A stretch of DNA of 64,000 nucleotides. It comes from an uncultured Phycisphaerales bacterium (GTDB taxonomy: Bacteria > Planctomycetota > Phycisphaerae > Sedimentisphaerales > Anaerobacaceae). The notes below the pieces were generated by a model. It made no database searches and was not told where the DNA came from. It saw only the letters and a list, made by a program, of their open reading frames with translations. The stretch lies in assembly GCA_903857265.1 (NCBI GenBank), contig CAIODZ010000047.1:1-64000 (forward strand). The letters run 5' to 3'. Below are positions 1-64,000 of this stretch, piece by piece (within the stretch, counting starts at the first letter, position 1; every line of letters starts with the position of its first letter). Both the position numbers and the translations under genes were made by a program.

Positions 1-782
1 AAGTCGATGAAATCGAAGCAAATCCATATCAGGTTCGTTCTTTTTGGAACGTACTGGAATTGACGGAGTTAGCGCAGTCAATCAAGGCAAAAGGTGTAAT
101 TCAGCCGGTGATTGTCAGGCCTATGGGTTCTGGTTATCAGTTGATAGCAGGGGAAAGGCGTTGGCGGGCGGCAAAAATGGCGGGGCTTCAGACGGTCCCT
201 GCGGTTATCAGGCCTGTTAAAGATGATGAGATGCTTGAGTTGGCCTTGGTGGAGAATATTCATCGGGCAGACCTGAACCCTATTGAGCGGGCAAATGCCT
301 ATCAGAGATATTTAAGCACGTTCTCGCTGACGCAGGCCGACGCAGCTCAACGGCTGGGCGAAGACAGGTCCGTGATTGCTAACTACTTGCGGTTGCTGGA
401 CTTACCGACCGAAATCAAACAAATGCTCATCGAGGGCCAGCTCACAATGGGGCATGCTCGTGCGATACTGGCGTTGCCGACCGATGAATTAAGGCGAAAA
501 CTTGCTAATCGCGCGATGGCAGGGCGGCTAAGCGTAAGAGAAGTTGAACGGCTGGTTAGGCAATACCTGACCACAAATGATGCACAAAAAATAAAAATCA
601 GGACGAGGCCGGCGCATATCCAGGACCTCGAAAGCCGACTAAGCAAGGAACTTGGGACCAACGTGGCGATAGAAACCCGCAAAAACGGAAAATGCGGAAG
701 GATTGTCGTTGAGTTTCATTCACTCGAAGAATTTGATAGAATAATGCAGCATATCGGTGTAACAAGCACCGAGGAAATTTAA
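1..782 (+). CDS. parB: ParB/Spo0J-family chromosome partitioning protein, 5' truncated by window edge
   Basis: The frame is open from base 3 (VDEIEANPYQVRSFWNVLELTELAQSIKAKGVIQPVIVRP). ParB motifs GERRWRAAKMAGL and LALVENIHRADLNPIERANAY, followed by a helix-turn-helix region. The listed TTG start at 60 is internal. Confidence 0.93.
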   Translation, partial: VDEIEANPYQVRSFWNVLELTELAQSIKAKGVIQPVIVRPMGSGYQLIAGERRWRAAKMAGLQTVPAVIRPVKDDEMLELALVENIHRADLNPIERANAYQRYLSTFSLTQADAAQRLGEDRSVIANYLRLLDLPTEIKQMLIEGQLTMGHARAILALPTDELRRKLANRAMAGRLSVREVERLVRQYLTTNDAQKIKIRTRPAHIQDLESRLSKELGTNVAIETRKNGKCGRIVVEFHSLEEFDRIMQHIGVTSTEEI

Positions 783-830
783 AGCGGGCATGAAAGGTAT
801 TTAACTGCCCCGACGCGGGCCCGACGAAAG

Positions 831-1622
831 GTGTGTAATATGAGATGCTGGAAAAGAGAGGCGGATATTGTGAATCTGAGAAATTATAAAAAATCAGTAA
901 TATTTCTGAGTTTTATTTTATGTCTTTTCCTGGCAGGGCCTGGCGCTTTACGGATGGCGTATGGGCAGGGGACTTTAGTGGAGACCGTCGGAACGATGGA
1001 GATATCGCAGCAGGTTGATAATGGCGTCAATCAGAACGCGCCGAAAGGGACGGTTGATACGAAAAAACCGGCGCAAGATGTAAATAACGTGACGGAGCAG
1101 AAGAAACAGGCGCCGGCGAATCCGCCGGTCAAGCCCATACCGGCGGAGACGCCGACGGCTGCCCCCGCTATGACTGCGGATGCGAATGTTCCCGACATAA
1201 ATGTTCCCGACGTAAACGATTTTAACGCGTTCAAGCGGGAAATTGACCGTATCGATATGTCCGCCCGCGGCGAAGATAATCAGTGGCTTGGAAAACAGGA
1301 GAAAAAAGCGGAGCTTGCTAAAGCGATGAATAATGTCGTTGTCGCGGAATTAGGATTCCTGCGAAAAGTAGCAGCGGCAACGAATGATGCAAACACTGTA
1401 GAGGCGATTGACCTGGTGTTGAAAAAGAGGGCGGACCGCCTGAATAAACTGGTAACCAAACTTGAGAATGAAGCGAAGGAAGATCGCCAACAGCAAATGC
1501 CTGAAAGACGTGAAAGAAAAACACCCAGGACAGGCGGTACGCAGCAGCAGAACCAGACCGACCGTCCTGCCGGGGGCACCAACCCGATAAGGCGCGCAAG
1601 AGGAACAGTTGGCGCGGAATAG
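831..1622 (+). CDS. Hypothetical secreted or membrane-anchored protein with low-complexity Pro/Ala and charged C-terminal region
   Basis: ORF with N-terminal hydrophobic segment (VIFLSFILCLFLAGPGALRMAYG). Start uncertain: ATG 831/840 or GTG 870. Confidence 0.6.
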   Translation: MCNMRCWKREADIVNLRNYKKSVIFLSFILCLFLAGPGALRMAYGQGTLVETVGTMEISQQVDNGVNQNAPKGTVDTKKPAQDVNNVTEQKKQAPANPPVKPIPAETPTAAPAMTADANVPDINVPDVNDFNAFKREIDRIDMSARGEDNQWLGKQEKKAELAKAMNNVVVAELGFLRKVAAATNDANTVEAIDLVLKKRADRLNKLVTKLENEAKEDRQQQMPERRERKTPRTGGTQQQNQTDRPAGGTNPIRRARGTVGAE

Positions 1623-1754
1623 TATCGGTATCGTCTATCGCGGATGGTTGTTGTTATTGTGGAAACTGCGGCGTGGTTATAGTTGACCTGCCATCGAATT
1701 GGCCGCATAATAGTCCCCTTGGTTCCTGACTACGGAGATATCTGCTGAGAATTT

Positions 1755-3251
1755 ATGGCTAAAGATATGGAAGCAAAATCGAAGAGCCGTGCGGCCGAGA
1801 TAGCCAACACGCTTGAATGGCTTATAACGGCTTTTGCGCTGGCGTTTGTATTTCGCGCGTTTGTAATGGAGGCGTTCCGTATCCCGACGGGCAGTATGGC
1901 GAGTACACTGCTCGGAGCGCATTACACGATGCGATGCACACAGTGCGGCTATAAGTACTACTACGGACAAAATATTTACGCGCCGTCGCAGAACAGGGGG
2001 GTGACCAGACAGGAATATTCTCGCTGCCCGAGCTGCGGTTATTATCAGATAACGGCGGGAGATATGGCCCCTTCGAGCGGCGACCGAATATTAGTGCTGA
2101 AGTGCATATACCAGTTCGAAGAGCCGAAGCAGTTCGACGTGGTGGTGTTCAAGAATCCACTCGACCCGACGGAAAATTATATCAAGCGACTGGTTGGTCG
2201 TCCTGGCGAGACGGTCGAGATAATCGACGGAGACGTGTATATCAACGGGCAAATCAGCAGGAAGCCGGCGAAGGTGCAGGAAGAATTGTGGATGCCTGTT
2301 TACGACAATGATTACCAGCCGGCCAGGCAGGATGAGCCGACGTTCAACGGGCACAAGTGGCGGCAGCCGTTCTGGAACCCGGACGGCACGAAATGGAAAG
2401 TGGACGACGCCAGCCCGACGATTTTCCGGCTAAGCGGAGACCCCAACGAGAAATATTCGCTTGTTTATGATACGACGCGAGGCAATGAGCTTAAGGCGAC
2501 GTATGCTTACGATGAGCTTTTTGATTATAAATTTATGCCCTATTGCAGCGACCTTATGGTCCGGTTTTTGGTCAATACGAGCAGGCCTGAGGGCTTCGCT
2601 GGTGCGTCATTGAGTAAATATGGGATGCAATATACTGGAAAAGTTGATTTTTCGGGACAGATGACAATATCGCGGCTTGCCAATGGCAAGGAAGACGTGC
2701 TGGCCACCAAAGCGGCCGGTTCGCTGGCGGTTGACAGTCCGAAGATGTTCAGGTTTGCCAATGTTGACCACGAGCTGGTTCTCGAGTTCGGGGATGAAAA
2801 GCTGGTTAAAGACCTTGGTCGCGGGCCTAATGACGTTGGAGAAAGAAAAGCGGAAATTGAGCCGGAGGCGAAGATTTTCGGCGCGGGCGAAATCGCTGTT
2901 TCTCACCTGGCGTTGTTCAGGGATATTCACTATACCGGCAGGAACCCCAACAGTAATGAGCGGGGCAGGGCAACCGAGGGCAACCCGCTGACGCTCAAAG
3001 CGGACCAGTTCTTTATGCTGGGCGACAACAGTCCTCGCAGCGAAGACGGCAGGTGGTGGGCCCGTCCCGGCAAAGGAAATAACGGAAATATTTACGCCGA
3101 AGGGATTGTTCCCCGCGATTATCTCGTCGGCAAAGCGCTTTTTGTATATTGGCCCGCCGGTTTCAAACCCTTACCAAAATTTCCCCTGGCGATTGTTCCC
3201 AACGTCGGCGAAGTCCGGTTTATTTACGGCGGCTCGGATAAAACTATGTAA
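1755..3251 (+). CDS. lepB: Signal peptidase I (S26 family) with zinc-ribbon-like and additional large insert
   Basis: Ser motif RIPTGSMASTLLG, Lys motif YIKRLVGRPGE, C-terminal box MLGDNSPRSEDGR. CxxC pairs CTQC and CPSC are inserted after the Ser box. Confidence 0.92.
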   Translation: MAKDMEAKSKSRAAEIANTLEWLITAFALAFVFRAFVMEAFRIPTGSMASTLLGAHYTMRCTQCGYKYYYGQNIYAPSQNRGVTRQEYSRCPSCGYYQITAGDMAPSSGDRILVLKCIYQFEEPKQFDVVVFKNPLDPTENYIKRLVGRPGETVEIIDGDVYINGQISRKPAKVQEELWMPVYDNDYQPARQDEPTFNGHKWRQPFWNPDGTKWKVDDASPTIFRLSGDPNEKYSLVYDTTRGNELKATYAYDELFDYKFMPYCSDLMVRFLVNTSRPEGFAGASLSKYGMQYTGKVDFSGQMTISRLANGKEDVLATKAAGSLAVDSPKMFRFANVDHELVLEFGDEKLVKDLGRGPNDVGERKAEIEPEAKIFGAGEIAVSHLALFRDIHYTGRNPNSNERGRATEGNPLTLKADQFFMLGDNSPRSEDGRWWARPGKGNNGNIYAEGIVPRDYLVGKALFVYWPAGFKPLPKFPLAIVPNVGEVRFIYGGSDKTM

Positions 3252-3297
3252 CGCCAGATTCGTATATTGCGATTGTCCGAAGCAGTTGGAAACCGGA

Positions 3298-4092
3298 TTA
3301 GGACGAATGATTTTTTGTAAACCTGCCTAACGGGAAAAAGAATCTGGTTTGGCCTGTTTGGGCGGAGAATGTCCGGACGCCGAAGACGCTTTCGATTCGC
3401 TCGGTTGTGAGGATTTCCCGCGTTGGGCCGAAGTTGTAACCACCGTCCGCCGAGAGCAGCAGAGTCATATCGCTGTATTGTGCGGCCAAATTAATATCGT
3501 GCGTAACCGACACAATCGTCTTTTGTTTTTCGATTTGCATTTTTTTCAGCAGGTCATAGATGCCGACCTGGTGTTTCATATCCAGAAAGCTCGTTGGCTC
3601 ATCGAGAAGCAGTATCGGGGTCTGTTGTGCCAGCGCCCGTGCGATGAATATTCGCTGGCGTTCGCCGCCGCTGAGATGCCCAAGAGGCCTGTCGGCGAAT
3701 CGTGCGGTATCCGTCATTTCGAGCGACTCGGCTATCGCTTCCCTGTCGGCGTCGGTTTCGAACGCCAGCGCACCCAAATAGGGCGTTCTGGCCATTGAAA
3801 CAATCTGTGCCGCCGAAAATTCAAAGACCGGAACAAATTCCTGACGCACGACGGCGATTTTTTTCGCGAGTTGCCTGACGGAATAAGAGTTTATAGGTTT
3901 CGAGTCGATTTCGATTGAACCGGAAGCGGGTTTGAGAAGACCCGATAGCAGATTTAGAAGCGTTGTCTTGCCTGCGCCGTTGGGGCCTGCGATTGATAAA
4001 AAACACGGGCTTGTGAGGCAAAAGGAGATATCCTTTAATATCTCGGCTTGTGCCTTATATGCGAAACGAAGTTTTTGCACTTCTATATTCAT
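3298..4092 (-). CDS. ABC transporter ATP-binding protein (FecE/BtuD/HmuV type)
   Basis: Walker A GPNGAGKTT, signature LSGGERQR, Walker B ILLLDEPTS. Overlaps the permease gene by 4 nt. Confidence 0.93.
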   Translation of the reverse strand: MNIEVQKLRFAYKAQAEILKDISFCLTSPCFLSIAGPNGAGKTTLLNLLSGLLKPASGSIEIDSKPINSYSVRQLAKKIAVVRQEFVPVFEFSAAQIVSMARTPYLGALAFETDADREAIAESLEMTDTARFADRPLGHLSGGERQRIFIARALAQQTPILLLDEPTSFLDMKHQVGIYDLLKKMQIEKQKTIVSVTHDINLAAQYSDMTLLLSADGGYNFGPTREILTTERIESVFGVRTFSAQTGQTRFFFPLGRFTKNHSS

Positions 4093-5120
4093 CGCAAAGC
4101 CCCCACTTTCTTGCTGTATCTGGAAAGCAGGATTAAGAATACAGGCCCGCCGATGATTGCAGTTATCACGCCCACAGGCAACTGCGCAGGGGCGATTATC
4201 GTACGGGCGATTGTGTCGCAGATGACGACGAATGCCGCGCCGAGTAACGCGCTTGTGGGCAGTAACTGACGATGGTCCGGGCCGAATACAAGCCGAACCG
4301 AATGCGGAACTACTAATCCGACGAAACCAACCAGCCCGCTTAAGCCGACGGCGACAGCGGTTATGAAAGACGCCAGCGCAAATGCGACTAAAGTAATCTT
4401 GCGCGGATTGACGCCGAGCGACCTCGCCTCACCTGCACCGAACGCCAAGACGTTTAGCTTTTGACTGATTGTGAATAGCGCAGTGATACCCACTATTATG
4501 AATACCGCGCTTACCAGCAGTGTTGTAAAATCTTTTTCGCCGATACTGCCCATAAGCCACATAATCGTGGAGCGAAGCTGCTCGCTATCTATCAGGGATG
4601 TCATCAGCATTATCACCGCGGAGAAAAATGCGTTGATGACCACGCCCGCCAGAAGTAAACTGGTTACAGTTGAGCCGCCCGCAAGATGTCCCGTGAACCA
4701 GACCAGCCAGACCGTGCCTATAGCGAACAAAAACGCCATCGCTGCCATTGGCGAGCCGTCCAGGAACGACCAGCTTACGCCGGCAATCGCCGCGGTCATT
4801 ACGCCGAGCGCTGCGCCGCTTGATATGCCGAGGATATATGGTTCTGCGAGGGGATTTCGCAGGATTGCCTGAAGAGCGACTCCGCTTGCCGCCAGAGCCG
4901 CACCGACAAGCGCAGCGAGGATTATCCGCGGGATACGAACTCGGACAAAAATATCGTAATCGGTATTCTGTCCCGGCGTATTCCCCGGCCCGGCGAATAC
5001 CGCAGACAGCGATATTTTTTGCGTCCCCACAAGCGAGCATACAAACATTACGACCGCCAGTGCCGCTACGCACAGGGCGATTTTGCTGATTAAACGTCTT
5101 GGCGTGAGCAGGTCAGTCAT
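4089..5120 (-). CDS. FecCD/BtuC-family ABC transporter permease
   Basis: Polytopic; FecCD-type sequence (VRIPRIILAALVGAALAASGVALQAILRNPLAEPYILGISSGAALG). Confidence 0.93.
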   Translation of the reverse strand: MTDLLTPRRLISKIALCVAALAVVMFVCSLVGTQKISLSAVFAGPGNTPGQNTDYDIFVRVRIPRIILAALVGAALAASGVALQAILRNPLAEPYILGISSGAALGVMTAAIAGVSWSFLDGSPMAAMAFLFAIGTVWLVWFTGHLAGGSTVTSLLLAGVVINAFFSAVIMLMTSLIDSEQLRSTIMWLMGSIGEKDFTTLLVSAVFIIVGITALFTISQKLNVLAFGAGEARSLGVNPRKITLVAFALASFITAVAVGLSGLVGFVGLVVPHSVRLVFGPDHRQLLPTSALLGAAFVVICDTIARTIIAPAQLPVGVITAIIGGPVFLILLSRYSKKVGALR

Positions 5121-6085
5121 TTGTGCGTTTGGTCTCCCACCGTTTGGTGTCCCATACGGGACTGATTTGGGTCCTTGGGTTGTGTGAACAGTTCCGGGTG
5201 CAGCAATTTTGCGACTGCCATCGCGCCTTCGGGCAGGCGAGGCCCCAGCCGAAGCACAGTGTCGGCTTCTAAGACGTAAACTTTTTTATCTTTCACCGCG
5301 GGCAGATTGACGAATCTATTCCAGAATTTATCGGCTGTTTCCTGCTGTTTTGTAATATCCTCTGTCCCCATAGCTGACTGAATTATCACTTCCGCTCCGC
5401 TGGTCAGGATGGTCTCTGTTCCGACAGATGGATACTGGTCGCCGGTTGGCGCAATGACGTTTTGGCCTCCCGCCAAATCTATTATCTCATTTACGAATGT
5501 TTTTACGCCCACAACCCTCATCGGCTCGGTCTGCACCGCCCAGAGGACTTTGACCTTTTTTGCGGAGGACGCTTTGGCCCGGAGTTGGTCGAGTTCGCTT
5601 TTTATTTTCACAGCAAGCAATTCAGCTTTATCCGAACATCCTGTAGCTTGGCCGATTTGTATTATCGCAGAATAAAACTCTTCGATTGATTCTACACGTA
5701 AGGAAAGAACGCTTATGCCCGCTCTTTTAAGCGTTTCCGCAACCTCTTTATGCTGAAGGAATGACTCGCATACGACCAAATCGGGTTTTGCGGCGATAAT
5801 CGCCTCGGTACTCGGCTGCCAAAATGTCCCCATCTTCGGCTTTTGCTTTGCTTCAACAGGCCAGTCGCAATTATTCGAAACTCCGACAACCCTGTCTCCC
5901 AATCCCAAAGCAAAGACAATCTCGGTTAGATTTGGCGAAAGCGACACAATTTGTTCGGGTTTTTTTTGTGTTTCCGCTGGTTTCAGGTTTGGTTTAACAA
6001 AAACAAATATTAATGTGACGAATAGCCCCACAGATATAGGTAGTATATAAAATAATATGAAATGGGCATACCATTCTTTTTTCAT
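5117..6085 (-). CDS. BtuF/FhuD-like periplasmic substrate-binding protein (cobalamin or Fe3+ chelate)
   Basis: N-terminal membrane anchor, then QIVSLSPNLTEIVFALGLGDRVVGVSNNCDWP. Adjacent to permease and ATPase genes. Confidence 0.88.
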   Translation of the reverse strand: MKKEWYAHFILFYILPISVGLFVTLIFVFVKPNLKPAETQKKPEQIVSLSPNLTEIVFALGLGDRVVGVSNNCDWPVEAKQKPKMGTFWQPSTEAIIAAKPDLVVCESFLQHKEVAETLKRAGISVLSLRVESIEEFYSAIIQIGQATGCSDKAELLAVKIKSELDQLRAKASSAKKVKVLWAVQTEPMRVVGVKTFVNEIIDLAGGQNVIAPTGDQYPSVGTETILTSGAEVIIQSAMGTEDITKQQETADKFWNRFVNLPAVKDKKVYVLEADTVLRLGPRLPEGAMAVAKLLHPELFTQPKDPNQSRMGHQTVGDQTHK

Positions 6086-7854
6086 CAGGTTCTCTTAAAC
6101 TGCTTTTCCAGTTCAGCCACGGTAAATTTAATCACGGTTGGTCTGCCGTGGGGACAATGGCTGGAATTTTCGACCGTTTCTTTGTCGGCGATAAGCTGCT
6201 CAATCTCGCTGTCGGTTAGTTTTTGTCCTGCTTTTATTGCCGCCTTGCACGCCGCCATATGCAAGACCTCATCGAATAAGCTGTCCGCGTCGAGCGTCGA
6301 GGCCTTTTCGACAAGCATATCCATTACATCCCGGAGAAAATCCGCCGGCTCGGCTTTTGCCAAAAGCACCGGAAACGCCTGAATGGCGACGGTCTTAGGT
6401 CCGAAGGGAACAAGCTCGATTCCCAGTTTTTCAAAAAGCTGTGAATTGTTTTCGAGCGTGTCTGATTGTTCCTTTGTCAGTTGGAAACTTTCAGGAACTA
6501 AGAGTTTTTGTGATTCGAGTGGGCTGTTTCGCACGCGCCTTTTCAACTGCTCATACATAATCCGTTCGTGCAGCGCATGCTGGTCGATAATAACAAAACC
6601 ATCATCATTTTCAGCGATAATGAAGCAGTCGTGAATCTGCAGGAATTTCGATGCTCGATTCTCGATACTTGGTTCTCGATATTCGTTAGTGTGTCGAGTA
6701 CCGGAAGGGCGGCTATCGGGTATGAAATCCAGTTGTCGCTGACCTGAAGGGCGATGACGTTTGAAGAATTCTTCCATCGCTTCCGCGATTCGTCCGTCGC
6801 GTCGCATAGGCGGGGCGGATTGCTGCGGGACGCTTGCGAGGGTATCAAGGTCGGTAGCCAATAGTTTTTCGCGAAGGCAGGCAAGAATCTGCGAATGAAC
6901 GAGATTGGCGTTATAAAAACGCACCTCGATTTTTGTCGGGTGAACGTTGACGTCGTAATCCTCGTAAGGCATCCGAATAAATATAAACGCTGCGGGGAAC
7001 CTGCTTGGGTCAATTGCTCCGCGATACGCCTCTTTGATTGCGTGCGAGATGAATTTGTCGCGTATGAATCTGCCGTTGATGAATATGTATTGCAGCCGGT
7101 TGCTTGTGGTTGCGATTGCTGGTTTGCCTAAAAGGGCGGCTACATGCAAACCCTTTTCATCGATTTCGGTTTCGAGAAGGTTGTCCGCGACCTCCTGCGA
7201 GAATAATTCGGAAATTCTTGCTCTAAGACCCTGTTCGGCGGAAAGCCGGTATTGCTCTTTGCTGTTATGCGTCAGTGTAAGTTCGATGGTCGTATTAGCC
7301 AGGGCAATCCTGATGAACTGCTCGGCAATGTGGGTCATTTCGGTATTTGCGCTTTTGAGGAATTTTCGCCTGGCAGGCAGTTTGTAAAAAATGTCGCGGA
7401 TCTGAATGGTCGTGCCGACGTCTGCGCTACAGGGCGTCAATCCCGTTTTATCTCCGCAGTCGATTTCGAGGCAATTACCTGAAAGCTCATCTGCTGTCCG
7501 GCTGACGGCCTTCACCTGGGCAATTGAGGCAATGCTGGCAAGCGCCTCGCCGCGAAAACCCAGTGTTGATATCGCTCGCAGGTCGTTGCTTGTTTTGATT
7601 TTGCTTGTGGCGTGCGGCTCGAATGCGCTGACGAGGTCTTCGGCGTCCATACCGCTGCCGTTGTCTGTTACCGAGATTAACTTTCTGCCGCCATCCTCCA
7701 CGGCGACGGCGATTTTTGTCGCGCCGGCATCGATACTGTTCTCGACCAATTCCTTGACCACGCTGGCGGGTCTCTCGATTACCTCGCCGGCGGCTATCAT
7801 ATTCACCATATTCTGGTCAAGAACGACTATCCGGCCCATTTTTCTCCCGCCCAC
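6085..7854 (-). CDS. mutL: DNA mismatch repair protein MutL with endonuclease-type C-terminus
   Basis: GHKL motifs (IAAGEVIERPASVVKELVENSIDAGA, DNGSGM, TLGFRGEALASI). C-terminal DQHALHERIMYE matches DQHA(X)2E(X)4E. Confidence 0.96.
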   Translation of the reverse strand: MGGRKMGRIVVLDQNMVNMIAAGEVIERPASVVKELVENSIDAGATKIAVAVEDGGRKLISVTDNGSGMDAEDLVSAFEPHATSKIKTSNDLRAISTLGFRGEALASIASIAQVKAVSRTADELSGNCLEIDCGDKTGLTPCSADVGTTIQIRDIFYKLPARRKFLKSANTEMTHIAEQFIRIALANTTIELTLTHNSKEQYRLSAEQGLRARISELFSQEVADNLLETEIDEKGLHVAALLGKPAIATTSNRLQYIFINGRFIRDKFISHAIKEAYRGAIDPSRFPAAFIFIRMPYEDYDVNVHPTKIEVRFYNANLVHSQILACLREKLLATDLDTLASVPQQSAPPMRRDGRIAEAMEEFFKRHRPSGQRQLDFIPDSRPSGTRHTNEYREPSIENRASKFLQIHDCFIIAENDDGFVIIDQHALHERIMYEQLKRRVRNSPLESQKLLVPESFQLTKEQSDTLENNSQLFEKLGIELVPFGPKTVAIQAFPVLLAKAEPADFLRDVMDMLVEKASTLDADSLFDEVLHMAACKAAIKAGQKLTDSEIEQLIADKETVENSSHCPHGRPTVIKFTVAELEKQFKRT

Positions 7855-7890
7855 AGTATGATGTTTAGCGTATAGCGGATATGTTATCCG

Positions 7891-9462
7891 CTATTTTTCA
7901 AGCAAACTTCTTCCGGTCATTTCTTCCGGCTTGGGCAAACCCATCATATCAAGCAGCGTCGGCGCGATATCCGCAAGGATGCCGCCGGAGCGAAGCTTTC
8001 TGCCCTTATATTTCTCGTCAAAGACAATCAGCGGCACATCGCCGACAGTATGCGCGGTGTGCGGCTTGTCGGGGGTGCCGTCTATCATTTTCTCGAAGTT
8101 GCCGTGGTCTGCGGTTACTATCGCCGCACCGCCCATTTGTTTTACCTTGTCCAAAACTTTCCCGACGCAGGCATCGACCGTTTCCGCCGCCTTGATTGCC
8201 GCTTCTTGTATGCCCGTGTGGCCGACCATATCGGGATTCGCAAAATTGATTACCATCGCGTCATACTGATTTGTGTCCAACCGCTGAAGAACAACGTCAG
8301 CAACCTCATACGCACTCATCTCCGGCTTCAAATCATACGTTCGCACCCTCGGCGACGGCACAATCTGCCTGTCCTCGCCCGGGAACGGTTTTTCGGTATA
8401 ATCGTTGAAGAAGAACGTGACATGCGCATATTTTTCGGTTTCCGCACAACGGAACTGCTTAAGCCCCAGCGAACCCCAGTAAGCGGCGAGGATGTTTTTC
8501 ATTTTGGGCGGCTTCGAGAATGCCACCGGCGCCGGAATAGTCGTGTCATATTCGGTCATACAGACGAAATAAATATCCGGCTTTACGTTTCGCGGGAATT
8601 CTTTGAAGTCGGGCATGACGAACGCCCTGGAGATTTCGCGAGTCCTGTCGCCGCGAAAATTAAAGAATATCACGCCGTCGCCGTCGGCTATCGTTCCTAT
8701 CGGTTCGTTATCCTGATTAACTATTGCCGTCGGCTCGATGAATTCGTCGGTTACCTGTTTTGCGTAACTATTGGCTATGGCCTCGGCGGCACTTTTCGCC
8801 CTGAGTCCTTTGCCTACCCGCAGGCATTCGTATGCCCTCTGGACGCGGTCCCATCGGCTGTCGCGGTCCATTGCGTAGAACCTGCCCATAACGCTGGCGA
8901 TTTTACCCACGCCGATTTCCGCTGCCTTCTTCTCGATATCGGCGATGTAGCCGGCGCCGCTGTCTGGCGGTGAATCGCGGCCGTCTGTAAACGCGTGAAT
9001 GAATACGTCTTTCAGGTCGTTTCTCTTGGCAAGCTCAAGCAGGCCGTATAAATGGTCAAGAAGTGAATGCACGCCTATATCGCTACACAGGCCCATAAAG
9101 TGGATTTTGCCTTTGTGCTCTTTTACAAATTTGACGCAGTTTGCGAATTGTTCATTTTTGAAAAACGACCCGTCCTTGATGGCATAGCTCAGTCGAACGG
9201 ATTCCTGCGGAACTATCCTGCCCGCCCCGATGTTCTGGTGTCCGACCTCGCTGTTGCCCATTGTGCCGTCGGGCAAACCAACGTATTCGCCGTACGTATG
9301 AATCAGGGTGTTGGGGTATTCGCTCATCAGCATAGTATCGGTGGGGACCTTCGCGCATTTTACGGCGTTATAGGCGTCCTCATTGCGGTCAGGGTTGTAT
9401 CCCCAGCCGTCACGGATAATCAGCACGAATGGTTTGCGTTCCAAAACCACTTTTTTTGCCAT
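7891..9462 (-). CDS. gpmI: 2,3-bisphosphoglycerate-independent phosphoglycerate mutase
   Basis: GpmI sequence: MGNSEVGHQNIGAGRIV, HAFTDGRDSPP, TADHGNFEKM. Confidence 0.96.
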   Translation of the reverse strand: MAKKVVLERKPFVLIIRDGWGYNPDRNEDAYNAVKCAKVPTDTMLMSEYPNTLIHTYGEYVGLPDGTMGNSEVGHQNIGAGRIVPQESVRLSYAIKDGSFFKNEQFANCVKFVKEHKGKIHFMGLCSDIGVHSLLDHLYGLLELAKRNDLKDVFIHAFTDGRDSPPDSGAGYIADIEKKAAEIGVGKIASVMGRFYAMDRDSRWDRVQRAYECLRVGKGLRAKSAAEAIANSYAKQVTDEFIEPTAIVNQDNEPIGTIADGDGVIFFNFRGDRTREISRAFVMPDFKEFPRNVKPDIYFVCMTEYDTTIPAPVAFSKPPKMKNILAAYWGSLGLKQFRCAETEKYAHVTFFFNDYTEKPFPGEDRQIVPSPRVRTYDLKPEMSAYEVADVVLQRLDTNQYDAMVINFANPDMVGHTGIQEAAIKAAETVDACVGKVLDKVKQMGGAAIVTADHGNFEKMIDGTPDKPHTAHTVGDVPLIVFDEKYKGRKLRSGGILADIAPTLLDMMGLPKPEEMTGRSLLEK

Positions 9463-9683
9463 AAAATAAGACCTTTCATCAAGTAAACGTATTAAAGCAG
9501 CCCCATATGATAGAAGCTTATGACCGAAAAGTCAAACATTTGCCTTGGCGGGATGGGCAAGGCGTTACTTTACAGGTGTTTGCGTAACTGTTAATATAAC
9601 AGGGATTTACGAAACTAAAATTTTGTTCGGACCCGCCTCGCCCCTTAGGGGCGGGCGAGGTCTCGCTAAAGGCGGAGAAGATT

Positions 9684-10640
9684 ATGAGCGGACAATCAAT
9701 CGAGGTATCCGTAGTAATCCCGTTGTTGAACGAGCAGGATAACATAAGGGCGTTATATAACCAGCTCACGCAGGCCCTTGGCAATAAGTACCAGTATGAG
9801 CTGATTTTCATAGACGACGGCAGCACCGATGGCAGTTTCGGGATATTGACCGAACTGCACAAAGCCGATGGCAGGGTTAGGGTTATTCGTTTCCGCAGGA
9901 ACTTTGGGCAGACGGCCGCTCTCAGCGCCGGCTTTGCCCATTCACAGGGTCGGATAGTCGTAGCCATAGATTGCGACCTGCAAAACGACCCCGCTGATAT
10001 TCCGCAAATGATTGAGCAACTGCATAAAGGGTTTGATGTTGTCAGCGGCTGGCGCAAAAAGAGGCACGACAATGCCATTACGCGCCTGATACCATCGAGA
10101 GTGGCCAATGGGCTTATCGCGAAAATTACCGGCGTGGAACTGCACGATTTCGGTTGCACGCTCAAGGCGTATCGACGAGAAATACTGGCTGAAACGAGAT
10201 TATACGGCGAGATGCACAGATTCATCCCCGTGCTGGCAAGCTGGAGCGGGGCGAAAATCTGCGAAATGGTTGTCAATCACAGGCCCAGGACGGCAGGCGT
10301 CGCCAAATATGGCCTGGGGCGAACATGGAAAGTAATGCTCGACCTGATTACCGTCAAATTTCTCGGCTCATTTTCCACCAAACCAATTTATATCTTCGGA
10401 GGGCTGGGGTTCGCCAGCGCATTGGGAGCGGTGCTTATGTGCTTGATTATGCTTTATCAAAAGTTCCTCGCCGCCCAGGAGCTTCCGCTGAACAGAAATC
10501 CGCTGCTGATTTTGACGGCTGTTCTCATTATGTCCACCATTCAGTTTATCCTGATGGGCTTGCTTGCGGAACTGCTGGTGAGGACGTACCACGAGTCGCA
10601 GAATCGGCCTACATACGTGATTCGCGAAATCCTCGAATGA
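9684..10640 (+). CDS. Glycosyltransferase family 2 (dolichol-phosphate-mannose synthase/GtrB-like) with C-terminal TM helices
   Basis: VSVVIPLLNEQDNI, DDGSTDGS, ALSAGF, DCDLQNDPADIPQM; two C-terminal hydrophobic segments. Confidence 0.92.
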   Translation: MSGQSIEVSVVIPLLNEQDNIRALYNQLTQALGNKYQYELIFIDDGSTDGSFGILTELHKADGRVRVIRFRRNFGQTAALSAGFAHSQGRIVVAIDCDLQNDPADIPQMIEQLHKGFDVVSGWRKKRHDNAITRLIPSRVANGLIAKITGVELHDFGCTLKAYRREILAETRLYGEMHRFIPVLASWSGAKICEMVVNHRPRTAGVAKYGLGRTWKVMLDLITVKFLGSFSTKPIYIFGGLGFASALGAVLMCLIMLYQKFLAAQELPLNRNPLLILTAVLIMSTIQFILMGLLAELLVRTYHESQNRPTYVIREILE

Positions 10641-10661
10641 ATTAAGAACTGAGAATGAAGA

Positions 10662-12503
10662 ATGAAGAAAAACAGTAAAATTCCAAACTCAGAATTCTCA
10701 ATTCTAAGTTCTAAGTTTTCAATTATTCTGATTGCGATTCTGGCGGGCATTCCATTTATGCTTGGGCGATATTTTGAGTTCAACTTCCCCGATCCCTACG
10801 ACAGCGCCGCCAATGTTTATTCTGCGCAGCATATTCTCAATGGCGCAAAAATCGGTGTTGATGAAAACCCCAGTGCCGCCCTGGGGACGCTACTGGTTAA
10901 TATGCTCGGAGTCCGGCTGTTTGGATTCAGCGAATTCGGCCCAAAGCTGATTCAGACCATTATGCTGGCGGGCGCATTTATCCTGATGTTTGTTGCGATG
11001 AGGAAAATATTCGGCAAATTGCCGGCGGCTGTAGGTGTAATCATAGCCGTGATTTATACGTCATCGCCTCTCATCGCCAAGTTCGGCAACGTCAAAGAGC
11101 AGTATATGATAGCGTGTATGGTGATGGCAGTAAGCCTGCTGCTTATGCGGCAATCGGGCGGGAAGTGGTGGCTTGATTTTCTGGCCGGCGCAATCGCCGC
11201 GTGGGCGCCGCTTTTTAAGGAGACCGGCGCATCGGTAATCGGGGCGATGGGCCTTTTTGTGATTGTCCAGCCGATATTCAAGCACAGGACCTGGAAGCAA
11301 ACCGGCGTTGATATTATGCTGCTGCTGGCAGGGGCGGCAGTGTCAATGGCGCCATTATATATTTGGATAATCGGCTGGAACATCCAGATAGCGCTGCCGT
11401 TCTATTTTGTATGGGATGCAATTGCCGGTCTGATACCCAAAGCGCCTGCTGCGGCTCCGCAGGCCGGCAATTACATCTCAAGCATGAGAAACGTAATGCC
11501 GTTTTCAGGCCAGTGGCCTAAGGTTTTACGATATTACCTTGCCCTGTGCCTGCCTGTATCATTGGCGATTGGCGCCATAATAGTGGGAATCGGCAAAATG
11601 ATTCTGAGTTTACGTCACAAGTCGCAGTCGTCATCTGCCAAAACCGATTACGACCGTTTCCTGCTTTTGCTTGCCGTCTGGTGGGCGCTCGATATGGCGT
11701 TTGTCTGGATAAGCCCGGCTTCTTATGAGCAGTACTATCTTCCGCTTACGGCTTCAGGCGCGATGACAGGCGGTTATTTGATAGCCGTATATCGCGACAA
11801 AATCGCAAAAGCCGTGTTCAAAACCAAATGGGTTATCACAGGCATTGTCAGTTTTGTCCTGATGGTTGTTATGTCCTGGTATATATTTTTCGGCCTGCCA
11901 AGAAGCCCGTATTCGGGGGTGAAATACCCGCAGAAGCGAAACGGTTACATTCAGCGATGGGATGAAATCTCGCAGCGACGAAATTTAGGAACCAGGATGT
12001 ACTGGGAGCAGGCGGGCGAGTATGTTCGTAGCCGAACCAAGCCCTCGGACAAAATATACGTTTGGGGCTGGGTTCCGGGAGTTTACCTGTCGGCGCAGAG
12101 GTTCAGCAGCTCGCCGTTTGCCTTTGAAAGCGAAATGCACGCAAGGTCCCCCCAACAGCTTGAGCAGGTGGTCGATGGTCTTCTCATCGCGTTTGACAGA
12201 GAGATGCCTAAATATATCGTGGACAGTCGCAAACAGCATTTGCCTCTGGACAGGTTTAAGTTCGAGCTTTGGCCTTTTGTGCCCCAGGGGTTTATGGGCT
12301 TCCAAAAAGGACAGTTTTTGCCCAATGACCCGCAGATAACAGCCGAGTTTGAGAAACAATGGGGCCAGATGACCCGCGAGCGGTTCGGCGATGATGAGGC
12401 ACGCAGATTCGAGGTTATGGGTAAATTCAGAAAGTTCATAAGAGAACACTACGAGATAGAGCAGATATTCGGTGACGAGGTCGTTTTTAAACTGAGGTCT
12501 TAA
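10662..12503 (+). CDS. Polytopic membrane glycosyltransferase-like protein (GT39/ArnT-like superfamily)
   Basis: Many TM helices and a soluble C-terminal domain; follows a GT2 of the polyprenyl-phosphate-sugar synthase type. Confidence 0.7.
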   Translation: MKKNSKIPNSEFSILSSKFSIILIAILAGIPFMLGRYFEFNFPDPYDSAANVYSAQHILNGAKIGVDENPSAALGTLLVNMLGVRLFGFSEFGPKLIQTIMLAGAFILMFVAMRKIFGKLPAAVGVIIAVIYTSSPLIAKFGNVKEQYMIACMVMAVSLLLMRQSGGKWWLDFLAGAIAAWAPLFKETGASVIGAMGLFVIVQPIFKHRTWKQTGVDIMLLLAGAAVSMAPLYIWIIGWNIQIALPFYFVWDAIAGLIPKAPAAAPQAGNYISSMRNVMPFSGQWPKVLRYYLALCLPVSLAIGAIIVGIGKMILSLRHKSQSSSAKTDYDRFLLLLAVWWALDMAFVWISPASYEQYYLPLTASGAMTGGYLIAVYRDKIAKAVFKTKWVITGIVSFVLMVVMSWYIFFGLPRSPYSGVKYPQKRNGYIQRWDEISQRRNLGTRMYWEQAGEYVRSRTKPSDKIYVWGWVPGVYLSAQRFSSSPFAFESEMHARSPQQLEQVVDGLLIAFDREMPKYIVDSRKQHLPLDRFKFELWPFVPQGFMGFQKGQFLPNDPQITAEFEKQWGQMTRERFGDDEARRFEVMGKFRKFIREHYEIEQIFGDEVVFKLRS

Positions 12504-12544
12504 ATGACATTCGCTGTCGGACGATAAAACCCCATAGAAAAGCT

Positions 12545-14353
12545 GTGACAAAGAAAAGAGATAAAAAATTCAAAACTATCCTGGATACAGGCCGCAATAA
12601 CTTGATTACGGCCGAGGCCCAGCATCGGCTGGATATTCTGACGGGCATTGTGCTGTTTGCTTTCGGAGCGTATCATTCAATTCTTTATTTCGGGCACGCG
12701 GTGATTCCCAATGCGGATTTCCCCGACTTTTTTCGGGAGGGCAGGAACTTGCTGTCGTTGCATCTGCCGCACAGCTTCAAGCATACTCCCGTGCTGGGCC
12801 TGCTGCAGAATTTTCTTTATCCGTTTGCCTGGGGGCCTTCGCGTGAGCTTACCGCAGGCTGTCTGCTGAACGCGATACTGCAGCCCTTCACGGTTGTTCT
12901 GTTCTGGCTGGTAGGTAGGAAAATTATCGGCAGGGCTGCCGTATGGTTCGCGATAATAGCATCAATAAATCCTTGGACGATTTATTCCCTTGTTGACCCG
13001 GTAGTTGAAACGCCGTTTTTATTTTTCATTCTTCTGAGCTTATACCTGATTTTACGCCGTTCTCGCTGGGCGTATCTGGCGGCCTCGATTACTTCTATGA
13101 TTCGCTATGAAGGTGCTGCGTTGATTGCCGCCGCGTTTGTGGCGGATATCATTAACAGAAAAGAAAAGCGAGATGTCATAAAAGCATTCATCTTTTCGGC
13201 AATTGCCGCCGTCCCTCTGATGTTTTGGCTGACGCTGACCGTTCTGAACTGGCGGGCGGAATCAGGCGGTACGCATTATTTCAACGTTTTATTTTCCAAG
13301 GATTACTCGAAAACCTTTGCCGAGGGACAGGGCAAGCGCGGGATTGGTCTTCATTTGCAGATTCTCTGGCAGGTGGCGTTTCAGCCCCTTCTTATTCCTT
13401 ATCCCGGCGCAAGCGAGGAGTTTGCGGAAACGATTTTGAAGCTTGGTAAAGCCGCTGTGGTAATCGGCTTCGCTCTGGGCTGCATTGTCGCCGCCTTGAG
13501 ACGGCGGTGTGAAATACTGATACTGCTTTTATTTTTCGTGCCGTATTTCATATTGCACGCTTATTACCCATATCCGTTGCCGCGGTTTCACTCGACCGTT
13601 TTCTGGATACCGTTGCTTGTTGCGTGGTTCGGGCTGCAAAGCGCGGGCGGTTTTTTGGCGCAAAAGGCCCGGCTTCCGTGGCAGGCGACATTGGTGCTCA
13701 AGTTAGGCATGGCTGTGGCTGCGGGTGTTTGGTTTGTCGATTTTGCCCGGAACTTCGGCTACGCGTCGAGCATCAGTCCGACCTCGGCATCTATGCCCTA
13801 TGTCGCGATGCTTTTGACGGCAATAATTATCGGGGCCGGAATGCTTGTTGAACGCCCCATACCCGTGTCCCGGCATCTGTGCGTGGCTGCGGTAATGTGC
13901 TTAGTTATCGCGTCGAACCAGTTTATGCTGGCCAGGATTGTTGGCGACGGCAAACGGGAAATGGAATTCAGGCAGCTCGGCGAGTGGTTTGCCCAGAATG
14001 CCAAACCTGGGGAAAAAATGGGTGTTTACAACTGTGGGCCGGCAGCCCTTTACGCAGGCAAGTTTGCCGAAAACATCGGCGGCTTACCGAAAGAAGACAA
14101 CCCCGAAAAGTTTACAGCCAGGCTTTATGAGCTAAACATTACTTATGTTGTATGGGCCACCAGAGAAGGGGCAGGCAACCGACATAACGATTATACTTTT
14201 TCGAATCTGGACAAGAATCTCGCAATGCTCAGCCAGTCGCGCAGTATCGGGCCTTATGAGTTTGTTATCCGTATTGGCTCCGATAGAGGGTATGTCAATG
14301 TCTTTCGTCTCAGGAAGCAGGACTCAAAACAAACGCCGGGAGCAGGCGGCTGA
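12545..14353 (+). CDS. Polytopic membrane glycosyltransferase-like protein (GT-C fold, GT39-like)
   Basis: GTG start; multiple TM helices, RYEGAALIAAAF and C-terminal soluble segment typical of GT-C proteins. Confidence 0.7.
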   Translation: MTKKRDKKFKTILDTGRNNLITAEAQHRLDILTGIVLFAFGAYHSILYFGHAVIPNADFPDFFREGRNLLSLHLPHSFKHTPVLGLLQNFLYPFAWGPSRELTAGCLLNAILQPFTVVLFWLVGRKIIGRAAVWFAIIASINPWTIYSLVDPVVETPFLFFILLSLYLILRRSRWAYLAASITSMIRYEGAALIAAAFVADIINRKEKRDVIKAFIFSAIAAVPLMFWLTLTVLNWRAESGGTHYFNVLFSKDYSKTFAEGQGKRGIGLHLQILWQVAFQPLLIPYPGASEEFAETILKLGKAAVVIGFALGCIVAALRRRCEILILLLFFVPYFILHAYYPYPLPRFHSTVFWIPLLVAWFGLQSAGGFLAQKARLPWQATLVLKLGMAVAAGVWFVDFARNFGYASSISPTSASMPYVAMLLTAIIIGAGMLVERPIPVSRHLCVAAVMCLVIASNQFMLARIVGDGKREMEFRQLGEWFAQNAKPGEKMGVYNCGPAALYAGKFAENIGGLPKEDNPEKFTARLYELNITYVVWATREGAGNRHNDYTFSNLDKNLAMLSQSRSIGPYEFVIRIGSDRGYVNVFRLRKQDSKQTPGAGG

Positions 14354-14422
14354 TTGGGCGAAATGCAGCAGCAATTTTCCTTTGATGTTATGGTGCGGCA
14401 ACTTATATTCTATGGATAGCTT

Positions 14423-15865
14423 ATGAATCGGTTTGAGAATAAACCAAACAGGTCGGGCCGGATGATATCAGGACCGAATGAGGAAAATCTGCTCAAGTGG
14501 CGCAGACGCAACAGCTATTACTATGGCTGGCTCGACAGGATATACAAATTTGTCGTCCGGCCGAACAGCAGGGTCCTGCACATCGGTTGTGAATGCGGCG
14601 ACCTCCTGGCGGCGGTGAAGCCGGCGTATGGCGTGGGCGTTGATGCCAGCGAAGAGGCAATCGCGCTTGCCCAAAAGCGGTTCCCGCATTTGAATTTTAT
14701 CGCCGCAGACCCCCAGGAATTCCGGCTCAGCGAAAAATTCGATTATGTCCTGATATGCAATTCGCTGGGCGACTGGAAGGATATTCAGCAGGTGTTGGAA
14801 CGAATTCATCCGCTCACCGATGACAACACCAGGATTGTGATTACATATTACAATTATCTCTGGGAATGGGTATTGCGGCTGGGGTCCTCGCTGGGCATTC
14901 GCAAACCTCGCAAGCATCAGAACTGGCTGCCTCCTCAGGATATCGCCAACCTGCTTAATCTCGGCAATTTCGACGTAATCCGCACGGACTCGTTCGTCCT
15001 GCTCCCAAAAGGCATCTGGCTGATTAGTGCATTGTGTAATTATGTCCTTTCGCTGCTGCCGGTTTTTCGAATGTTCAACATGGTCAATCTGGTCATGGCG
15101 AGGCGTTCCGCGCAGCCAAAGTCGGATTTGGATTTGTCGGTGTCGGTGATAGTGCCGTGCAGAAATGAGCGAGGCAATATCGAGGACGCTGTAAAACGCA
15201 TACCCGATATGGGGCGTGAAACCGAGATAATCTTTGTGGATGGCTCCAGCACCGACGGCACAGCCGATGAGATAGAAACCCAGATTAAAAAACACCCCGA
15301 ACGTAAAATCCGGCTGATACATCAGGGCGCGGGTCGCGGCAAAGGGGACGCGGTCAGGAAGGGTTTTGCCGCCGCGGCAGGCGACGTGCTTGTAATCCAG
15401 GATGCTGACCTCACCGCTCCGCCCGAGGATTTGCCTAAATTTTTCGCGGCCCTCCGCGATGGCAAAGGCGAATACATCAACGGTTCGCGGCTTGTATATC
15501 CGATGGAAAAAGAAGCAATGCGATTTTTGAATCTGCTCGCCAATAAATTCTTCGGGGCGTTGTTCTCCTGGCTTCTGGGCCAGCGGTTCAGGGATACGCT
15601 TTGCGGGACAAAAATGATTCGCAAAAGCGATTACGAAGTCATCGCGGCCAACCGCTCGTATTTCGGCGACTTTGACCCGTTTGGCGACTTTGACCTCATA
15701 TTCGGGGCCGTCAAGCAAAACCTCAAGGTGATTGAGGTGCCTGTTAGATATCGCGCGAGGACTTACGGCGAAACAAACATCAGCAGGTTCAGACACGGCT
15801 GGCTTTTGCTTAAAATGAGCTGGATAGCGTTCAAAAAAATAAAATGGCTTGGGAAAGAAAGTTGA
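14423..15865 (+). CDS. Bifunctional SAM-dependent methyltransferase - glycosyltransferase family 2 fusion
   Basis: N-term VLHIGCECGDLLAAVKPAYGVGVDASEEAI (MTase motif I). C-term LSVSVIVPCRNERGNI, DGSSTDGT, IQDADLTAPPEDLP (GT2). Confidence 0.85.
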   Translation: MNRFENKPNRSGRMISGPNEENLLKWRRRNSYYYGWLDRIYKFVVRPNSRVLHIGCECGDLLAAVKPAYGVGVDASEEAIALAQKRFPHLNFIAADPQEFRLSEKFDYVLICNSLGDWKDIQQVLERIHPLTDDNTRIVITYYNYLWEWVLRLGSSLGIRKPRKHQNWLPPQDIANLLNLGNFDVIRTDSFVLLPKGIWLISALCNYVLSLLPVFRMFNMVNLVMARRSAQPKSDLDLSVSVIVPCRNERGNIEDAVKRIPDMGRETEIIFVDGSSTDGTADEIETQIKKHPERKIRLIHQGAGRGKGDAVRKGFAAAAGDVLVIQDADLTAPPEDLPKFFAALRDGKGEYINGSRLVYPMEKEAMRFLNLLANKFFGALFSWLLGQRFRDTLCGTKMIRKSDYEVIAANRSYFGDFDPFGDFDLIFGAVKQNLKVIEVPVRYRARTYGETNISRFRHGWLLLKMSWIAFKKIKWLGKES

Positions 15866-18018
15866 AATCGCCCGCAAAAAAACGACAGTCAGAAGCGTCG
15901 CCGCGTTCGCAAACATCACCGTCACGTTTGAAACATATAATATTGGCGGTCGGGGTTTTCTTCTGGCCCGTCATTTATCTGTTTCGCCATGTTTTTCCAA
16001 TAAACGGAACATATGCCGCGATAGGAAATGATTTCATTTCTCTTTACTTCCGGCACAAGGTGTATTTGCTGGCTAATTTGGTACAATTTCATTTGCCGCT
16101 GTGGTCCCCATCCGAGGCGGCAGGGTTTCCCTTTTATACCAATCCTTTCGCGCAGGCGTGCTATCCGCTCAATATTCCATTAGCGCTCTGGTATAAAATA
16201 GCCGGCGGCTACGGCCCTGTTGACCAGCAGGTTTTTACGGTTCTCGGATTATCGATATTTGCCTTGGGCCTGTTTATGTGGCTCAAGTCAATCAACAAAA
16301 ACATCAGGGCGGTGCTTTTTGCTGTGCTCGTAATGTCCATAAGTTACAAGATTACCGAAACCATTCGATTCCCTAATGCTGTTCACAGCGCAGCGTGGTA
16401 TCCCTGGGTTCTTTATGCGATGACGAGGATTATGCTAAGCCCGTCGGCGAAAAAAGCTGCACAATACGGAATTTTGCTGGCCTTTTCTCTTATATGTCTG
16501 TGCACCGCCGGCTACCCTTACTTTGCTTACTATTCCCTGTTTCTCTTCGTCCCTTATTTTATGGTGTTCCTGGTAAAGCCATTGCGGAGTCGGCTGATAG
16601 GTCCGGATTTAATTGACTGGAAGCGAGCATTGTTGACCTTGGTTTTGGCCGGCGCTGTAGCCGGCCTGGTATGCAGCCCGTATATTCTCGGCGTCAGGCA
16701 CCTTGTCTCCCAGGCCACGGACCGCGGCGGAAAAGATTTCGCTTATTCGACGCAACATCCATTTGCATTCAAAGACACGCTCGGCTCGCTTGTTTACCCG
16801 CCCGCTGCCAACACGGAAGGATGGTATTTCTTCAGCATAACCGCCTTGCTTATACTTATCGTATATCTGTTTGCCTGTAAATCGTCCATCCCGGATGGCG
16901 ATGGGGATGAGCCGTCTTGCGACCTTACAACCAGGTTGTTCTTTCTGGTCTGGTTTGCGGTTGTTACTTATATTACCTATGGGCGGAATTCGTATCTTTT
17001 TGCGGCGCTCTGGAAGTATATGCCCGGGTTTTCCCGGCTTCGCGTCTGGCCCCGGCTCAATATTATCCTAGTCCCTGTTATTGCCTGGGCGCTTTCCAGG
17101 GCATACGCCTGGTTTGAATCATCACTGTTGGTTGCCGATACCTCTAAAAACAGAAAAGCGCCTTCTATTGCCCGCCTGCTTATAACGTTACTTGCCGGTT
17201 ACTCGGCTATTGTCGCGGCGCAAATATACTTCTATGGTAACAACGTTTGTGATTATATGTGGCTTACTTATTTTAAGGAATTAGCACCTCAGACAATCCT
17301 GTTTATTGTTCTTGGCTGCACAAGCGCAATTGCCATAGTTTCGATTTTGATTCTGAGCAGAAAGTTCTCTTTTGCCTCGCCGGGAAGACGCACTGCAATA
17401 CTTGTGATTCTTGTTTTTATCGCGTTTTTGGAACTGAGGCATACCGGCACCCGAATCTGGACGTACCAAAGAAGGTTGCCGGCGCCGCAAACCCGTTTCA
17501 GGGTGAATATGGATGCAATTATGGCCGACGCGTTTGCGGTCCCCAGGACCGACTATTATGGCACTATCACCCTGAGTCCGGCCTTCAATGTTGGCACTAT
17601 TGAAAACTGGTATTTTGACCGATACTGCAGGTTCCTGAAAAACACGGAAAACGAAAGGGAGGCGCGAAAAATCCTGCTGGGTGTTTACGACGGGACCAGG
17701 ATATTCTTTTCTGAATCAATACAACATTCGACGATCGCTTCATTTTTACAGGACGCTGCCAGATTCAAAACAACTGCCGGTCATCTGCAGGCCTACAATA
17801 CAGAGCAGCTTGATTGGGAAATCCAAGCTCCGACCGATGGATATCTCTGCTTCATTGACAATTGGGAATCGGGCTGGAAATGCTTTGTGGATGATAGCCC
17901 CGTTAGAATAGAGCTTCTCTTCGGAACATTCAAAGCGGTTCGCCTCACACCGGGGCCGCATCGTGTCAGATTCTGCTATCGGCCGCCGTTATTGCCGTGG
18001 CAAGAGGGTGTTCAATGA
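15844..18018 (+). CDS. YfhO-like large polytopic membrane protein
   Basis: 724 aa, many TM helices, beta-rich C-terminus (DGYLCFIDNWESGWKCFVDDSPVRIELLFGTFKAVRLTPGPHRVRFCYRP). Overlaps the upstream gene by 22 nt. Confidence 0.75.
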   Translation: MAWERKLKSPAKKRQSEASPRSQTSPSRLKHIILAVGVFFWPVIYLFRHVFPINGTYAAIGNDFISLYFRHKVYLLANLVQFHLPLWSPSEAAGFPFYTNPFAQACYPLNIPLALWYKIAGGYGPVDQQVFTVLGLSIFALGLFMWLKSINKNIRAVLFAVLVMSISYKITETIRFPNAVHSAAWYPWVLYAMTRIMLSPSAKKAAQYGILLAFSLICLCTAGYPYFAYYSLFLFVPYFMVFLVKPLRSRLIGPDLIDWKRALLTLVLAGAVAGLVCSPYILGVRHLVSQATDRGGKDFAYSTQHPFAFKDTLGSLVYPPAANTEGWYFFSITALLILIVYLFACKSSIPDGDGDEPSCDLTTRLFFLVWFAVVTYITYGRNSYLFAALWKYMPGFSRLRVWPRLNIILVPVIAWALSRAYAWFESSLLVADTSKNRKAPSIARLLITLLAGYSAIVAAQIYFYGNNVCDYMWLTYFKELAPQTILFIVLGCTSAIAIVSILILSRKFSFASPGRRTAILVILVFIAFLELRHTGTRIWTYQRRLPAPQTRFRVNMDAIMADAFAVPRTDYYGTITLSPAFNVGTIENWYFDRYCRFLKNTENEREARKILLGVYDGTRIFFSESIQHSTIASFLQDAARFKTTAGHLQAYNTEQLDWEIQAPTDGYLCFIDNWESGWKCFVDDSPVRIELLFGTFKAVRLTPGPHRVRFCYRPPLLPWQEGVQ

Positions 18019-18028
18019 TAGGCGAACA

Positions 18029-19165
18029 ATGAAGGTTCTGATGATAAATTATGAGTTTCCGCCCATCGGAGGCGGAGCAGGGCAGGCCCATCTGGCTATA
18101 CTCAAACAATATGCCGGGAAAAGCTATTTACAGGTGGATGTGCTCGCGTCAGCGCCAAAACCCGGTTTTGCGGTTCAAAAACTGTCGGAAAATGTTACGC
18201 TTTATACCGTCGGCGTGCACAAGAAAAATCTGCACTACTGGCGCAAGATTGAGGTCGTCGAATGGGTCATCAAAGCCACTGGGCCTTATCGGCGTTTGCT
18301 CAGGGAAAACCGCTACGACCTCGTTCACGCGTTTTTCGGTCTGCCGACCGGCTGGCTTTGTTACAGGACTGCTAATCGGCTGCCGTATATAATCTCGCTT
18401 CGCGGCTCGGATGTCCCCGGTGGGCATGCACGATTGCAGCTCGAATACAAAATGATGGGGCCTCTGCTGAAAAGAATATGGCAAAAAGCCGCTGCGCTGG
18501 TGGCGTGCAGTGATGGCCTGAAAAACAGGGCGCTGAAATTTTTACCTTCGGCGAATATAGATATCATTCCAAACGGTATAGACCTGGACAAATTTCATCC
18601 TGTTGCGAACAAGGAATTGTCCGGCGAGTTGAAACTTCTCACGGTGGGCCGGCTGTCGGTAACAAAGAGATTCGAAATGCTCGTCGAAGCTGTCGAGATG
18701 TTAAGCAAACAAGGCAAAAATGTCCGCCTAACAATATCGGGCGGGGGCGGACTGCTTGATGAATTAAAAAACTTCGTTGAGCAAAAAAAACTGACCGGTA
18801 TCGTCAACCTGACGGGCAGAATCGAATCCGATAAGATGCCCGATGTTTATCGACAGCACGATATGTTCGTCAGCGCAAGTATGCAGGAAGGAATGAGCAA
18901 CGCGATGCTCGAAGCTATGGCGTCGGGTTTGCCGATAATAACTACAAAGTGCGAAGGTGTTGAAGAACTGATTTCGGACAACGGTATTGTTGTCGGGACC
19001 GATTCCGCGGAATCGCTTACCGAGGCCATAATTAAGCTGGCTGAAAACGAGCAGGGCTATAAAACTATGTGCGCTGCCGCCAGACGTCGGGCGGGAAATT
19101 TCGGCTGGGACAAGGTGGCACAGGGGTATATAAAACTTTATCAGAGGGTTCTCAGTAAAAAATAG
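18029..19165 (+). CDS. Glycosyltransferase family 4
   Basis: MKVLMINYEFPPIGGGAG, IDIIPNGIDLDKFHPV, SASMQEGMSNAMLEAMASGLPIITT. Start moved from 17963 to ATG 18029, avoiding most of the overlap with the upstream gene. Confidence 0.92.
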   Translation: MKVLMINYEFPPIGGGAGQAHLAILKQYAGKSYLQVDVLASAPKPGFAVQKLSENVTLYTVGVHKKNLHYWRKIEVVEWVIKATGPYRRLLRENRYDLVHAFFGLPTGWLCYRTANRLPYIISLRGSDVPGGHARLQLEYKMMGPLLKRIWQKAAALVACSDGLKNRALKFLPSANIDIIPNGIDLDKFHPVANKELSGELKLLTVGRLSVTKRFEMLVEAVEMLSKQGKNVRLTISGGGGLLDELKNFVEQKKLTGIVNLTGRIESDKMPDVYRQHDMFVSASMQEGMSNAMLEAMASGLPIITTKCEGVEELISDNGIVVGTDSAESLTEAIIKLAENEQGYKTMCAAARRRAGNFGWDKVAQGYIKLYQRVLSKK

Positions 19166-19177
19166 TCGGCGAAAAAA

Positions 19178-20107
19178 ATGGCAGGAAGTTTTTGTATAAC
19201 GATAGATACCGAGCCGGATTGCGATATCCACTGGAAGCGTTCGCGGCCGCTGACGTTTGAATCCGTAACCTTCGGGATTCCCTCAATCCTCAGGCCAATC
19301 TGGGATAAGTTCGGCATCAGGCCGGTTTATTTTATTTCGCCTGAGGTAGTTGAAAACGACAAATGTTGCCGGACGCTGAAAGATGAAATCGCTCGCGGCG
19401 CCGAGATAGGGGCACATCTGCACAGCGAATATATCGAGCCGCAAAGAAAACACGAAGATATCGCCGGAACTGCCAGCGATGAATTCCCCTGTTTCGCTTA
19501 TGATGCAGAAATCGAATTGACTAAAATCAAAAATCTGACCGAGCTGATTGAAAATAAATTGGGCGTCAGGCCTGTTTCCTACAGGGCGGCCCGGTACGGC
19601 GCTGATTTGGATACGATAAAGGCGCTGGAAAAGCTGGGCTATAAAGTCGATAGCTCGGTAACACCCGACACGGACTGGCGAAGTTACGGCGGCCCGGACC
19701 ATTCACGGGCGCCGAAGCAGCCGTATTTTATTTCTCAAACGGATTATTATTCGCCGGGCGATGGCACGATTTTGGAAGTGCCTATTACTGTTTCGGGCAA
19801 GAGATTGCCGTTTTTGCCCGCCAAGTGGATGTTTTACCGTTGGCTGCGGCCTACGCATATGACCGCCTTCGAGATGAAATCGCTCGTCTCGAAATTTGCG
19901 CGAAACTATCCCTCGCCCGTGCTCAACCTGATGTTCCACTCAATGGAAGTCCTGCCCGGCAAAACGCCTTTTGTAAGAACAAAGCTCGGCCAAAAACTGT
20001 ATTTATCTCGGCTCAATTCGATTTTGCGATATATGACAAAAACGGGCTTCAAGAGCAAAACACTGGCGGAAATTTACTCCCAAACAGTCACCAGGAGCAA
20101 AAAATAG
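19178..20107 (+). CDS. Polysaccharide deacetylase-like protein (NodB/CE4-like)
   Basis: TIDTEPD, EIGAHLHSEYIEP, RAARYGADLDTIKALEKLGYKVDSSVTPD. Confidence 0.8.
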   Translation: MAGSFCITIDTEPDCDIHWKRSRPLTFESVTFGIPSILRPIWDKFGIRPVYFISPEVVENDKCCRTLKDEIARGAEIGAHLHSEYIEPQRKHEDIAGTASDEFPCFAYDAEIELTKIKNLTELIENKLGVRPVSYRAARYGADLDTIKALEKLGYKVDSSVTPDTDWRSYGGPDHSRAPKQPYFISQTDYYSPGDGTILEVPITVSGKRLPFLPAKWMFYRWLRPTHMTAFEMKSLVSKFARNYPSPVLNLMFHSMEVLPGKTPFVRTKLGQKLYLSRLNSILRYMTKTGFKSKTLAEIYSQTVTRSKK

Positions 20108-21918
20108 TGTGCGGAATAGCTGGCTTTAACTGGAAAGATAACGCCGCAATCGAGGAGATGGCCGGGGCGATGCGACACCGCGGCCCCGATGACAGCGGGA
20201 CATATCTCGATGACAATGTCTCGCTTGGACATACGCGTCTGTCGATTCTTGATTTGTCCCCGAAAGGCCATCAGCCGATGTATTTTAAGAACCTGGCGAT
20301 TGTCTTCAACGGCGAAATTTACAACTTCCAGGAAATACGAAAAGAACTCGAATCTTTTGGTTACGGATTCACGTCTGGGACGGACACTGAGGTTATCCTG
20401 GCTGCGTATCACCGCTGGGGCGACAAATGCGTCGAAAAATTCAACGGCATGTGGGCCTTCTGCATTTACGACAGGGACAAACAAACGCTGTTCATTTCTC
20501 GCGACAGGTTCGGCATAAAGCCGGTTTATTATTATTTAGACGACCGGCGTTTTATCTTCGCCTCGGAACTAAAAGCAATCAGAAAACACCATATTGACCT
20601 TGAAACCGACCCGGCAGGCGTGAATTTCTTCTTTTACCAGAAGTATATCGGCGGAGATTTGACGATTTACAAAAACTGCCGAAAACTCAGGCCGGCCCAT
20701 AGTATTCTCTTCGACCTGAATACCAAAAAGCTGACCATTTCAAAACATTACGACCTCGAAGCCGAAATAGCTAAGCGTCAGGATATTGCTGTTGACGACC
20801 GGTTGGAAATGGTCGAGGAAATTCTCAGCGACGCCGTGCTTAAGAGGTTGATTGCCGACGTGCCCGTGGGAAGCTTCCTTTCGGGCGGTCTCGATTCATC
20901 GCTCATCTCCGCCATAATCGCCAAAAACAAAAAGGATTTCGACACCTTCTCAATCGGCTTCAAAGATGAATCATACAACGAACTGGAATTTTCGAAGATT
21001 GTCGCCGAGCACATCAAAACGGCTCATCATTACGAATATATGGACGTCAATGAAGAAGTTATGCAGCAGATAATCAGCGCGATGGATGAGCCATTTGGCG
21101 ACTCATCGGTCTTCCCGACGTACCTGCTCTCGAAGATTACCCGGCAAAAAGTTACGGTTTCATTGTCGGGCGATGCGGGCGACGAGGTATTTGGCGGCTA
21201 CGATACCTACAGGGCTTATAAACTGGCAAAATTTATTCCCGCCCCAGTTGCCGGATTGTCGCGCTTGCTTGTGAATATGATTCCGCCATCGGATAAAAAA
21301 GTTACCCTCGGCTTTAAGATGAAAAGATTCCTGCGTGATTTCGACGCGGGCTGCAACAGGCGACACCTGAACTGGATGGCGACCTTCACTGAGTCGAGCA
21401 GGAAAGACCTGTTGAACAATAGCTTTATTCCGGACGAGCAGCTTATCCCCTGCGGCAGCGAAGACAGCTTGCTCTCGGTGCAATTGAACGATATTCATAA
21501 CTATCTTGCCGAAGACATACTCAAAAAAATTGACCTCGCTTCGATGCAGGTTTCTTTGGAAGCGCGAGTGCCGTATCTGGACTATCGGCTTGTTCCGCTG
21601 GTCCTGTCGTTGCCTGATAAATACAAAATCAGGTTCCTGACGACTAAATGGTTTTTGAAAAGGATAGCCGATAAATACCTGCCCCGGCAAATAGTGCACA
21701 GAACCAAAAGAGGATTTACCGTTCCCGTGAGCAGTTGGATTCGAAACAGCGATTTGATAAAGGAATTTCTTACCGGCCGCAGATATTATGAGGGCGGACC
21801 AGTGAATTATGAACGAACACAACAATTATTTAATGAGCACATAAGCCGAAAGCGAGATAACGCCAGGGAATTATGGCTGATTTTCGTGTATAATCACTGG
21901 AGATGCAAAAACCGATGA
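20107..21918 (+). CDS. asnB: Asparagine synthase (glutamine-hydrolysing)-type amidotransferase
   Basis: Start reassigned to GTG 20107, so the N-terminus reads (M)CGIAGFNW with Cys2 as the class II GATase nucleophile. SFLSGGLDSS PP-loop. The 697-aa ORF adds a spurious N-terminal extension. Confidence 0.92.
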   Translation: MCGIAGFNWKDNAAIEEMAGAMRHRGPDDSGTYLDDNVSLGHTRLSILDLSPKGHQPMYFKNLAIVFNGEIYNFQEIRKELESFGYGFTSGTDTEVILAAYHRWGDKCVEKFNGMWAFCIYDRDKQTLFISRDRFGIKPVYYYLDDRRFIFASELKAIRKHHIDLETDPAGVNFFFYQKYIGGDLTIYKNCRKLRPAHSILFDLNTKKLTISKHYDLEAEIAKRQDIAVDDRLEMVEEILSDAVLKRLIADVPVGSFLSGGLDSSLISAIIAKNKKDFDTFSIGFKDESYNELEFSKIVAEHIKTAHHYEYMDVNEEVMQQIISAMDEPFGDSSVFPTYLLSKITRQKVTVSLSGDAGDEVFGGYDTYRAYKLAKFIPAPVAGLSRLLVNMIPPSDKKVTLGFKMKRFLRDFDAGCNRRHLNWMATFTESSRKDLLNNSFIPDEQLIPCGSEDSLLSVQLNDIHNYLAEDILKKIDLASMQVSLEARVPYLDYRLVPLVLSLPDKYKIRFLTTKWFLKRIADKYLPRQIVHRTKRGFTVPVSSWIRNSDLIKEFLTGRRYYEGGPVNYERTQQLFNEHISRKRDNARELWLIFVYNHWRCKNR

Positions 21919-22523
21919 CAGCAGACAAAATAGGCCATAACAGGTACGTAAATTATACTCCTGAGTCATACGAAAAACAGGGGATTATGACCTGGCTTTG
22001 CCGGATGCCGGCGGACAGGAAATTGGTCCCGGCCATATCGCGAATAAAGGGTAAGCATATCCTCGACGTGGGGCTGGGGACGGGCGACTATACGCGTCTG
22101 CTGTTAGACAACAACACGGTTGTCGGCGTTGACCAGAATCCGCATTTGTGTAAGCTCGCGGTCAAGGTACACAAAGGAGACGCGACAGAACTGTCGAAAC
22201 TGGTTGGCGGCGAAAAATTCGACATAGTACTATCGACGTGGATGACCGATTATTTCAACGGCGAAAAGTTGCAGCAATTTTTCAACGAGGCGAAGAAGGT
22301 ACTCAAAGACGGCGGCATGCTGATGACGACAACAATTAGGCCGAATGGCTGGGGCCTTATTTATTTATTTCTCGCAAGGTATTGGCGAAGGGTTGACAAG
22401 CACGGCTGCGCAAAGAACAAGGTCGCAGCGAAGCTCCGGCAGGCCGGCTTTACAGAAATCGAGCTAATCAACCTGAACTCCTGGCTTGGGATTCCCTGGG
22501 CCTGCCTGGTGATTGCAAAATGA
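21903..22523 (+). CDS. Class I SAM-dependent methyltransferase
   Basis: HILDVGLGTGDYTRLLLDNNTVVGVDQNP. Confidence 0.87.
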   Translation: MQKPMTADKIGHNRYVNYTPESYEKQGIMTWLCRMPADRKLVPAISRIKGKHILDVGLGTGDYTRLLLDNNTVVGVDQNPHLCKLAVKVHKGDATELSKLVGGEKFDIVLSTWMTDYFNGEKLQQFFNEAKKVLKDGGMLMTTTIRPNGWGLIYLFLARYWRRVDKHGCAKNKVAAKLRQAGFTEIELINLNSWLGIPWACLVIAK

Positions 22524-23635
22524 CAACTGATAGCCCCCAAAGACCAATCAGGGTTTGTTTCATAGCCCCAAAGACATACCCGGTTTTCAATCCTAAAGTC
22601 GGCGACTACTTCGGTGGGGCAAATGTTGACCTGTACTACCTGTCCACTGAAATAGCAAAAGATGCGAGGTTCGAGTGCTCCTTTATCGTGGCTGACTATG
22701 GCCAGCCCGACGGCGAGGTAATAGAGGGCGTAAAACTTTACAAGGCGCTCGATTTCAGCAAAAACGCACTTAGCGGCCTTGTACGAACGTGGCAGGCGCT
22801 GAAGCGGGCAGACGCGGACATTTATATGATGAAATGTGCCTCGCCGGGCGTGCCGGTTGTCACGACATTCTGCAAGTTACGCCGAAGGGTTTTTGTGTAT
22901 CGCCTCGCCAGCTTGCTCGAAAGCGATGGAACATATCTCCGCCAGCACCCGATTCTGGGAAGATTGTTTGCGTGGTCGCTGCGACAGGCCAAAGCAGTCT
23001 TTGCCCAGAACACAATCGACGTCGAAAACCTGGCCATGACGCTGGGCATATCTTCTCAGGTAATTCCCAATGGCCATCGTTTGCCAGCGATGCAGCAGCA
23101 GAATCGTGATACTATTTTGTGGGTTGGCCGCGATGACCCCGTCAAAAAACCCGAGCGATTCCTTGAGCTTGCCAAAGCCATCCCCAATGAACATTTCACA
23201 ATTGTTTGCCAGACGCCGAATAATGACCAGCATTACAAAGACATTATCATGCAGGCCGGCAAAATCCGGAATTTACAGTTTATCAGGCACGTGCCATTTG
23301 ACAGGATAAACGATTATTTCCAGCGGGCCAAAGTCCTCGTCAACACCAGCGATTCCGAGGGCTTCCCTAATACCTTCATCCAGGCCTGCAACTGCGGCGC
23401 GGCGATACTGTCTTTCAATGTTAATCCCGACGGTTTTCTGGATACGCACAAATGCGGTTTGTGTTGTAATGGCGACGCCGCTCAGCTAACATATGATATG
23501 CGGTTTTTGCTTGATGGCGACCGCTATGTCGAGTTCGGCTCCAATGCCCGAAAATATTCCGAAAAGTACCACGACATAACCAGAATCGCCGGCGAGTATA
23601 AGTCCGTCTTTGCTCGACTGGCCCAGAAAAGATGA
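22520..23635 (+). CDS. Glycosyltransferase family 4/1-like
   Basis: ILWVGRDDPVKKPERFLELAKAIP, VNTSDSEGFPNTFIQACNCGAAILSF. ATGA-type overlap with the upstream gene. Confidence 0.9.
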   Translation: MTTDSPQRPIRVCFIAPKTYPVFNPKVGDYFGGANVDLYYLSTEIAKDARFECSFIVADYGQPDGEVIEGVKLYKALDFSKNALSGLVRTWQALKRADADIYMMKCASPGVPVVTTFCKLRRRVFVYRLASLLESDGTYLRQHPILGRLFAWSLRQAKAVFAQNTIDVENLAMTLGISSQVIPNGHRLPAMQQQNRDTILWVGRDDPVKKPERFLELAKAIPNEHFTIVCQTPNNDQHYKDIIMQAGKIRNLQFIRHVPFDRINDYFQRAKVLVNTSDSEGFPNTFIQACNCGAAILSFNVNPDGFLDTHKCGLCCNGDAAQLTYDMRFLLDGDRYVEFGSNARKYSEKYHDITRIAGEYKSVFARLAQKR

Positions 23636-23679
23636 CCGGCGAAGCCGCCCAATATCCAGGCCCGCCATAGGAGAAAAAA

Positions 23680-24456
23680 ATGGAAAGATTCGCCTTCGGA
23701 GAAAACTGGCGAAATTTTTCTAAACAACTGACCAATGAGGCCTATCTCGACGCCAAAAAGTCGGTCAGGGAGCTGGTCGGCGACCTGACCGGAAAAACCG
23801 TCCTTGATATTGGCTGCGGCAGCGGACTTTTCTCAATCGCAGCATGCGCGCTGGGCGCCAAAAAAGTTGTCGGTTTCGATTACGACCCGCAATGCGTTGC
23901 TACCGCCAAAGACGTGCTCGAACGCGTCCGCCAGTGGGAACCGGTTATCAGGGCGGATTCAATTAATTTCTCCGTCAACTCGATTCTTAACGAAAACATG
24001 AATCTCGAACCTGCTGACGTCGTATATAGCTGGGGAGTTCTTCACCATACCGGGAATATGCACAAGGCCTTCGGGGCGACCGCTCGGCTTGTCGCCCCCA
24101 AAGGCACTCTCGCGATAGCAATCTACAATAAGCATTTCACCTCGCCCATCTGGAAAATGATAAAGTTCACCTACGTCAAAAGCCCCGCGATTATCAAAAA
24201 ACTCCTCATCTGGCTGGTCCTGATTGTCAAAGTGCCTGCTGTAATGCTCACATCAAGGCGAAATCCTTTCAGTAAAGAACGAGGTATGAGCTACTACTAC
24301 GACATCGTGGACTGGGTGGGCGGCTACCCCTACGAATACGCGTCGGTCGATGAGGTAACGGCTTTTTTTGAGCAGCGAGGGTTTAAGCTGAAAAAATTCG
24401 TAAAAACCCGGGGCTTTACGGGTTGCAATGAATTTGTTTTTGAGAGAGTAGCATAA
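23680..24456 (+). CDS. Class I SAM-dependent methyltransferase
   Basis: [31 protein letters not shown]. Confidence 0.92.
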
Positions 24457-26279
24457 TGTGCGGAATTCTCGGCTTCAACTGGGAAGACGAAAAAAAAGTC
24501 AGGTCGCTTGCCGAGTTGCTTAATCATCGCGGCCCGGAGCAGGAAGGTTTCCACGTCAGAGACGGCATATCTATCGGGCACAAACGGCTTAAAATTATCG
24601 ACCTCTCCGAAAAGGGTCGCCAGCCAATGTATAACGAGGATGGCTCCGTTTGCGTAACCTTCAACGGCGAGATATTCAACTTTCCCGAAATCAAGGAATC
24701 GCTCGAAAAGCAGGGCCACGTTTTCATATCTCATACCGATACCGAGGTGCTCGTTCACGGCTATGAACAGTGGGGCACCGATATGCTCGAACGCCTCAAT
24801 GGCCAGTTCGCATTCTGTATCTTCGACAAAAAACAAAACCTGTTCTTTCTGGCCAGGGACCGCTTTGGCATCAAGCCCCTGTTTTACTATTGCGATGGAA
24901 GAAAATTCGTCTTTGGCTCCGAGCTGAAGGTCTTTCTCAAAAGCGATATCGAAAAAAAGATAAATCAGCACGCTATGGATTATTATATGCTTTTTGGTAA
25001 TACGCCTTTCGACCGGTCAATTCTCGAAGGCGTCAAAAAGCTGCCGGCCGGCTCTATGCTGGTTTACGACCTCTCCGCGAGAAAAATAAAAGAGAACCGC
25101 CGTTACTGGACGCTTTCGTTTGCTAACCAGCTCGACTGCGATGAAACAGAGATAGAAAAACAAATCGTTGAGCGGCTCGACAGGGCAGTCAAAATGCAGT
25201 TGATATCGGATGTGCCGCTCGGCGCGTTTTTGTCTGGTGGTTTGGACAGCTCTATCCTTGTCGCCATTATGAGCAAATACGTCAAGAACCTTAATACCTT
25301 TTCGATAAGGTTCGACCGTGATGATTTTAACGAGTCCAAATATGCGAAGATAGTATCCGATAAGTTTGGGACACGCCATTTCGAGATAAATTTCAACGCT
25401 GACAACGTCAGGGAACTGATAACCGAATTGCCATATTATTATGACGACCCGTTCGGCGACCCTTCGATGATTCCGACCTGTCTTGTGTCGAGGGTCGCAA
25501 GACAACACGTTACGGTTTCGCTGTCCGGCACAGGCGGAGACGAGCTTTTCGGTGGGTACGGGCATTATAATGATTACGTTCTGTTAAGGACCCTCAACAA
25601 CTTGCCTGTGCCGATAAAACGTCTTCTGGATTATTCGACGGTACCGGCAAATCTTCTTTTCAGAAAGGAAAAATTCAACAAGCTTCGCGGCTTTCTCGGC
25701 GAAAAAGAAGACCGCACCACTTTGTATCTGCGATTGTTTAGCTATATGTTCAGGACAAAAGACGAGCCATCTTCCAAACTGGCGGCCTTCAGGTATCTTG
25801 AAAAGCATTTTGTCTATACGGATGACATTAACAACGCGATGAACTACGATTTGAACGAGTATCTGCCCGACGACCTGCTTGTGAAGGAAGACCGCGCGTC
25901 GATGGCGGTTACCCTGGAGGCCCGCGTGCCTTTTCTTGACCATACGCTGGCGGAGTTTGCGGCACGAATTCCGCCCAGGTTAAAAATTAAAATGGGCACC
26001 AAGAAATATATCCTTAAAAAGGCCTTCAGTGATGTTCTGCCTTACGAAATACTGCATCGCAAAAAACAGGGCTTTGGCGTCCCGCTGATACACTATTTCA
26101 GAAATGAGCTGAAAGATTTCGCGTATAAGCATATTTTCGATTTTGACCTGCTCGACTACTATGACAAAGATACACTGAAAATATACTGGAACAGACACCA
26201 GCAGGGACAGGGCGATTACTATCGTATCTTCTGGAGCATTATGATGTTCAACCTGTGGTTCAAAAAGTGGATGGTCTGA
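24456..26279 (+). CDS. asnB: Asparagine synthase (glutamine-hydrolysing)-type amidotransferase, second copy
   Basis: [44 protein letters not shown] overlap with the upstream gene. Confidence 0.92.
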   Translation: MCGILGFNWEDEKKVRSLAELLNHRGPEQEGFHVRDGISIGHKRLKIIDLSEKGRQPMYNEDGSVCVTFNGEIFNFPEIKESLEKQGHVFISHTDTEVLVHGYEQWGTDMLERLNGQFAFCIFDKKQNLFFLARDRFGIKPLFYYCDGRKFVFGSELKVFLKSDIEKKINQHAMDYYMLFGNTPFDRSILEGVKKLPAGSMLVYDLSARKIKENRRYWTLSFANQLDCDETEIEKQIVERLDRAVKMQLISDVPLGAFLSGGLDSSILVAIMSKYVKNLNTFSIRFDRDDFNESKYAKIVSDKFGTRHFEINFNADNVRELITELPYYYDDPFGDPSMIPTCLVSRVARQHVTVSLSGTGGDELFGGYGHYNDYVLLRTLNNLPVPIKRLLDYSTVPANLLFRKEKFNKLRGFLGEKEDRTTLYLRLFSYMFRTKDEPSSKLAAFRYLEKHFVYTDDINNAMNYDLNEYLPDDLLVKEDRASMAVTLEARVPFLDHTLAEFAARIPPRLKIKMGTKKYILKKAFSDVLPYEILHRKKQGFGVPLIHYFRNELKDFAYKHIFDFDLLDYYDKDTLKIYWNRHQQGQGDYYRIFWSIMMFNLWFKKWMV

Positions 26280-26309
26280 GAAGCCGCCTGCAGAGTAATC
26301 CTGGCTTTT

Positions 26310-27299
26310 CTATCTTCCGGTAATTTTCCAGTAGCAGTTTCTGAGAATCATCTTAATCTTCAGCATATCTGCAATTCGTATACAGAAGTTTTTCAATACT
26401 TCTGTGTAGTAGTAGAAATATGCCACACCAATTTTGCCTCCGTCTCTAATGAAAATCTCCCTGCCTTCCCTGATTCCAATCAGGCCGCAGCTTGCGCCTC
26501 CCGTTCTCATGTTGGCTATCACGGCATCTAAATAAAGGAAGCAAACTTTTTGTTTGCACAGTCGCGAAACAAAATCGTAATCCATTGCTACCCTGTAACT
26601 CGTATTAAATAATCCGTATGTTTGGTATGCTTGTCTGCGCACAAAACACGTAGGATGATTTACAGGCAGGCGGAGAGTTGTAACCTTCTCGACCCGCGTT
26701 GCTGGTTTTGAAATGCCTAACACGAGCGTGCCCGATTCGTTCCATTGCCTTCGAATTCCGTGAATAACGCCCGCGGTCTTGTTTTGCAAAAACAGTCCCG
26801 CGACGTTCTTTGCCGCATTTAACTCATACCAGTCGCCGCCGTTGATAATACCGATGATGTCCCCTGTGCTTGCCTTTATCCCTTTGTTCCAGGCCTCGGA
26901 AATACCGCTGTCCGGCTCGCTCACCCAATAATCTATTGCTTGTTCGTATTTCTTTATTATCTCTGTCGTGCCGTCGGTTGAGCCGCCGTCAATAACGATG
27001 TACTCCACGTTATCATAGCTCTGTTCCAGAACGCTTCGCAGCGTCTGCTCAATAGATTCATGACCGTTAAACACAACGGTAATTACGCTGACCAGGGGGT
27101 TGTCCTGGAAACTTCTTTTAAAGTATCCTTTTGTTCTCAGGCCGCCTTCGCCTTGCCGCCCGAGTTGCGCCAGTAAAAACAACTCCGTCTGAAATTTTGA
27201 CGATGAGTCATTTTTAATTTCAGGCTGCTCGGTTGTTACCATCCGGGTGGTCGCATATTGCGTGTTTAAACAAGACACGTCGTTTTGGTTCGTATTCAT
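26310..27299 (-). CDS. Glycosyltransferase family 2
   Basis: LVSVITVVFNGHESIEQTLRSVLEQSYDNVEYIVIDGGSTDGT. Confidence 0.93.
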   Translation of the reverse strand: MNTNQNDVSCLNTQYATTRMVTTEQPEIKNDSSSKFQTELFLLAQLGRQGEGGLRTKGYFKRSFQDNPLVSVITVVFNGHESIEQTLRSVLEQSYDNVEYIVIDGGSTDGTTEIIKKYEQAIDYWVSEPDSGISEAWNKGIKASTGDIIGIINGGDWYELNAAKNVAGLFLQNKTAGVIHGIRRQWNESGTLVLGISKPATRVEKVTTLRLPVNHPTCFVRRQAYQTYGLFNTSYRVAMDYDFVSRLCKQKVCFLYLDAVIANMRTGGASCGLIGIREGREIFIRDGGKIGVAYFYYYTEVLKNFCIRIADMLKIKMILRNCYWKITGR

Positions 27300-28099
27300 T
27301 TACGTTCTTTATCGGCCTGTTCAACAGTGAACAGGTAATCTAATTTGCTACTTCCTATACAACGTACGGAATAACCATGCTGCTTGAATAAATCAAATGT
27401 AGCTTGGTAGTTGGGGTTCACGTTGCCAGGATGAAATTCGTTGCTTATTTCGACCATCCAGGTTGGACGTGGCGACATTCTCAATGTGTTCACAGCCCCC
27501 AAAAGAACATCGTATTCCGCGCCCTCCACGTCAATCTTAATTACTAATTTTTTGCCCCTAAATCTATTACCCAATATCGCGTCCAGAGTATGGACAGGAA
27601 TTATCCTTTTACATTTCGTCTGACCATACCAGCCACGGACCAGAGATGCCACCGCCCACGGCGCGGCCACCCACGGCGAATTATACAATTCCAATAGGCC
27701 TGCCCTACTATACAAACCGATAGGCCAAACCTCTGCGCAATTTTGCCAGTTATTATCTTTCAAGTTCGCATACAAACATCGCAGGTTTTTCGGTTGTGGT
27801 TCAATCGCTACAACGTATTTGCCGAGAGAACAGGCGATGCAGGAGTAAAAGCCGATGTTTGCCCCAGCGTCAACAAAGACCTCTGCTCCCGATAATGCCT
27901 TTTTGATTACCTCAATTTCTTCCGCCTCGTAAATACCCTTTGACATTTGTTTGTTAGCGCTGTGGCTCAAGCCGTTCATTCGGATACCGTGTGCCGAAAA
28001 ATGAATGACCTTGTGGTAAGGGCAGGTATGAAGCAGGTTGGCGCATGAATGTATTATGAACCATATACATTTCCGAAGTTTCTCCGGTAATCCAGTCAT
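27296..28099 (-). CDS. FkbM-family methyltransferase
   Basis: EVFVDAGANIGFYSCIACSLGKYVVAIEPQPKNLRCLYANL, LVIKIDVEGAEYDVLLGA. Confidence 0.9.
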   Translation of the reverse strand: MTGLPEKLRKCIWFIIHSCANLLHTCPYHKVIHFSAHGIRMNGLSHSANKQMSKGIYEAEEIEVIKKALSGAEVFVDAGANIGFYSCIACSLGKYVVAIEPQPKNLRCLYANLKDNNWQNCAEVWPIGLYSRAGLLELYNSPWVAAPWAVASLVRGWYGQTKCKRIIPVHTLDAILGNRFRGKKLVIKIDVEGAEYDVLLGAVNTLRMSPRPTWMVEISNEFHPGNVNPNYQATFDLFKQHGYSVRCIGSSKLDYLFTVEQADKERK

Positions 28100-29280
28100 T
28101 TCTTCTCCTTCTTCGTCTGTTCGATTATGATATTCACCTGGTTCCAGACATCTTCAACTGTAATTTTATCTATGCAGGGAAACGGCATATTACGTGCGGT
28201 TTTATAAATACAGTTCAACTGACAGCCGAAACAGGGCATTTTATGTATTACCGCGACAGGCAATCGACGCGATGACTCAACTTCTGCCTGATAAGGCATG
28301 AAACGTCCGTAATGTCCGCCCCCGAGGATACATACCACCGGCGTCCCCGTGGCCGCCGCGATGTGTGCCGGGCCCGTATCGTTGGCGACCACCAGCCGGG
28401 CATTGTTTAAAATTTTAGCTAAATCAGACAAAGACGTTTTCCCTGCCATATTACGCAGTGGTGCGGAACATAAATTTTTAAGCTTCTCTCCTAACTCCTC
28501 ATCGTTTTTCCCACCGCAAATTAAGCCCGTCCAGCCGGCGACATCATGTATTTTTTCTGCCAGTCGCGCAAAACGTTCAATCGGCCATCTCTTGCGTTCA
28601 ATAAGAGAGCCGACTATCAGCACATAATATTTTTCGTCTTCCACAAGAGACGATTTGCCTTGGGGTATATCAATGAATGGTGCGCCGGCGTGAAACGAAC
28701 TGAATCCGAGGCCTCGCATAAATTCGGCATTGCGACACAGCTCCATCATTGGTTCGGGAGATGCGGCAACAAGATGGGTGTACCAGCAGTCGCTTAAACG
28801 CTTTTGCCAGGGCCTCATATACCCGTTGTCTCCCTGGCTTCCTGTTTTTTCTTTTGCCTGGCTCGCTCTTATAACAGCGTCCCCGGTGTAATACTCGCGA
28901 GAATACGTCGGCTGAATAGCCGTCTCGAAACCCCTTCGGGAAATGGCCCTGAGGGTTTTATATCTGTAGAAAAGATTTCTATTGAGCTTCTTTGTGTTTA
29001 TCCAGATGAATTCATCGACGAAGTTATTATCGAATGTCTCAGCGAAATCTTTCCAAGCGATATTGCCGCAAAGGGTAATTCTGTAATTCCTGTACTTTTC
29101 GGATTTCCTTAATGTCTCGAGGGAATTTCTGAACAGGATATAATCGCCTATCGAATCCAGCCGGACCAATAGCAGTGTATTCTCCTGGATTTTAGCCGGC
29201 TTTGAAATGGCAAAAAAATCAGTGACTGATAACGCCGCGAAGTTGATGACAGTGCCTAATTTTGCCAGTATGTTGAACAT
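28096..29280 (-). CDS. Glycosyltransferase family 9 (heptosyltransferase-like)
   Basis: TLLLVRLDSIGDYILFRNSLETLR, LVVANDTGPAHIAAATGTPVVCILGGG. Confidence 0.9.
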   Translation of the reverse strand: MFNILAKLGTVINFAALSVTDFFAISKPAKIQENTLLLVRLDSIGDYILFRNSLETLRKSEKYRNYRITLCGNIAWKDFAETFDNNFVDEFIWINTKKLNRNLFYRYKTLRAISRRGFETAIQPTYSREYYTGDAVIRASQAKEKTGSQGDNGYMRPWQKRLSDCWYTHLVAASPEPMMELCRNAEFMRGLGFSSFHAGAPFIDIPQGKSSLVEDEKYYVLIVGSLIERKRWPIERFARLAEKIHDVAGWTGLICGGKNDEELGEKLKNLCSAPLRNMAGKTSLSDLAKILNNARLVVANDTGPAHIAAATGTPVVCILGGGHYGRFMPYQAEVESSRRLPVAVIHKMPCFGCQLNCIYKTARNMPFPCIDKITVEDVWNQVNIIIEQTKKEKK

Positions 29281-29281
29281 A

Positions 29282-30001
29282 TTACATCGCCAGTGCTCTT
29301 ATCTCGAAACCGTAAATCCTCGGGCTTGGTTTGTGATATGAACTGCTGGTTACTTTGTTCCAGAAATCCTTATTCATTATGTAAATCTTGAGCAATACCT
29401 TTACGATTACTCTTTTCATAAAAGAAAGGTCATTTACACATTGGGGGTCTAAAAATTCAATTTGATTAAAGCCGGCGGCTTTCAAAACATAAAACAAACT
29501 CCCAGTTGTAAAAAGAGTTGTATGAGTAAAATCTTCATAAGCCCAGTAGCAGCCGGTATTGGATTGTGCGTTTGGAACCATAACCAGCAGTTTACCGTTC
29601 TCTGAAAGCAATATTTTTTTGACAATCGACAAAGTTTCGATGATTTTATGTTTTTCTATATGTTCTAAAACATGACTCATTATAACAAAATCGAATGCCT
29701 TTGAATGTTTGTTCGAGTATTCTTCTAAATTAGATATCTCTTCAACGTTCAACCCTGTAGATTTACAATATTCTACAGCTTCTTTGGAAATGTCAGCACC
29801 ATAAATATTTGGATACCCTTCGTTTCGCAAGCACTTGAGCATTTGCCCGAAACCGCACCCAATGTCTAATATTCTTGCGTTCTTGTCTCCAGCCAGCGCC
29901 TCAAGCAAATACCGCGGCATCCGGAAGTTGCTGTAATCTTCCGGGCGTATATTCCGATATCCAAAATACTCATTTGCAGGTTTATTGTTAGTTTCCACCA
30001 A
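29282..30001 (-). CDS. Class I SAM-dependent methyltransferase
   Basis: ARILDIGCGFGQMLKCLRNEGYPNIYGADIS, FDFVIMSHVLEHIE. Confidence 0.92.
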   Translation of the reverse strand: MVETNNKPANEYFGYRNIRPEDYSNFRMPRYLLEALAGDKNARILDIGCGFGQMLKCLRNEGYPNIYGADISKEAVEYCKSTGLNVEEISNLEEYSNKHSKAFDFVIMSHVLEHIEKHKIIETLSIVKKILLSENGKLLVMVPNAQSNTGCYWAYEDFTHTTLFTTGSLFYVLKAAGFNQIEFLDPQCVNDLSFMKRVIVKVLLKIYIMNKDFWNKVTSSSYHKPSPRIYGFEIRALAM

Positions 30002-30135
30002 TATTCCCTTCTAATGACACGTGACATCCTAAAGCTTGCTGCTCACGATTTATTTGGTGCCGTAAACAAACAAATGTCGGGCTGAATCTAAAACCAACAT
30101 AATATCAGCGATCTTAAGGATACCTTGTTTTAATT

Positions 30136-31071
30136 TCAATTTATTATTTCTCTTATCTTGTCTTTCACTTTATCTACAAAACTAACCAAATACCTTTTCT
30201 CTGTAAGTTTATCGCTACTGCTATCCCTGCTCATAAATGGCGGATGTCTCAACGGAAACTCCATCGCCTCAACAGGAATATTGGCCGACTTATCGTTTTT
30301 ACAAGAAGTGTGTGTGCCACCTGCACTGAAACCAATATTGGAAATAAGATTAACATTAGGAAGAATAGTTAAACAATTTCGTATCCAACAAGTAAAAGTC
30401 CACTGATAGTCCCAAGTATTTATTTCTCCCTGGTAGGTCATCTCAAATATCCGCATCCAGTAGTGAACCAACTTTTTATTTCCAAGCCAATCCTGCAACC
30501 ATCCATTATCATGTATCTCCGGCCACGACTTCATATCAACATCATAATTCTTCCAGGCGCGACGCCAGGTTGCCCATCCCCATATAAGGGTATAGCGAGA
30601 AAAATAATAGCTGTACTCCGTACGCTTTTTGCCGAATTGAAAATTATCTCCACTTATTTGTCCAATACGCTCATCATCTCGGTACTTATTCAGCAATTCC
30701 TCGCAAAATCTAAAAAATGTCGGATGGGGCAAACAATCATCTTCAAGTATTATCCCTTCCTCTACATGTTCAAAAAACCAATCAATCGCTCGGCTTACTG
30801 CAACTTTACATCCCAGATTTTTGTCTCTGAAAAGCGTTTTAACTTCACAATCCCAGTCAATCCCCTCATTAACAATTCTGCGCACATCTGCACACTTTTC
30901 CGCCTCGCCAGACTTGCCTTCTCGTGGGCCATCCGCTGCTATAAAAAGTTGCGAAGGTTGAGCTTGTCGGATGGCTTCCAATACCCGTCTTGTTGTATCT
31001 GGACGGTTGAAAACCAAGAACAAAACAGGACTCTTTAGCGGCTCTGGAGCAACGAGCACTTTGTTGTTCAC
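30136..31071 (-). CDS. GT2-like/nucleotide-diphospho-sugar transferase-fold glycosyltransferase
   Basis: [61 protein letters not shown]. Confidence 0.85.
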
Positions 31072-32024
31072 GCGGATAGTTCTCCTTTACTCAAAAGTAG
31101 CTCGAAGTAATCGATTGTTTTCTTGAGACCCTCTTCCAACGCTATTTTTGGTTGCCAGCCCAGTTTCTTCTGCGCCAGCGTAATATCTGGGCAGCGCTGC
31201 TTGGGGTCATCGGAAGGCAAATGCTTATACTCTAATTTTGAGCTTGAACCTGTCAGGTCAATGATGTTCTTTGCCAGCTCAAGAATCGTAACCTCATTAG
31301 GATTACCGAGGTTTACTGGACCAACGAAGTCATCTTGCGAATCCATAAAGCTAACGAATGCTGTTATTAGATCGTCAACATAACAAAAGGAGCGTGTTTG
31401 CCTGCCGTCTCCATAAATGGTTATAGGTCTATTCATAAGCGACTGGATTATAAAGTTGGATACCACCCGGCCGTCATTAGGATGCATTCGGGGGCCATAG
31501 GTATTGAAAATACGAGCCACCTTTATTCTCAGTTTGTGTTGTCGATAATAGTCAAAGAACAGGGTTTCTGCACAACGTTTTCCTTCATCATAACACGAAC
31601 GTGTACCGATAGGATTAGCATGTCCCCAGTAACTTTCCGATTGTGGATGTACTTGTGGGTCTCCATATATCTCGCTTGTTGATGCTTGAAATATTTTGGC
31701 TTTCAGCCTTTTAGCCAGCCCCAGCATATTGATAGCACCGTGAACGCTGGTTTTGGTCGTCTGCAAAGGGTCAAACTGATAATGAATCGGAGAAGCGGGA
31801 CAAGCCAGGTTGTATATTTCGGCTACTTCCACATAAAGCGGAAAAGTTACATCGTGGCGCATGGCTTCAAAATTAGGATTCGAAATAAGATGGGCAATAT
31901 TGCTTCTTGTTCCAGTGAAGTAATTGTCAACGCAAAGCACTTCATGTCCTTCTTGCAAAAGCTTTTCACAAAGATGGGACCCAAGAAAGCCTGCTCCGCC
32001 CGTGACTAAAATCTTTTTCATCAT
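31068..32024 (-). CDS. UDP-glucuronate decarboxylase-like extended SDR (UXS), copy 1
   Basis: [76 protein letters not shown]. Confidence 0.9.
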
Positions 32025-32048
32025 CTTATTCCTAACTAAATATTTGTG

Positions 32049-32780
32049 TTAACGTAGCAAATAAAAAACGCTATTAGCTGTTTTTGCATACAGCAAATAT
32101 CCTTGGTCCCTCATAAATTGTCTTATTTCGCTCCTTTCCACCTCTTCGACAGAAGTCATAAGCTGTTCAACAAGCACTATTCTCGGCTTGTATTTGCTCC
32201 AATCGTTCGACCGCAAAACCTCCATCTCCAAACCCTCCACATCGACAGACAAAAAATCCACTTGAGTATTTTGGGGAATATACCGATTTAGAATATCCTT
32301 CAATGATACAGTTTCCAACTCCTTGGTAAAAATAATCTTGTTGCCTCTCTCACCATCTCGCTGCAGTGATAACTCTTTAGAAAAGCTGTTAAGAGCAGAT
32401 TCGCTAAATGCATAGTAAGTAAGTTTACCCGATTTTTTTGAAGAAATTGCTGCTTCAAGATTTATATCTCTTGGTCTTATTTTATTAAATATACTCATAC
32501 TCCCTGGCATGGCATCAATGTTAATTCCCCTCCATCCACTTTTGTAGAAATGGTAAGTGTTTGAAAATCTTTTCGGGTGATGGGCGCCAACATCTACATA
32601 GAATCCTTTTTCCTGCGTCTCAAAAATTCTTTTCAAGATCATATCTTCCCCTTCCTGGGCATATGATTTCGTAAAATAGGAGACGCCTAACCAATCTTTT
32701 ATTCTCGTCAGGGCATGATGATACTTTAGAGGTATAATGGCCTTTATGATATCCTTTATATTTTTACTCATATATGCCAC
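32049..32780 (-). CDS. FkbM-family methyltransferase
   Basis: GFYVDVGAHHPKRFSNTYHFYKSGWRGINIDAMPGSM, VDFLSVDVEGLEMEVLRSNDW. Confidence 0.92.
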   Translation of the reverse strand: MAYMSKNIKDIIKAIIPLKYHHALTRIKDWLGVSYFTKSYAQEGEDMILKRIFETQEKGFYVDVGAHHPKRFSNTYHFYKSGWRGINIDAMPGSMSIFNKIRPRDINLEAAISSKKSGKLTYYAFSESALNSFSKELSLQRDGERGNKIIFTKELETVSLKDILNRYIPQNTQVDFLSVDVEGLEMEVLRSNDWSKYKPRIVLVEQLMTSVEEVERSEIRQFMRDQGYLLYAKTANSVFYLLR

Positions 32781-34065
32781 GCTTCAGCACCCGTACAACT
32801 CTTAAAATGTTAAAAGTCCGGCTTAGTCTATAAAAGTTGCTTCTTGTTTTTGGATAGGCGAAATTCAAAAGATATGCTGCACATCCATATGAAATTACTG
32901 TCGCCCATGCTGCCCCTACAATTCCGTACTTTTTTATCAAAATAAGATTTAGTACTATGTTCACAACGGCCCCTATAACGCTGTTGATAAAAGAAAAAAA
33001 CTGCAGGTTTTCCACCAAGTACCATTTACTACTTGCAACTCCCAAGAAAACAAATATGCTGGCCCAACTATAAATCGCCAGCACGGGACCTGCTTTGGAA
33101 AATTCCATCCCATATAAGAAACGAATTATGTTGCTCGCGAAAAGAGTCATAACAGCCGTTATTGGAATGGCAATCCACAGCATTAGACTATAAAGCTTTT
33201 GCAATCTCGCATTGTATAACTCTTCGCTTTGCTTTTTAGCGTTAATGATGGCGGGAAACAGCGAACCACATACAATTACCGGTATGAAATAACACGCTTC
33301 CGACAATTTCACGGCCGCCGCGTATTGGCCTACGGCCTCCGCATCAAGCATTTGCTTAATCATCACCTGGTCAATTCTCAGATATATTGAAATGGCAAGA
33401 CCCGCCAGCATCAGCGGCCAAGAATCCCGTAACAAGGCGACCGCTGACTTAATCCTGAATTTCCACTCAAACATATTCAGTCTTTGTCTGCCATAAACAA
33501 TTAACAACCCTGTCGCTAAGATCATACTCTCCATCAGAGAAACAACTGCAAAATACAATAATGGCGCCTGGATCCATACTAAAAACAGCTTTACAAACGA
33601 CGATACCATCAATGACGCGGCGTTCGCATAGACAACATATTTTGAAAGGACTTTGGATTGGAGATAAAAGTCTATAACATTAAAGGATTGAAACACGGCA
33701 GATAAGGCAATTATAAAAATCAACAAACTGGTAAAGCTGTCGGTTGAGGTAAGATGTACGATGGCATATAAAACGGCTAACGCAAAAAAGGCCCCCGCCA
33801 ATTTCAGAAAAAACGCCGTCCCCAGAAGCTCGTCCCTTCTGCTTTCATCCCTTACCAACTCCCGTATGACAATTTCATCCATTCCCAATATGGTAATAGG
33901 CAGGAACAATCCCGCAAAACTCGTTGCGTAACTTAGCAGACCAAACTTGTCAGGCCCCAGATAACGCACCACATACACGCCAACCACAAACACAACAACG
34001 CCGCTAAAAATATTTCCCGCCAGCAGCCATGAAGTATTGGTAAAGTATTTTCTGAAACTTGGCAT
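32764..34065 (-). CDS. Polysaccharide biosynthesis flippase (Wzx/MATE-like)
   Basis: TSWLLAGNIFSGVVVFVVGVYVVRYLGPDKFGLLSYATSFAGLFLPI; about 12 hydrophobic segments. Confidence 0.9.
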   Translation of the reverse strand: MPSFRKYFTNTSWLLAGNIFSGVVVFVVGVYVVRYLGPDKFGLLSYATSFAGLFLPITILGMDEIVIRELVRDESRRDELLGTAFFLKLAGAFFALAVLYAIVHLTSTDSFTSLLIFIIALSAVFQSFNVIDFYLQSKVLSKYVVYANAASLMVSSFVKLFLVWIQAPLLYFAVVSLMESMILATGLLIVYGRQRLNMFEWKFRIKSAVALLRDSWPLMLAGLAISIYLRIDQVMIKQMLDAEAVGQYAAAVKLSEACYFIPVIVCGSLFPAIINAKKQSEELYNARLQKLYSLMLWIAIPITAVMTLFASNIIRFLYGMEFSKAGPVLAIYSWASIFVFLGVASSKWYLVENLQFFSFINSVIGAVVNIVLNLILIKKYGIVGAAWATVISYGCAAYLLNFAYPKTRSNFYRLSRTFNILRVVRVLKRGIYE

Positions 34066-34169
34066 AGATAAGAAATTACTCCAAACGCCATGCCTTGTTT
34101 GTATGTAGCTTTAATTCAGGCATGTCTTTCATACTATGAAAACGACACAGTTAATTAAGTACCGGCTAA

Positions 34170-34216
34170 TAAAAAAATACCAAAGGCGCAGAGTACTTCC
34201 TCTGCATCCTTGGTAT
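34170..34216 (-). terminator. Rho-independent terminator on the minus strand
   Basis: Minus strand reads ATACCAAGGATGCAGAG-GAAGTA-CTCTGCGCCTTTGGTAT followed by TTTTTTT: a long imperfect hairpin with a U-tract. Confidence 0.75.
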
Positions 34217-34222
34217 TAAATC

Positions 34223-34499
34223 TTACAGCATTGCCATTGCTGTTGCAATATAATACTGAATCCATTTGATGTTATTGCAGCCCTTCTCCTCGGCAACAAG
34301 TTTCATTATCGCCTGACCAATGCCAAGGTCGCCTAATTGAACAGTGGCCATCACAAGCCAGACGCCGTATTTTTCGTAGCCGAGAAAGTGCAGGTATATT
34401 TGGATACGCGACCAGTATTACAGCCGTATTTACTACCGTCATTACAAACCCTGAAACCATATTGATGCGTAACTGCGACGATAAACCTTTCTTAAGCAT
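34223..34499 (-). pseudogene. Frameshifted, truncated N-terminal remnant of a second flippase-like gene
   Basis: Frame 1 gives MLKKGLSSQLRINMVSGFVMTVVNTAVILVAYP. After removing one base from the TTT run at 34399-34401, the frame continues IYLHFLGYEKYGVWLVMATVQLGDLGIGQAIMKLVAEEKGCNNIKWIQYYIATAMAML to a stop at 34223-34225. Confidence 0.75.
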
Positions 34500-34665
34500 A
34501 AACGGTAGGTAGTCAGCGTCAAATCCGACTGTAATTTTCCTTTTGTTCGTTGCTTCATCCTGATTTGCCGGAATTAAACGGCAAACCGAGCTTTGCCCTG
34601 AAATACGCTTTTATTATAACAACAAGGGCCAAATATGCCAGAGCCGTTACAAACACGGAACTGTG

Positions 34666-36087
34666 TCAGCGGATAGGAAATTCTGCGGCAAGCTCTCTCG
34701 CCTGTTTCCTGACGTGGTCCGCAATTGATTGGTCGATTGCCCGGCCTGACGACTTAAGATTACTTAGCACCGCATCGACAAACCCGGCTATCTCGTCGAT
34801 TTCAGTCGCACCCATACCGTTTTTCGTAATAATAGGTGTGCCTAAGCGTATCCCGCTCACGCCGTTCGGATTGTTATCATAAGGCAAAAGCATCTTATCG
34901 ACGACGATTCCGCATTGTTCGAGGCATTGTTGAGCGGCAAGACCTGTCAGGTTCTGCGATTTGCCGGCAACGTTGACAAGCATCAAATGATTGTCAGTCC
35001 CGCCGGTAAGAACGTTGTATCCTTTCCGCAGTAATATGCTTGCCAGCCGTTTTGAATTTTCAACGACCCTGACCTGCCTCGTCTTATACTCTTCCGACAG
35101 GGCCTCTTTGAAGAATACTGCTTTGGCCGCGATATTACTGAAATATGGCGTTCCCTGAACGCCGGGGAACGTCGTCTTTTCTATCAACTGCCACAACGGG
35201 ATTTCTCCGCTCGCCGTTTTAATCTTGTGGTCGTAATCCTTACCCGACAAAATCAGCCCGCCCCTCGGCCCGCCGGGCTTATAGGTGCTCGTGGTTGTCA
35301 GGTGAGCGTAATCGATTGGCGATGCATGAACGCCCCCCATCACCAGCGCAGACAAATGCGAAATATCCGCGAGCAATAACGCCCCTGCCTCGTCGGCGAT
35401 TTGCCTGAACCTGGCGAAGTCGATTGTTCTGGGATATGCGCTTGCTCCGCATATAATCAGCTTGGGGCCGAATCGTTTTGCCTGCTTGCGTATTTCATCG
35501 TAGTCGATAAGAAACGTATCCCTGTCAACGTGATAGCTTTCGATATTGAAAAATCTCGCTGTAACCGAATCTATAAAGCCGTGCGAGTAATGCCCGCCGT
35601 GGCTCGTCGCCATACTCAGTATTTTATCGCCTGGCTTAAGCAGTGCGGTTATGACAATTTGGTTAGCCGTTGTCCCTGAATGCGGCTGGACATTAGCGTA
35701 TCTTGCGCCGAACGCCTTCTTAGCGCGTTCAATCGCCAGTTTTTCAACCTCGTCCATTACGCCGCTGCCGCCGTGAAGCCGGGCCTCCGGGAATCCTTCG
35801 CTGGTCTTGTTTTGCAGGATTGACCCAAGCGCGGCAAGCGCGGCCCGCGAGCACTGGTTCTCCGCCGCCAAAAGCTGTATCGTCCCCTGCAATCGCTCGT
35901 ATTCTTTTGTTATCAGCTTGTGAACTTCGGGGTCAAACTGCATCAATGCCGCCTGCAGGTTGTTGTGATATGCCTCCGATGAAAGTTTTCCCGTCGCTGC
36001 GGGTTTATCAATCGTCATTGTCACTTCCAGAATCCTTTCTGATTTATAAATGAGTCCTTTATTGTTATCGTCAGCTAAAGAACCCAA
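34666..36087 (-). CDS. glyA: Serine hydroxymethyltransferase-like PLP enzyme (divergent active site)
   Basis: SHMT backbone: LAIERAKKAFGARYANVQPHSGTTANQ, KLIICGASAYPRTIDFARFRQIADEAGALLLADISHLSALV, GGTDNHLMLVNV, GIRLGTPIITKNGM. Motif deviations are noted in findings. Confidence 0.85.
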   Translation of the reverse strand: MGSLADDNNKGLIYKSERILEVTMTIDKPAATGKLSSEAYHNNLQAALMQFDPEVHKLITKEYERLQGTIQLLAAENQCSRAALAALGSILQNKTSEGFPEARLHGGSGVMDEVEKLAIERAKKAFGARYANVQPHSGTTANQIVITALLKPGDKILSMATSHGGHYSHGFIDSVTARFFNIESYHVDRDTFLIDYDEIRKQAKRFGPKLIICGASAYPRTIDFARFRQIADEAGALLLADISHLSALVMGGVHASPIDYAHLTTTSTYKPGGPRGGLILSGKDYDHKIKTASGEIPLWQLIEKTTFPGVQGTPYFSNIAAKAVFFKEALSEEYKTRQVRVVENSKRLASILLRKGYNVLTGGTDNHLMLVNVAGKSQNLTGLAAQQCLEQCGIVVDKMLLPYDNNPNGVSGIRLGTPIITKNGMGATEIDEIAGFVDAVLSNLKSSGRAIDQSIADHVRKQARELAAEFPIR

Positions 36088-38296
36088 AAATAAGTCGCCC
36101 TATATCGTTGAACGTCACATACAGAAACAGTGTGCCGACCATTCCCCAGCCCACGTATGCGATAATTTCCTGTGTCCGGATGCTTATTGCCGAACCTTTG
36201 ATTTTCTCAATCAATAAAAGCAGCGTCAGTCCGCCATCCAGCGGAGGCATTGGCAGAAAATTAAGGACCGCCAGTGACGCGCTTATAAGCCCCAGGAAAT
36301 AAATGTAATAAACGAACGGCTGGTCGGAAACAATCTTATAGCTGAATGTCAAAATGCCCACCGGCCCCATCAGCTCCTTCGGACTTAGAAGCCCTCCAAC
36401 CAGTCGATGCAAAGTAACATACGACTGAATGATAAAAATCTTTGTCCTCTTGTATCCCATTCGCATTGCTTCGACGGGTCCGTCCGCCTTATACAGTTGT
36501 TCTAACTGCCTGAACGGCACTACCTGGTTGGGTATCGCCGTGGCCGTAACAATTTGCCCCTCCAAACCCGTTTCAATGGCTGTATTGCCCGCGTTCTGCT
36601 CATCAATCCGCCAGTCAATCGTGATGCGCTGTCCTGCGTTTTTCTTCAACTGTTTCGCGATATCATAAAAATTCTTTACCTCAACACCATCCACCGCCGC
36701 TATGGTCGCCCCTCTCGGTATCGCCACCGGATTCGGATACAGTTCCGTTGCGATTGTCTTGGCTGCCACTGCGTGCTCCACATCCAGCACGGGCAAAAGA
36801 GTAATCCCAATCAATACGTCGTTGGCCTCAGCAGACCATTTCGGCTTCACGGTAATCGCAAGTATTCCTTCAGTTCCATTGGCATCGGTGCGCAGCAACT
36901 TTATGGGCAGCTGCCGGTTCTTGTATTCTCTGACAACCTCGCGAAACTCTTTGTAAGTCGGGTCTTCTGTCTCCCCAGCTGCCAGGATTATGTCGCCGCT
37001 TTCAAGAAACGGTTTGTCGGATTCCCTGTGGAACAACCGCCGCAGCGTAGTAACAACCTTTCCCTTGGCAGAGTCCCTCTTGTCTGTCAGTCCCGCTATT
37101 TGCCACCGCGGCACCACACCGCAGATATTTGCAAGGTTCATGTCCGATTTGTCCTGTGTGTTGTTTTTTTCGCCCTGTTGCAGCATCGCGGGAAATACCA
37201 AAGCGATATGTCCCTCAACTAATTGCGTTTGCCCGGACACGTCCCTGCGTTCCGCCAGCAAAGGAAGGTTCGGTTCGAATGTCCCTTCAACTATCCGCTC
37301 ATACCCCCAATAGCTGTTCATATCGACGCCTGCAGCCGCTTTTATCTTGTCGCCGGGCATAAGGCCGGTAGTTTCCTTGAGAAAATTGGCGTCTTCAGGG
37401 GTAACCTTCGCGACCGTTAATGTTAACGCCCTTTCAATACCAAATTCCCGGTATCGTCCGCCTTCCTGCTGTTTCGCCGCGATATTCACCTCATCTGTCG
37501 TTCCGTCCTCGTGGCGGATTTTCATCGGCACTATTTCGTTTTTTCCCGATAACACTGCCGCCATCATAACGTCGCTGAAATCCAGCCGGCTGCTGTTGCC
37601 CGCGACCTCGACTATCTCATCTCCCGGTTTTATCCCTGCTCTCTCCGCAGGCGATCCGGGCGCTACTCCGCCCACTACCGGGCTCGCCAGGTTTATTCCT
37701 ATCATGAACACTACCATAAATCCCACAACCGCGCTTATCGCGTTGAATGTTACGCCTGCCGCCAATACCGCCACCCGTGCCAGCACCGGCTTATTGGCAT
37801 AAGACCGGGGGTCGTCGCTTGTCTTTACCGGCCCGGCGTCTTCCTGCCCTAACATCTTGACAAAGCCCCCAAAAGGAATCAGGCCTATCCGGTATTCCGT
37901 CTCGCCGGGCAGAATCTTTTTCCCGATAGTGAATCCCAAAAGCCCGTTCTCGGTATTCTCGCCTTCTCCTTTGAGCAGCTCAGGCAAAATGCGTATCCGC
38001 CAGCCGCGGTTCGCCTTCTTTATCCCGAACAAAATAGGCGGCATACCTATCGAAAACGCCTCGACCTTTATCCCGCACAGTTTTGCGACGACAAAATGCC
38101 CAAGCTCATGAATTAAAATGACTGCCCCGAAACCGAGCAGCACTAATATTATATTCCTTGAAACACCGAAATTGCGGATAATAAAAACACATACCGCAAT
38201 CACCACCGCAACCAGCAGAATCAGCCGTGAAGCTGTTTGCGTTGAGTGTTTTGTGTCCTCTGTTTTTTGCTCCCTGTCCTCTGGTTTTTCAGACAT
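36071..38296 (-). CDS. rseP: Site-2 protease, RseP/RIP metalloprotease with multiple PDZ-like regions
   Basis: VILIHELGHFVVAKLCGIKVEAFSIGM, FLPMPPLDGG, PDZ-like GSPAERAGIKPGDEIVEV. SD AGAGGTAACTG precedes the ATG at 38296. Confidence 0.92.
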   Translation of the reverse strand: MSEKPEDREQKTEDTKHSTQTASRLILLVAVVIAVCVFIIRNFGVSRNIILVLLGFGAVILIHELGHFVVAKLCGIKVEAFSIGMPPILFGIKKANRGWRIRILPELLKGEGENTENGLLGFTIGKKILPGETEYRIGLIPFGGFVKMLGQEDAGPVKTSDDPRSYANKPVLARVAVLAAGVTFNAISAVVGFMVVFMIGINLASPVVGGVAPGSPAERAGIKPGDEIVEVAGNSSRLDFSDVMMAAVLSGKNEIVPMKIRHEDGTTDEVNIAAKQQEGGRYREFGIERALTLTVAKVTPEDANFLKETTGLMPGDKIKAAAGVDMNSYWGYERIVEGTFEPNLPLLAERRDVSGQTQLVEGHIALVFPAMLQQGEKNNTQDKSDMNLANICGVVPRWQIAGLTDKRDSAKGKVVTTLRRLFHRESDKPFLESGDIILAAGETEDPTYKEFREVVREYKNRQLPIKLLRTDANGTEGILAITVKPKWSAEANDVLIGITLLPVLDVEHAVAAKTIATELYPNPVAIPRGATIAAVDGVEVKNFYDIAKQLKKNAGQRITIDWRIDEQNAGNTAIETGLEGQIVTATAIPNQVVPFRQLEQLYKADGPVEAMRMGYKRTKIFIIQSYVTLHRLVGGLLSPKELMGPVGILTFSYKIVSDQPFVYYIYFLGLISASLAVLNFLPMPPLDGGLTLLLLIEKIKGSAISIRTQEIIAYVGWGMVGTLFLYVTFNDIGRLIFGFFS

Positions 38297-39456
38297 TCAG
38301 TTACCTCTTTCTTTGCCCAGGCATCCGCCTCTAACAATTCTTCGAGCGACGCGTCAGTTTTTGCGTTACAATTGTCCAGGCATCGCCGGACAAGTTCCAC
38401 GATATTACCAAATTTTATATTACCCGCGAGAAATTGCTCGACCGCCGCCTCATTAGCCGCGTTAAATACAGCTGCTGCCGTCCCGCCCTTTTTCGCGGCC
38501 TCAAAACCCATCTCAATCGCCGGAAACACCTCCGGGTTTGGCTTCTCGAACGTCAGTGTTTTCAGCCGGCTAAGGTCGAGCTTCTTTGCCGAACCGGGCA
38601 CTCGCGCGGGATACGTCAGCGCATATTGAATCGGCAAAGACATATCCGGGTAGCCAAGTTGTGCTATCACCGACCCATCCACATACTCCACCATCGAATG
38701 AACTATCGACTCAGGATGAACCAGAACTTCTATTTTTTCCGCCGGCACGTCAAAAAGCCATCGCGCTTCGATTATCTCCAGCGCCTTGTTCATCATCGTC
38801 GCCGAATCCACCGTAATCTTCGGCCCCATACGCCAAACCGGGTGGGCTAGGACCTGCTCAATAGTCGCGTCCGGTATCCCCGCCGGGTTCGCCTTTCTGA
38901 AGGGCCCGCCCGATGTCGTCAGGATTATCTTGGCTACCTCATCGTGCCTGCCTGCGGAAAGCGACTGGAATATCGCCGAGTGTTCGCTATCGACAGGCAG
39001 CAGTTCCGCGCCGTATTTTTTCGCCGCCGTCGTAATCAGCTGCCCCGCCATAACTAACGGCTCTTTATTCGCTATCGCGACCCTTTTGCCTTTGCGTACC
39101 GCCGCTAAGACCGCCTGTAAACCCGCTACCCCCACAACAGCCGCAAGAACCGTATCAACCTGCTCAAGCTCCGCGATTTTGGTCAGTCCTTCCGGGCCTG
39201 CGAGGATTTTTACGTCCAGACCTTCGACCTGTCGGCGAAATTCTTCAACGCAATCTGCGTCGCTGACCGCAACGTATTTTGGTCTGTATTGCCGTACCTG
39301 TTCCGCCAACAGCTTTATATTGCTGTGTCCGCTAAGCGCAACAACCTCAAACCGCGGCGATTTATCTTTGGGCAGGCCATTCAGCCCGTCGATAACCCGC
39401 AGGGCCGTTGTTCCTATCGACCCCGTCGAACCCAATATGGCTATGCGTCTATGCAC
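38221..39456 (-). CDS. dxr: 1-deoxy-D-xylulose 5-phosphate reductoisomerase
   Basis: RIAILGSTGSIGTTALRVI, ANKEPLVMAGQLI, LPVDSEHSAIFQ, TASGGPFR-like TTSGGPFRK, KITVDSATMMNKALEIIEA. Confidence 0.96.
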   Translation of the reverse strand: MHRRIAILGSTGSIGTTALRVIDGLNGLPKDKSPRFEVVALSGHSNIKLLAEQVRQYRPKYVAVSDADCVEEFRRQVEGLDVKILAGPEGLTKIAELEQVDTVLAAVVGVAGLQAVLAAVRKGKRVAIANKEPLVMAGQLITTAAKKYGAELLPVDSEHSAIFQSLSAGRHDEVAKIILTTSGGPFRKANPAGIPDATIEQVLAHPVWRMGPKITVDSATMMNKALEIIEARWLFDVPAEKIEVLVHPESIVHSMVEYVDGSVIAQLGYPDMSLPIQYALTYPARVPGSAKKLDLSRLKTLTFEKPNPEVFPAIEMGFEAAKKGGTAAAVFNAANEAAVEQFLAGNIKFGNIVELVRRCLDNCNAKTDASLEELLEADAWAKKEVTECLKNQRTGSKKQRTQNTQRKQLHG

Positions 39457-39724
39457 AAAAATAACGCCTTAAAACTTGTTCAGCAAAAGCAAAAACAGGA
39501 TACCATTATAACCCCGCCCGTTTAAAAAATCACGTGATTAGGGCTTCTCAAAACTACAGCGGGCGCAATTCTTATTTGCAGGCAACATTGTAGGGTGGGA
39601 CTTTATCCGCCGCATGCGCAGCATCCCTTACGGGAGGCGGACTGCCCCGCCGAACCAATATAAAGAACTTTAAAAATAAGTATTGTAACGTATAATAACG
39701 TCCAAAAGAAAGGCGAACCCTTTT

Positions 39725-41620
39725 TTGTTTCTTATTATGATTTTCATTGGTTTTACAGCCATTGCAATCGGAGTGTGTACCGCTCTTTGGGGATGGGGGA
39801 TATTATGTCAACGGCTGGTAAAATATCCTGTTCGAAATTGGGCGGTAACCGTAATTTTTGGGTTAGGGGTCCTCATTTTTTGGGGAGGCGTCCTTAATCT
39901 CCTGCGCTTGGCTTATGGGTGGACTTTCGATGGCCTGCTCCTCATAGGTATCGTACTTGCCGTTAAGTATCGCAAATTCAGACCCCAGTTGCCGCGAGAT
40001 GCAAGCGAATGGTTTCATCTGGCCATACTTTGCATGCCTATCGTCTTGATTATGTTTTTCACCGTGAAAACACAGCTCCCCCCCGAAGCTTTTAATTTTC
40101 ATGACGATTTCGAAAAATATTTTGCCCATCCTGTCCGGATGCTTCAGACGGGAACCCTGTTTGGGAGTCCGTTGAACGCCCTTGGGTCCGAAACGCTGGG
40201 TGGCCAGGCGGTCCTTCACGCCATAGCACTAAATCATTTCCCTGTTCAATATATTAATGGCGTAGACGCGGTTTTCGGATTATTGCTGTGCCTTTTATTG
40301 TCCGTTAGCATATTTCCGCTGCGTGCGGAGTTTCTCCCAATGTGTCTGATAGGTCTGCTCATGGTTTTCTTTATTAACCCGCAATACGTGAACGTCTCAT
40401 CGCTCTATATAGCCGGCGCTTTTATGATGACATCAATCCTGCTGTCCTCCGATGTTTGCGGATATGAAAACGATGAGAAAACAAAAAAGCTGCCGTCTCC
40501 GGTCTTAGCGGGGCTAATCTACGCGGCGCTTATTGCATCAAAGTCGAATTTTGTGGTGTTTACATTATTTCATCTGCTTTTTTTTGTCATAGCGCTGAAA
40601 ATATTTGGCGTGGATTTTCGGCGTTTGGCCCGATGGGGCCTGATGGCTGCTGGCACGACTTTACTATTCCTCTTGCCGTGGATTTTTATGTATCTCCCGT
40701 ATTATATTCACGCATCTCCTGCTCAAACACCTCATAGGGCAGATATTGTTATTGCTACTGAGGAATTCCCAAACTTATTATCGACGTCGCATCTTTTTTA
40801 CGGGGCGAGCTTTGCACACTACACTTTCATCTGCATGGCCCCGTTAGTATCTGTTATTGGGGCTGCCTTATGGAAACGCAGGGAACGCTCTGTTGCCCTG
40901 GCTGGTTTAATGGCAGGCGGAGTCGCGGTTGCTTTTGTCTATCTGTTGCTTTTGTCTCTTGGCCCGGCCATCAGCGGTTATGGAACCTCTGTTCGCTATG
41001 CGGTTCCGGTTCTGATAGCAGGCGTGCCAATCATACTTTCGCTTATTTACCTTATGGCTTTTAGGGGCGGGGCTTCCTGGTTCAAATTATCCTTTGTTGC
41101 AATTCCACTGTTACTCGGAATACTAATTATTATCAGTTTTTCATCGTCTTTGATGGATCGTATCCATCAGGGATATAATAGCGGCTCGATACTTGCCTTT
41201 TCATGGTTAGCAACCGATAGTAAATACATTGGATATAGCCAGGAAGTTATCCACGGCAATACGCATTCACGGGTCATTACGGCACAAAAATATGTTCCCG
41301 CGGGACAGGCGGTTGTGGCATGGATAAGCACGTCGTTTCTCCTCGATTATAAGCGCAATACTATTTACGACGCAGAGCGCTCTGGAATTGCAACTCCTTG
41401 GGCGTATGTGCCTGATGCGGACTACTTTTTGTTTGAGTACAGGGGGTTTGCCGTGCGAACTTTAGAGCAATACCTTAATCCCGTTGCGGGCAGACGCGAA
41501 CGGTACATTTCCGAAAAGTGCATTCTGTTTCTGCAATTTTTTCAGGAGTTAAGGAAGAACTCAGATGAGCTTTACGATGATGGAAGGATAGTGGTGCTGA
41601 AAAAACGCAGAGCAATTTAA
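39725..41620 (+). CDS. Polytopic membrane protein, function unknown (possible GT-C-like)
   Basis: 631 aa with many TM helices and a soluble C-terminal region. TTG start, or a nearby ATG. Confidence 0.65.
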   Translation: MFLIMIFIGFTAIAIGVCTALWGWGILCQRLVKYPVRNWAVTVIFGLGVLIFWGGVLNLLRLAYGWTFDGLLLIGIVLAVKYRKFRPQLPRDASEWFHLAILCMPIVLIMFFTVKTQLPPEAFNFHDDFEKYFAHPVRMLQTGTLFGSPLNALGSETLGGQAVLHAIALNHFPVQYINGVDAVFGLLLCLLLSVSIFPLRAEFLPMCLIGLLMVFFINPQYVNVSSLYIAGAFMMTSILLSSDVCGYENDEKTKKLPSPVLAGLIYAALIASKSNFVVFTLFHLLFFVIALKIFGVDFRRLARWGLMAAGTTLLFLLPWIFMYLPYYIHASPAQTPHRADIVIATEEFPNLLSTSHLFYGASFAHYTFICMAPLVSVIGAALWKRRERSVALAGLMAGGVAVAFVYLLLLSLGPAISGYGTSVRYAVPVLIAGVPIILSLIYLMAFRGGASWFKLSFVAIPLLLGILIIISFSSSLMDRIHQGYNSGSILAFSWLATDSKYIGYSQEVIHGNTHSRVITAQKYVPAGQAVVAWISTSFLLDYKRNTIYDAERSGIATPWAYVPDADYFLFEYRGFAVRTLEQYLNPVAGRRERYISEKCILFLQFFQELRKNSDELYDDGRIVVLKKRRAI

Positions 41621-41635
41621 GCGTCATTGGAATAG

Positions 41636-43873
41636 TTACTGGTTGTTCTGTGCCGTCTTGATTACCGCATAATAAGCCGGCTTGGATTTTAGATTGCGGT
41701 CAAAAAGCAAAGGATAATCCGCTCGCCCCTCGATGGGCCAGCGGTTTAGCCACGATTGACCATCCTGAACCCCCCAGAACGTCACCCGGCTGATTTTGTC
41801 GGCATGCTTGTGAAAAACCGCGAACAATTCCCCGTAACGCTTTGCAAGTTTTTCCTGCACCTCGGCGGGCAGCGTATCGGGATATGGGTTAAATTTTTTC
41901 TGTAACGCGGGGTCATTTTTAATATCACCGTCCGTGCTGCTGTCGTAACAAGGCAATACCGAAACGTCTATTTCTGAAATTATCACCTTGACCCCAGATT
42001 GAGAAAGGGCGACGATGCTGCTCTCTATCGCGTCCGGCGACGGGCTGTAAAGCCCCCAGTGTGCCTGCATCCCTATGCCGTCGATGCGGACGCCCTTCGC
42101 TTTAAGTATGCCGACCAGCCGAACGATACTGTCTATATCTTTTTTGGACCACACATTATAGTCGTTGTAATACAACTCAGCGTTGGGGTCGGCTTCGTGA
42201 GCATATTCGAAGGCCTTCTGGATGTAATCCCTGCCGATGATTTTGCACCATTTTGTTTCGAGCATCTGGCCGTCATTTCCAACGGCCTCGTTGACTACGT
42301 CCCAGCCGTTTATCCGGCCTTTGTACCGGCCAACAACCGTCAATATATGCTCCCGCATACGCTTGAGAAGGACTTCTCGGCTGACCGTTTTGCCGGTGTC
42401 ATCCTGAAACACCCAGTCAGGAATCTGGTACGGGGCGATAAGAACGTGACCTACAATGAACATTTTATTTTTCTCGCCCAGTGTCACATAACTGTCTGCC
42501 ATATCAAAATTATATTTCCCCGGCTCAGGATGAACGTATGACCATTTCAAAAAATGTTCCGGTGTAATCGAGTTGAATTGCGACGGCACCACCGAAAGGT
42601 CATTCGCATCCTTACCGGAAAGCTGATAGCAGTTCAGTGCCGCACCGACGCGAAAATCATTCTTGAAAATGTCCTTGAGCGAATACTGATTGCTGTCCGC
42701 AATTAAATACGTCGATTTGGACGTTGCTTTACATGTTACGGTGCTGCGCATCGGTTCTTCGGCTATACTTCGGGTCATCGGCAGCGTCAGCAGCCCGATT
42801 AAAATAACAACAAGCGCCCCATGAAGATTCAGCTTTGCGTTTTTAGGCGCGGGTCCGTTCAGCATCTTTTTAATGCGTCCAGCAAGCGCGCTCCTCGATT
42901 CGACAACACCTATCGAACGCATACTAAGTACCGGCTGCCCGAAAGCAAATCTCGCAATATTCAAAAGCGTCTCCGGGTAATGAGGCGACTTTTCCCCAAG
43001 AGCTACCTGCACCGCCTCGTCAACCGCCTGCTCACGAACACGCCTTATCATCCAGTTGGCAAGCCATATAAAAGGGTTGTAGAAATAAACAATTTGCAGC
43101 AGCGTCTGAACAAGGTTTACCCATAAATCACTGCGTCTTATATGTGCCAGCTCGTGCATTAACACAATTTTAAACTGCCCGGCATCGAGATTTGCGGTAA
43201 GCCACCGGGGCAAAAGTATAACCGGTCTGAAAAGCCCGCATACCGCCGGACTTGTCGCGTTTGGCGATTCCTTCAGCCCCACACACCCGCCGATGCTCAT
43301 TGTTTTGCGACAGTCCTCAAGCGTATCCCTTATTTCACCGCCGGCTTCCTTTGACTGCCGCACTAAACCCCGGACAAACATCACCCGCTGCATCAGCAAT
43401 AAAAGCATCGCGCCAACAACAATCAACCACAGCAGCAATACTCCCCCTTGCCAGGTTAGTATTTCCGAAGATTCATTTGATTGGATAAGGGATGAAACAG
43501 GCCGCTTCAGCAGAGCAAGCTGCTCTGCGGAAAGTGTATTTAACTGTGATTCGGCTGTAGCGTCAGAAGAAAGCCGGATGCCCGAAATGTTGCCCGCCTG
43601 CGGCTTTCCATGGGAGGCGAGTTTAACTAAGCCCGCCGGCACTATCATAAATTGTCCGATACTCACAGGGCTTGACAACGACGTCGGCAAAACCAGCTTC
43701 ACTATCACCAGCATCCACAGCCCATAGCGGAATACCGCGCCAACTTTTCTTCGCAGTATATAATCCGCCGCCAGCAATATTACCACCAGCATGCCCGACT
43801 GCCACAGCATTGGCCACGCAAACTCCACAAATCCTTTTCCCGCTGAATTTATTAGCTCAAGCACGTTGCTCAT
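41636..43873 (-). CDS. BlaR1-like M56 membrane metallopeptidase fused to a C-terminal GH10 endo-xylanase-like domain
   Basis: M56: HELAHIRRSDLWVNLVQTLLQIVYFYNPFIWLANWMIRRVREQAVDEAV. GH10: FNSITPEHFLKWSYVHPEPGKYNFDMAD, WDVVNEAV (acid/base Glu), YYNDYN, RIDGIGMQAHWG, VIISEIDV (nucleophile Glu), VTFWGVQDGQSWL. One continuous ORF. Confidence 0.93.
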   Translation of the reverse strand: MSNVLELINSAGKGFVEFAWPMLWQSGMLVVILLAADYILRRKVGAVFRYGLWMLVIVKLVLPTSLSSPVSIGQFMIVPAGLVKLASHGKPQAGNISGIRLSSDATAESQLNTLSAEQLALLKRPVSSLIQSNESSEILTWQGGVLLLWLIVVGAMLLLLMQRVMFVRGLVRQSKEAGGEIRDTLEDCRKTMSIGGCVGLKESPNATSPAVCGLFRPVILLPRWLTANLDAGQFKIVLMHELAHIRRSDLWVNLVQTLLQIVYFYNPFIWLANWMIRRVREQAVDEAVQVALGEKSPHYPETLLNIARFAFGQPVLSMRSIGVVESRSALAGRIKKMLNGPAPKNAKLNLHGALVVILIGLLTLPMTRSIAEEPMRSTVTCKATSKSTYLIADSNQYSLKDIFKNDFRVGAALNCYQLSGKDANDLSVVPSQFNSITPEHFLKWSYVHPEPGKYNFDMADSYVTLGEKNKMFIVGHVLIAPYQIPDWVFQDDTGKTVSREVLLKRMREHILTVVGRYKGRINGWDVVNEAVGNDGQMLETKWCKIIGRDYIQKAFEYAHEADPNAELYYNDYNVWSKKDIDSIVRLVGILKAKGVRIDGIGMQAHWGLYSPSPDAIESSIVALSQSGVKVIISEIDVSVLPCYDSSTDGDIKNDPALQKKFNPYPDTLPAEVQEKLAKRYGELFAVFHKHADKISRVTFWGVQDGQSWLNRWPIEGRADYPLLFDRNLKSKPAYYAVIKTAQNNQ

Positions 43874-43912
43874 AAGTGCTTTGTCCCATCAAACGGTCTT
43901 CTCTCTCGTGGC

Positions 43913-44302
43913 TTACTTTTTTGCTTTTTCCTTCTTGCTTTTTATCATTGCTTCGAGCTGGTTCAGCTCTTCTTCCGTCAAACTTTTACTGTCTAACAGA
44001 AATTGCATCATCGGCGTCATCGCTCCGCCGAATGCCCTTTTGACTGCACGCATAATCTCGCCCCTCTGCGCCTCTTTTTTCGTGATAACAGAGTTGTACA
44101 GGATGAGATTGCGGATTCTTTGTGTCCGCAGCAGTCCCTTGGCGACCATCCGGTCCATCATTGTCTTTACCGTGCTGTAACTCCAGCCGGTTTTCTTTTC
44201 AAGCTCTTCCTGGATTGTCGGCGCGGCACACGGCTCGTTGTCCCACACGGCCTGTATAATCGCCCATTCTCCGGCTGTTAGCTCCGATTGACTTTTTACC
44301 AT
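43913..44302 (-). CDS. blaI: BlaI/MecI/CopY-family transcriptional repressor
   Basis: ELTAGEWAIIQAVWDNEPCAAPTIQEELEKKTGWSYSTVKTMMDRMVAKGLL. Start placed at ATG 44302, preceded by AAGGGG. Confidence 0.92.
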   Translation of the reverse strand: MVKSQSELTAGEWAIIQAVWDNEPCAAPTIQEELEKKTGWSYSTVKTMMDRMVAKGLLRTQRIRNLILYNSVITKKEAQRGEIMRAVKRAFGGAMTPMMQFLLDSKSLTEEELNQLEAMIKSKKEKAKK

Positions 44303-44339
44303 AGTTTGCCCCTTAATTATTTTTATCTGCACAATAGTA

Positions 44340-44355
44340 CTCTACAAGTGTAGAG
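44340..44355. promoter_or_regulatory. Putative BlaI-type operator upstream of blaI-blaR1/GH10
   Basis: CTCTACA-AG-TGTAGAG: perfect 7-bp inverted repeat with 2-nt spacer, containing the TACA-NN-TGTA core known from BlaI/MecI operators. About 38 nt upstream of the blaI start. Confidence 0.8.
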
Positions 44356-44423
44356 AAAGTCAAGAATAAAAACATATTTTTTTTCAGGTAGGGGGGAATC
44401 CCATGCCGCAAACCGCTGAAAAT

Positions 44424-45059
44424 CTACTTTAACTCGACAGACCAATAAGCGTTGTCCAAGAACTGTTTCCAACTGCTGTAACGCTGATGGCCTAAGTGAA
44501 TGTGAATAAGCGGGCTGTGTTTGGGCCTGACTGGTTTTTGTATCAGGGCCATTCCCGCCTGCTGGGGCGTTCTGCCGCCTTTTTTGACGTTGCAGCCGGT
44601 GCAGGCGCAGACGATATTAGTCCAGGTGGCCTTGCCGCCGGCACTTCGCGGAAGGACGTGGTCAAGTGAAAGTTCGCTGATGGGTTGTTTTTTGCCGCAA
44701 TACTGACAGCGGTTTTTGTCGCGGGCGAAGATGTTCCTGCGGTTGAATTTTACCTCGCTTCTGGGCAGGCGGTCATAAAACAAGAGGCGAATTATCCTCG
44801 GCACAGCTACATATATATTGACCGTTGATACCCAGTCATAATTATCCGGCTCGAAATTGCGTTTTAGCTCGCTGACATCGCACCAGCTCTGAAAGTCGTA
44901 ATTGGCGTATGAACCCTCTTCGTATGAAACAACCTCCGCCAGCCGACGACAAAGCAGGGAAAACGCGCGTCTGGCGCCGATTATGCGGATGGCCATATAG
45001 TTCTTGTTCAGGACAAGAACATTACAATCGAGACCTGATTCAAGCCCTGCGGATAACAT
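44424..45059 (-). CDS. HNH endonuclease family protein
   Basis: CQYCGKKQPISELSLDHVLPRSAGGKATWTNIVCACTGCNVKKGGRTPQQAGM. Confidence 0.9.
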   Translation of the reverse strand: MLSAGLESGLDCNVLVLNKNYMAIRIIGARRAFSLLCRRLAEVVSYEEGSYANYDFQSWCDVSELKRNFEPDNYDWVSTVNIYVAVPRIIRLLFYDRLPRSEVKFNRRNIFARDKNRCQYCGKKQPISELSLDHVLPRSAGGKATWTNIVCACTGCNVKKGGRTPQQAGMALIQKPVRPKHSPLIHIHLGHQRYSSWKQFLDNAYWSVELK

Positions 45060-45205
45060 AGCCGGAAATTGCCTTCTTTCTTTGCCTTTCCATTCACCGC
45101 CTTACTATTGAAATAGCAGATATTATGGGAGGTTGCAAGAAAAAACTAACGGTATTACAGATGGTTTACCTGCCCGGGGTTGTTTCTGGAGTGGCGCTTT
45201 TTTGT

Positions 45206-45233
45206 CATTCCCGCGGAAGCGGGAATCCAGTTT
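45206..45233. repeat. Short palindromic dispersed-repeat-like element
   Basis: CATTCCCGCGGAAGCGGGAATCCAG: inverted repeat ATTCCCGC/GCGGGAAT, immediately 3' of the cold-shock gene stop. Confidence 0.7.
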
Positions 45234-45234
45234 C

Positions 45235-45489
45235 TTATTCGGCTTTCGATTTTCCTTGCGTCTCGTCTTTTTTTGCCGGCATCTTGGCCGAAAGAGGAAC
45301 TACGTTCTCTGCCCTCGGTCCCTTTTCTCCCTGCACGATATCGAAGGTAACCGGGTCGCCTTCTTCGAGTGTCTTGTATCCCTCGCTGCTTATGCTTGAG
45401 TAGTGCACGAAAACGTCTTTACCGTCCGCCGCCGCGATAAAGCCGTAACCCTTCCTTGAGTTAAACCATTTCACCGTTCCCTCTGACAT
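45235..45489 (-). CDS. Cold-shock domain protein
   Basis: [33 protein letters not shown]. Start moved from 45564 to ATG 45489. Confidence 0.95.
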
Positions 45490-45592
45490 ATACCGCCCCA
45501 CTTCAACAACTATAACGCAGATATGCTTTTCAATATTTATTATTCGCCGCTCGGTTTCTGCCAATTGAGTATCGAACGGCGAGTATCGATAT

Positions 45593-45904
45593 TTATTTTG
45601 TCCCCGCCGACTCGCGGATACCAGAACTCATACGGTCCTTCATCAATCGGCCCATTTTGAACTTCACCGTCCTTTTGGCCGGCACATCCACTCGCTGAAG
45701 CGTCTTCGGGTTCTGCGCGACGCGAGACGCACGGGTCCTCGTTTCAAATACCCCGAAATCGCGAAACTCCAGGCGGTTGCCCTTCATCAACTCAGCGGTC
45801 ATCGTGTCGAGGAATGTTTGAATGATTCGCTTGACTGTTACGCGCTTCGCCTGTGTGTCTTTTGCAATACGATCGATAAGTTCTTTTTTTGTAACTGTTG
45901 TCAT
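45593..45904 (-). CDS. HU/IHF-family DNA-binding protein
   Basis: [61 protein letters not shown]. Confidence 0.94.
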
Positions 45905-46135
45905 ATGTTACCTCGCTTCAACGAACAACATGCGGCAAATTAAATCCCTTGTCACAGGAAAACCACCGCCTGACCCTAACCCGCTTTCTGACCATTCGGG
46001 TCCCATTGTTTACCTCTGCAAATCCTCTTTAAACGTTGTCGCGGCAAATAAGCCGAGTAACTGCAAGTAACTATACTATAACGACTTCGACGCGACAAGA
46101 AATTTTTATCGAAAAAATTTTCGCCTGTTCGAAAT

Positions 46136-46321
46136 CTGGCTCATCCCCGGTTTTGAATCGGGCACAAACTTGTTGGCCTGTGGCACTCGAATAATCGCCG
46201 GAATGAGTGCAGTTTTTTCGCCATTGGCAGAACAATGCTAAATACCGCCTTGCCCAGCTTACATTACTTGTTTAGGGGCTTAAGAAATGAGATACTACTC
46301 CCAAACTGGGGATGAGTCAGG
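46136..46321. repeat. 186-bp intergenic segment bounded by imperfect inverted repeats
   Basis: Left CTGGCTCATCCCCGGTTTT (46136-46154). Reverse complement of the right arm (46301-46321) is CCTGACTCATCCCCAGTTTGG. Confidence 0.5.
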
Positions 46322-46421
46322 TTATGCGCGGGTTGACCGGCAGGGCATATCTGCTATAATACCGGCGGCCTTGGCAGAATAGGCCGCGAACAGGAAACGA
46401 TTTTCCGAAAAGGCGGTTCTT

Positions 46422-47495
46422 ATGACGACCAAAACCTTAGGCGAACTGGCCCAGTATGTCGGCGGACGCGTCCTCGGCGACGCGAACATCAAGATTCGTT
46501 CCGCCGCGACATTAGGCAGGGCCGGCGAAGGCGATATAAGTTTTCTCAGCAATGACAAATACGAAAAGCAGCTGCTCACGACAAAAGCCAGCGCTGTGAT
46601 TGTCGGCAAGGAAACTGTCGCCGCGGGCGCGGTGCCGCTTTTGGTGGCCGAAGACCCGTATTACGCTTTTATGCAGATTATGGTGCTGCTGCACGGTCAT
46701 CGCAAGCACAAGAAAATCGGCATCAGCCCCCGCGCGATTATTTCCGACAGCGCTAAAGTCGGCGCCGGCTGCCAAATCCACGATTTTGTTACAATCTCCG
46801 ACGGCGCAAAAATAGGCGACGGCTGCGTAATTTATCCCTGCACGTTCATAGGCGAAAATGTTCAGGTAGGTAACGACTGCATCCTGTATCCAAACGTCGT
46901 AATTTACGAGGGGTGTAAAATAGGCAGCCGGGTGATTATCAATTCAAACGCGACAATCGGCGAAGACGGTTTTGGTTTCGCCACGCATAACGGGGCTCAT
47001 CACAAAATACCGCAAATTGGCAGCGTTGTTATAGAGGATGACGTGGAAATAGGCGCCTGCTGCGGGATTGAGCGTGGAACGCTCAACGACACAATCATCG
47101 GGCAGGGAAGTAAACTTGGCGATTTGATTGCTATTGGTCACGGGACAAAGGTCGGGCCTCACTGCCTGCTTGTGGCACAGGTAGGTATCGCCGGCTCAAC
47201 GACACTGGGGCATCACTGTATTCTCGGCGGACAAGCGGGACTCGTCGGACATATTACTATCGGAAACTGTGTCGCAATAGGGGCACAAGCGGGCGTAATC
47301 AATAACGTTTCTGACGGCAAAGTTATATTGGGAGCACCGGCGATAGACGCAAGCCAGGGCAAACGCGCTTACGGTATGATTCAGTATCTTCCTGAGATGA
47401 AACAAAGCATCCGTGAACTTCAGGCGCAGATGAAGCAGCTTTTATCCGGCGGAGAAAATGAACCGTCCCCGGAGGATTCGAAGAATTCCGGTTAA
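46422..47495 (+). CDS. lpxD: UDP-3-O-acylglucosamine N-acyltransferase
   Basis: Hexapeptide-repeat protein with LpxD N-terminal domain. GFGFATHNGAHHKIPQIGSVVIEDDVEIGACCGIERGTLNDTIIGQGSKLGDLIAIGHGTKVG. Confidence 0.93.
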   Translation: MTTKTLGELAQYVGGRVLGDANIKIRSAATLGRAGEGDISFLSNDKYEKQLLTTKASAVIVGKETVAAGAVPLLVAEDPYYAFMQIMVLLHGHRKHKKIGISPRAIISDSAKVGAGCQIHDFVTISDGAKIGDGCVIYPCTFIGENVQVGNDCILYPNVVIYEGCKIGSRVIINSNATIGEDGFGFATHNGAHHKIPQIGSVVIEDDVEIGACCGIERGTLNDTIIGQGSKLGDLIAIGHGTKVGPHCLLVAQVGIAGSTTLGHHCILGGQAGLVGHITIGNCVAIGAQAGVINNVSDGKVILGAPAIDASQGKRAYGMIQYLPEMKQSIRELQAQMKQLLSGGENEPSPEDSKNSG

Positions 47496-47524
47496 CTGTG
47501 GTTTTTTCTCGTTCTGAGAATGAT

Positions 47525-48361
47525 ATGGATAGCGTCAAAGTCGTCGGATTGATTGCGGGTGAAGGCCGACTCCCCTTTATGATAGCGGCCGGGGTAAGGC
47601 AGGCAGGGGGGAAAGTTATTTGCGTCGGCCTTGAAGGAAGCACGGAACAGGCGCTGGCGGATGAGGTGGATGTTTTTTATACGGTGCCGCTGGCCCGGCC
47701 GGGCAACTGGATTCGCAAATTAAAAAGACACGGCGTAACAGGCACGGTTATGGTGGGGCGTGTTGCGAAGGGACGGATTTTCACGCCTTGGCGAATCCTG
47801 AGATACCTGCCCGACTGGCGCGCGGTGCGAATATGGTACTGGCGGCTTCGCAGGAAAAACAAGCAAAACGAAACGCTGCTGTCGGCCCTGGCGGATGAGC
47901 TGGCAAGCGGAGGAATTATCCTGGAAGATTCGACGAAATACTGCAAAGAGCACCTGGCGACAAACGGCCCGATGACCGGACGAGGGCCGAGCGCATCGCT
48001 TGCTGACGACATCGAATTTGGCTGGCCCATCGTAAAAAAAATAGCGGAGATGGACATAGGCCAGGCGATTGCCGTCAAGGAACGGGAAGTTATAGCGGTC
48101 GAGGGGATTGAAGGCACGGCGGATATGATTGAACGCGCGGGTCGGCTTTGCCGGGCGGGCGGCTGGACACTTCTCAAGGCACCCAAAGCAAAAAAGGATA
48201 TGCGGTTCGATGTCCCCTGTGTTGGGCCTGATACAATAAGCTCGCTGGCGAAAAACGGCGCAAAATGCCTTGTGGTCGAAGCAGGCAAAACGATAATCAT
48301 CGACAAGCCCCAGACGCTTGCCCTGGCGGATAAAATGGGAATTTGTGTTATCGGCAAGTAG
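47525..48361 (+). CDS. lpxI: LpxI-type UDP-2,3-diacylglucosamine pyrophosphatase (DUF1009)
   Basis: VGLIAGEGRLPFMIAAGVRQAGGKVICVGLEG, MRFDVPCVGPDTI. Adjacent to lpxD. Start moved to ATG 47525. Confidence 0.88.
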   Translation: MDSVKVVGLIAGEGRLPFMIAAGVRQAGGKVICVGLEGSTEQALADEVDVFYTVPLARPGNWIRKLKRHGVTGTVMVGRVAKGRIFTPWRILRYLPDWRAVRIWYWRLRRKNKQNETLLSALADELASGGIILEDSTKYCKEHLATNGPMTGRGPSASLADDIEFGWPIVKKIAEMDIGQAIAVKEREVIAVEGIEGTADMIERAGRLCRAGGWTLLKAPKAKKDMRFDVPCVGPDTISSLAKNGAKCLVVEAGKTIIIDKPQTLALADKMGICVIGK

Positions 48362-48373
48362 ATTATCAGGCCG

Positions 48374-49360
48374 TTAAGATGCAATCTTACGCTTAATCAG
48401 CGAAACCAATCGGGGAGCCAAAGCATTCAAATCAAAATGGGCTACGGATTGTCTTGCGGCAAGACCCATCTGTATCCTGTGCTGTTCGTTGGCGATAAGA
48501 GAGGAAATTTTTTCAATCCAGTCATCAATAGTTACGGCCAGAAAGCCGTTGAGGCCGTCGCGGACAAGCTCGGCGTTGACGCCAACCGGACTTGCGACAA
48601 CGGGCAGGCCGGCGGCTTGATACTGGAGGATTTTGAAGCCGCATTTACCTCTCGTAAAATTATTGTCGGTCAGCGGCGCAAGACCTATATCGCTTTTAGC
48701 AAGCTCCGTTACTTCAGTTTCCAAAGACCACGGTCGTTTTTCGACGGGGATATTTTGCAGGTCAAAAAATTCATCCGAGATGATTCTAAGGACAACATTA
48801 TCGAAACGTGAGCCGATTTCTTCGAGTGCGGGCGATATTTGTTTTAAATGCGGCAAAGTGGGGCGGCTGCCTATCCAGACGAGACGTATTTTCCCGTCGC
48901 CGGCCTTTTTTGTGGTAGTATTGTAGGCCTTTGTATCAAGGCCGGTGGGCAGGATTTCGACATTCGGATTAAATCTTCTTGCGTATTCGGCCAGATAAAA
49001 GTTACCGGCGATGACAAGGTCAGCAAGCGTCGCGGTTCTTCTGAAAGAAGTTTGCCGTTTGTGGTGGGGCCTTTCGGGGTGTTTGTCATCGAACATTATG
49101 GCGTCGTCGAAGTCATAAATTAGTTTCTTCGCGTATTTCCTAAGATAATAAGCATCGAAGGGGTTCAGTATTTTTTTGTGAAAAAAAACAGCGTCGAAAT
49201 CGTTTGCCTGCATAAACAGCCGGCGACGAGAGATTATCCACTGCGGCAATTGCTCGACACGGCAATCGATGCCACTGGCTCTGAGAATATCGAGGTAAAC
49301 GGCTATTCGCTGCCTGAAACTGGCTCGATTAGTATTATTTGACAGAATCAAAAGTTTCAC
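48374..49360 (-). CDS. Glycosyltransferase (group 1/family 4-like)
   Basis: LIYDFDDAIMFDD, VEILPTGLDTKAYN, IRLVWIGSRPTLPHLKQI, CGFKILQYQAAGLPVVASPVGVNAELV. Confidence 0.87.
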   Translation of the reverse strand: MKLLILSNNTNRASFRQRIAVYLDILRASGIDCRVEQLPQWIISRRRLFMQANDFDAVFFHKKILNPFDAYYLRKYAKKLIYDFDDAIMFDDKHPERPHHKRQTSFRRTATLADLVIAGNFYLAEYARRFNPNVEILPTGLDTKAYNTTTKKAGDGKIRLVWIGSRPTLPHLKQISPALEEIGSRFDNVVLRIISDEFFDLQNIPVEKRPWSLETEVTELAKSDIGLAPLTDNNFTRGKCGFKILQYQAAGLPVVASPVGVNAELVRDGLNGFLAVTIDDWIEKISSLIANEQHRIQMGLAARQSVAHFDLNALAPRLVSLIKRKIAS

Positions 49361-50289
49361 TGTTTATTTCTCCGGGCCGTTACAATCATCGTATCGGCCT
49401 TTTTTAGCCAAGCCGACAGACGAGACAACGGCGAGACAAACATCTTGACCAAAGAAGAGCGGCGAAGCTTATTTTTTGTTGCCGGATGGCAATTATCGCC
49501 GTAAAAAACATATTGCAGCGAGCCAAGCCACCCTTTGGATGATTGTTCATGGCACACATTGACCACATCGAAACCGCATTTTTCGAGCAAGGTGGTAATG
49601 GCGGAAGGGGAAAATATATATAAATGACGGGGGCAGTCCAGATGATACCATTTGTCTTTGAACAACTTTGCGGCGAAACTGTCGTAATTGGGAGTTTTGA
49701 TAAACAGGTAACCGCCTGGTTTACAAAGCGCAAACATTTTTTTAAGGGCCTGTGCCGGGTTATTCATATGTTCGATACAGGACCAGGCGGTAATCAGGTC
49801 AAAGGATTTTTCTTCAAAGGGAGCCGACGTAATTTCCCCGTGGAACACATCAAGGCCATACTGTTTTTTTGCACAGAGGACGGCATTTTCAGAGGTATCG
49901 ACCCCGCTGACCCGACAGTTGCAGAATTGGCGCACCCGGTTGAGAAACTCGCCGTTGCCGCAGCCGATGTCGAGTATGCTCGATTGAGAATTCAGCGTAT
50001 CAAGAATCGTTTTGGGTAAATCCGGTTTTTTATAATTTTTGTTTGTTGACGCAGAGCCGGCCTGATGGGGAGCGTAGTCATCGGGATAAAACCGCGAGAT
50101 ACACTCTGGCGCAATCTGTGGGTTCATATAAACCAGGCCACAATTTTTACACTGAACATATTGAAACTGCCCTTCGAATCCGTGCAGGCGGTCAACCCCC
50201 ATCCGAAACGGTTTGGTATTATTACTTCCGCAGATATTACATAGAACAGGAATTGTCCGGATGTTTTGCGTCATAGGACAGAATTCCAA
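49357..50289 (-). CDS. Class I SAM-dependent methyltransferase with N-terminal CxxC zinc-ribbon-like motif
   Basis: LCNICGSNN...VQCKNCGLVYMNPQI, SILDIGCGNGEFLNRV, DLITAWSCIEHMNNP. Confidence 0.9.
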   Translation of the reverse strand: MEFCPMTQNIRTIPVLCNICGSNNTKPFRMGVDRLHGFEGQFQYVQCKNCGLVYMNPQIAPECISRFYPDDYAPHQAGSASTNKNYKKPDLPKTILDTLNSQSSILDIGCGNGEFLNRVRQFCNCRVSGVDTSENAVLCAKKQYGLDVFHGEITSAPFEEKSFDLITAWSCIEHMNNPAQALKKMFALCKPGGYLFIKTPNYDSFAAKLFKDKWYHLDCPRHLYIFSPSAITTLLEKCGFDVVNVCHEQSSKGWLGSLQYVFYGDNCHPATKNKLRRSSLVKMFVSPLSRLSAWLKKADTMIVTARRNKQ

Positions 50290-51311
50290 GGCGCTTTATA
50301 TGCGCCTTTTTCAACCAGGTCGAGGATATAACCAGCGATTTTGACTCCGTTGAACTGTTCGTGCGTCCATTTCATCCCGGCATCGGCGATTTTTTTTCTT
50401 TCAGTTTCGTGTTCGAGATACCATTTTGCCAGCTCAAAGAACTCTTCGGCTGTGTCAAAATACCGCAGGTGTAAACCGTTTTTGAAAAGCAAATCCGTAT
50501 CCGGCACTTTCTTTGCCAGAACAAAACTGCCGCAGGAAAGGTATTGCGTCAAACGGTTGGAATGATACAGCCGGATGTTGTTGTCGCCGTTTATGCTGAG
50601 GCCGATTTTTGCCCCGCTGATTGCGTATAAATAATCCATACCTCCGATTTTTGGTTTGCCGCAGCAGCCATGAACGACGCAGTTCGGCATTTTGCTAATC
50701 CGGTTGACAATCTCATAACGCAACTCTTCACCCGGGTATCGGCCCGGGTTATGTTCGATGTAGCCGGTCCACAGGATGTCTTTTTTCCATTTGTTTTCGA
50801 CGTCATAGCGATGGTCGATATCCGGGTCGCAGGAGTTGGGCATAAAGACGCATTTGGAGACGCCCGCATCGCGATATGTTTGCAGGTATTCGCCATCGTT
50901 GGTCGCAAGGAGGATATCAAGCTTTTTAGCGGCATCAATTCTTCCCGGGCGCAGTTGCGGCCAGGCATCTCCGTCAAATCCGACCAACACCGCTTTCGGT
51001 GCCGCCTGCCGCATTTGTTCTATGGTCTCCGCATCAAGCATTCTGACGAAACTTATGAATATTATATCCGGCCTGTAATTTTCAATGGCTTTGGCCAGCA
51101 GCGAATCAGCTTTATTTTTGGCAAACAGACGGGCGACGACCCTGTTCCTGAGAGGGCTTAGCCCCATAGCGGTTTCAAAATAACTGAACTGGCGAACATC
51201 GTGCCCCAGACGAATAAATCCCTTAGCTAATTTTATGGGGTTATTTTTAAACATCTGGACCGCGTCAAACCGCAGGTCCGAAACCATAAATATTTTTTTT
51301 ACGTTTGGCAT
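50271..51311 (-). CDS. CgeB-like glycosyltransferase
   Basis: RPDIIFISFVRMLDAETIEQMRQAAPKAVLVGFDGDAWPQ, IRLYHSNRLTQYLSCGSFVLAKKVPDTDLLFKNGLHLRYFDTAEEFFELA. Confidence 0.8.
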   Translation of the reverse strand: MPNVKKIFMVSDLRFDAVQMFKNNPIKLAKGFIRLGHDVRQFSYFETAMGLSPLRNRVVARLFAKNKADSLLAKAIENYRPDIIFISFVRMLDAETIEQMRQAAPKAVLVGFDGDAWPQLRPGRIDAAKKLDILLATNDGEYLQTYRDAGVSKCVFMPNSCDPDIDHRYDVENKWKKDILWTGYIEHNPGRYPGEELRYEIVNRISKMPNCVVHGCCGKPKIGGMDYLYAISGAKIGLSINGDNNIRLYHSNRLTQYLSCGSFVLAKKVPDTDLLFKNGLHLRYFDTAEEFFELAKWYLEHETERKKIADAGMKWTHEQFNGVKIAGYILDLVEKGAYKAPWNSVL

Positions 51312-51518
51312 CAGTTCATAATACTAAGACGCAACGCGATGATAATCAAGCGCAAGGATTGACCCCATACAGAACTTAGGTTAATATCATGGCAACGATT
51401 TGTATGTGTCTAACTTAATGTAAGCTTTTGCACAGAGCCGTAAATATACAGGTTTGGCTTAGAGATATCTTTTATGATTGCGGGCCAATCACGGCGGTTA
51501 TGTGATTGGGGATCGGGT

Positions 51519-52115
51519 ATGAAGAAACATGTTTTCAGATTATTTCTTTTAGATCACTGTATTTACCGGCTATGGCGGATAGTCCGGTGGTTTCAGCGAC
51601 GGGCAGAATCGTGGAGTAATCGTAGATTAATGTCACAACTTGCCTCTTGTGGCAAGGGGGTTGGTTTTTACGGCCGGATAGTTATTCATTCACCAAAAAA
51701 TGTAGTGATAGGCAATAATGTGCACATTGGGGATAACGCTTGGATACAAGGAAATGGAGGGCTGACTGTCGGGGATAATTGTCATATAAGCAGGAATTTT
51801 GTCCTCTACACAGCCAATCATTGTTACGAAGGAGATCGTATTCCCTATGATGAGCAGCTTGTGAAGAAACCAGTTGTCATTGGTCGCAACGTGTGGATAG
51901 GTATGAATGTATGTATCGCGCCGGGCACCAAAATAGGCGATGGCGCCATAATCGGTATGGGTACTGTTGTGTCTGGCGATGTCCCCTCGCGCTCCATTAT
52001 CGGTAGTGAAAAATGGCGTATCCTGGGATATCGGGACAAAGATGAATATGATAAACTTGATAAGAACCAGGAATATGGGGGGCCAGGCGGCATACCGTTC
52101 CACGCAGATGCCTGA
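51519..52115 (+). CDS. LbH-type (hexapeptide) acyltransferase
   Basis: NVVIGNNVHIGDNAWIQGNGGLTVGDNCHI, KKPVVIGRNVWIGMNVCIAPGTKIGDGAIIGMGTVVSGDVPS. Start moved to ATG 51519. Confidence 0.88.
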   Translation: MKKHVFRLFLLDHCIYRLWRIVRWFQRRAESWSNRRLMSQLASCGKGVGFYGRIVIHSPKNVVIGNNVHIGDNAWIQGNGGLTVGDNCHISRNFVLYTANHCYEGDRIPYDEQLVKKPVVIGRNVWIGMNVCIAPGTKIGDGAIIGMGTVVSGDVPSRSIIGSEKWRILGYRDKDEYDKLDKNQEYGGPGGIPFHADA

Positions 52116-52320
52116 GAGTGTGGGCTTGAGAGAAAAGAGGGCTGACGACTATTACAATACGTTAGGATATACAGAAATAAAATGCCAACACGGAGGTTTG
52201 TTTCCGCGTAGAAAGGCATGGATACGCCTTCTTCCGTGTCGAAAGTATTTTAGAAAGAACCTGTATTTTGCGGCAATACGCGGAAACAGAAAAGAAACCT
52301 TACGAGGACGGGTTAAATAA
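52108..52320 (+). CDS. Small hypothetical basic protein, 70 aa
   Basis: ATG at 52108 overlaps the acyltransferase stop by 8 nt. Reads MPESVGLREKRADDYYNTLGYTEIKCQHGGLFPRRKAWIRLLPCRKYFRKNLYFAAIRGNRKETLRGRVK, ending 6 nt before the next start. Confidence 0.45.
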   Translation: MPESVGLREKRADDYYNTLGYTEIKCQHGGLFPRRKAWIRLLPCRKYFRKNLYFAAIRGNRKETLRGRVK

Positions 52321-52326
52321 ACAAAT

Positions 52327-53613
52327 ATGTGCGGATTATGGAAAACAATACGCAGGACTCTGCGTGACCCTAAGCGATTGCGCCGGGCTATGCTTGAGCA
52401 GATGCCGAACGTTATTCACGCGGGAAATCGCGCCATTGCCACAAGAGTTAAGGAGTGGGACGGGGAATACTTTAAAAAAACATTCGAAAACACGGACATA
52501 GGCAAATCATGTTTTGAGCGGGAGATGGAGGCAGACCGGCTGTTTGGAACCAGGTCATGGAAGCCGCCCATTAAAGATAAGGGGCCGCTTTGGTTTACAA
52601 CGCCGCTATACCCTGAGGAAAAACGACTGGATATTGCTGTTGCGGGATTAGACCAGCCGACCAGAATTGAAATTGCCAGGCAGGCCATATCAATTCTTTT
52701 TGACATCTTTTTTGCGGGATACGCACATCGGGACTTTCAGTCCAAAAACCTGTTTTGGATTGACCAACAACTTATTCTTATTGATTACGAGTGTATCGAG
52801 CCCTATCCGGAAGGGAAACGTCCTCCTTTTGTCCTGTCTTACGACATAACAGGAGAGGGTTTGGAAAGCCCTTTCAAGACAGGAAAGATGTGCTATACAT
52901 GCGAGAAACGGCACGGGGTTTCTGTTCAATGCACCCTGGGAATACCGGCTGAGCAGGCGATTGAAGAGTTCCGCAAGGAATTGAAGAATAAGCTTCGGGA
53001 GGCATGCCTGACTTTCGCAACGGGACAAACGCGACATACTTGTAAGGCCGAGCGAATATATTCGTCTTTTGAGCTGCCGTATTTCCGCGTTATGCCGGAT
53101 GAAGCACAGCGGGATTCATCGATAAGATTCAAGGATTTCGGGATAACCGAAGAAAATATTCGCGGCAAATCAGTAATAGACTTTGGCAGTAATGCGGGAG
53201 GAACGCTCTTCGCGCTGCAAAAGTACAATCCGGCACAGTGCCTTGGGATTGAGTATGATTCGGACAAGGTGCTTATCGCACAGCAAATGGCTGCATACAA
53301 CGGGCTAAATAACGTGAGGTTCATTCAAGGGGACATAGACCTGACAAGCGTACAAGATTTAGGCGGGCCGCATAATGTGGTTTTTTGCCTTGCGGTAGAG
53401 GCACACGTTAAAAATCCGGAGAAGCTCTTTGGGCTTCTTTCCCAGGTAACGACTGAAGTTTTATTCTTCGAGGGGAATTCGACAACCAATCCCAAAAAGG
53501 CAAAAAAGGCCTTGACCGAGGCGGGATTCCGTGACGTCAGTATATTGGGCACATCGAGAGACGATGTACTTGCCAGTAATAATTGCAGACCTTTGCTGAT
53601 AGCTACAAAATAA
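52327..53613 (+). CDS. Kinase-like (LPS-kinase/RIO-type fold) - SAM methyltransferase fusion
   Basis: Kinase: FKKTFE...CFEREMEADRLFG, GYAHRDFQSKNLFWIDQQLILIDYECI. MTase: GKSVIDFGSNAGGTLFALQKYNPAQCLGIEYDSDKVLIAQQMAAYNGLNNVRFIQGDI. Confidence 0.83.
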   Translation: MCGLWKTIRRTLRDPKRLRRAMLEQMPNVIHAGNRAIATRVKEWDGEYFKKTFENTDIGKSCFEREMEADRLFGTRSWKPPIKDKGPLWFTTPLYPEEKRLDIAVAGLDQPTRIEIARQAISILFDIFFAGYAHRDFQSKNLFWIDQQLILIDYECIEPYPEGKRPPFVLSYDITGEGLESPFKTGKMCYTCEKRHGVSVQCTLGIPAEQAIEEFRKELKNKLREACLTFATGQTRHTCKAERIYSSFELPYFRVMPDEAQRDSSIRFKDFGITEENIRGKSVIDFGSNAGGTLFALQKYNPAQCLGIEYDSDKVLIAQQMAAYNGLNNVRFIQGDIDLTSVQDLGGPHNVVFCLAVEAHVKNPEKLFGLLSQVTTEVLFFEGNSTTNPKKAKKALTEAGFRDVSILGTSRDDVLASNNCRPLLIATK

Positions 53614-53638
53614 AAAAAGGGAAAAGGAGTCAGAAGTA

Positions 53639-54652
53639 TTATCTTTTTCGGTTTTTTGCCGGTGACTTTTTAGTCGGTATATACGATTTTATGGGCAGCG
53701 ACGGACGCGATTCTTTTTTACTCAGGAGGCGGTCAAAGTAATCGATAGTTTTTTTCAAACCTTCCCGCAAGGGAACTGCCGGCTGCCAGTCGAGGTTCTT
53801 TTTTGCGAGTGTTATATCAGGGCACCGCTGCCTGGGGTCGTCAGAAGGTAACGGCTTACGCACTAATTTGGAATGGGAGCCAACGAGGTCGATAACGGCT
53901 TGCGCCAGTTCGAGAATGGTGTTTTCAGTTGGATTGCCGAGATTGACTGGGCCTGTGAAATCATCGGGGGTATCCATCAGGCGAATAAAGGCCTCAATCA
54001 GGTCGTCAACGTAACAAAACGAGCGGGTTTGTGAGCCGTCGCCGTAAATGGTTATAGGTTCGTTTTTGAGTGCCTGTATTATGAAATTCGAGACGACCCT
54101 GCCGTCGTTGGGGTGCATCCGCGGGCCATAAGTATTAAAAATTCGAGCGACTTTTATGCGTAGCTTGTGCTGTCGGTAATAATCGAAAAACAGCGTTTCT
54201 GCGCAGCGTTTACCCTCGTCGTAACAGGAACGAATGCCTATAGGATTAGTATGGCCCCAGTAGGATTCGGTTTGCGGGTGAACGTCGGGGTCGCCATAGA
54301 CCTCGCTTGTGGAGGCCTGAAAAATTTTGGCCTTGATGCGTTTGGCCAACCCTAACATATTTATGGCGCCGTGGACGCTTGTCTTTGTGGTTTGGACCGG
54401 GTCAAACTGGTAATGAATGGGCGAGGCGGGACAGGCGAGGTTGTAAATTTCATCTACCTCGACATACAGCGGAAAAGTTACATCGTGACGCATAATTTCG
54501 AAACGGGGATTGTCCATAAGGTGGGCGACGTTGTCTTTTCTTCCTGTGAAGTAGTTGTCAACGCAGAGGACATCGTTTCCGGCCTTTAGAAGACGCTCGC
54601 AGAGATGTGAGCCAAGAAAACCCGCTCCGCCTGTAACAAGAATCCGTTTCAT
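53639..54652 (-). CDS. UDP-glucuronate decarboxylase-like extended SDR (UXS), copy 2
   Basis: Very similar to 31068-32024 over its full length. Start moved to ATG 54652 ([22 protein letters not shown]). Confidence 0.9.
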
Positions 54653-54807
54653 TGTTCGACCTTCTATAACCTTTTTAATTATGAACCACAATCGTCCGGC
54701 GGTTATTATATCTTGCGCGCCGGCAAAAACCAATAGGGAATTGACTGCTTTGGTGCTGTTGCCTACAATGACTGGACTTGAAAATTATTTAACCTGAGGA
54801 CAGTCAA

Positions 54808-55650
54808 ATGCCCCAGCAAAAAGAGCCGCTTGTAACGATTTGTATGCCTCACTGGCAGGTGCAGGAGCTGATAACGCTTTGCCTGCGGGCGATTCGTAAG
54901 TTTACCACTAAAATACCGATTGAGGTAATCGTGGTGGATAACGGCTCAGAGGATGAATCGCTGGATTATCTTCGGGGGCTTAAATGGATACGATTGATAG
55001 AACGGCGCAAACAGGACCTTCCTGCGTTCTGGGTGGACGGTTTCGTTTCGGCGCTGGACATTGGCTTTGCCAACAGCCACAGCGAGTATTTCATTATTAT
55101 GCACACGGATACCATTGTAAGGCATCCGGGGTGGCTGGAGAGGATGCTTGAGCCGATGCAGAATGACCCGAAGTGTGCTGCGTCAGGGGCGTGGAAACTT
55201 GAGTTAAGAAATCCGCTGAATGAGTTTTTAAGAAAAATCACCGATACCAAAAAGGCGCAGCTCTGGTTCAAGAGGACTTTCCTTGGAGACCAAAAAGCCA
55301 GACAGCGGCCGCGTGAGTTATGCCCGCGTGATTACTGTGCGCTTTATCGCTCGGAACCAATAAGACGACTTGGGCTTCATTTTGATTCCGCGGGCAAGTA
55401 CAAGGGTTACACCGCGGGCGAACAGATGTATTATCAGCTCAAGGAAAACGGCTATCACGCCTCGGTGATTGATACCGTCGAGATGATGAAATATATGGTT
55501 CACCTCGCGCACGCTACCGCTGGTCTGCGACCTGCCGAACGACGCCTGGGACACTTGCGGGCACAGGTAAAGGCGGAATATAAAATCCGCCGGCTTTTCA
55601 ATTCGAATCTGGCGAAAGAGTTGATGGAAGATACGAGTTTGGACCAGTAA
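54808..55650 (+). CDS. Glycosyltransferase family 2
   Basis: LVTICMPHWQVQELITLCLRAIRKFTTKIPIEVIVVDNGSEDESLDYL, FIIMHTDTIVRHPGWLERML. Confidence 0.88.
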   Translation: MPQQKEPLVTICMPHWQVQELITLCLRAIRKFTTKIPIEVIVVDNGSEDESLDYLRGLKWIRLIERRKQDLPAFWVDGFVSALDIGFANSHSEYFIIMHTDTIVRHPGWLERMLEPMQNDPKCAASGAWKLELRNPLNEFLRKITDTKKAQLWFKRTFLGDQKARQRPRELCPRDYCALYRSEPIRRLGLHFDSAGKYKGYTAGEQMYYQLKENGYHASVIDTVEMMKYMVHLAHATAGLRPAERRLGHLRAQVKAEYKIRRLFNSNLAKELMEDTSLDQ

Positions 55651-55677
55651 TTTCGCGACGGGTTTTCGCGGCAGCAA

Positions 55678-56691
55678 TCACCTGTTCTTGTACATCGAAT
55701 CGTAATACTTCTGGTAATCGCCTGATACCACGTTGGCAAGCCAGTTGCGGTTTGCCAGATACCAGTCAATTGTCTTGACGATACCCTGCTCGAAAGATAC
55801 CGAGGGCTTCCAGTTTAGCTTGTTGATTATTTTTGAAGCGTCGATGGCGTATCGCCTATCGTGGCCGGGGCGGTCGGTAACGTGTTTGATTAGTGATTCC
55901 GGTTTGCCCAGGCGGCCAAGTATCAGCCGGACGACGTCGATGTTGGCTTTCTCGTTGCAGCCGCCGATGTTATAAATTTCTCCTGGTGCCGCTTCAGTCA
56001 GGACCTTCCAGATTGCGGTGCAATGGTCATAAACATAAAGCCAGTCGCGGATTTGCATACCGTCGCCGTAAACGGGAAGCTGTTTGTCGTTCAGCGCGTT
56101 ATTTATCATCAGCGGGATGAGCTTTTCGGGGAATTGATAAGGTCCGTAGTTGTTCGAGCAGCGGGTGATATTGTATTGGACGCCGAAAGTATGTCCGAAT
56201 GCGCGGACGAGAAGGTCTGCCGATGCCTTACTGGCTGAATACGGCGAGTTTGGGCTAAGCGGCGTATCCTCCGTAAACATACCTTCGCGCCCAAGGGCGC
56301 CATAAACCTCATCGGTTGAAATCTGGACGAATTGCCGGAGTTTCTTGTCTCTTGTCGCCTCAAGAAGCGTCAATGTCCCTGTAACGTTGGTTTCGATAAA
56401 AATTTTCGGCTCTGATATCGAACGGTCAACATGGCTTTCAGCGGCAAAGTTCACGATCGAGTCGATTTTGAATTCGTCGATGATACGCTCGATAAGTTTG
56501 GCGTCGCAGATATCGCCTTTTATGAATTTATGATTCTTGTTATTTTCAAAGCCGGCGAGATTTTCAAGATTGCCCGCATAAGTCAGCTTGTCGAGATTGA
56601 CGACGAAACAATCCGGTTGTTCGGAAAGAATCATCCTCACGAAATTACTGCCGATAAAGCCGGCTCCGCCTGTAACGAGTAATTTTCTCAT
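55678..56691 (-). CDS. rfbB: dTDP-glucose 4,6-dehydratase
   Basis: [79 protein letters not shown]. Confidence 0.96.
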   Translation of the reverse strand: MRKLLVTGGAGFIGSNFVRMILSEQPDCFVVNLDKLTYAGNLENLAGFENNKNHKFIKGDICDAKLIERIIDEFKIDSIVNFAAESHVDRSISEPKIFIETNVTGTLTLLEATRDKKLRQFVQISTDEVYGALGREGMFTEDTPLSPNSPYSASKASADLLVRAFGHTFGVQYNITRCSNNYGPYQFPEKLIPLMINNALNDKQLPVYGDGMQIRDWLYVYDHCTAIWKVLTEAAPGEIYNIGGCNEKANIDVVRLILGRLGKPESLIKHVTDRPGHDRRYAIDASKIINKLNWKPSVSFEQGIVKTIDWYLANRNWLANVVSGDYQKYYDSMYKNR

Positions 56692-56706
56692 ATCCTTTGA
56701 CTCCGC

Positions 56707-57591
56707 TCAGGACTGGGCCTGTTTAAGGAATTCCTCTAAAGATACCTGCCAGGGTTTAATCGGGCCGTTGAGCAAGGGCCTTATTTTGCTGCAATCGAAT
56801 CTGCTGTTTAACGGCCTGGCCGCCGCGGAAGGAAAATCACTGGTTTTGCATGGGGCCAGTTGAACGCCGAGATTAAGCTTTTCTGCAATAAACCGGGCGA
56901 CTTCGAGCCGGCTGGCGTATCTCTGGCTCGCGAAATGGTATATGCCCGTCGGTTTTTTGCTGATGAGGTCGCAAATGGCCCTGGCGGCCTCGGTTGTCGC
57001 GGTAGGCGAGCCGATCTGGTCATCGACAACCTTCATTTCCTTTTGCCCGGCTTCGCCCGGCTTCGCCGAGGCGAGCGTCCGCGCCTTTTGAATAATTTTA
57101 TTTATGAAATTATCGCCGTTGCGCCCGTAAGTCCACTCGACCCGCATGATACAGTAATGGCAGTGGTTTTCAGTCAGCAGACGCTCGCCCGCAAGCTTGG
57201 TTCTGCCGTAAGCATTTATCGGATGCGGAATGTCCTTCTCGGTATATGGTTTATCGGAGGTGCCGTCGAAAACAAAATCGGTGCTTATATGAAGGACCCA
57301 TGCGTCTGATTTTCTCGCGGATAAGGCGAGCATCCTTACGGCCTCGGCGTTGACGCGAAACGCAAGCTCGGTTTCAGTCTCGGCTTTTTCAACATTGGTA
57401 TAAGCGGCACAATTAACTATCGTATGAGCCGGATGAATTAAGCTGAGCAGTTGGTGTTCATTTGTAATGTCGAACTCCGGCAGGTCAAACACCTCGTAAT
57501 CGATGCCCCGGCTTTTGCACTCCGACGCGACGTCTGTGCCTAACATTCCCTTGCCACCGAGTATGATTATTTTATCCGGAGAGTTGCTCAT
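56707..57591 (-). CDS. rfbD: dTDP-4-dehydrorhamnose reductase
   Basis: IIILGGKGMLGTDVASEC, TIVNCAAYTNVEKAETE, HISTDFVFDGTSDKPYTEKD, YGRTKLAGERLL. Confidence 0.94.
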   Translation of the reverse strand: MSNSPDKIIILGGKGMLGTDVASECKSRGIDYEVFDLPEFDITNEHQLLSLIHPAHTIVNCAAYTNVEKAETETELAFRVNAEAVRMLALSARKSDAWVLHISTDFVFDGTSDKPYTEKDIPHPINAYGRTKLAGERLLTENHCHYCIMRVEWTYGRNGDNFINKIIQKARTLASAKPGEAGQKEMKVVDDQIGSPTATTEAARAICDLISKKPTGIYHFASQRYASRLEVARFIAEKLNLGVQLAPCKTSDFPSAAARPLNSRFDCSKIRPLLNGPIKPWQVSLEEFLKQAQS

Positions 57592-58175
57592 TTGTTTTCC
57601 CCGTATCGTGGCCCTTCGACTTTGCTCAGGACAGGCAGTTTGTCTTTAGGAATGTCCTTGAGCCGGGGATAACCGGCATCCTTCTTCGAAACCAGCGGGG
57701 CGTTAATCGGCCAGGTAATTCCAATGTCCGGGTCATTCCAGATTATACCGCCCTCGGTTGTCGGGCTGTAGTAGTCGGTGCATTTATAAGAAAATAACGC
57801 GGTGTCACTTACTACGCAAAAACCGTGTGCAAAACCAGGCGGGATATACATCTGTTTGTGATTTTCCGCCGATAGCGTTTCGCCGAACCACTGTCCGAAA
57901 TTCGGCGAGCCGACGCGAATATCGACCGCCACGTCAAGAACCTCGCCGGATAATACCTGCACTAATTTGCCCTGTGCGTGAGGATTTTGAAAGTGGAGAC
58001 CCCGCAGGGCGCCCTTTGTCGAAAATGAGACGTTATCCTGCACAAACGGCTGACTCAATCCCGCTTCTTCATAGCGTTTGCCGCTGAATGTTTCGATAAA
58101 AAAACCGCGTGCGTCGCCGAAAACATCGGGTTCAATAATCAGCACACCGGGAAGTTTCGTCTGTGTAACTTTCAT
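57588..58175 (-). CDS. rfbC: dTDP-4-dehydrorhamnose 3,5-epimerase
   Basis: GVLIIEPDVFGDARGFFIETFSGKRYEEAGL, FVQDNVSFSTKGALRGLHFQNP, YIPPGFAHGFCV. Confidence 0.95.
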   Translation of the reverse strand: MKVTQTKLPGVLIIEPDVFGDARGFFIETFSGKRYEEAGLSQPFVQDNVSFSTKGALRGLHFQNPHAQGKLVQVLSGEVLDVAVDIRVGSPNFGQWFGETLSAENHKQMYIPPGFAHGFCVVSDTALFSYKCTDYYSPTTEGGIIWNDPDIGITWPINAPLVSKKDAGYPRLKDIPKDKLPVLSKVEGPRYGENK

Positions 58176-59054
58176 TCAGCGGCACTCATTCACAAGATTA
58201 AGCAGGTATTGCCCATACCAGTTTTTGGCTAAAGGTTCCGCGAGTTTGGTCAATTGTTTGGCGTCGATAAGGCCGAGGTGAAACGCTATTTCTTCGGGGC
58301 AGGCAATCATCAGTCCTTGTCTTTGCTGGACGGTCTGGACAAAATTTGCGGCCTGAAGCATTGATTCCGGTGTGCCCGTATCGAGCCAGGCGATCCCGCG
58401 TCCCAGCAATTCGACTTTAAGTTTGTTGATTTTAAGATAAGCGTTATTGAGGTCGGTGATTTCGTACTCGCCCCTGGCGGAGGGTTTGATGGTCGCGGCG
58501 ATGTCGCAGACCTGCGAATCGTAGAAGTAAAGACCCACGGCTGCGTAATTGGATTTCGGTTTTTTGGGTTTTTCCTCGATTGATATTACATTGCCGGTTT
58601 TGTCAAACTCAATAACGCCATACCGCTGCGGGTCCCTGACCCAGTAGCCGAATATCGATGCGCCGCCTTCACTGCTGACTGCCTTTTTTAGCGAATCGAC
58701 AAGCCCGTGGCCGTAAAAGATATTATCGCCGAGAATCAAACACGCCGGGCTGCCCGTGAGGAATTTTTTACCGATTATAAACGCCTGGGCGAGTCCTTCT
58801 GGCCTTGGCTGTTCTGCGTATTCGAGCCGGATACCCCACTGTGAGCCGTCGTCGAGAACTTTTTTATACATAGGCAGGTCGGTGGGTGTGCTGATTACGA
58901 GAATCTCTTTTATTCCCGCCAGCATCAGCGTCGTCAGCGGATAATAAATCATCGGCTTATCATATATCGGGATAAGTTGCTTGCTTATGGCCTTTGTTAC
59001 AGGGTGCAGCCGAGTGCCGCTCCCGCCCGCTAAGATTATGCCTTTGTAGCTCAT
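58176..59054 (-). CDS. rfbA: Glucose-1-phosphate thymidylyltransferase
   Basis: [58 protein letters not shown]. Confidence 0.96.
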
Positions 59055-59092
59055 ATTATTACCTCCGCTTCAATGCCAATCTGTCGCCGAAA

Positions 59093-60085
59093 TCAGAATT
59101 GCTGCAGGAACCTGAGGTCGTTTTCGTAAAATAACCTGATATCGGTGATGCCGTATTTTCTCATAGCCAGCCGTTCGATGCCGAAGCCGAAAGCCCAGCC
59201 GGTATATTTTTCGCTGTCTATGCCCACGGCGTCAAAAACATTCGGGTCAACCATACCGCAGCCGCCCATCTCGACCCAGACCTCTTTGCCCGTCTTATCG
59301 ACTAAGAGCAAATCTACTTCTGCACTTGGCTCAGTGAACGGGAAAAAGCTCGGGCGAAAACGCCATTTTACGTCCTTGCCTAAGAAAACCTTTATGAACT
59401 GGTCGATTGTGGTTTTCATATCGACCATAGTAACACCCTCATCGACGACGAGCGCTTCAAGCTGGTGAAACATAAACATATGCGTCGCGTCAACTGTGTC
59501 GGGCCTGTAAACCCGGCCCGGCGCAACGACGCGAATAGGGGGCTTTTGCTTTTCCATCACGCGAATCTGGATTGTCGAGGTCTGACTCCGCAAAAGGGTT
59601 TGGTCATCGACGTAAAAGTTATCTAAGGGGTCGCGTGCCGGATGCTCCGCTGGGATATTGAGTGCGACGAAATTGTGCCATTCATCCTCGACCTCAGGCC
59701 CGTATGCGACCGAAAAACCCATCCGGGCGAAAATCTCAAGAAGCTCATTTGAGGTCTGATTGATAACGTGTCTTTTGCCGATTCGCGGATGTATCCCGGG
59801 CAGGGTAACGTCAATCAACTGCCTGCTTTTGGAACGCTGGGTCTGGGTGATTTTTTCTTTGAGTTGCTCGAATGCGGCGGTTACCTCGTTTTTGATTTTA
59901 TTGGCCAGTTGGCCTGCCGCGGGTCTTTGCTCGGCTGATACTTTTCCGATTTGTGTAAGTATCTGGGTAACAAGGCCTTTTCTGCTGAGGTATTTTATGC
60001 GGAATTGCTCCAGCGACGCGCTATCGGCGACAGCTTTTAGCTCTTCAAGAGCATCCTTACCGATTTTGGCGAATTGCTCAAGCAT
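59093..60085 (-). CDS. pheS: Phenylalanine-tRNA ligase alpha subunit
   Basis: PGIHPRIGKRHVINQTSNELLEIFARMGFSVAYGPEVEDEWHNF, FRPSFFPFTEPSAEVDLL, WAFGFGIERLAMRKYGI. Confidence 0.96.
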   Translation of the reverse strand: MLEQFAKIGKDALEELKAVADSASLEQFRIKYLSRKGLVTQILTQIGKVSAEQRPAAGQLANKIKNEVTAAFEQLKEKITQTQRSKSRQLIDVTLPGIHPRIGKRHVINQTSNELLEIFARMGFSVAYGPEVEDEWHNFVALNIPAEHPARDPLDNFYVDDQTLLRSQTSTIQIRVMEKQKPPIRVVAPGRVYRPDTVDATHMFMFHQLEALVVDEGVTMVDMKTTIDQFIKVFLGKDVKWRFRPSFFPFTEPSAEVDLLLVDKTGKEVWVEMGGCGMVDPNVFDAVGIDSEKYTGWAFGFGIERLAMRKYGITDIRLFYENDLRFLQQF

Positions 60086-60155
60086 CCCCTGTCCTGAAAC
60101 TGGATTCCCGTTTTTCGCGGAAATAGCTCCCGCCTATGTAGCGGGAGTTAAACTC

Positions 60156-60512
60156 TTATATTTTCGCCGGTTTTGCCGCCGCGACGATTGCATCGAACGC
60201 AACCGGGTCGGCTATCGCTATTTCACTTAGCATCTTGCGGTTCAGGGTGATATTGGCTTTTTTGAGTCCGTTGACAAGCCGGCTGTACATGATGCCCCGC
60301 TGCTGGCAGGCGGCGGTCAAACGTGTAATCCACAGCATCCTGAAATCACGCTTGCGAAGCTTACGCCCAAAACGCGAATAAACTCCCGCACGAACAATCG
60401 CTTCCTTCGCGGCACGATAAAGATGACCGGCGGAACTGCGATGACCCGATGCCGCCTTTAATACTCTTTTGTGTGCCTGGCGTCTTGCTGCGCCTTTTCT
60501 AATTCTTGGCAT
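60156..60512 (-). CDS. rplT: 50S ribosomal protein L20
   Basis: MPRIRKGAARRQAHKRVLKAASGHRSS..., RDFRMLWITRLTAACQQRGIMYSRLVNGLKKANI. Confidence 0.96.
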   Translation of the reverse strand: MPRIRKGAARRQAHKRVLKAASGHRSSAGHLYRAAKEAIVRAGVYSRFGRKLRKRDFRMLWITRLTAACQQRGIMYSRLVNGLKKANITLNRKMLSEIAIADPVAFDAIVAAAKPAKI

Positions 60513-60544
60513 AATTTACCTTTCTAACTCCCCCAACAAATTGA

Positions 60545-60585
60545 GGGCTAAACGTCGGCGGGGCAAGCCCCGCCCTACAAACCAA
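60545..60585. repeat. Short GC-rich palindromic dispersed-repeat-like element
   Basis: GGCGGGGCAAGCCCCGCCCTACAAA: inverted repeat GGCGGGGC/GCCCCGCC in the rpmI-rplT spacer. Confidence 0.6.
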
Positions 60586-60590
60586 ACAAA

Positions 60591-60785
60591 CTATTTGCCG
60601 GACATCGCCTTGATCATCTTGGCGTAAACCCCGGTCATAATAGCGGGGCCGGCTATCCTTTTTCGCTTCTTGGCGTTCTTGCTGTTCATTAAATGGTTGC
60701 CCGAGGGGTGCTTGTATCGCAGTTTCCCTGAGGCGGTAACCTTGAATCTCTTCTTTATTCCCTTATGGGTCTTCATCTTTGGCAT
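60591..60785 (-). CDS. rpmI: 50S ribosomal protein L35
   Basis: MPKMKTHKGIKKRFKVTASGKLRYKHPSGNHLMNSKNAKKRKR. Confidence 0.96.
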   Translation of the reverse strand: MPKMKTHKGIKKRFKVTASGKLRYKHPSGNHLMNSKNAKKRKRIAGPAIMTGVYAKMIKAMSGK

Positions 60786-60846
60786 CGTTCGCTACCCTGA
60801 AAAAAGTCCGTTAAACCGGGCACATAACAGCACTACCCGGCACTAA

Positions 60847-60915
60847 GTTCAACCCGTGAGATAAAATGCGGGAGATAACATATCGATACATCGATTTGCT
60901 ATCTCACGGGTTAAA
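60847..60915 (-). promoter_or_regulatory. Candidate structured mRNA leader upstream of rpmI-rplT
   Basis: Perfect 13-bp inverted repeat AACCCGTGAGATA (60851-60863) / TATCTCACGGGTT (60900-60912) in the infC-rpmI spacer. Confidence 0.5.
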
Positions 60916-60995
60916 CAGGGAAGAATACACTATTTGCCCGCCCGGGTCAACAGCGATTTCGGGATTATACGGAAAAAACGACTATTTCGGGTGTA

Positions 60996-61514
60996 TTACT
61001 TTGGCGCAATCACCATGGTCATTCGCTTACCCATCATCTCGCCGGAGCGGTCCACCTTGGCTACGTCGCTCAGGGTCTCGACTATGCCGTTAAGAACCTC
61101 TTTGCCTTTGTCCTGATGGAGCATCTGGCGGCCGCGGAAGATAAGCGTAAACTGAACCTTGTGCCCTTTTTCGATAAACTCGCGTGCGTGCTTGACCTTT
61201 ACCTCAATATCGTGGGTATCTGTCTCGGGCCGCAGCCGGACTTCTTTGAGTGAGCCGGCATGATGGGTTTTTTTGCGTGCCTCGCGGATTTTGCGTTTTT
61301 GCTCATAGACCCACTTGCCGTAATCCATTATCCGGCATACCGGCGGGTCGCTGGTCGGCGATACCTCGACGAGGTCCAGATTGGCCTCGCGGGACTTTTC
61401 CAAGGCGAAAAGCCGCTCAACTATACCGACCTGATTGTTTTCTGCATCGACGAGCCGAACCTTATCTGCTCGTATCCCCCCATTTATCCTCAAACCCTTA
61501 ACTTTTATTATCAC
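60996..61514 (-). CDS. infC: Translation initiation factor IF-3
   Basis: INGGIRADKVRLVDAENNQVGIV, DLVEVSPTSDPPVCRIMDYGKWVYEQKRK. GTG start with AAAGGTGA upstream. Confidence 0.95.
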   Translation of the reverse strand: MIIKVKGLRINGGIRADKVRLVDAENNQVGIVERLFALEKSREANLDLVEVSPTSDPPVCRIMDYGKWVYEQKRKIREARKKTHHAGSLKEVRLRPETDTHDIEVKVKHAREFIEKGHKVQFTLIFRGRQMLHQDKGKEVLNGIVETLSDVAKVDRSGEMMGKRMTMVIAPK

Positions 61515-61577
61515 TCACTATCACCTTTCCAAAAACTATAAATATGGTTGCCTGTCAAAACTTTCAAACCTGTAGGC

Positions 61578-63494
61578 CTACAAGGCCAGCTCTACCTGCT
61601 TATCGGCAATTTTATTTGAGGCGATTGCCGCAAATTCATCTACTTTCAGCGCCTTTGTCTGCTCCTGACCGCGAATCCTGACGTTTACGGAATCCGACTG
61701 CGATTCCTTGGGCCCGACCACGAGCATATATGGGGGCTTGTCGCCGTGCGTTCGGGCGATTTTTGCCCCGATTTTCTCATCGGTCAAATCGCAGGAGACA
61801 CGCAACCCCTGCGCCTTTAGCCGAGTTTCGACCGCTTTGGCGTAGTCGTTAGTCTTTTCGCTTATGGGCAGTATTATCACCTGCTGCGGCGCAAGCCACA
61901 AGGGCATATCGCCCGCGTAATGCTCGATGAGAATCCCGATAAACCGCTCGAATGAGCCAAGCACCGCGCGGTGAATCATAACGGGCGTCTTCTCGGTATT
62001 GTCTTTATCGGTAAAGACAAGCTCGAACCGCTGGGGCATCGAGAAATCGAGCTGGATAGTACCAAGCTGCCAGGAGCGTTTGAGCGAATCCTCGATATGG
62101 AAGTCGATTTTGGGGCCATAGAAGGCGCCGTCGCCCTCGTTGACCTTGTAATCGATATTCTTGTGCTTAAGGGCATTGATGAGGGCGTTGGTGGCGGTTT
62201 CCCATATTTCATCGGAGCCGATGTGGTTTTCGGGTTTGGTGGATAGCTCGATGTGGAAATCCTTGAAGCCGAATGCCCGATATATCTCGAAGGTCAATTC
62301 GATAACGCCGATGATTTCCGCCTCAATCTGGTCGGGGGTGCAGAAGATATGTGCGTCGTCCTGGGTAAATTGACGCACCCTGAAAAGTCCGTGTATTACG
62401 CCGCTTGCCTCGTGGCGGTGAACAAGCCCAAGTTCCGCGACCCGCAGCGGGAATTCGCGGTAGGAATGTTTGCGAGTTTGATAAACCAAGCAGCCGCCCG
62501 GGCAGTTCATCGGCTTTATCGCGTAGTCGGCGTCGTCGAAGCGGGTGAAATACATATTCTCTTTATAATGGTCCCAGTGGCCGCTCCTGTGCCATAACTC
62601 TTTGTTAAGAATAATGGGCGTTTTGATTTCCTCGTAGCCAAATCGCTTGTGAACGCCCCGCCAGAAATCGACTATCGAATTCCAGATAATCATCCCCTTT
62701 GGATGCATAAACGCGAAACCAGGGCCTGCGTCATTAAAGCTGAACAAATCTAACTGCCTGCCTATAACGCGGTGGTCGCGTTTTTTCGCTTCTTCGAGAC
62801 GGGTAAGATATTCGTCAAGCTCTTTGCGGTTTCGCCAAGCAGTTCCATAGACCCTTTGAAGCATCTTCTGTGTCGCGTCGCCGTGCCAGTAAGCCCCGGC
62901 TACCGACATAATTTTGAATGCGCCCGCTTTGCCCGCGCTTGGGATATGCGGCCCGCGGCAAAGGTCTTCAAAGCCGTCGCCGGATGAGTAAAAACTGAGT
63001 ATGTCGCCGGTGGCGCGGTTGACGTTGTCGGTTTTGTATTTTTCGCCGCCTAATTTGGCAATCGCCTCGGCGCGGGTCATTTCTTTCCTTATGAAGGGCT
63101 TGTCTGCCTTGACGATTTCCCCCATCTTCTCCTCGATGCGTTCGAAATCGCCCGGGCGAATCGGCTCATCGAGGTCAATATCGTAATAAAACCCGTTGTC
63201 AACGGTCGGCCCGTAAACGAGTTTTGTTTGGGGCCAGAGCAGGCAAATCGCCTCAGCCATAATATGCGCACAACTATGGCGCATTATTTCAAGGCCTTCG
63301 GTGTCTTTGGAGGTGATGATTTGGATGCTCACATCCCCGTTTATCGGGGCCGACAGGTCAACGAGGTTGCCGTTGACTTTGGCCGCTATGGCTGCCTTCG
63401 CCAGTCCTGCGCCGATTTTTTCCGCTACCTGCTTTCCCGTGATACCGTCATTGGTCTCTATAATCGCGCCATCCGGCAGTTTAATCCTCGCCAT
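61578..63494 (-). CDS. thrS: Threonine-tRNA ligase
   Basis: TGS-like N-terminus, MRHSCAHIMAEAI, MNCPGGCLVYQ, GLFRVRQFTQDDAHIF, MIHRAVLGSFERFIGILIEHYAGDMPLWLAPQQV. Confidence 0.97.
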   Translation of the reverse strand: MARIKLPDGAIIETNDGITGKQVAEKIGAGLAKAAIAAKVNGNLVDLSAPINGDVSIQIITSKDTEGLEIMRHSCAHIMAEAICLLWPQTKLVYGPTVDNGFYYDIDLDEPIRPGDFERIEEKMGEIVKADKPFIRKEMTRAEAIAKLGGEKYKTDNVNRATGDILSFYSSGDGFEDLCRGPHIPSAGKAGAFKIMSVAGAYWHGDATQKMLQRVYGTAWRNRKELDEYLTRLEEAKKRDHRVIGRQLDLFSFNDAGPGFAFMHPKGMIIWNSIVDFWRGVHKRFGYEEIKTPIILNKELWHRSGHWDHYKENMYFTRFDDADYAIKPMNCPGGCLVYQTRKHSYREFPLRVAELGLVHRHEASGVIHGLFRVRQFTQDDAHIFCTPDQIEAEIIGVIELTFEIYRAFGFKDFHIELSTKPENHIGSDEIWETATNALINALKHKNIDYKVNEGDGAFYGPKIDFHIEDSLKRSWQLGTIQLDFSMPQRFELVFTDKDNTEKTPVMIHRAVLGSFERFIGILIEHYAGDMPLWLAPQQVIILPISEKTNDYAKAVETRLKAQGLRVSCDLTDEKIGAKIARTHGDKPPYMLVVGPKESQSDSVNVRIRGQEQTKALKVDEFAAIASNKIADKQVELAL

Positions 63495-63509
63495 TTGTCA
63501 ATCCGATAA

Positions 63510-64000
<491 letters not shown>

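Follow-up and report, generated by a model that had tools for sequence, protein, structure and literature searches.

The gene examined here, which lies in a variable surface-glycan cassette of an uncultured Phycisphaerales bacterium, encodes a fusion of an N-terminal protein-kinase-like domain and a C-terminal class I methyltransferase. The initial annotation of the window (the entire 64,000-nucleotide stretch of DNA analysed) had described such a fusion, with a domain order opposite to that of the O-antigen protein WbdD. This observation was confirmed, and the reversed order was seen in all five sequences of the family alignment, which comprised the window protein, one sequence from Shouchella tritolerans and three from a second Shouchella genome, and thus represented two lineages. 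The fusion is predicted, with a probability of about 0.5, to phosphorylate a surface-glycan sugar and afterwards to methylate the phosphate; the sugar substrate, the methylation of phosphate, the order of the steps and the acceptor are all inferences. Coordinates of the gene, its domains and its neighbours are listed in Table 1.

Table 1. Position and basis of assignment of the kinase-methyltransferase fusion, its domains and the surrounding glycan genes in the window.
Feature	Position	Strand	Basis and remarks
Kinase-methyltransferase fusion (P0001)	52327..53613	+	ATG start, 428 aa; ORF and full-length relatives with same domain order
Kinase domain	52405..53013, residues 27-229 (about 27-230)	+	K51, E66, H134-R-D136-x4-N141, D153; PDB profile, AlphaFold/Foldseek, hhalign versus WbdD kinase
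Class I methyltransferase domain and lead-in	53014..53613, residues 230-428 (methyltransferase about 244-428)	+	D285-x-G287, E309, D336, H360, R421; Pfam, AlphaFold, Foldseek, hhalign versus WbdD methyltransferase
lpxD-lpxI (lipid A), conserved left flank of cassette	46422..48361	+	Pfam LpxD, LpxI; about 91% identical in G001 and G002
Glycosyltransferase group 1	48374..49360	-	Pfam; 60% identical copy in G002
Separate class I methyltransferase	49357..50289	-	Pfam Methyltransf_23
Glycosyltransferase (Glyco_trans_1_2)	50271..51311	-	Pfam; relatives in G001 and G003
Hexapeptide acyltransferase, upstream of fusion, variable cassette	51474..52115	+	Pfam Hexapep; 74% identical copy in congener G001
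UDP-xylose-synthase-like SDR (UXS)	53639..54733	-	Pfam Epimerase/GDP_Man_Dehyd; UXS name by sequence resemblance
GT2 glycosyltransferase	54808..55650	+	Pfam Glycos_transf_2
rmlB-rmlD-rmlC-rmlA (dTDP-rhamnose), conserved right flank	55678..59054	-	Translations; names by sequence resemblance; 83-94% identical in G002

The kinase and methyltransferase motifs from which the fusion had originally been recognized were found in the translated ORF as described, with HRD-x4-N at residues 134-141 (H134-R135-D136-x4-N141), IDYE at residues 152-155 (within L151-I-D153-Y-E155) and VIDFGSNAGG at residues 283-292 (V283 to G292). When the window protein was searched alone, Methyltransf_31 was the sole Pfam domain found (E = 2.6e-11, well above chance), and the kinase was undetected by Pfam at E < 1. 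A profile of the five family members matched MELK kinase structures among the PDB sequences (E = 3e-9 to 8e-10), and the Pfam model Pkinase matched four of the five members (best E-value 8.6e-7). The AlphaFold model of the kinase domain (pLDDT 82) was kinase-like, and Foldseek matched it to kinase folds, including IRAK4 (E about 2e-7, TMq 0.55-0.59). K51, E66, H134, D136, N141 and D153 were invariant in all five members, while R135 of the HRD motif was replaced by Cys in one of them. The features that mark the protein-kinase-like superfamily were all present: a VAIK-type Lys, an alpha-C Glu, HxD-x4-N, a metal-binding Asp and, in the predicted model, a bilobal fold.

In the methyltransferase domain, D285, G287, G291, E309 and D336 were invariant in all five members. 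The full-length AlphaFold model (pLDDT 75) was matched by Foldseek to the class I methyltransferases CmoB, EvdMO1 and Rv2258c, and its chain stopped at residue 428, immediately behind the final methyltransferase strand.

WbdD (E. coli O9a and Klebsiella O3; PDB 4azs, 4ax8; PMC3482155) likewise combines a class I methyltransferase and a protein-kinase-like domain in one polypeptide, with catalytic kinase residues and a glycan setting. E. coli HS WbdD (O9), a WbdD-like protein of an O99-type locus and the O8 methyltransferase were retrieved for comparison. Direct BLASTP of the window protein against WbdD gave no meaningful alignment, and the relationship was visible by profiles only. In hhalign, the family methyltransferase aligned with that of WbdD throughout the domain (E about 2e-7), and the family kinase aligned with the WbdD kinase at the catalytic loop (E = 1.1e-5), with the metal-binding Asp also aligned. 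When the PDB sequences were searched by profile, WbdD entries alone, among the 60 matches listed, had two separate matched stretches. Identity between the methyltransferase domains was only about 20%.

Methylation of phosphate by WbdD requires Y16, H132, H133 and R203; of these, R203, H132 and H133 are credited with phosphate handling, and an additional pocket includes R31 and R36 (PMC3482155). In the hhalign alignment, Y245, R262, R267, H360 and R421, invariant in the five members, were found opposite WbdD Y16, R31, R36, H133 and R203, respectively, whereas the position of H132 was occupied by Ala or Ser. Replacement of R203 by Ala abolishes methylation by WbdD and leaves its phosphorylation intact. 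The same alignment procedure was applied to a null set of 21 other class I methyltransferases encoded in DNA retrieved for the analysis. Under permissive alignment, one of the 21 (L009) matched all five WbdD-aligned positions, and His at position 360 was common in other class I methyltransferases. After the alignments had been filtered by confidence, only WbdD O9 was aligned at the two domain ends and had R, R, H and R at the respective positions; WbdD O9 and O99 had been chosen deliberately and were not random members of this comparison. As proof of phosphate methylation the residue match is weakened by the null set, in which L009 matches too; it is suggestive of this activity and supports it short of proof.

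The main alternative, which is judged unlikely but is the best placed of those considered, is that the protein combines a glycan kinase with a sugar O-methyltransferase, the two acting at different positions of one glycan and leaving one phosphate and one O-methyl group. This reading shares the glycan context, and it is favoured by the loss of WbdD H132 and by the methyltransferase profile, which scored METTL5, UbiG and YcgJ above WbdD by sequence and was closer to such generic enzymes. However, R421, R262, R267 and H360 match WbdD positions. In addition, the fusion is conserved across distant bacteria and both domains are retained in tandem copies, and these two observations together suggest that the kinase and methyltransferase steps are coupled.

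Full-length relatives of the fusion were very rare and patchily distributed. When about 85,000 species genomes were scanned for exact peptide patterns, an insensitive method that may have missed further relatives, a single one was found, in S. tritolerans; it aligned over almost its full length at 41% identity (about 40% over 418 residues). Searching 399 genomes of Shouchella's order by profile added one more genome, likewise of Shouchella, in which three copies stood in tandem, so that two of the 13 Shouchella genomes examined carried the fusion; these two were the only other genomes in which it was found. Among 399 further genomes of Shouchella's class, none but S. tritolerans itself had it. 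No full-length match was found in 60 relatives of the window genome, and none other than the protein itself in samples of its phylum (392 genomes) and class (298 genomes), which included its own genome. Weak matches in the phylum sample, in genome G030 and in the class-wide profile search each covered a single domain and were dismissed as generic methyltransferases or kinases. The rare and patchy distribution suggests horizontal transfer of the fusion gene. An origin in phages or plasmids was rejected: no relative was found in phages, plasmids gave only generic methyltransferase-level matches, and viral contigs gave either no match or one at the methyltransferase level only.

In both Shouchella genomes, one copy formed the C-terminal half of a protein of 785-787 aa whose N-terminal half was a GT2 glycosyltransferase with TPRs. 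This coupling to a GT2-TPR glycosyltransferase gives a separate, independent indication of a sugar substrate. The S. tritolerans gene was surrounded by genes for collagen-like repeat proteins and by further GT2-TPR genes, and the second genome had two standalone copies in tandem with the GT2-TPR-fused copy. The kinase-methyltransferase module, tethered in this way, would probably modify the sugar added by its glycosyltransferase, and the collagen-like surface proteins are plausible acceptors. A literature search returned nothing relevant on a kinase-methyltransferase tied to GT2-TPR proteins or exosporium glycosylation. A second fusion, methyltransferase-GT2-TPR, was observed in the S. tritolerans locus (L002, 11385-13004, +), which suggests that GT2-TPR proteins of this locus often carry tailoring domains.

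A substrate other than a glycan (a protein, peptide or small molecule), with the gene placed in the cassette by chance, appears improbable. In its favour, the kinase profile gave its top scores to eukaryotic protein kinases and weak ones to LanKC and APH, and the three copies of the second Shouchella genome were not within an obvious polysaccharide cluster. Against it stand two independent links to glycans: two genomes carry a copy fused to GT2-TPR, and the window gene lies in a sugar cassette.

The placement of the gene among glycosyltransferase, acyltransferase and UXS-like genes, noted in the initial annotation, was borne out by the Pfam assignments of its neighbours. The cassette lies between lpxD-lpxI and rmlBDCA-pheS and is swapped between species: in three congeners the flanks were kept (lpxI 74-92%, rmlB 87-94% identity) and the interior differed. 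Congener G001 retained the neighbouring glycosyltransferase (82%) and acyltransferase (74%), and its cassette was without the kinase-methyltransferase, UXS and GT2 genes, in place of which it had a nucleotidyltransferase and a CDP-glycerol glycerophosphotransferase (E = 1e-63). In sister genome G003, a Kdo/WaaP-type kinase gene directly followed lpxI. Judged by these family names, phosphate-type decoration may recur in the cassette by means of different enzymes. The G001 genes (L052, 1949-3936, -) encode a teichoic-acid-like pair of enzymes and lie next to genes for lipid A. The protein encoded by the G003 gene (L053, 1987-3417, +) is 476 aa long, and two stretches of it are of the Kdo/WaaP kinase type.

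The Kdo/WaaP-type LPS kinases (PF06293) resemble the fusion, as predicted here, in being bacterial, protein-kinase-like sugar kinases; unlike the fusion, they have no methyltransferase. The window protein did not match PF06293 at E < 1. Four of the five family members gave a weak match (best E-value 3.2e-4), and the S. tritolerans protein, for which the Pfam cut-off was checked, stayed below it, with 19.8 bits against a curated threshold of 21.3.

In the preferred reading, the kinase domain would phosphorylate a sugar hydroxyl of an oligosaccharide, either during its growth or after its completion. The target is probably an LPS-type oligosaccharide assembled by the rhamnose/xylose glycosyltransferases of the neighbouring cassette, with the phosphate placed at its non-reducing end or close to it. 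The methyltransferase would then methylate the sugar phosphate, yielding a methyl-phosphate decoration. The protein would act as a decorator or a cap without a molecular ruler.

The initial annotation had gone further and proposed a possible polysaccharide chain-length capping enzyme of the WbdD type; the linkage to ABC-type O-antigen export for which it had suggested a check was looked for, with a negative result. The WbdD-like part of this proposal stood, in that both domains aligned with those of WbdD in reversed order; the capping part did not. WbdD depends on a coiled-coil ruler and a C-terminal polymerase-recruiting region, and its partner ABC exporter recognises the capped glycan via a carbohydrate-binding module (PMC3482155, PMC11231755). 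In the AlphaFold model of the fusion, the longest helix comprised 26 residues (208-233) and closed the kinase domain, and the chain ended after the last methyltransferase strand, with neither a coiled-coil ruler nor a C-terminal membrane- or polymerase-binding region. The window genome (94% complete) contained no Wzt C-terminal carbohydrate-binding domain (PF14524) and no Wzm/Wzt-type exporter was found in it; both of its ABC2 permease (PF01061) loci were unrelated to polysaccharide, and the exporter-like gene elsewhere in the window was a Wzx-type flippase. At this completeness, the evidence for absence of the exporter is strong but not absolute. A true WbdD-type terminator coupled to an ABC O-antigen exporter, to which the joining of both enzymes in a single protein, encoded among polysaccharide genes, and the domain-level similarity to WbdD had pointed, is therefore very improbable and was discarded on protein architecture and genome content.

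The fusion is predicted to work like the catalytic half of WbdD and, on the features tested, falls outside the WbdD terminator family. The E. coli O8 WbdD, which performs methylation only, is also a glycan methyltransferase of the same pathway type; unlike the fusion, it has no kinase and, in a MAFFT alignment, no counterparts of R203 and H133. By its published description, the Klebsiella O7 terminator ORF6 (PMC11231755) resembles the proposed role of the fusion, since its methyltransferase and kinase place methyl-phosphate on a rhamnose terminus, but it differs in having the methyltransferase first, an AmiN-like kinase, a predicted CBM, a coiled-coil and GT modules. A few O-antigen terminators are known to add methyl-phosphate caps, and in the descriptions consulted (PMC3482155, PMC11231755) each of them has the methyltransferase first and bears a ruler. 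More tentatively, the fusions may constitute a separate, order-reversed and ruler-less family that installs methyl-phosphate on LPS-type glycans in the window organism and, via GT2-TPR, on sugars of collagen-like proteins in Shouchella. If the preferred reading is true, unrelated bacteria would possess a version with reversed order and no ruler, in one case fused directly to a glycosyltransferase. Methyl-phosphate chemistry would then be independent of chain-length control, and a specific glycan modification of +94 Da would be detectable by mass.

Several other features of the window were observed. Two UXS-like paralogues (31068-32024, -, and 53639-54733, -) occurred in two separate glycan clusters, and a methyltransferase-GT2 fusion protein was encoded at 14423-15865 (+). 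A 745-aa protein (41636-43873, -) combined a BlaR1 peptidase M56 domain (E = 2.4e-43) with a complete GH10 xylanase domain (E = 3.7e-87) and adjoined a BlaI/penicillinase-repressor-like regulator (43913-44332, -). It resembles a BlaR1-like sensor with a xylanase where the penicillin-binding sensor would be.
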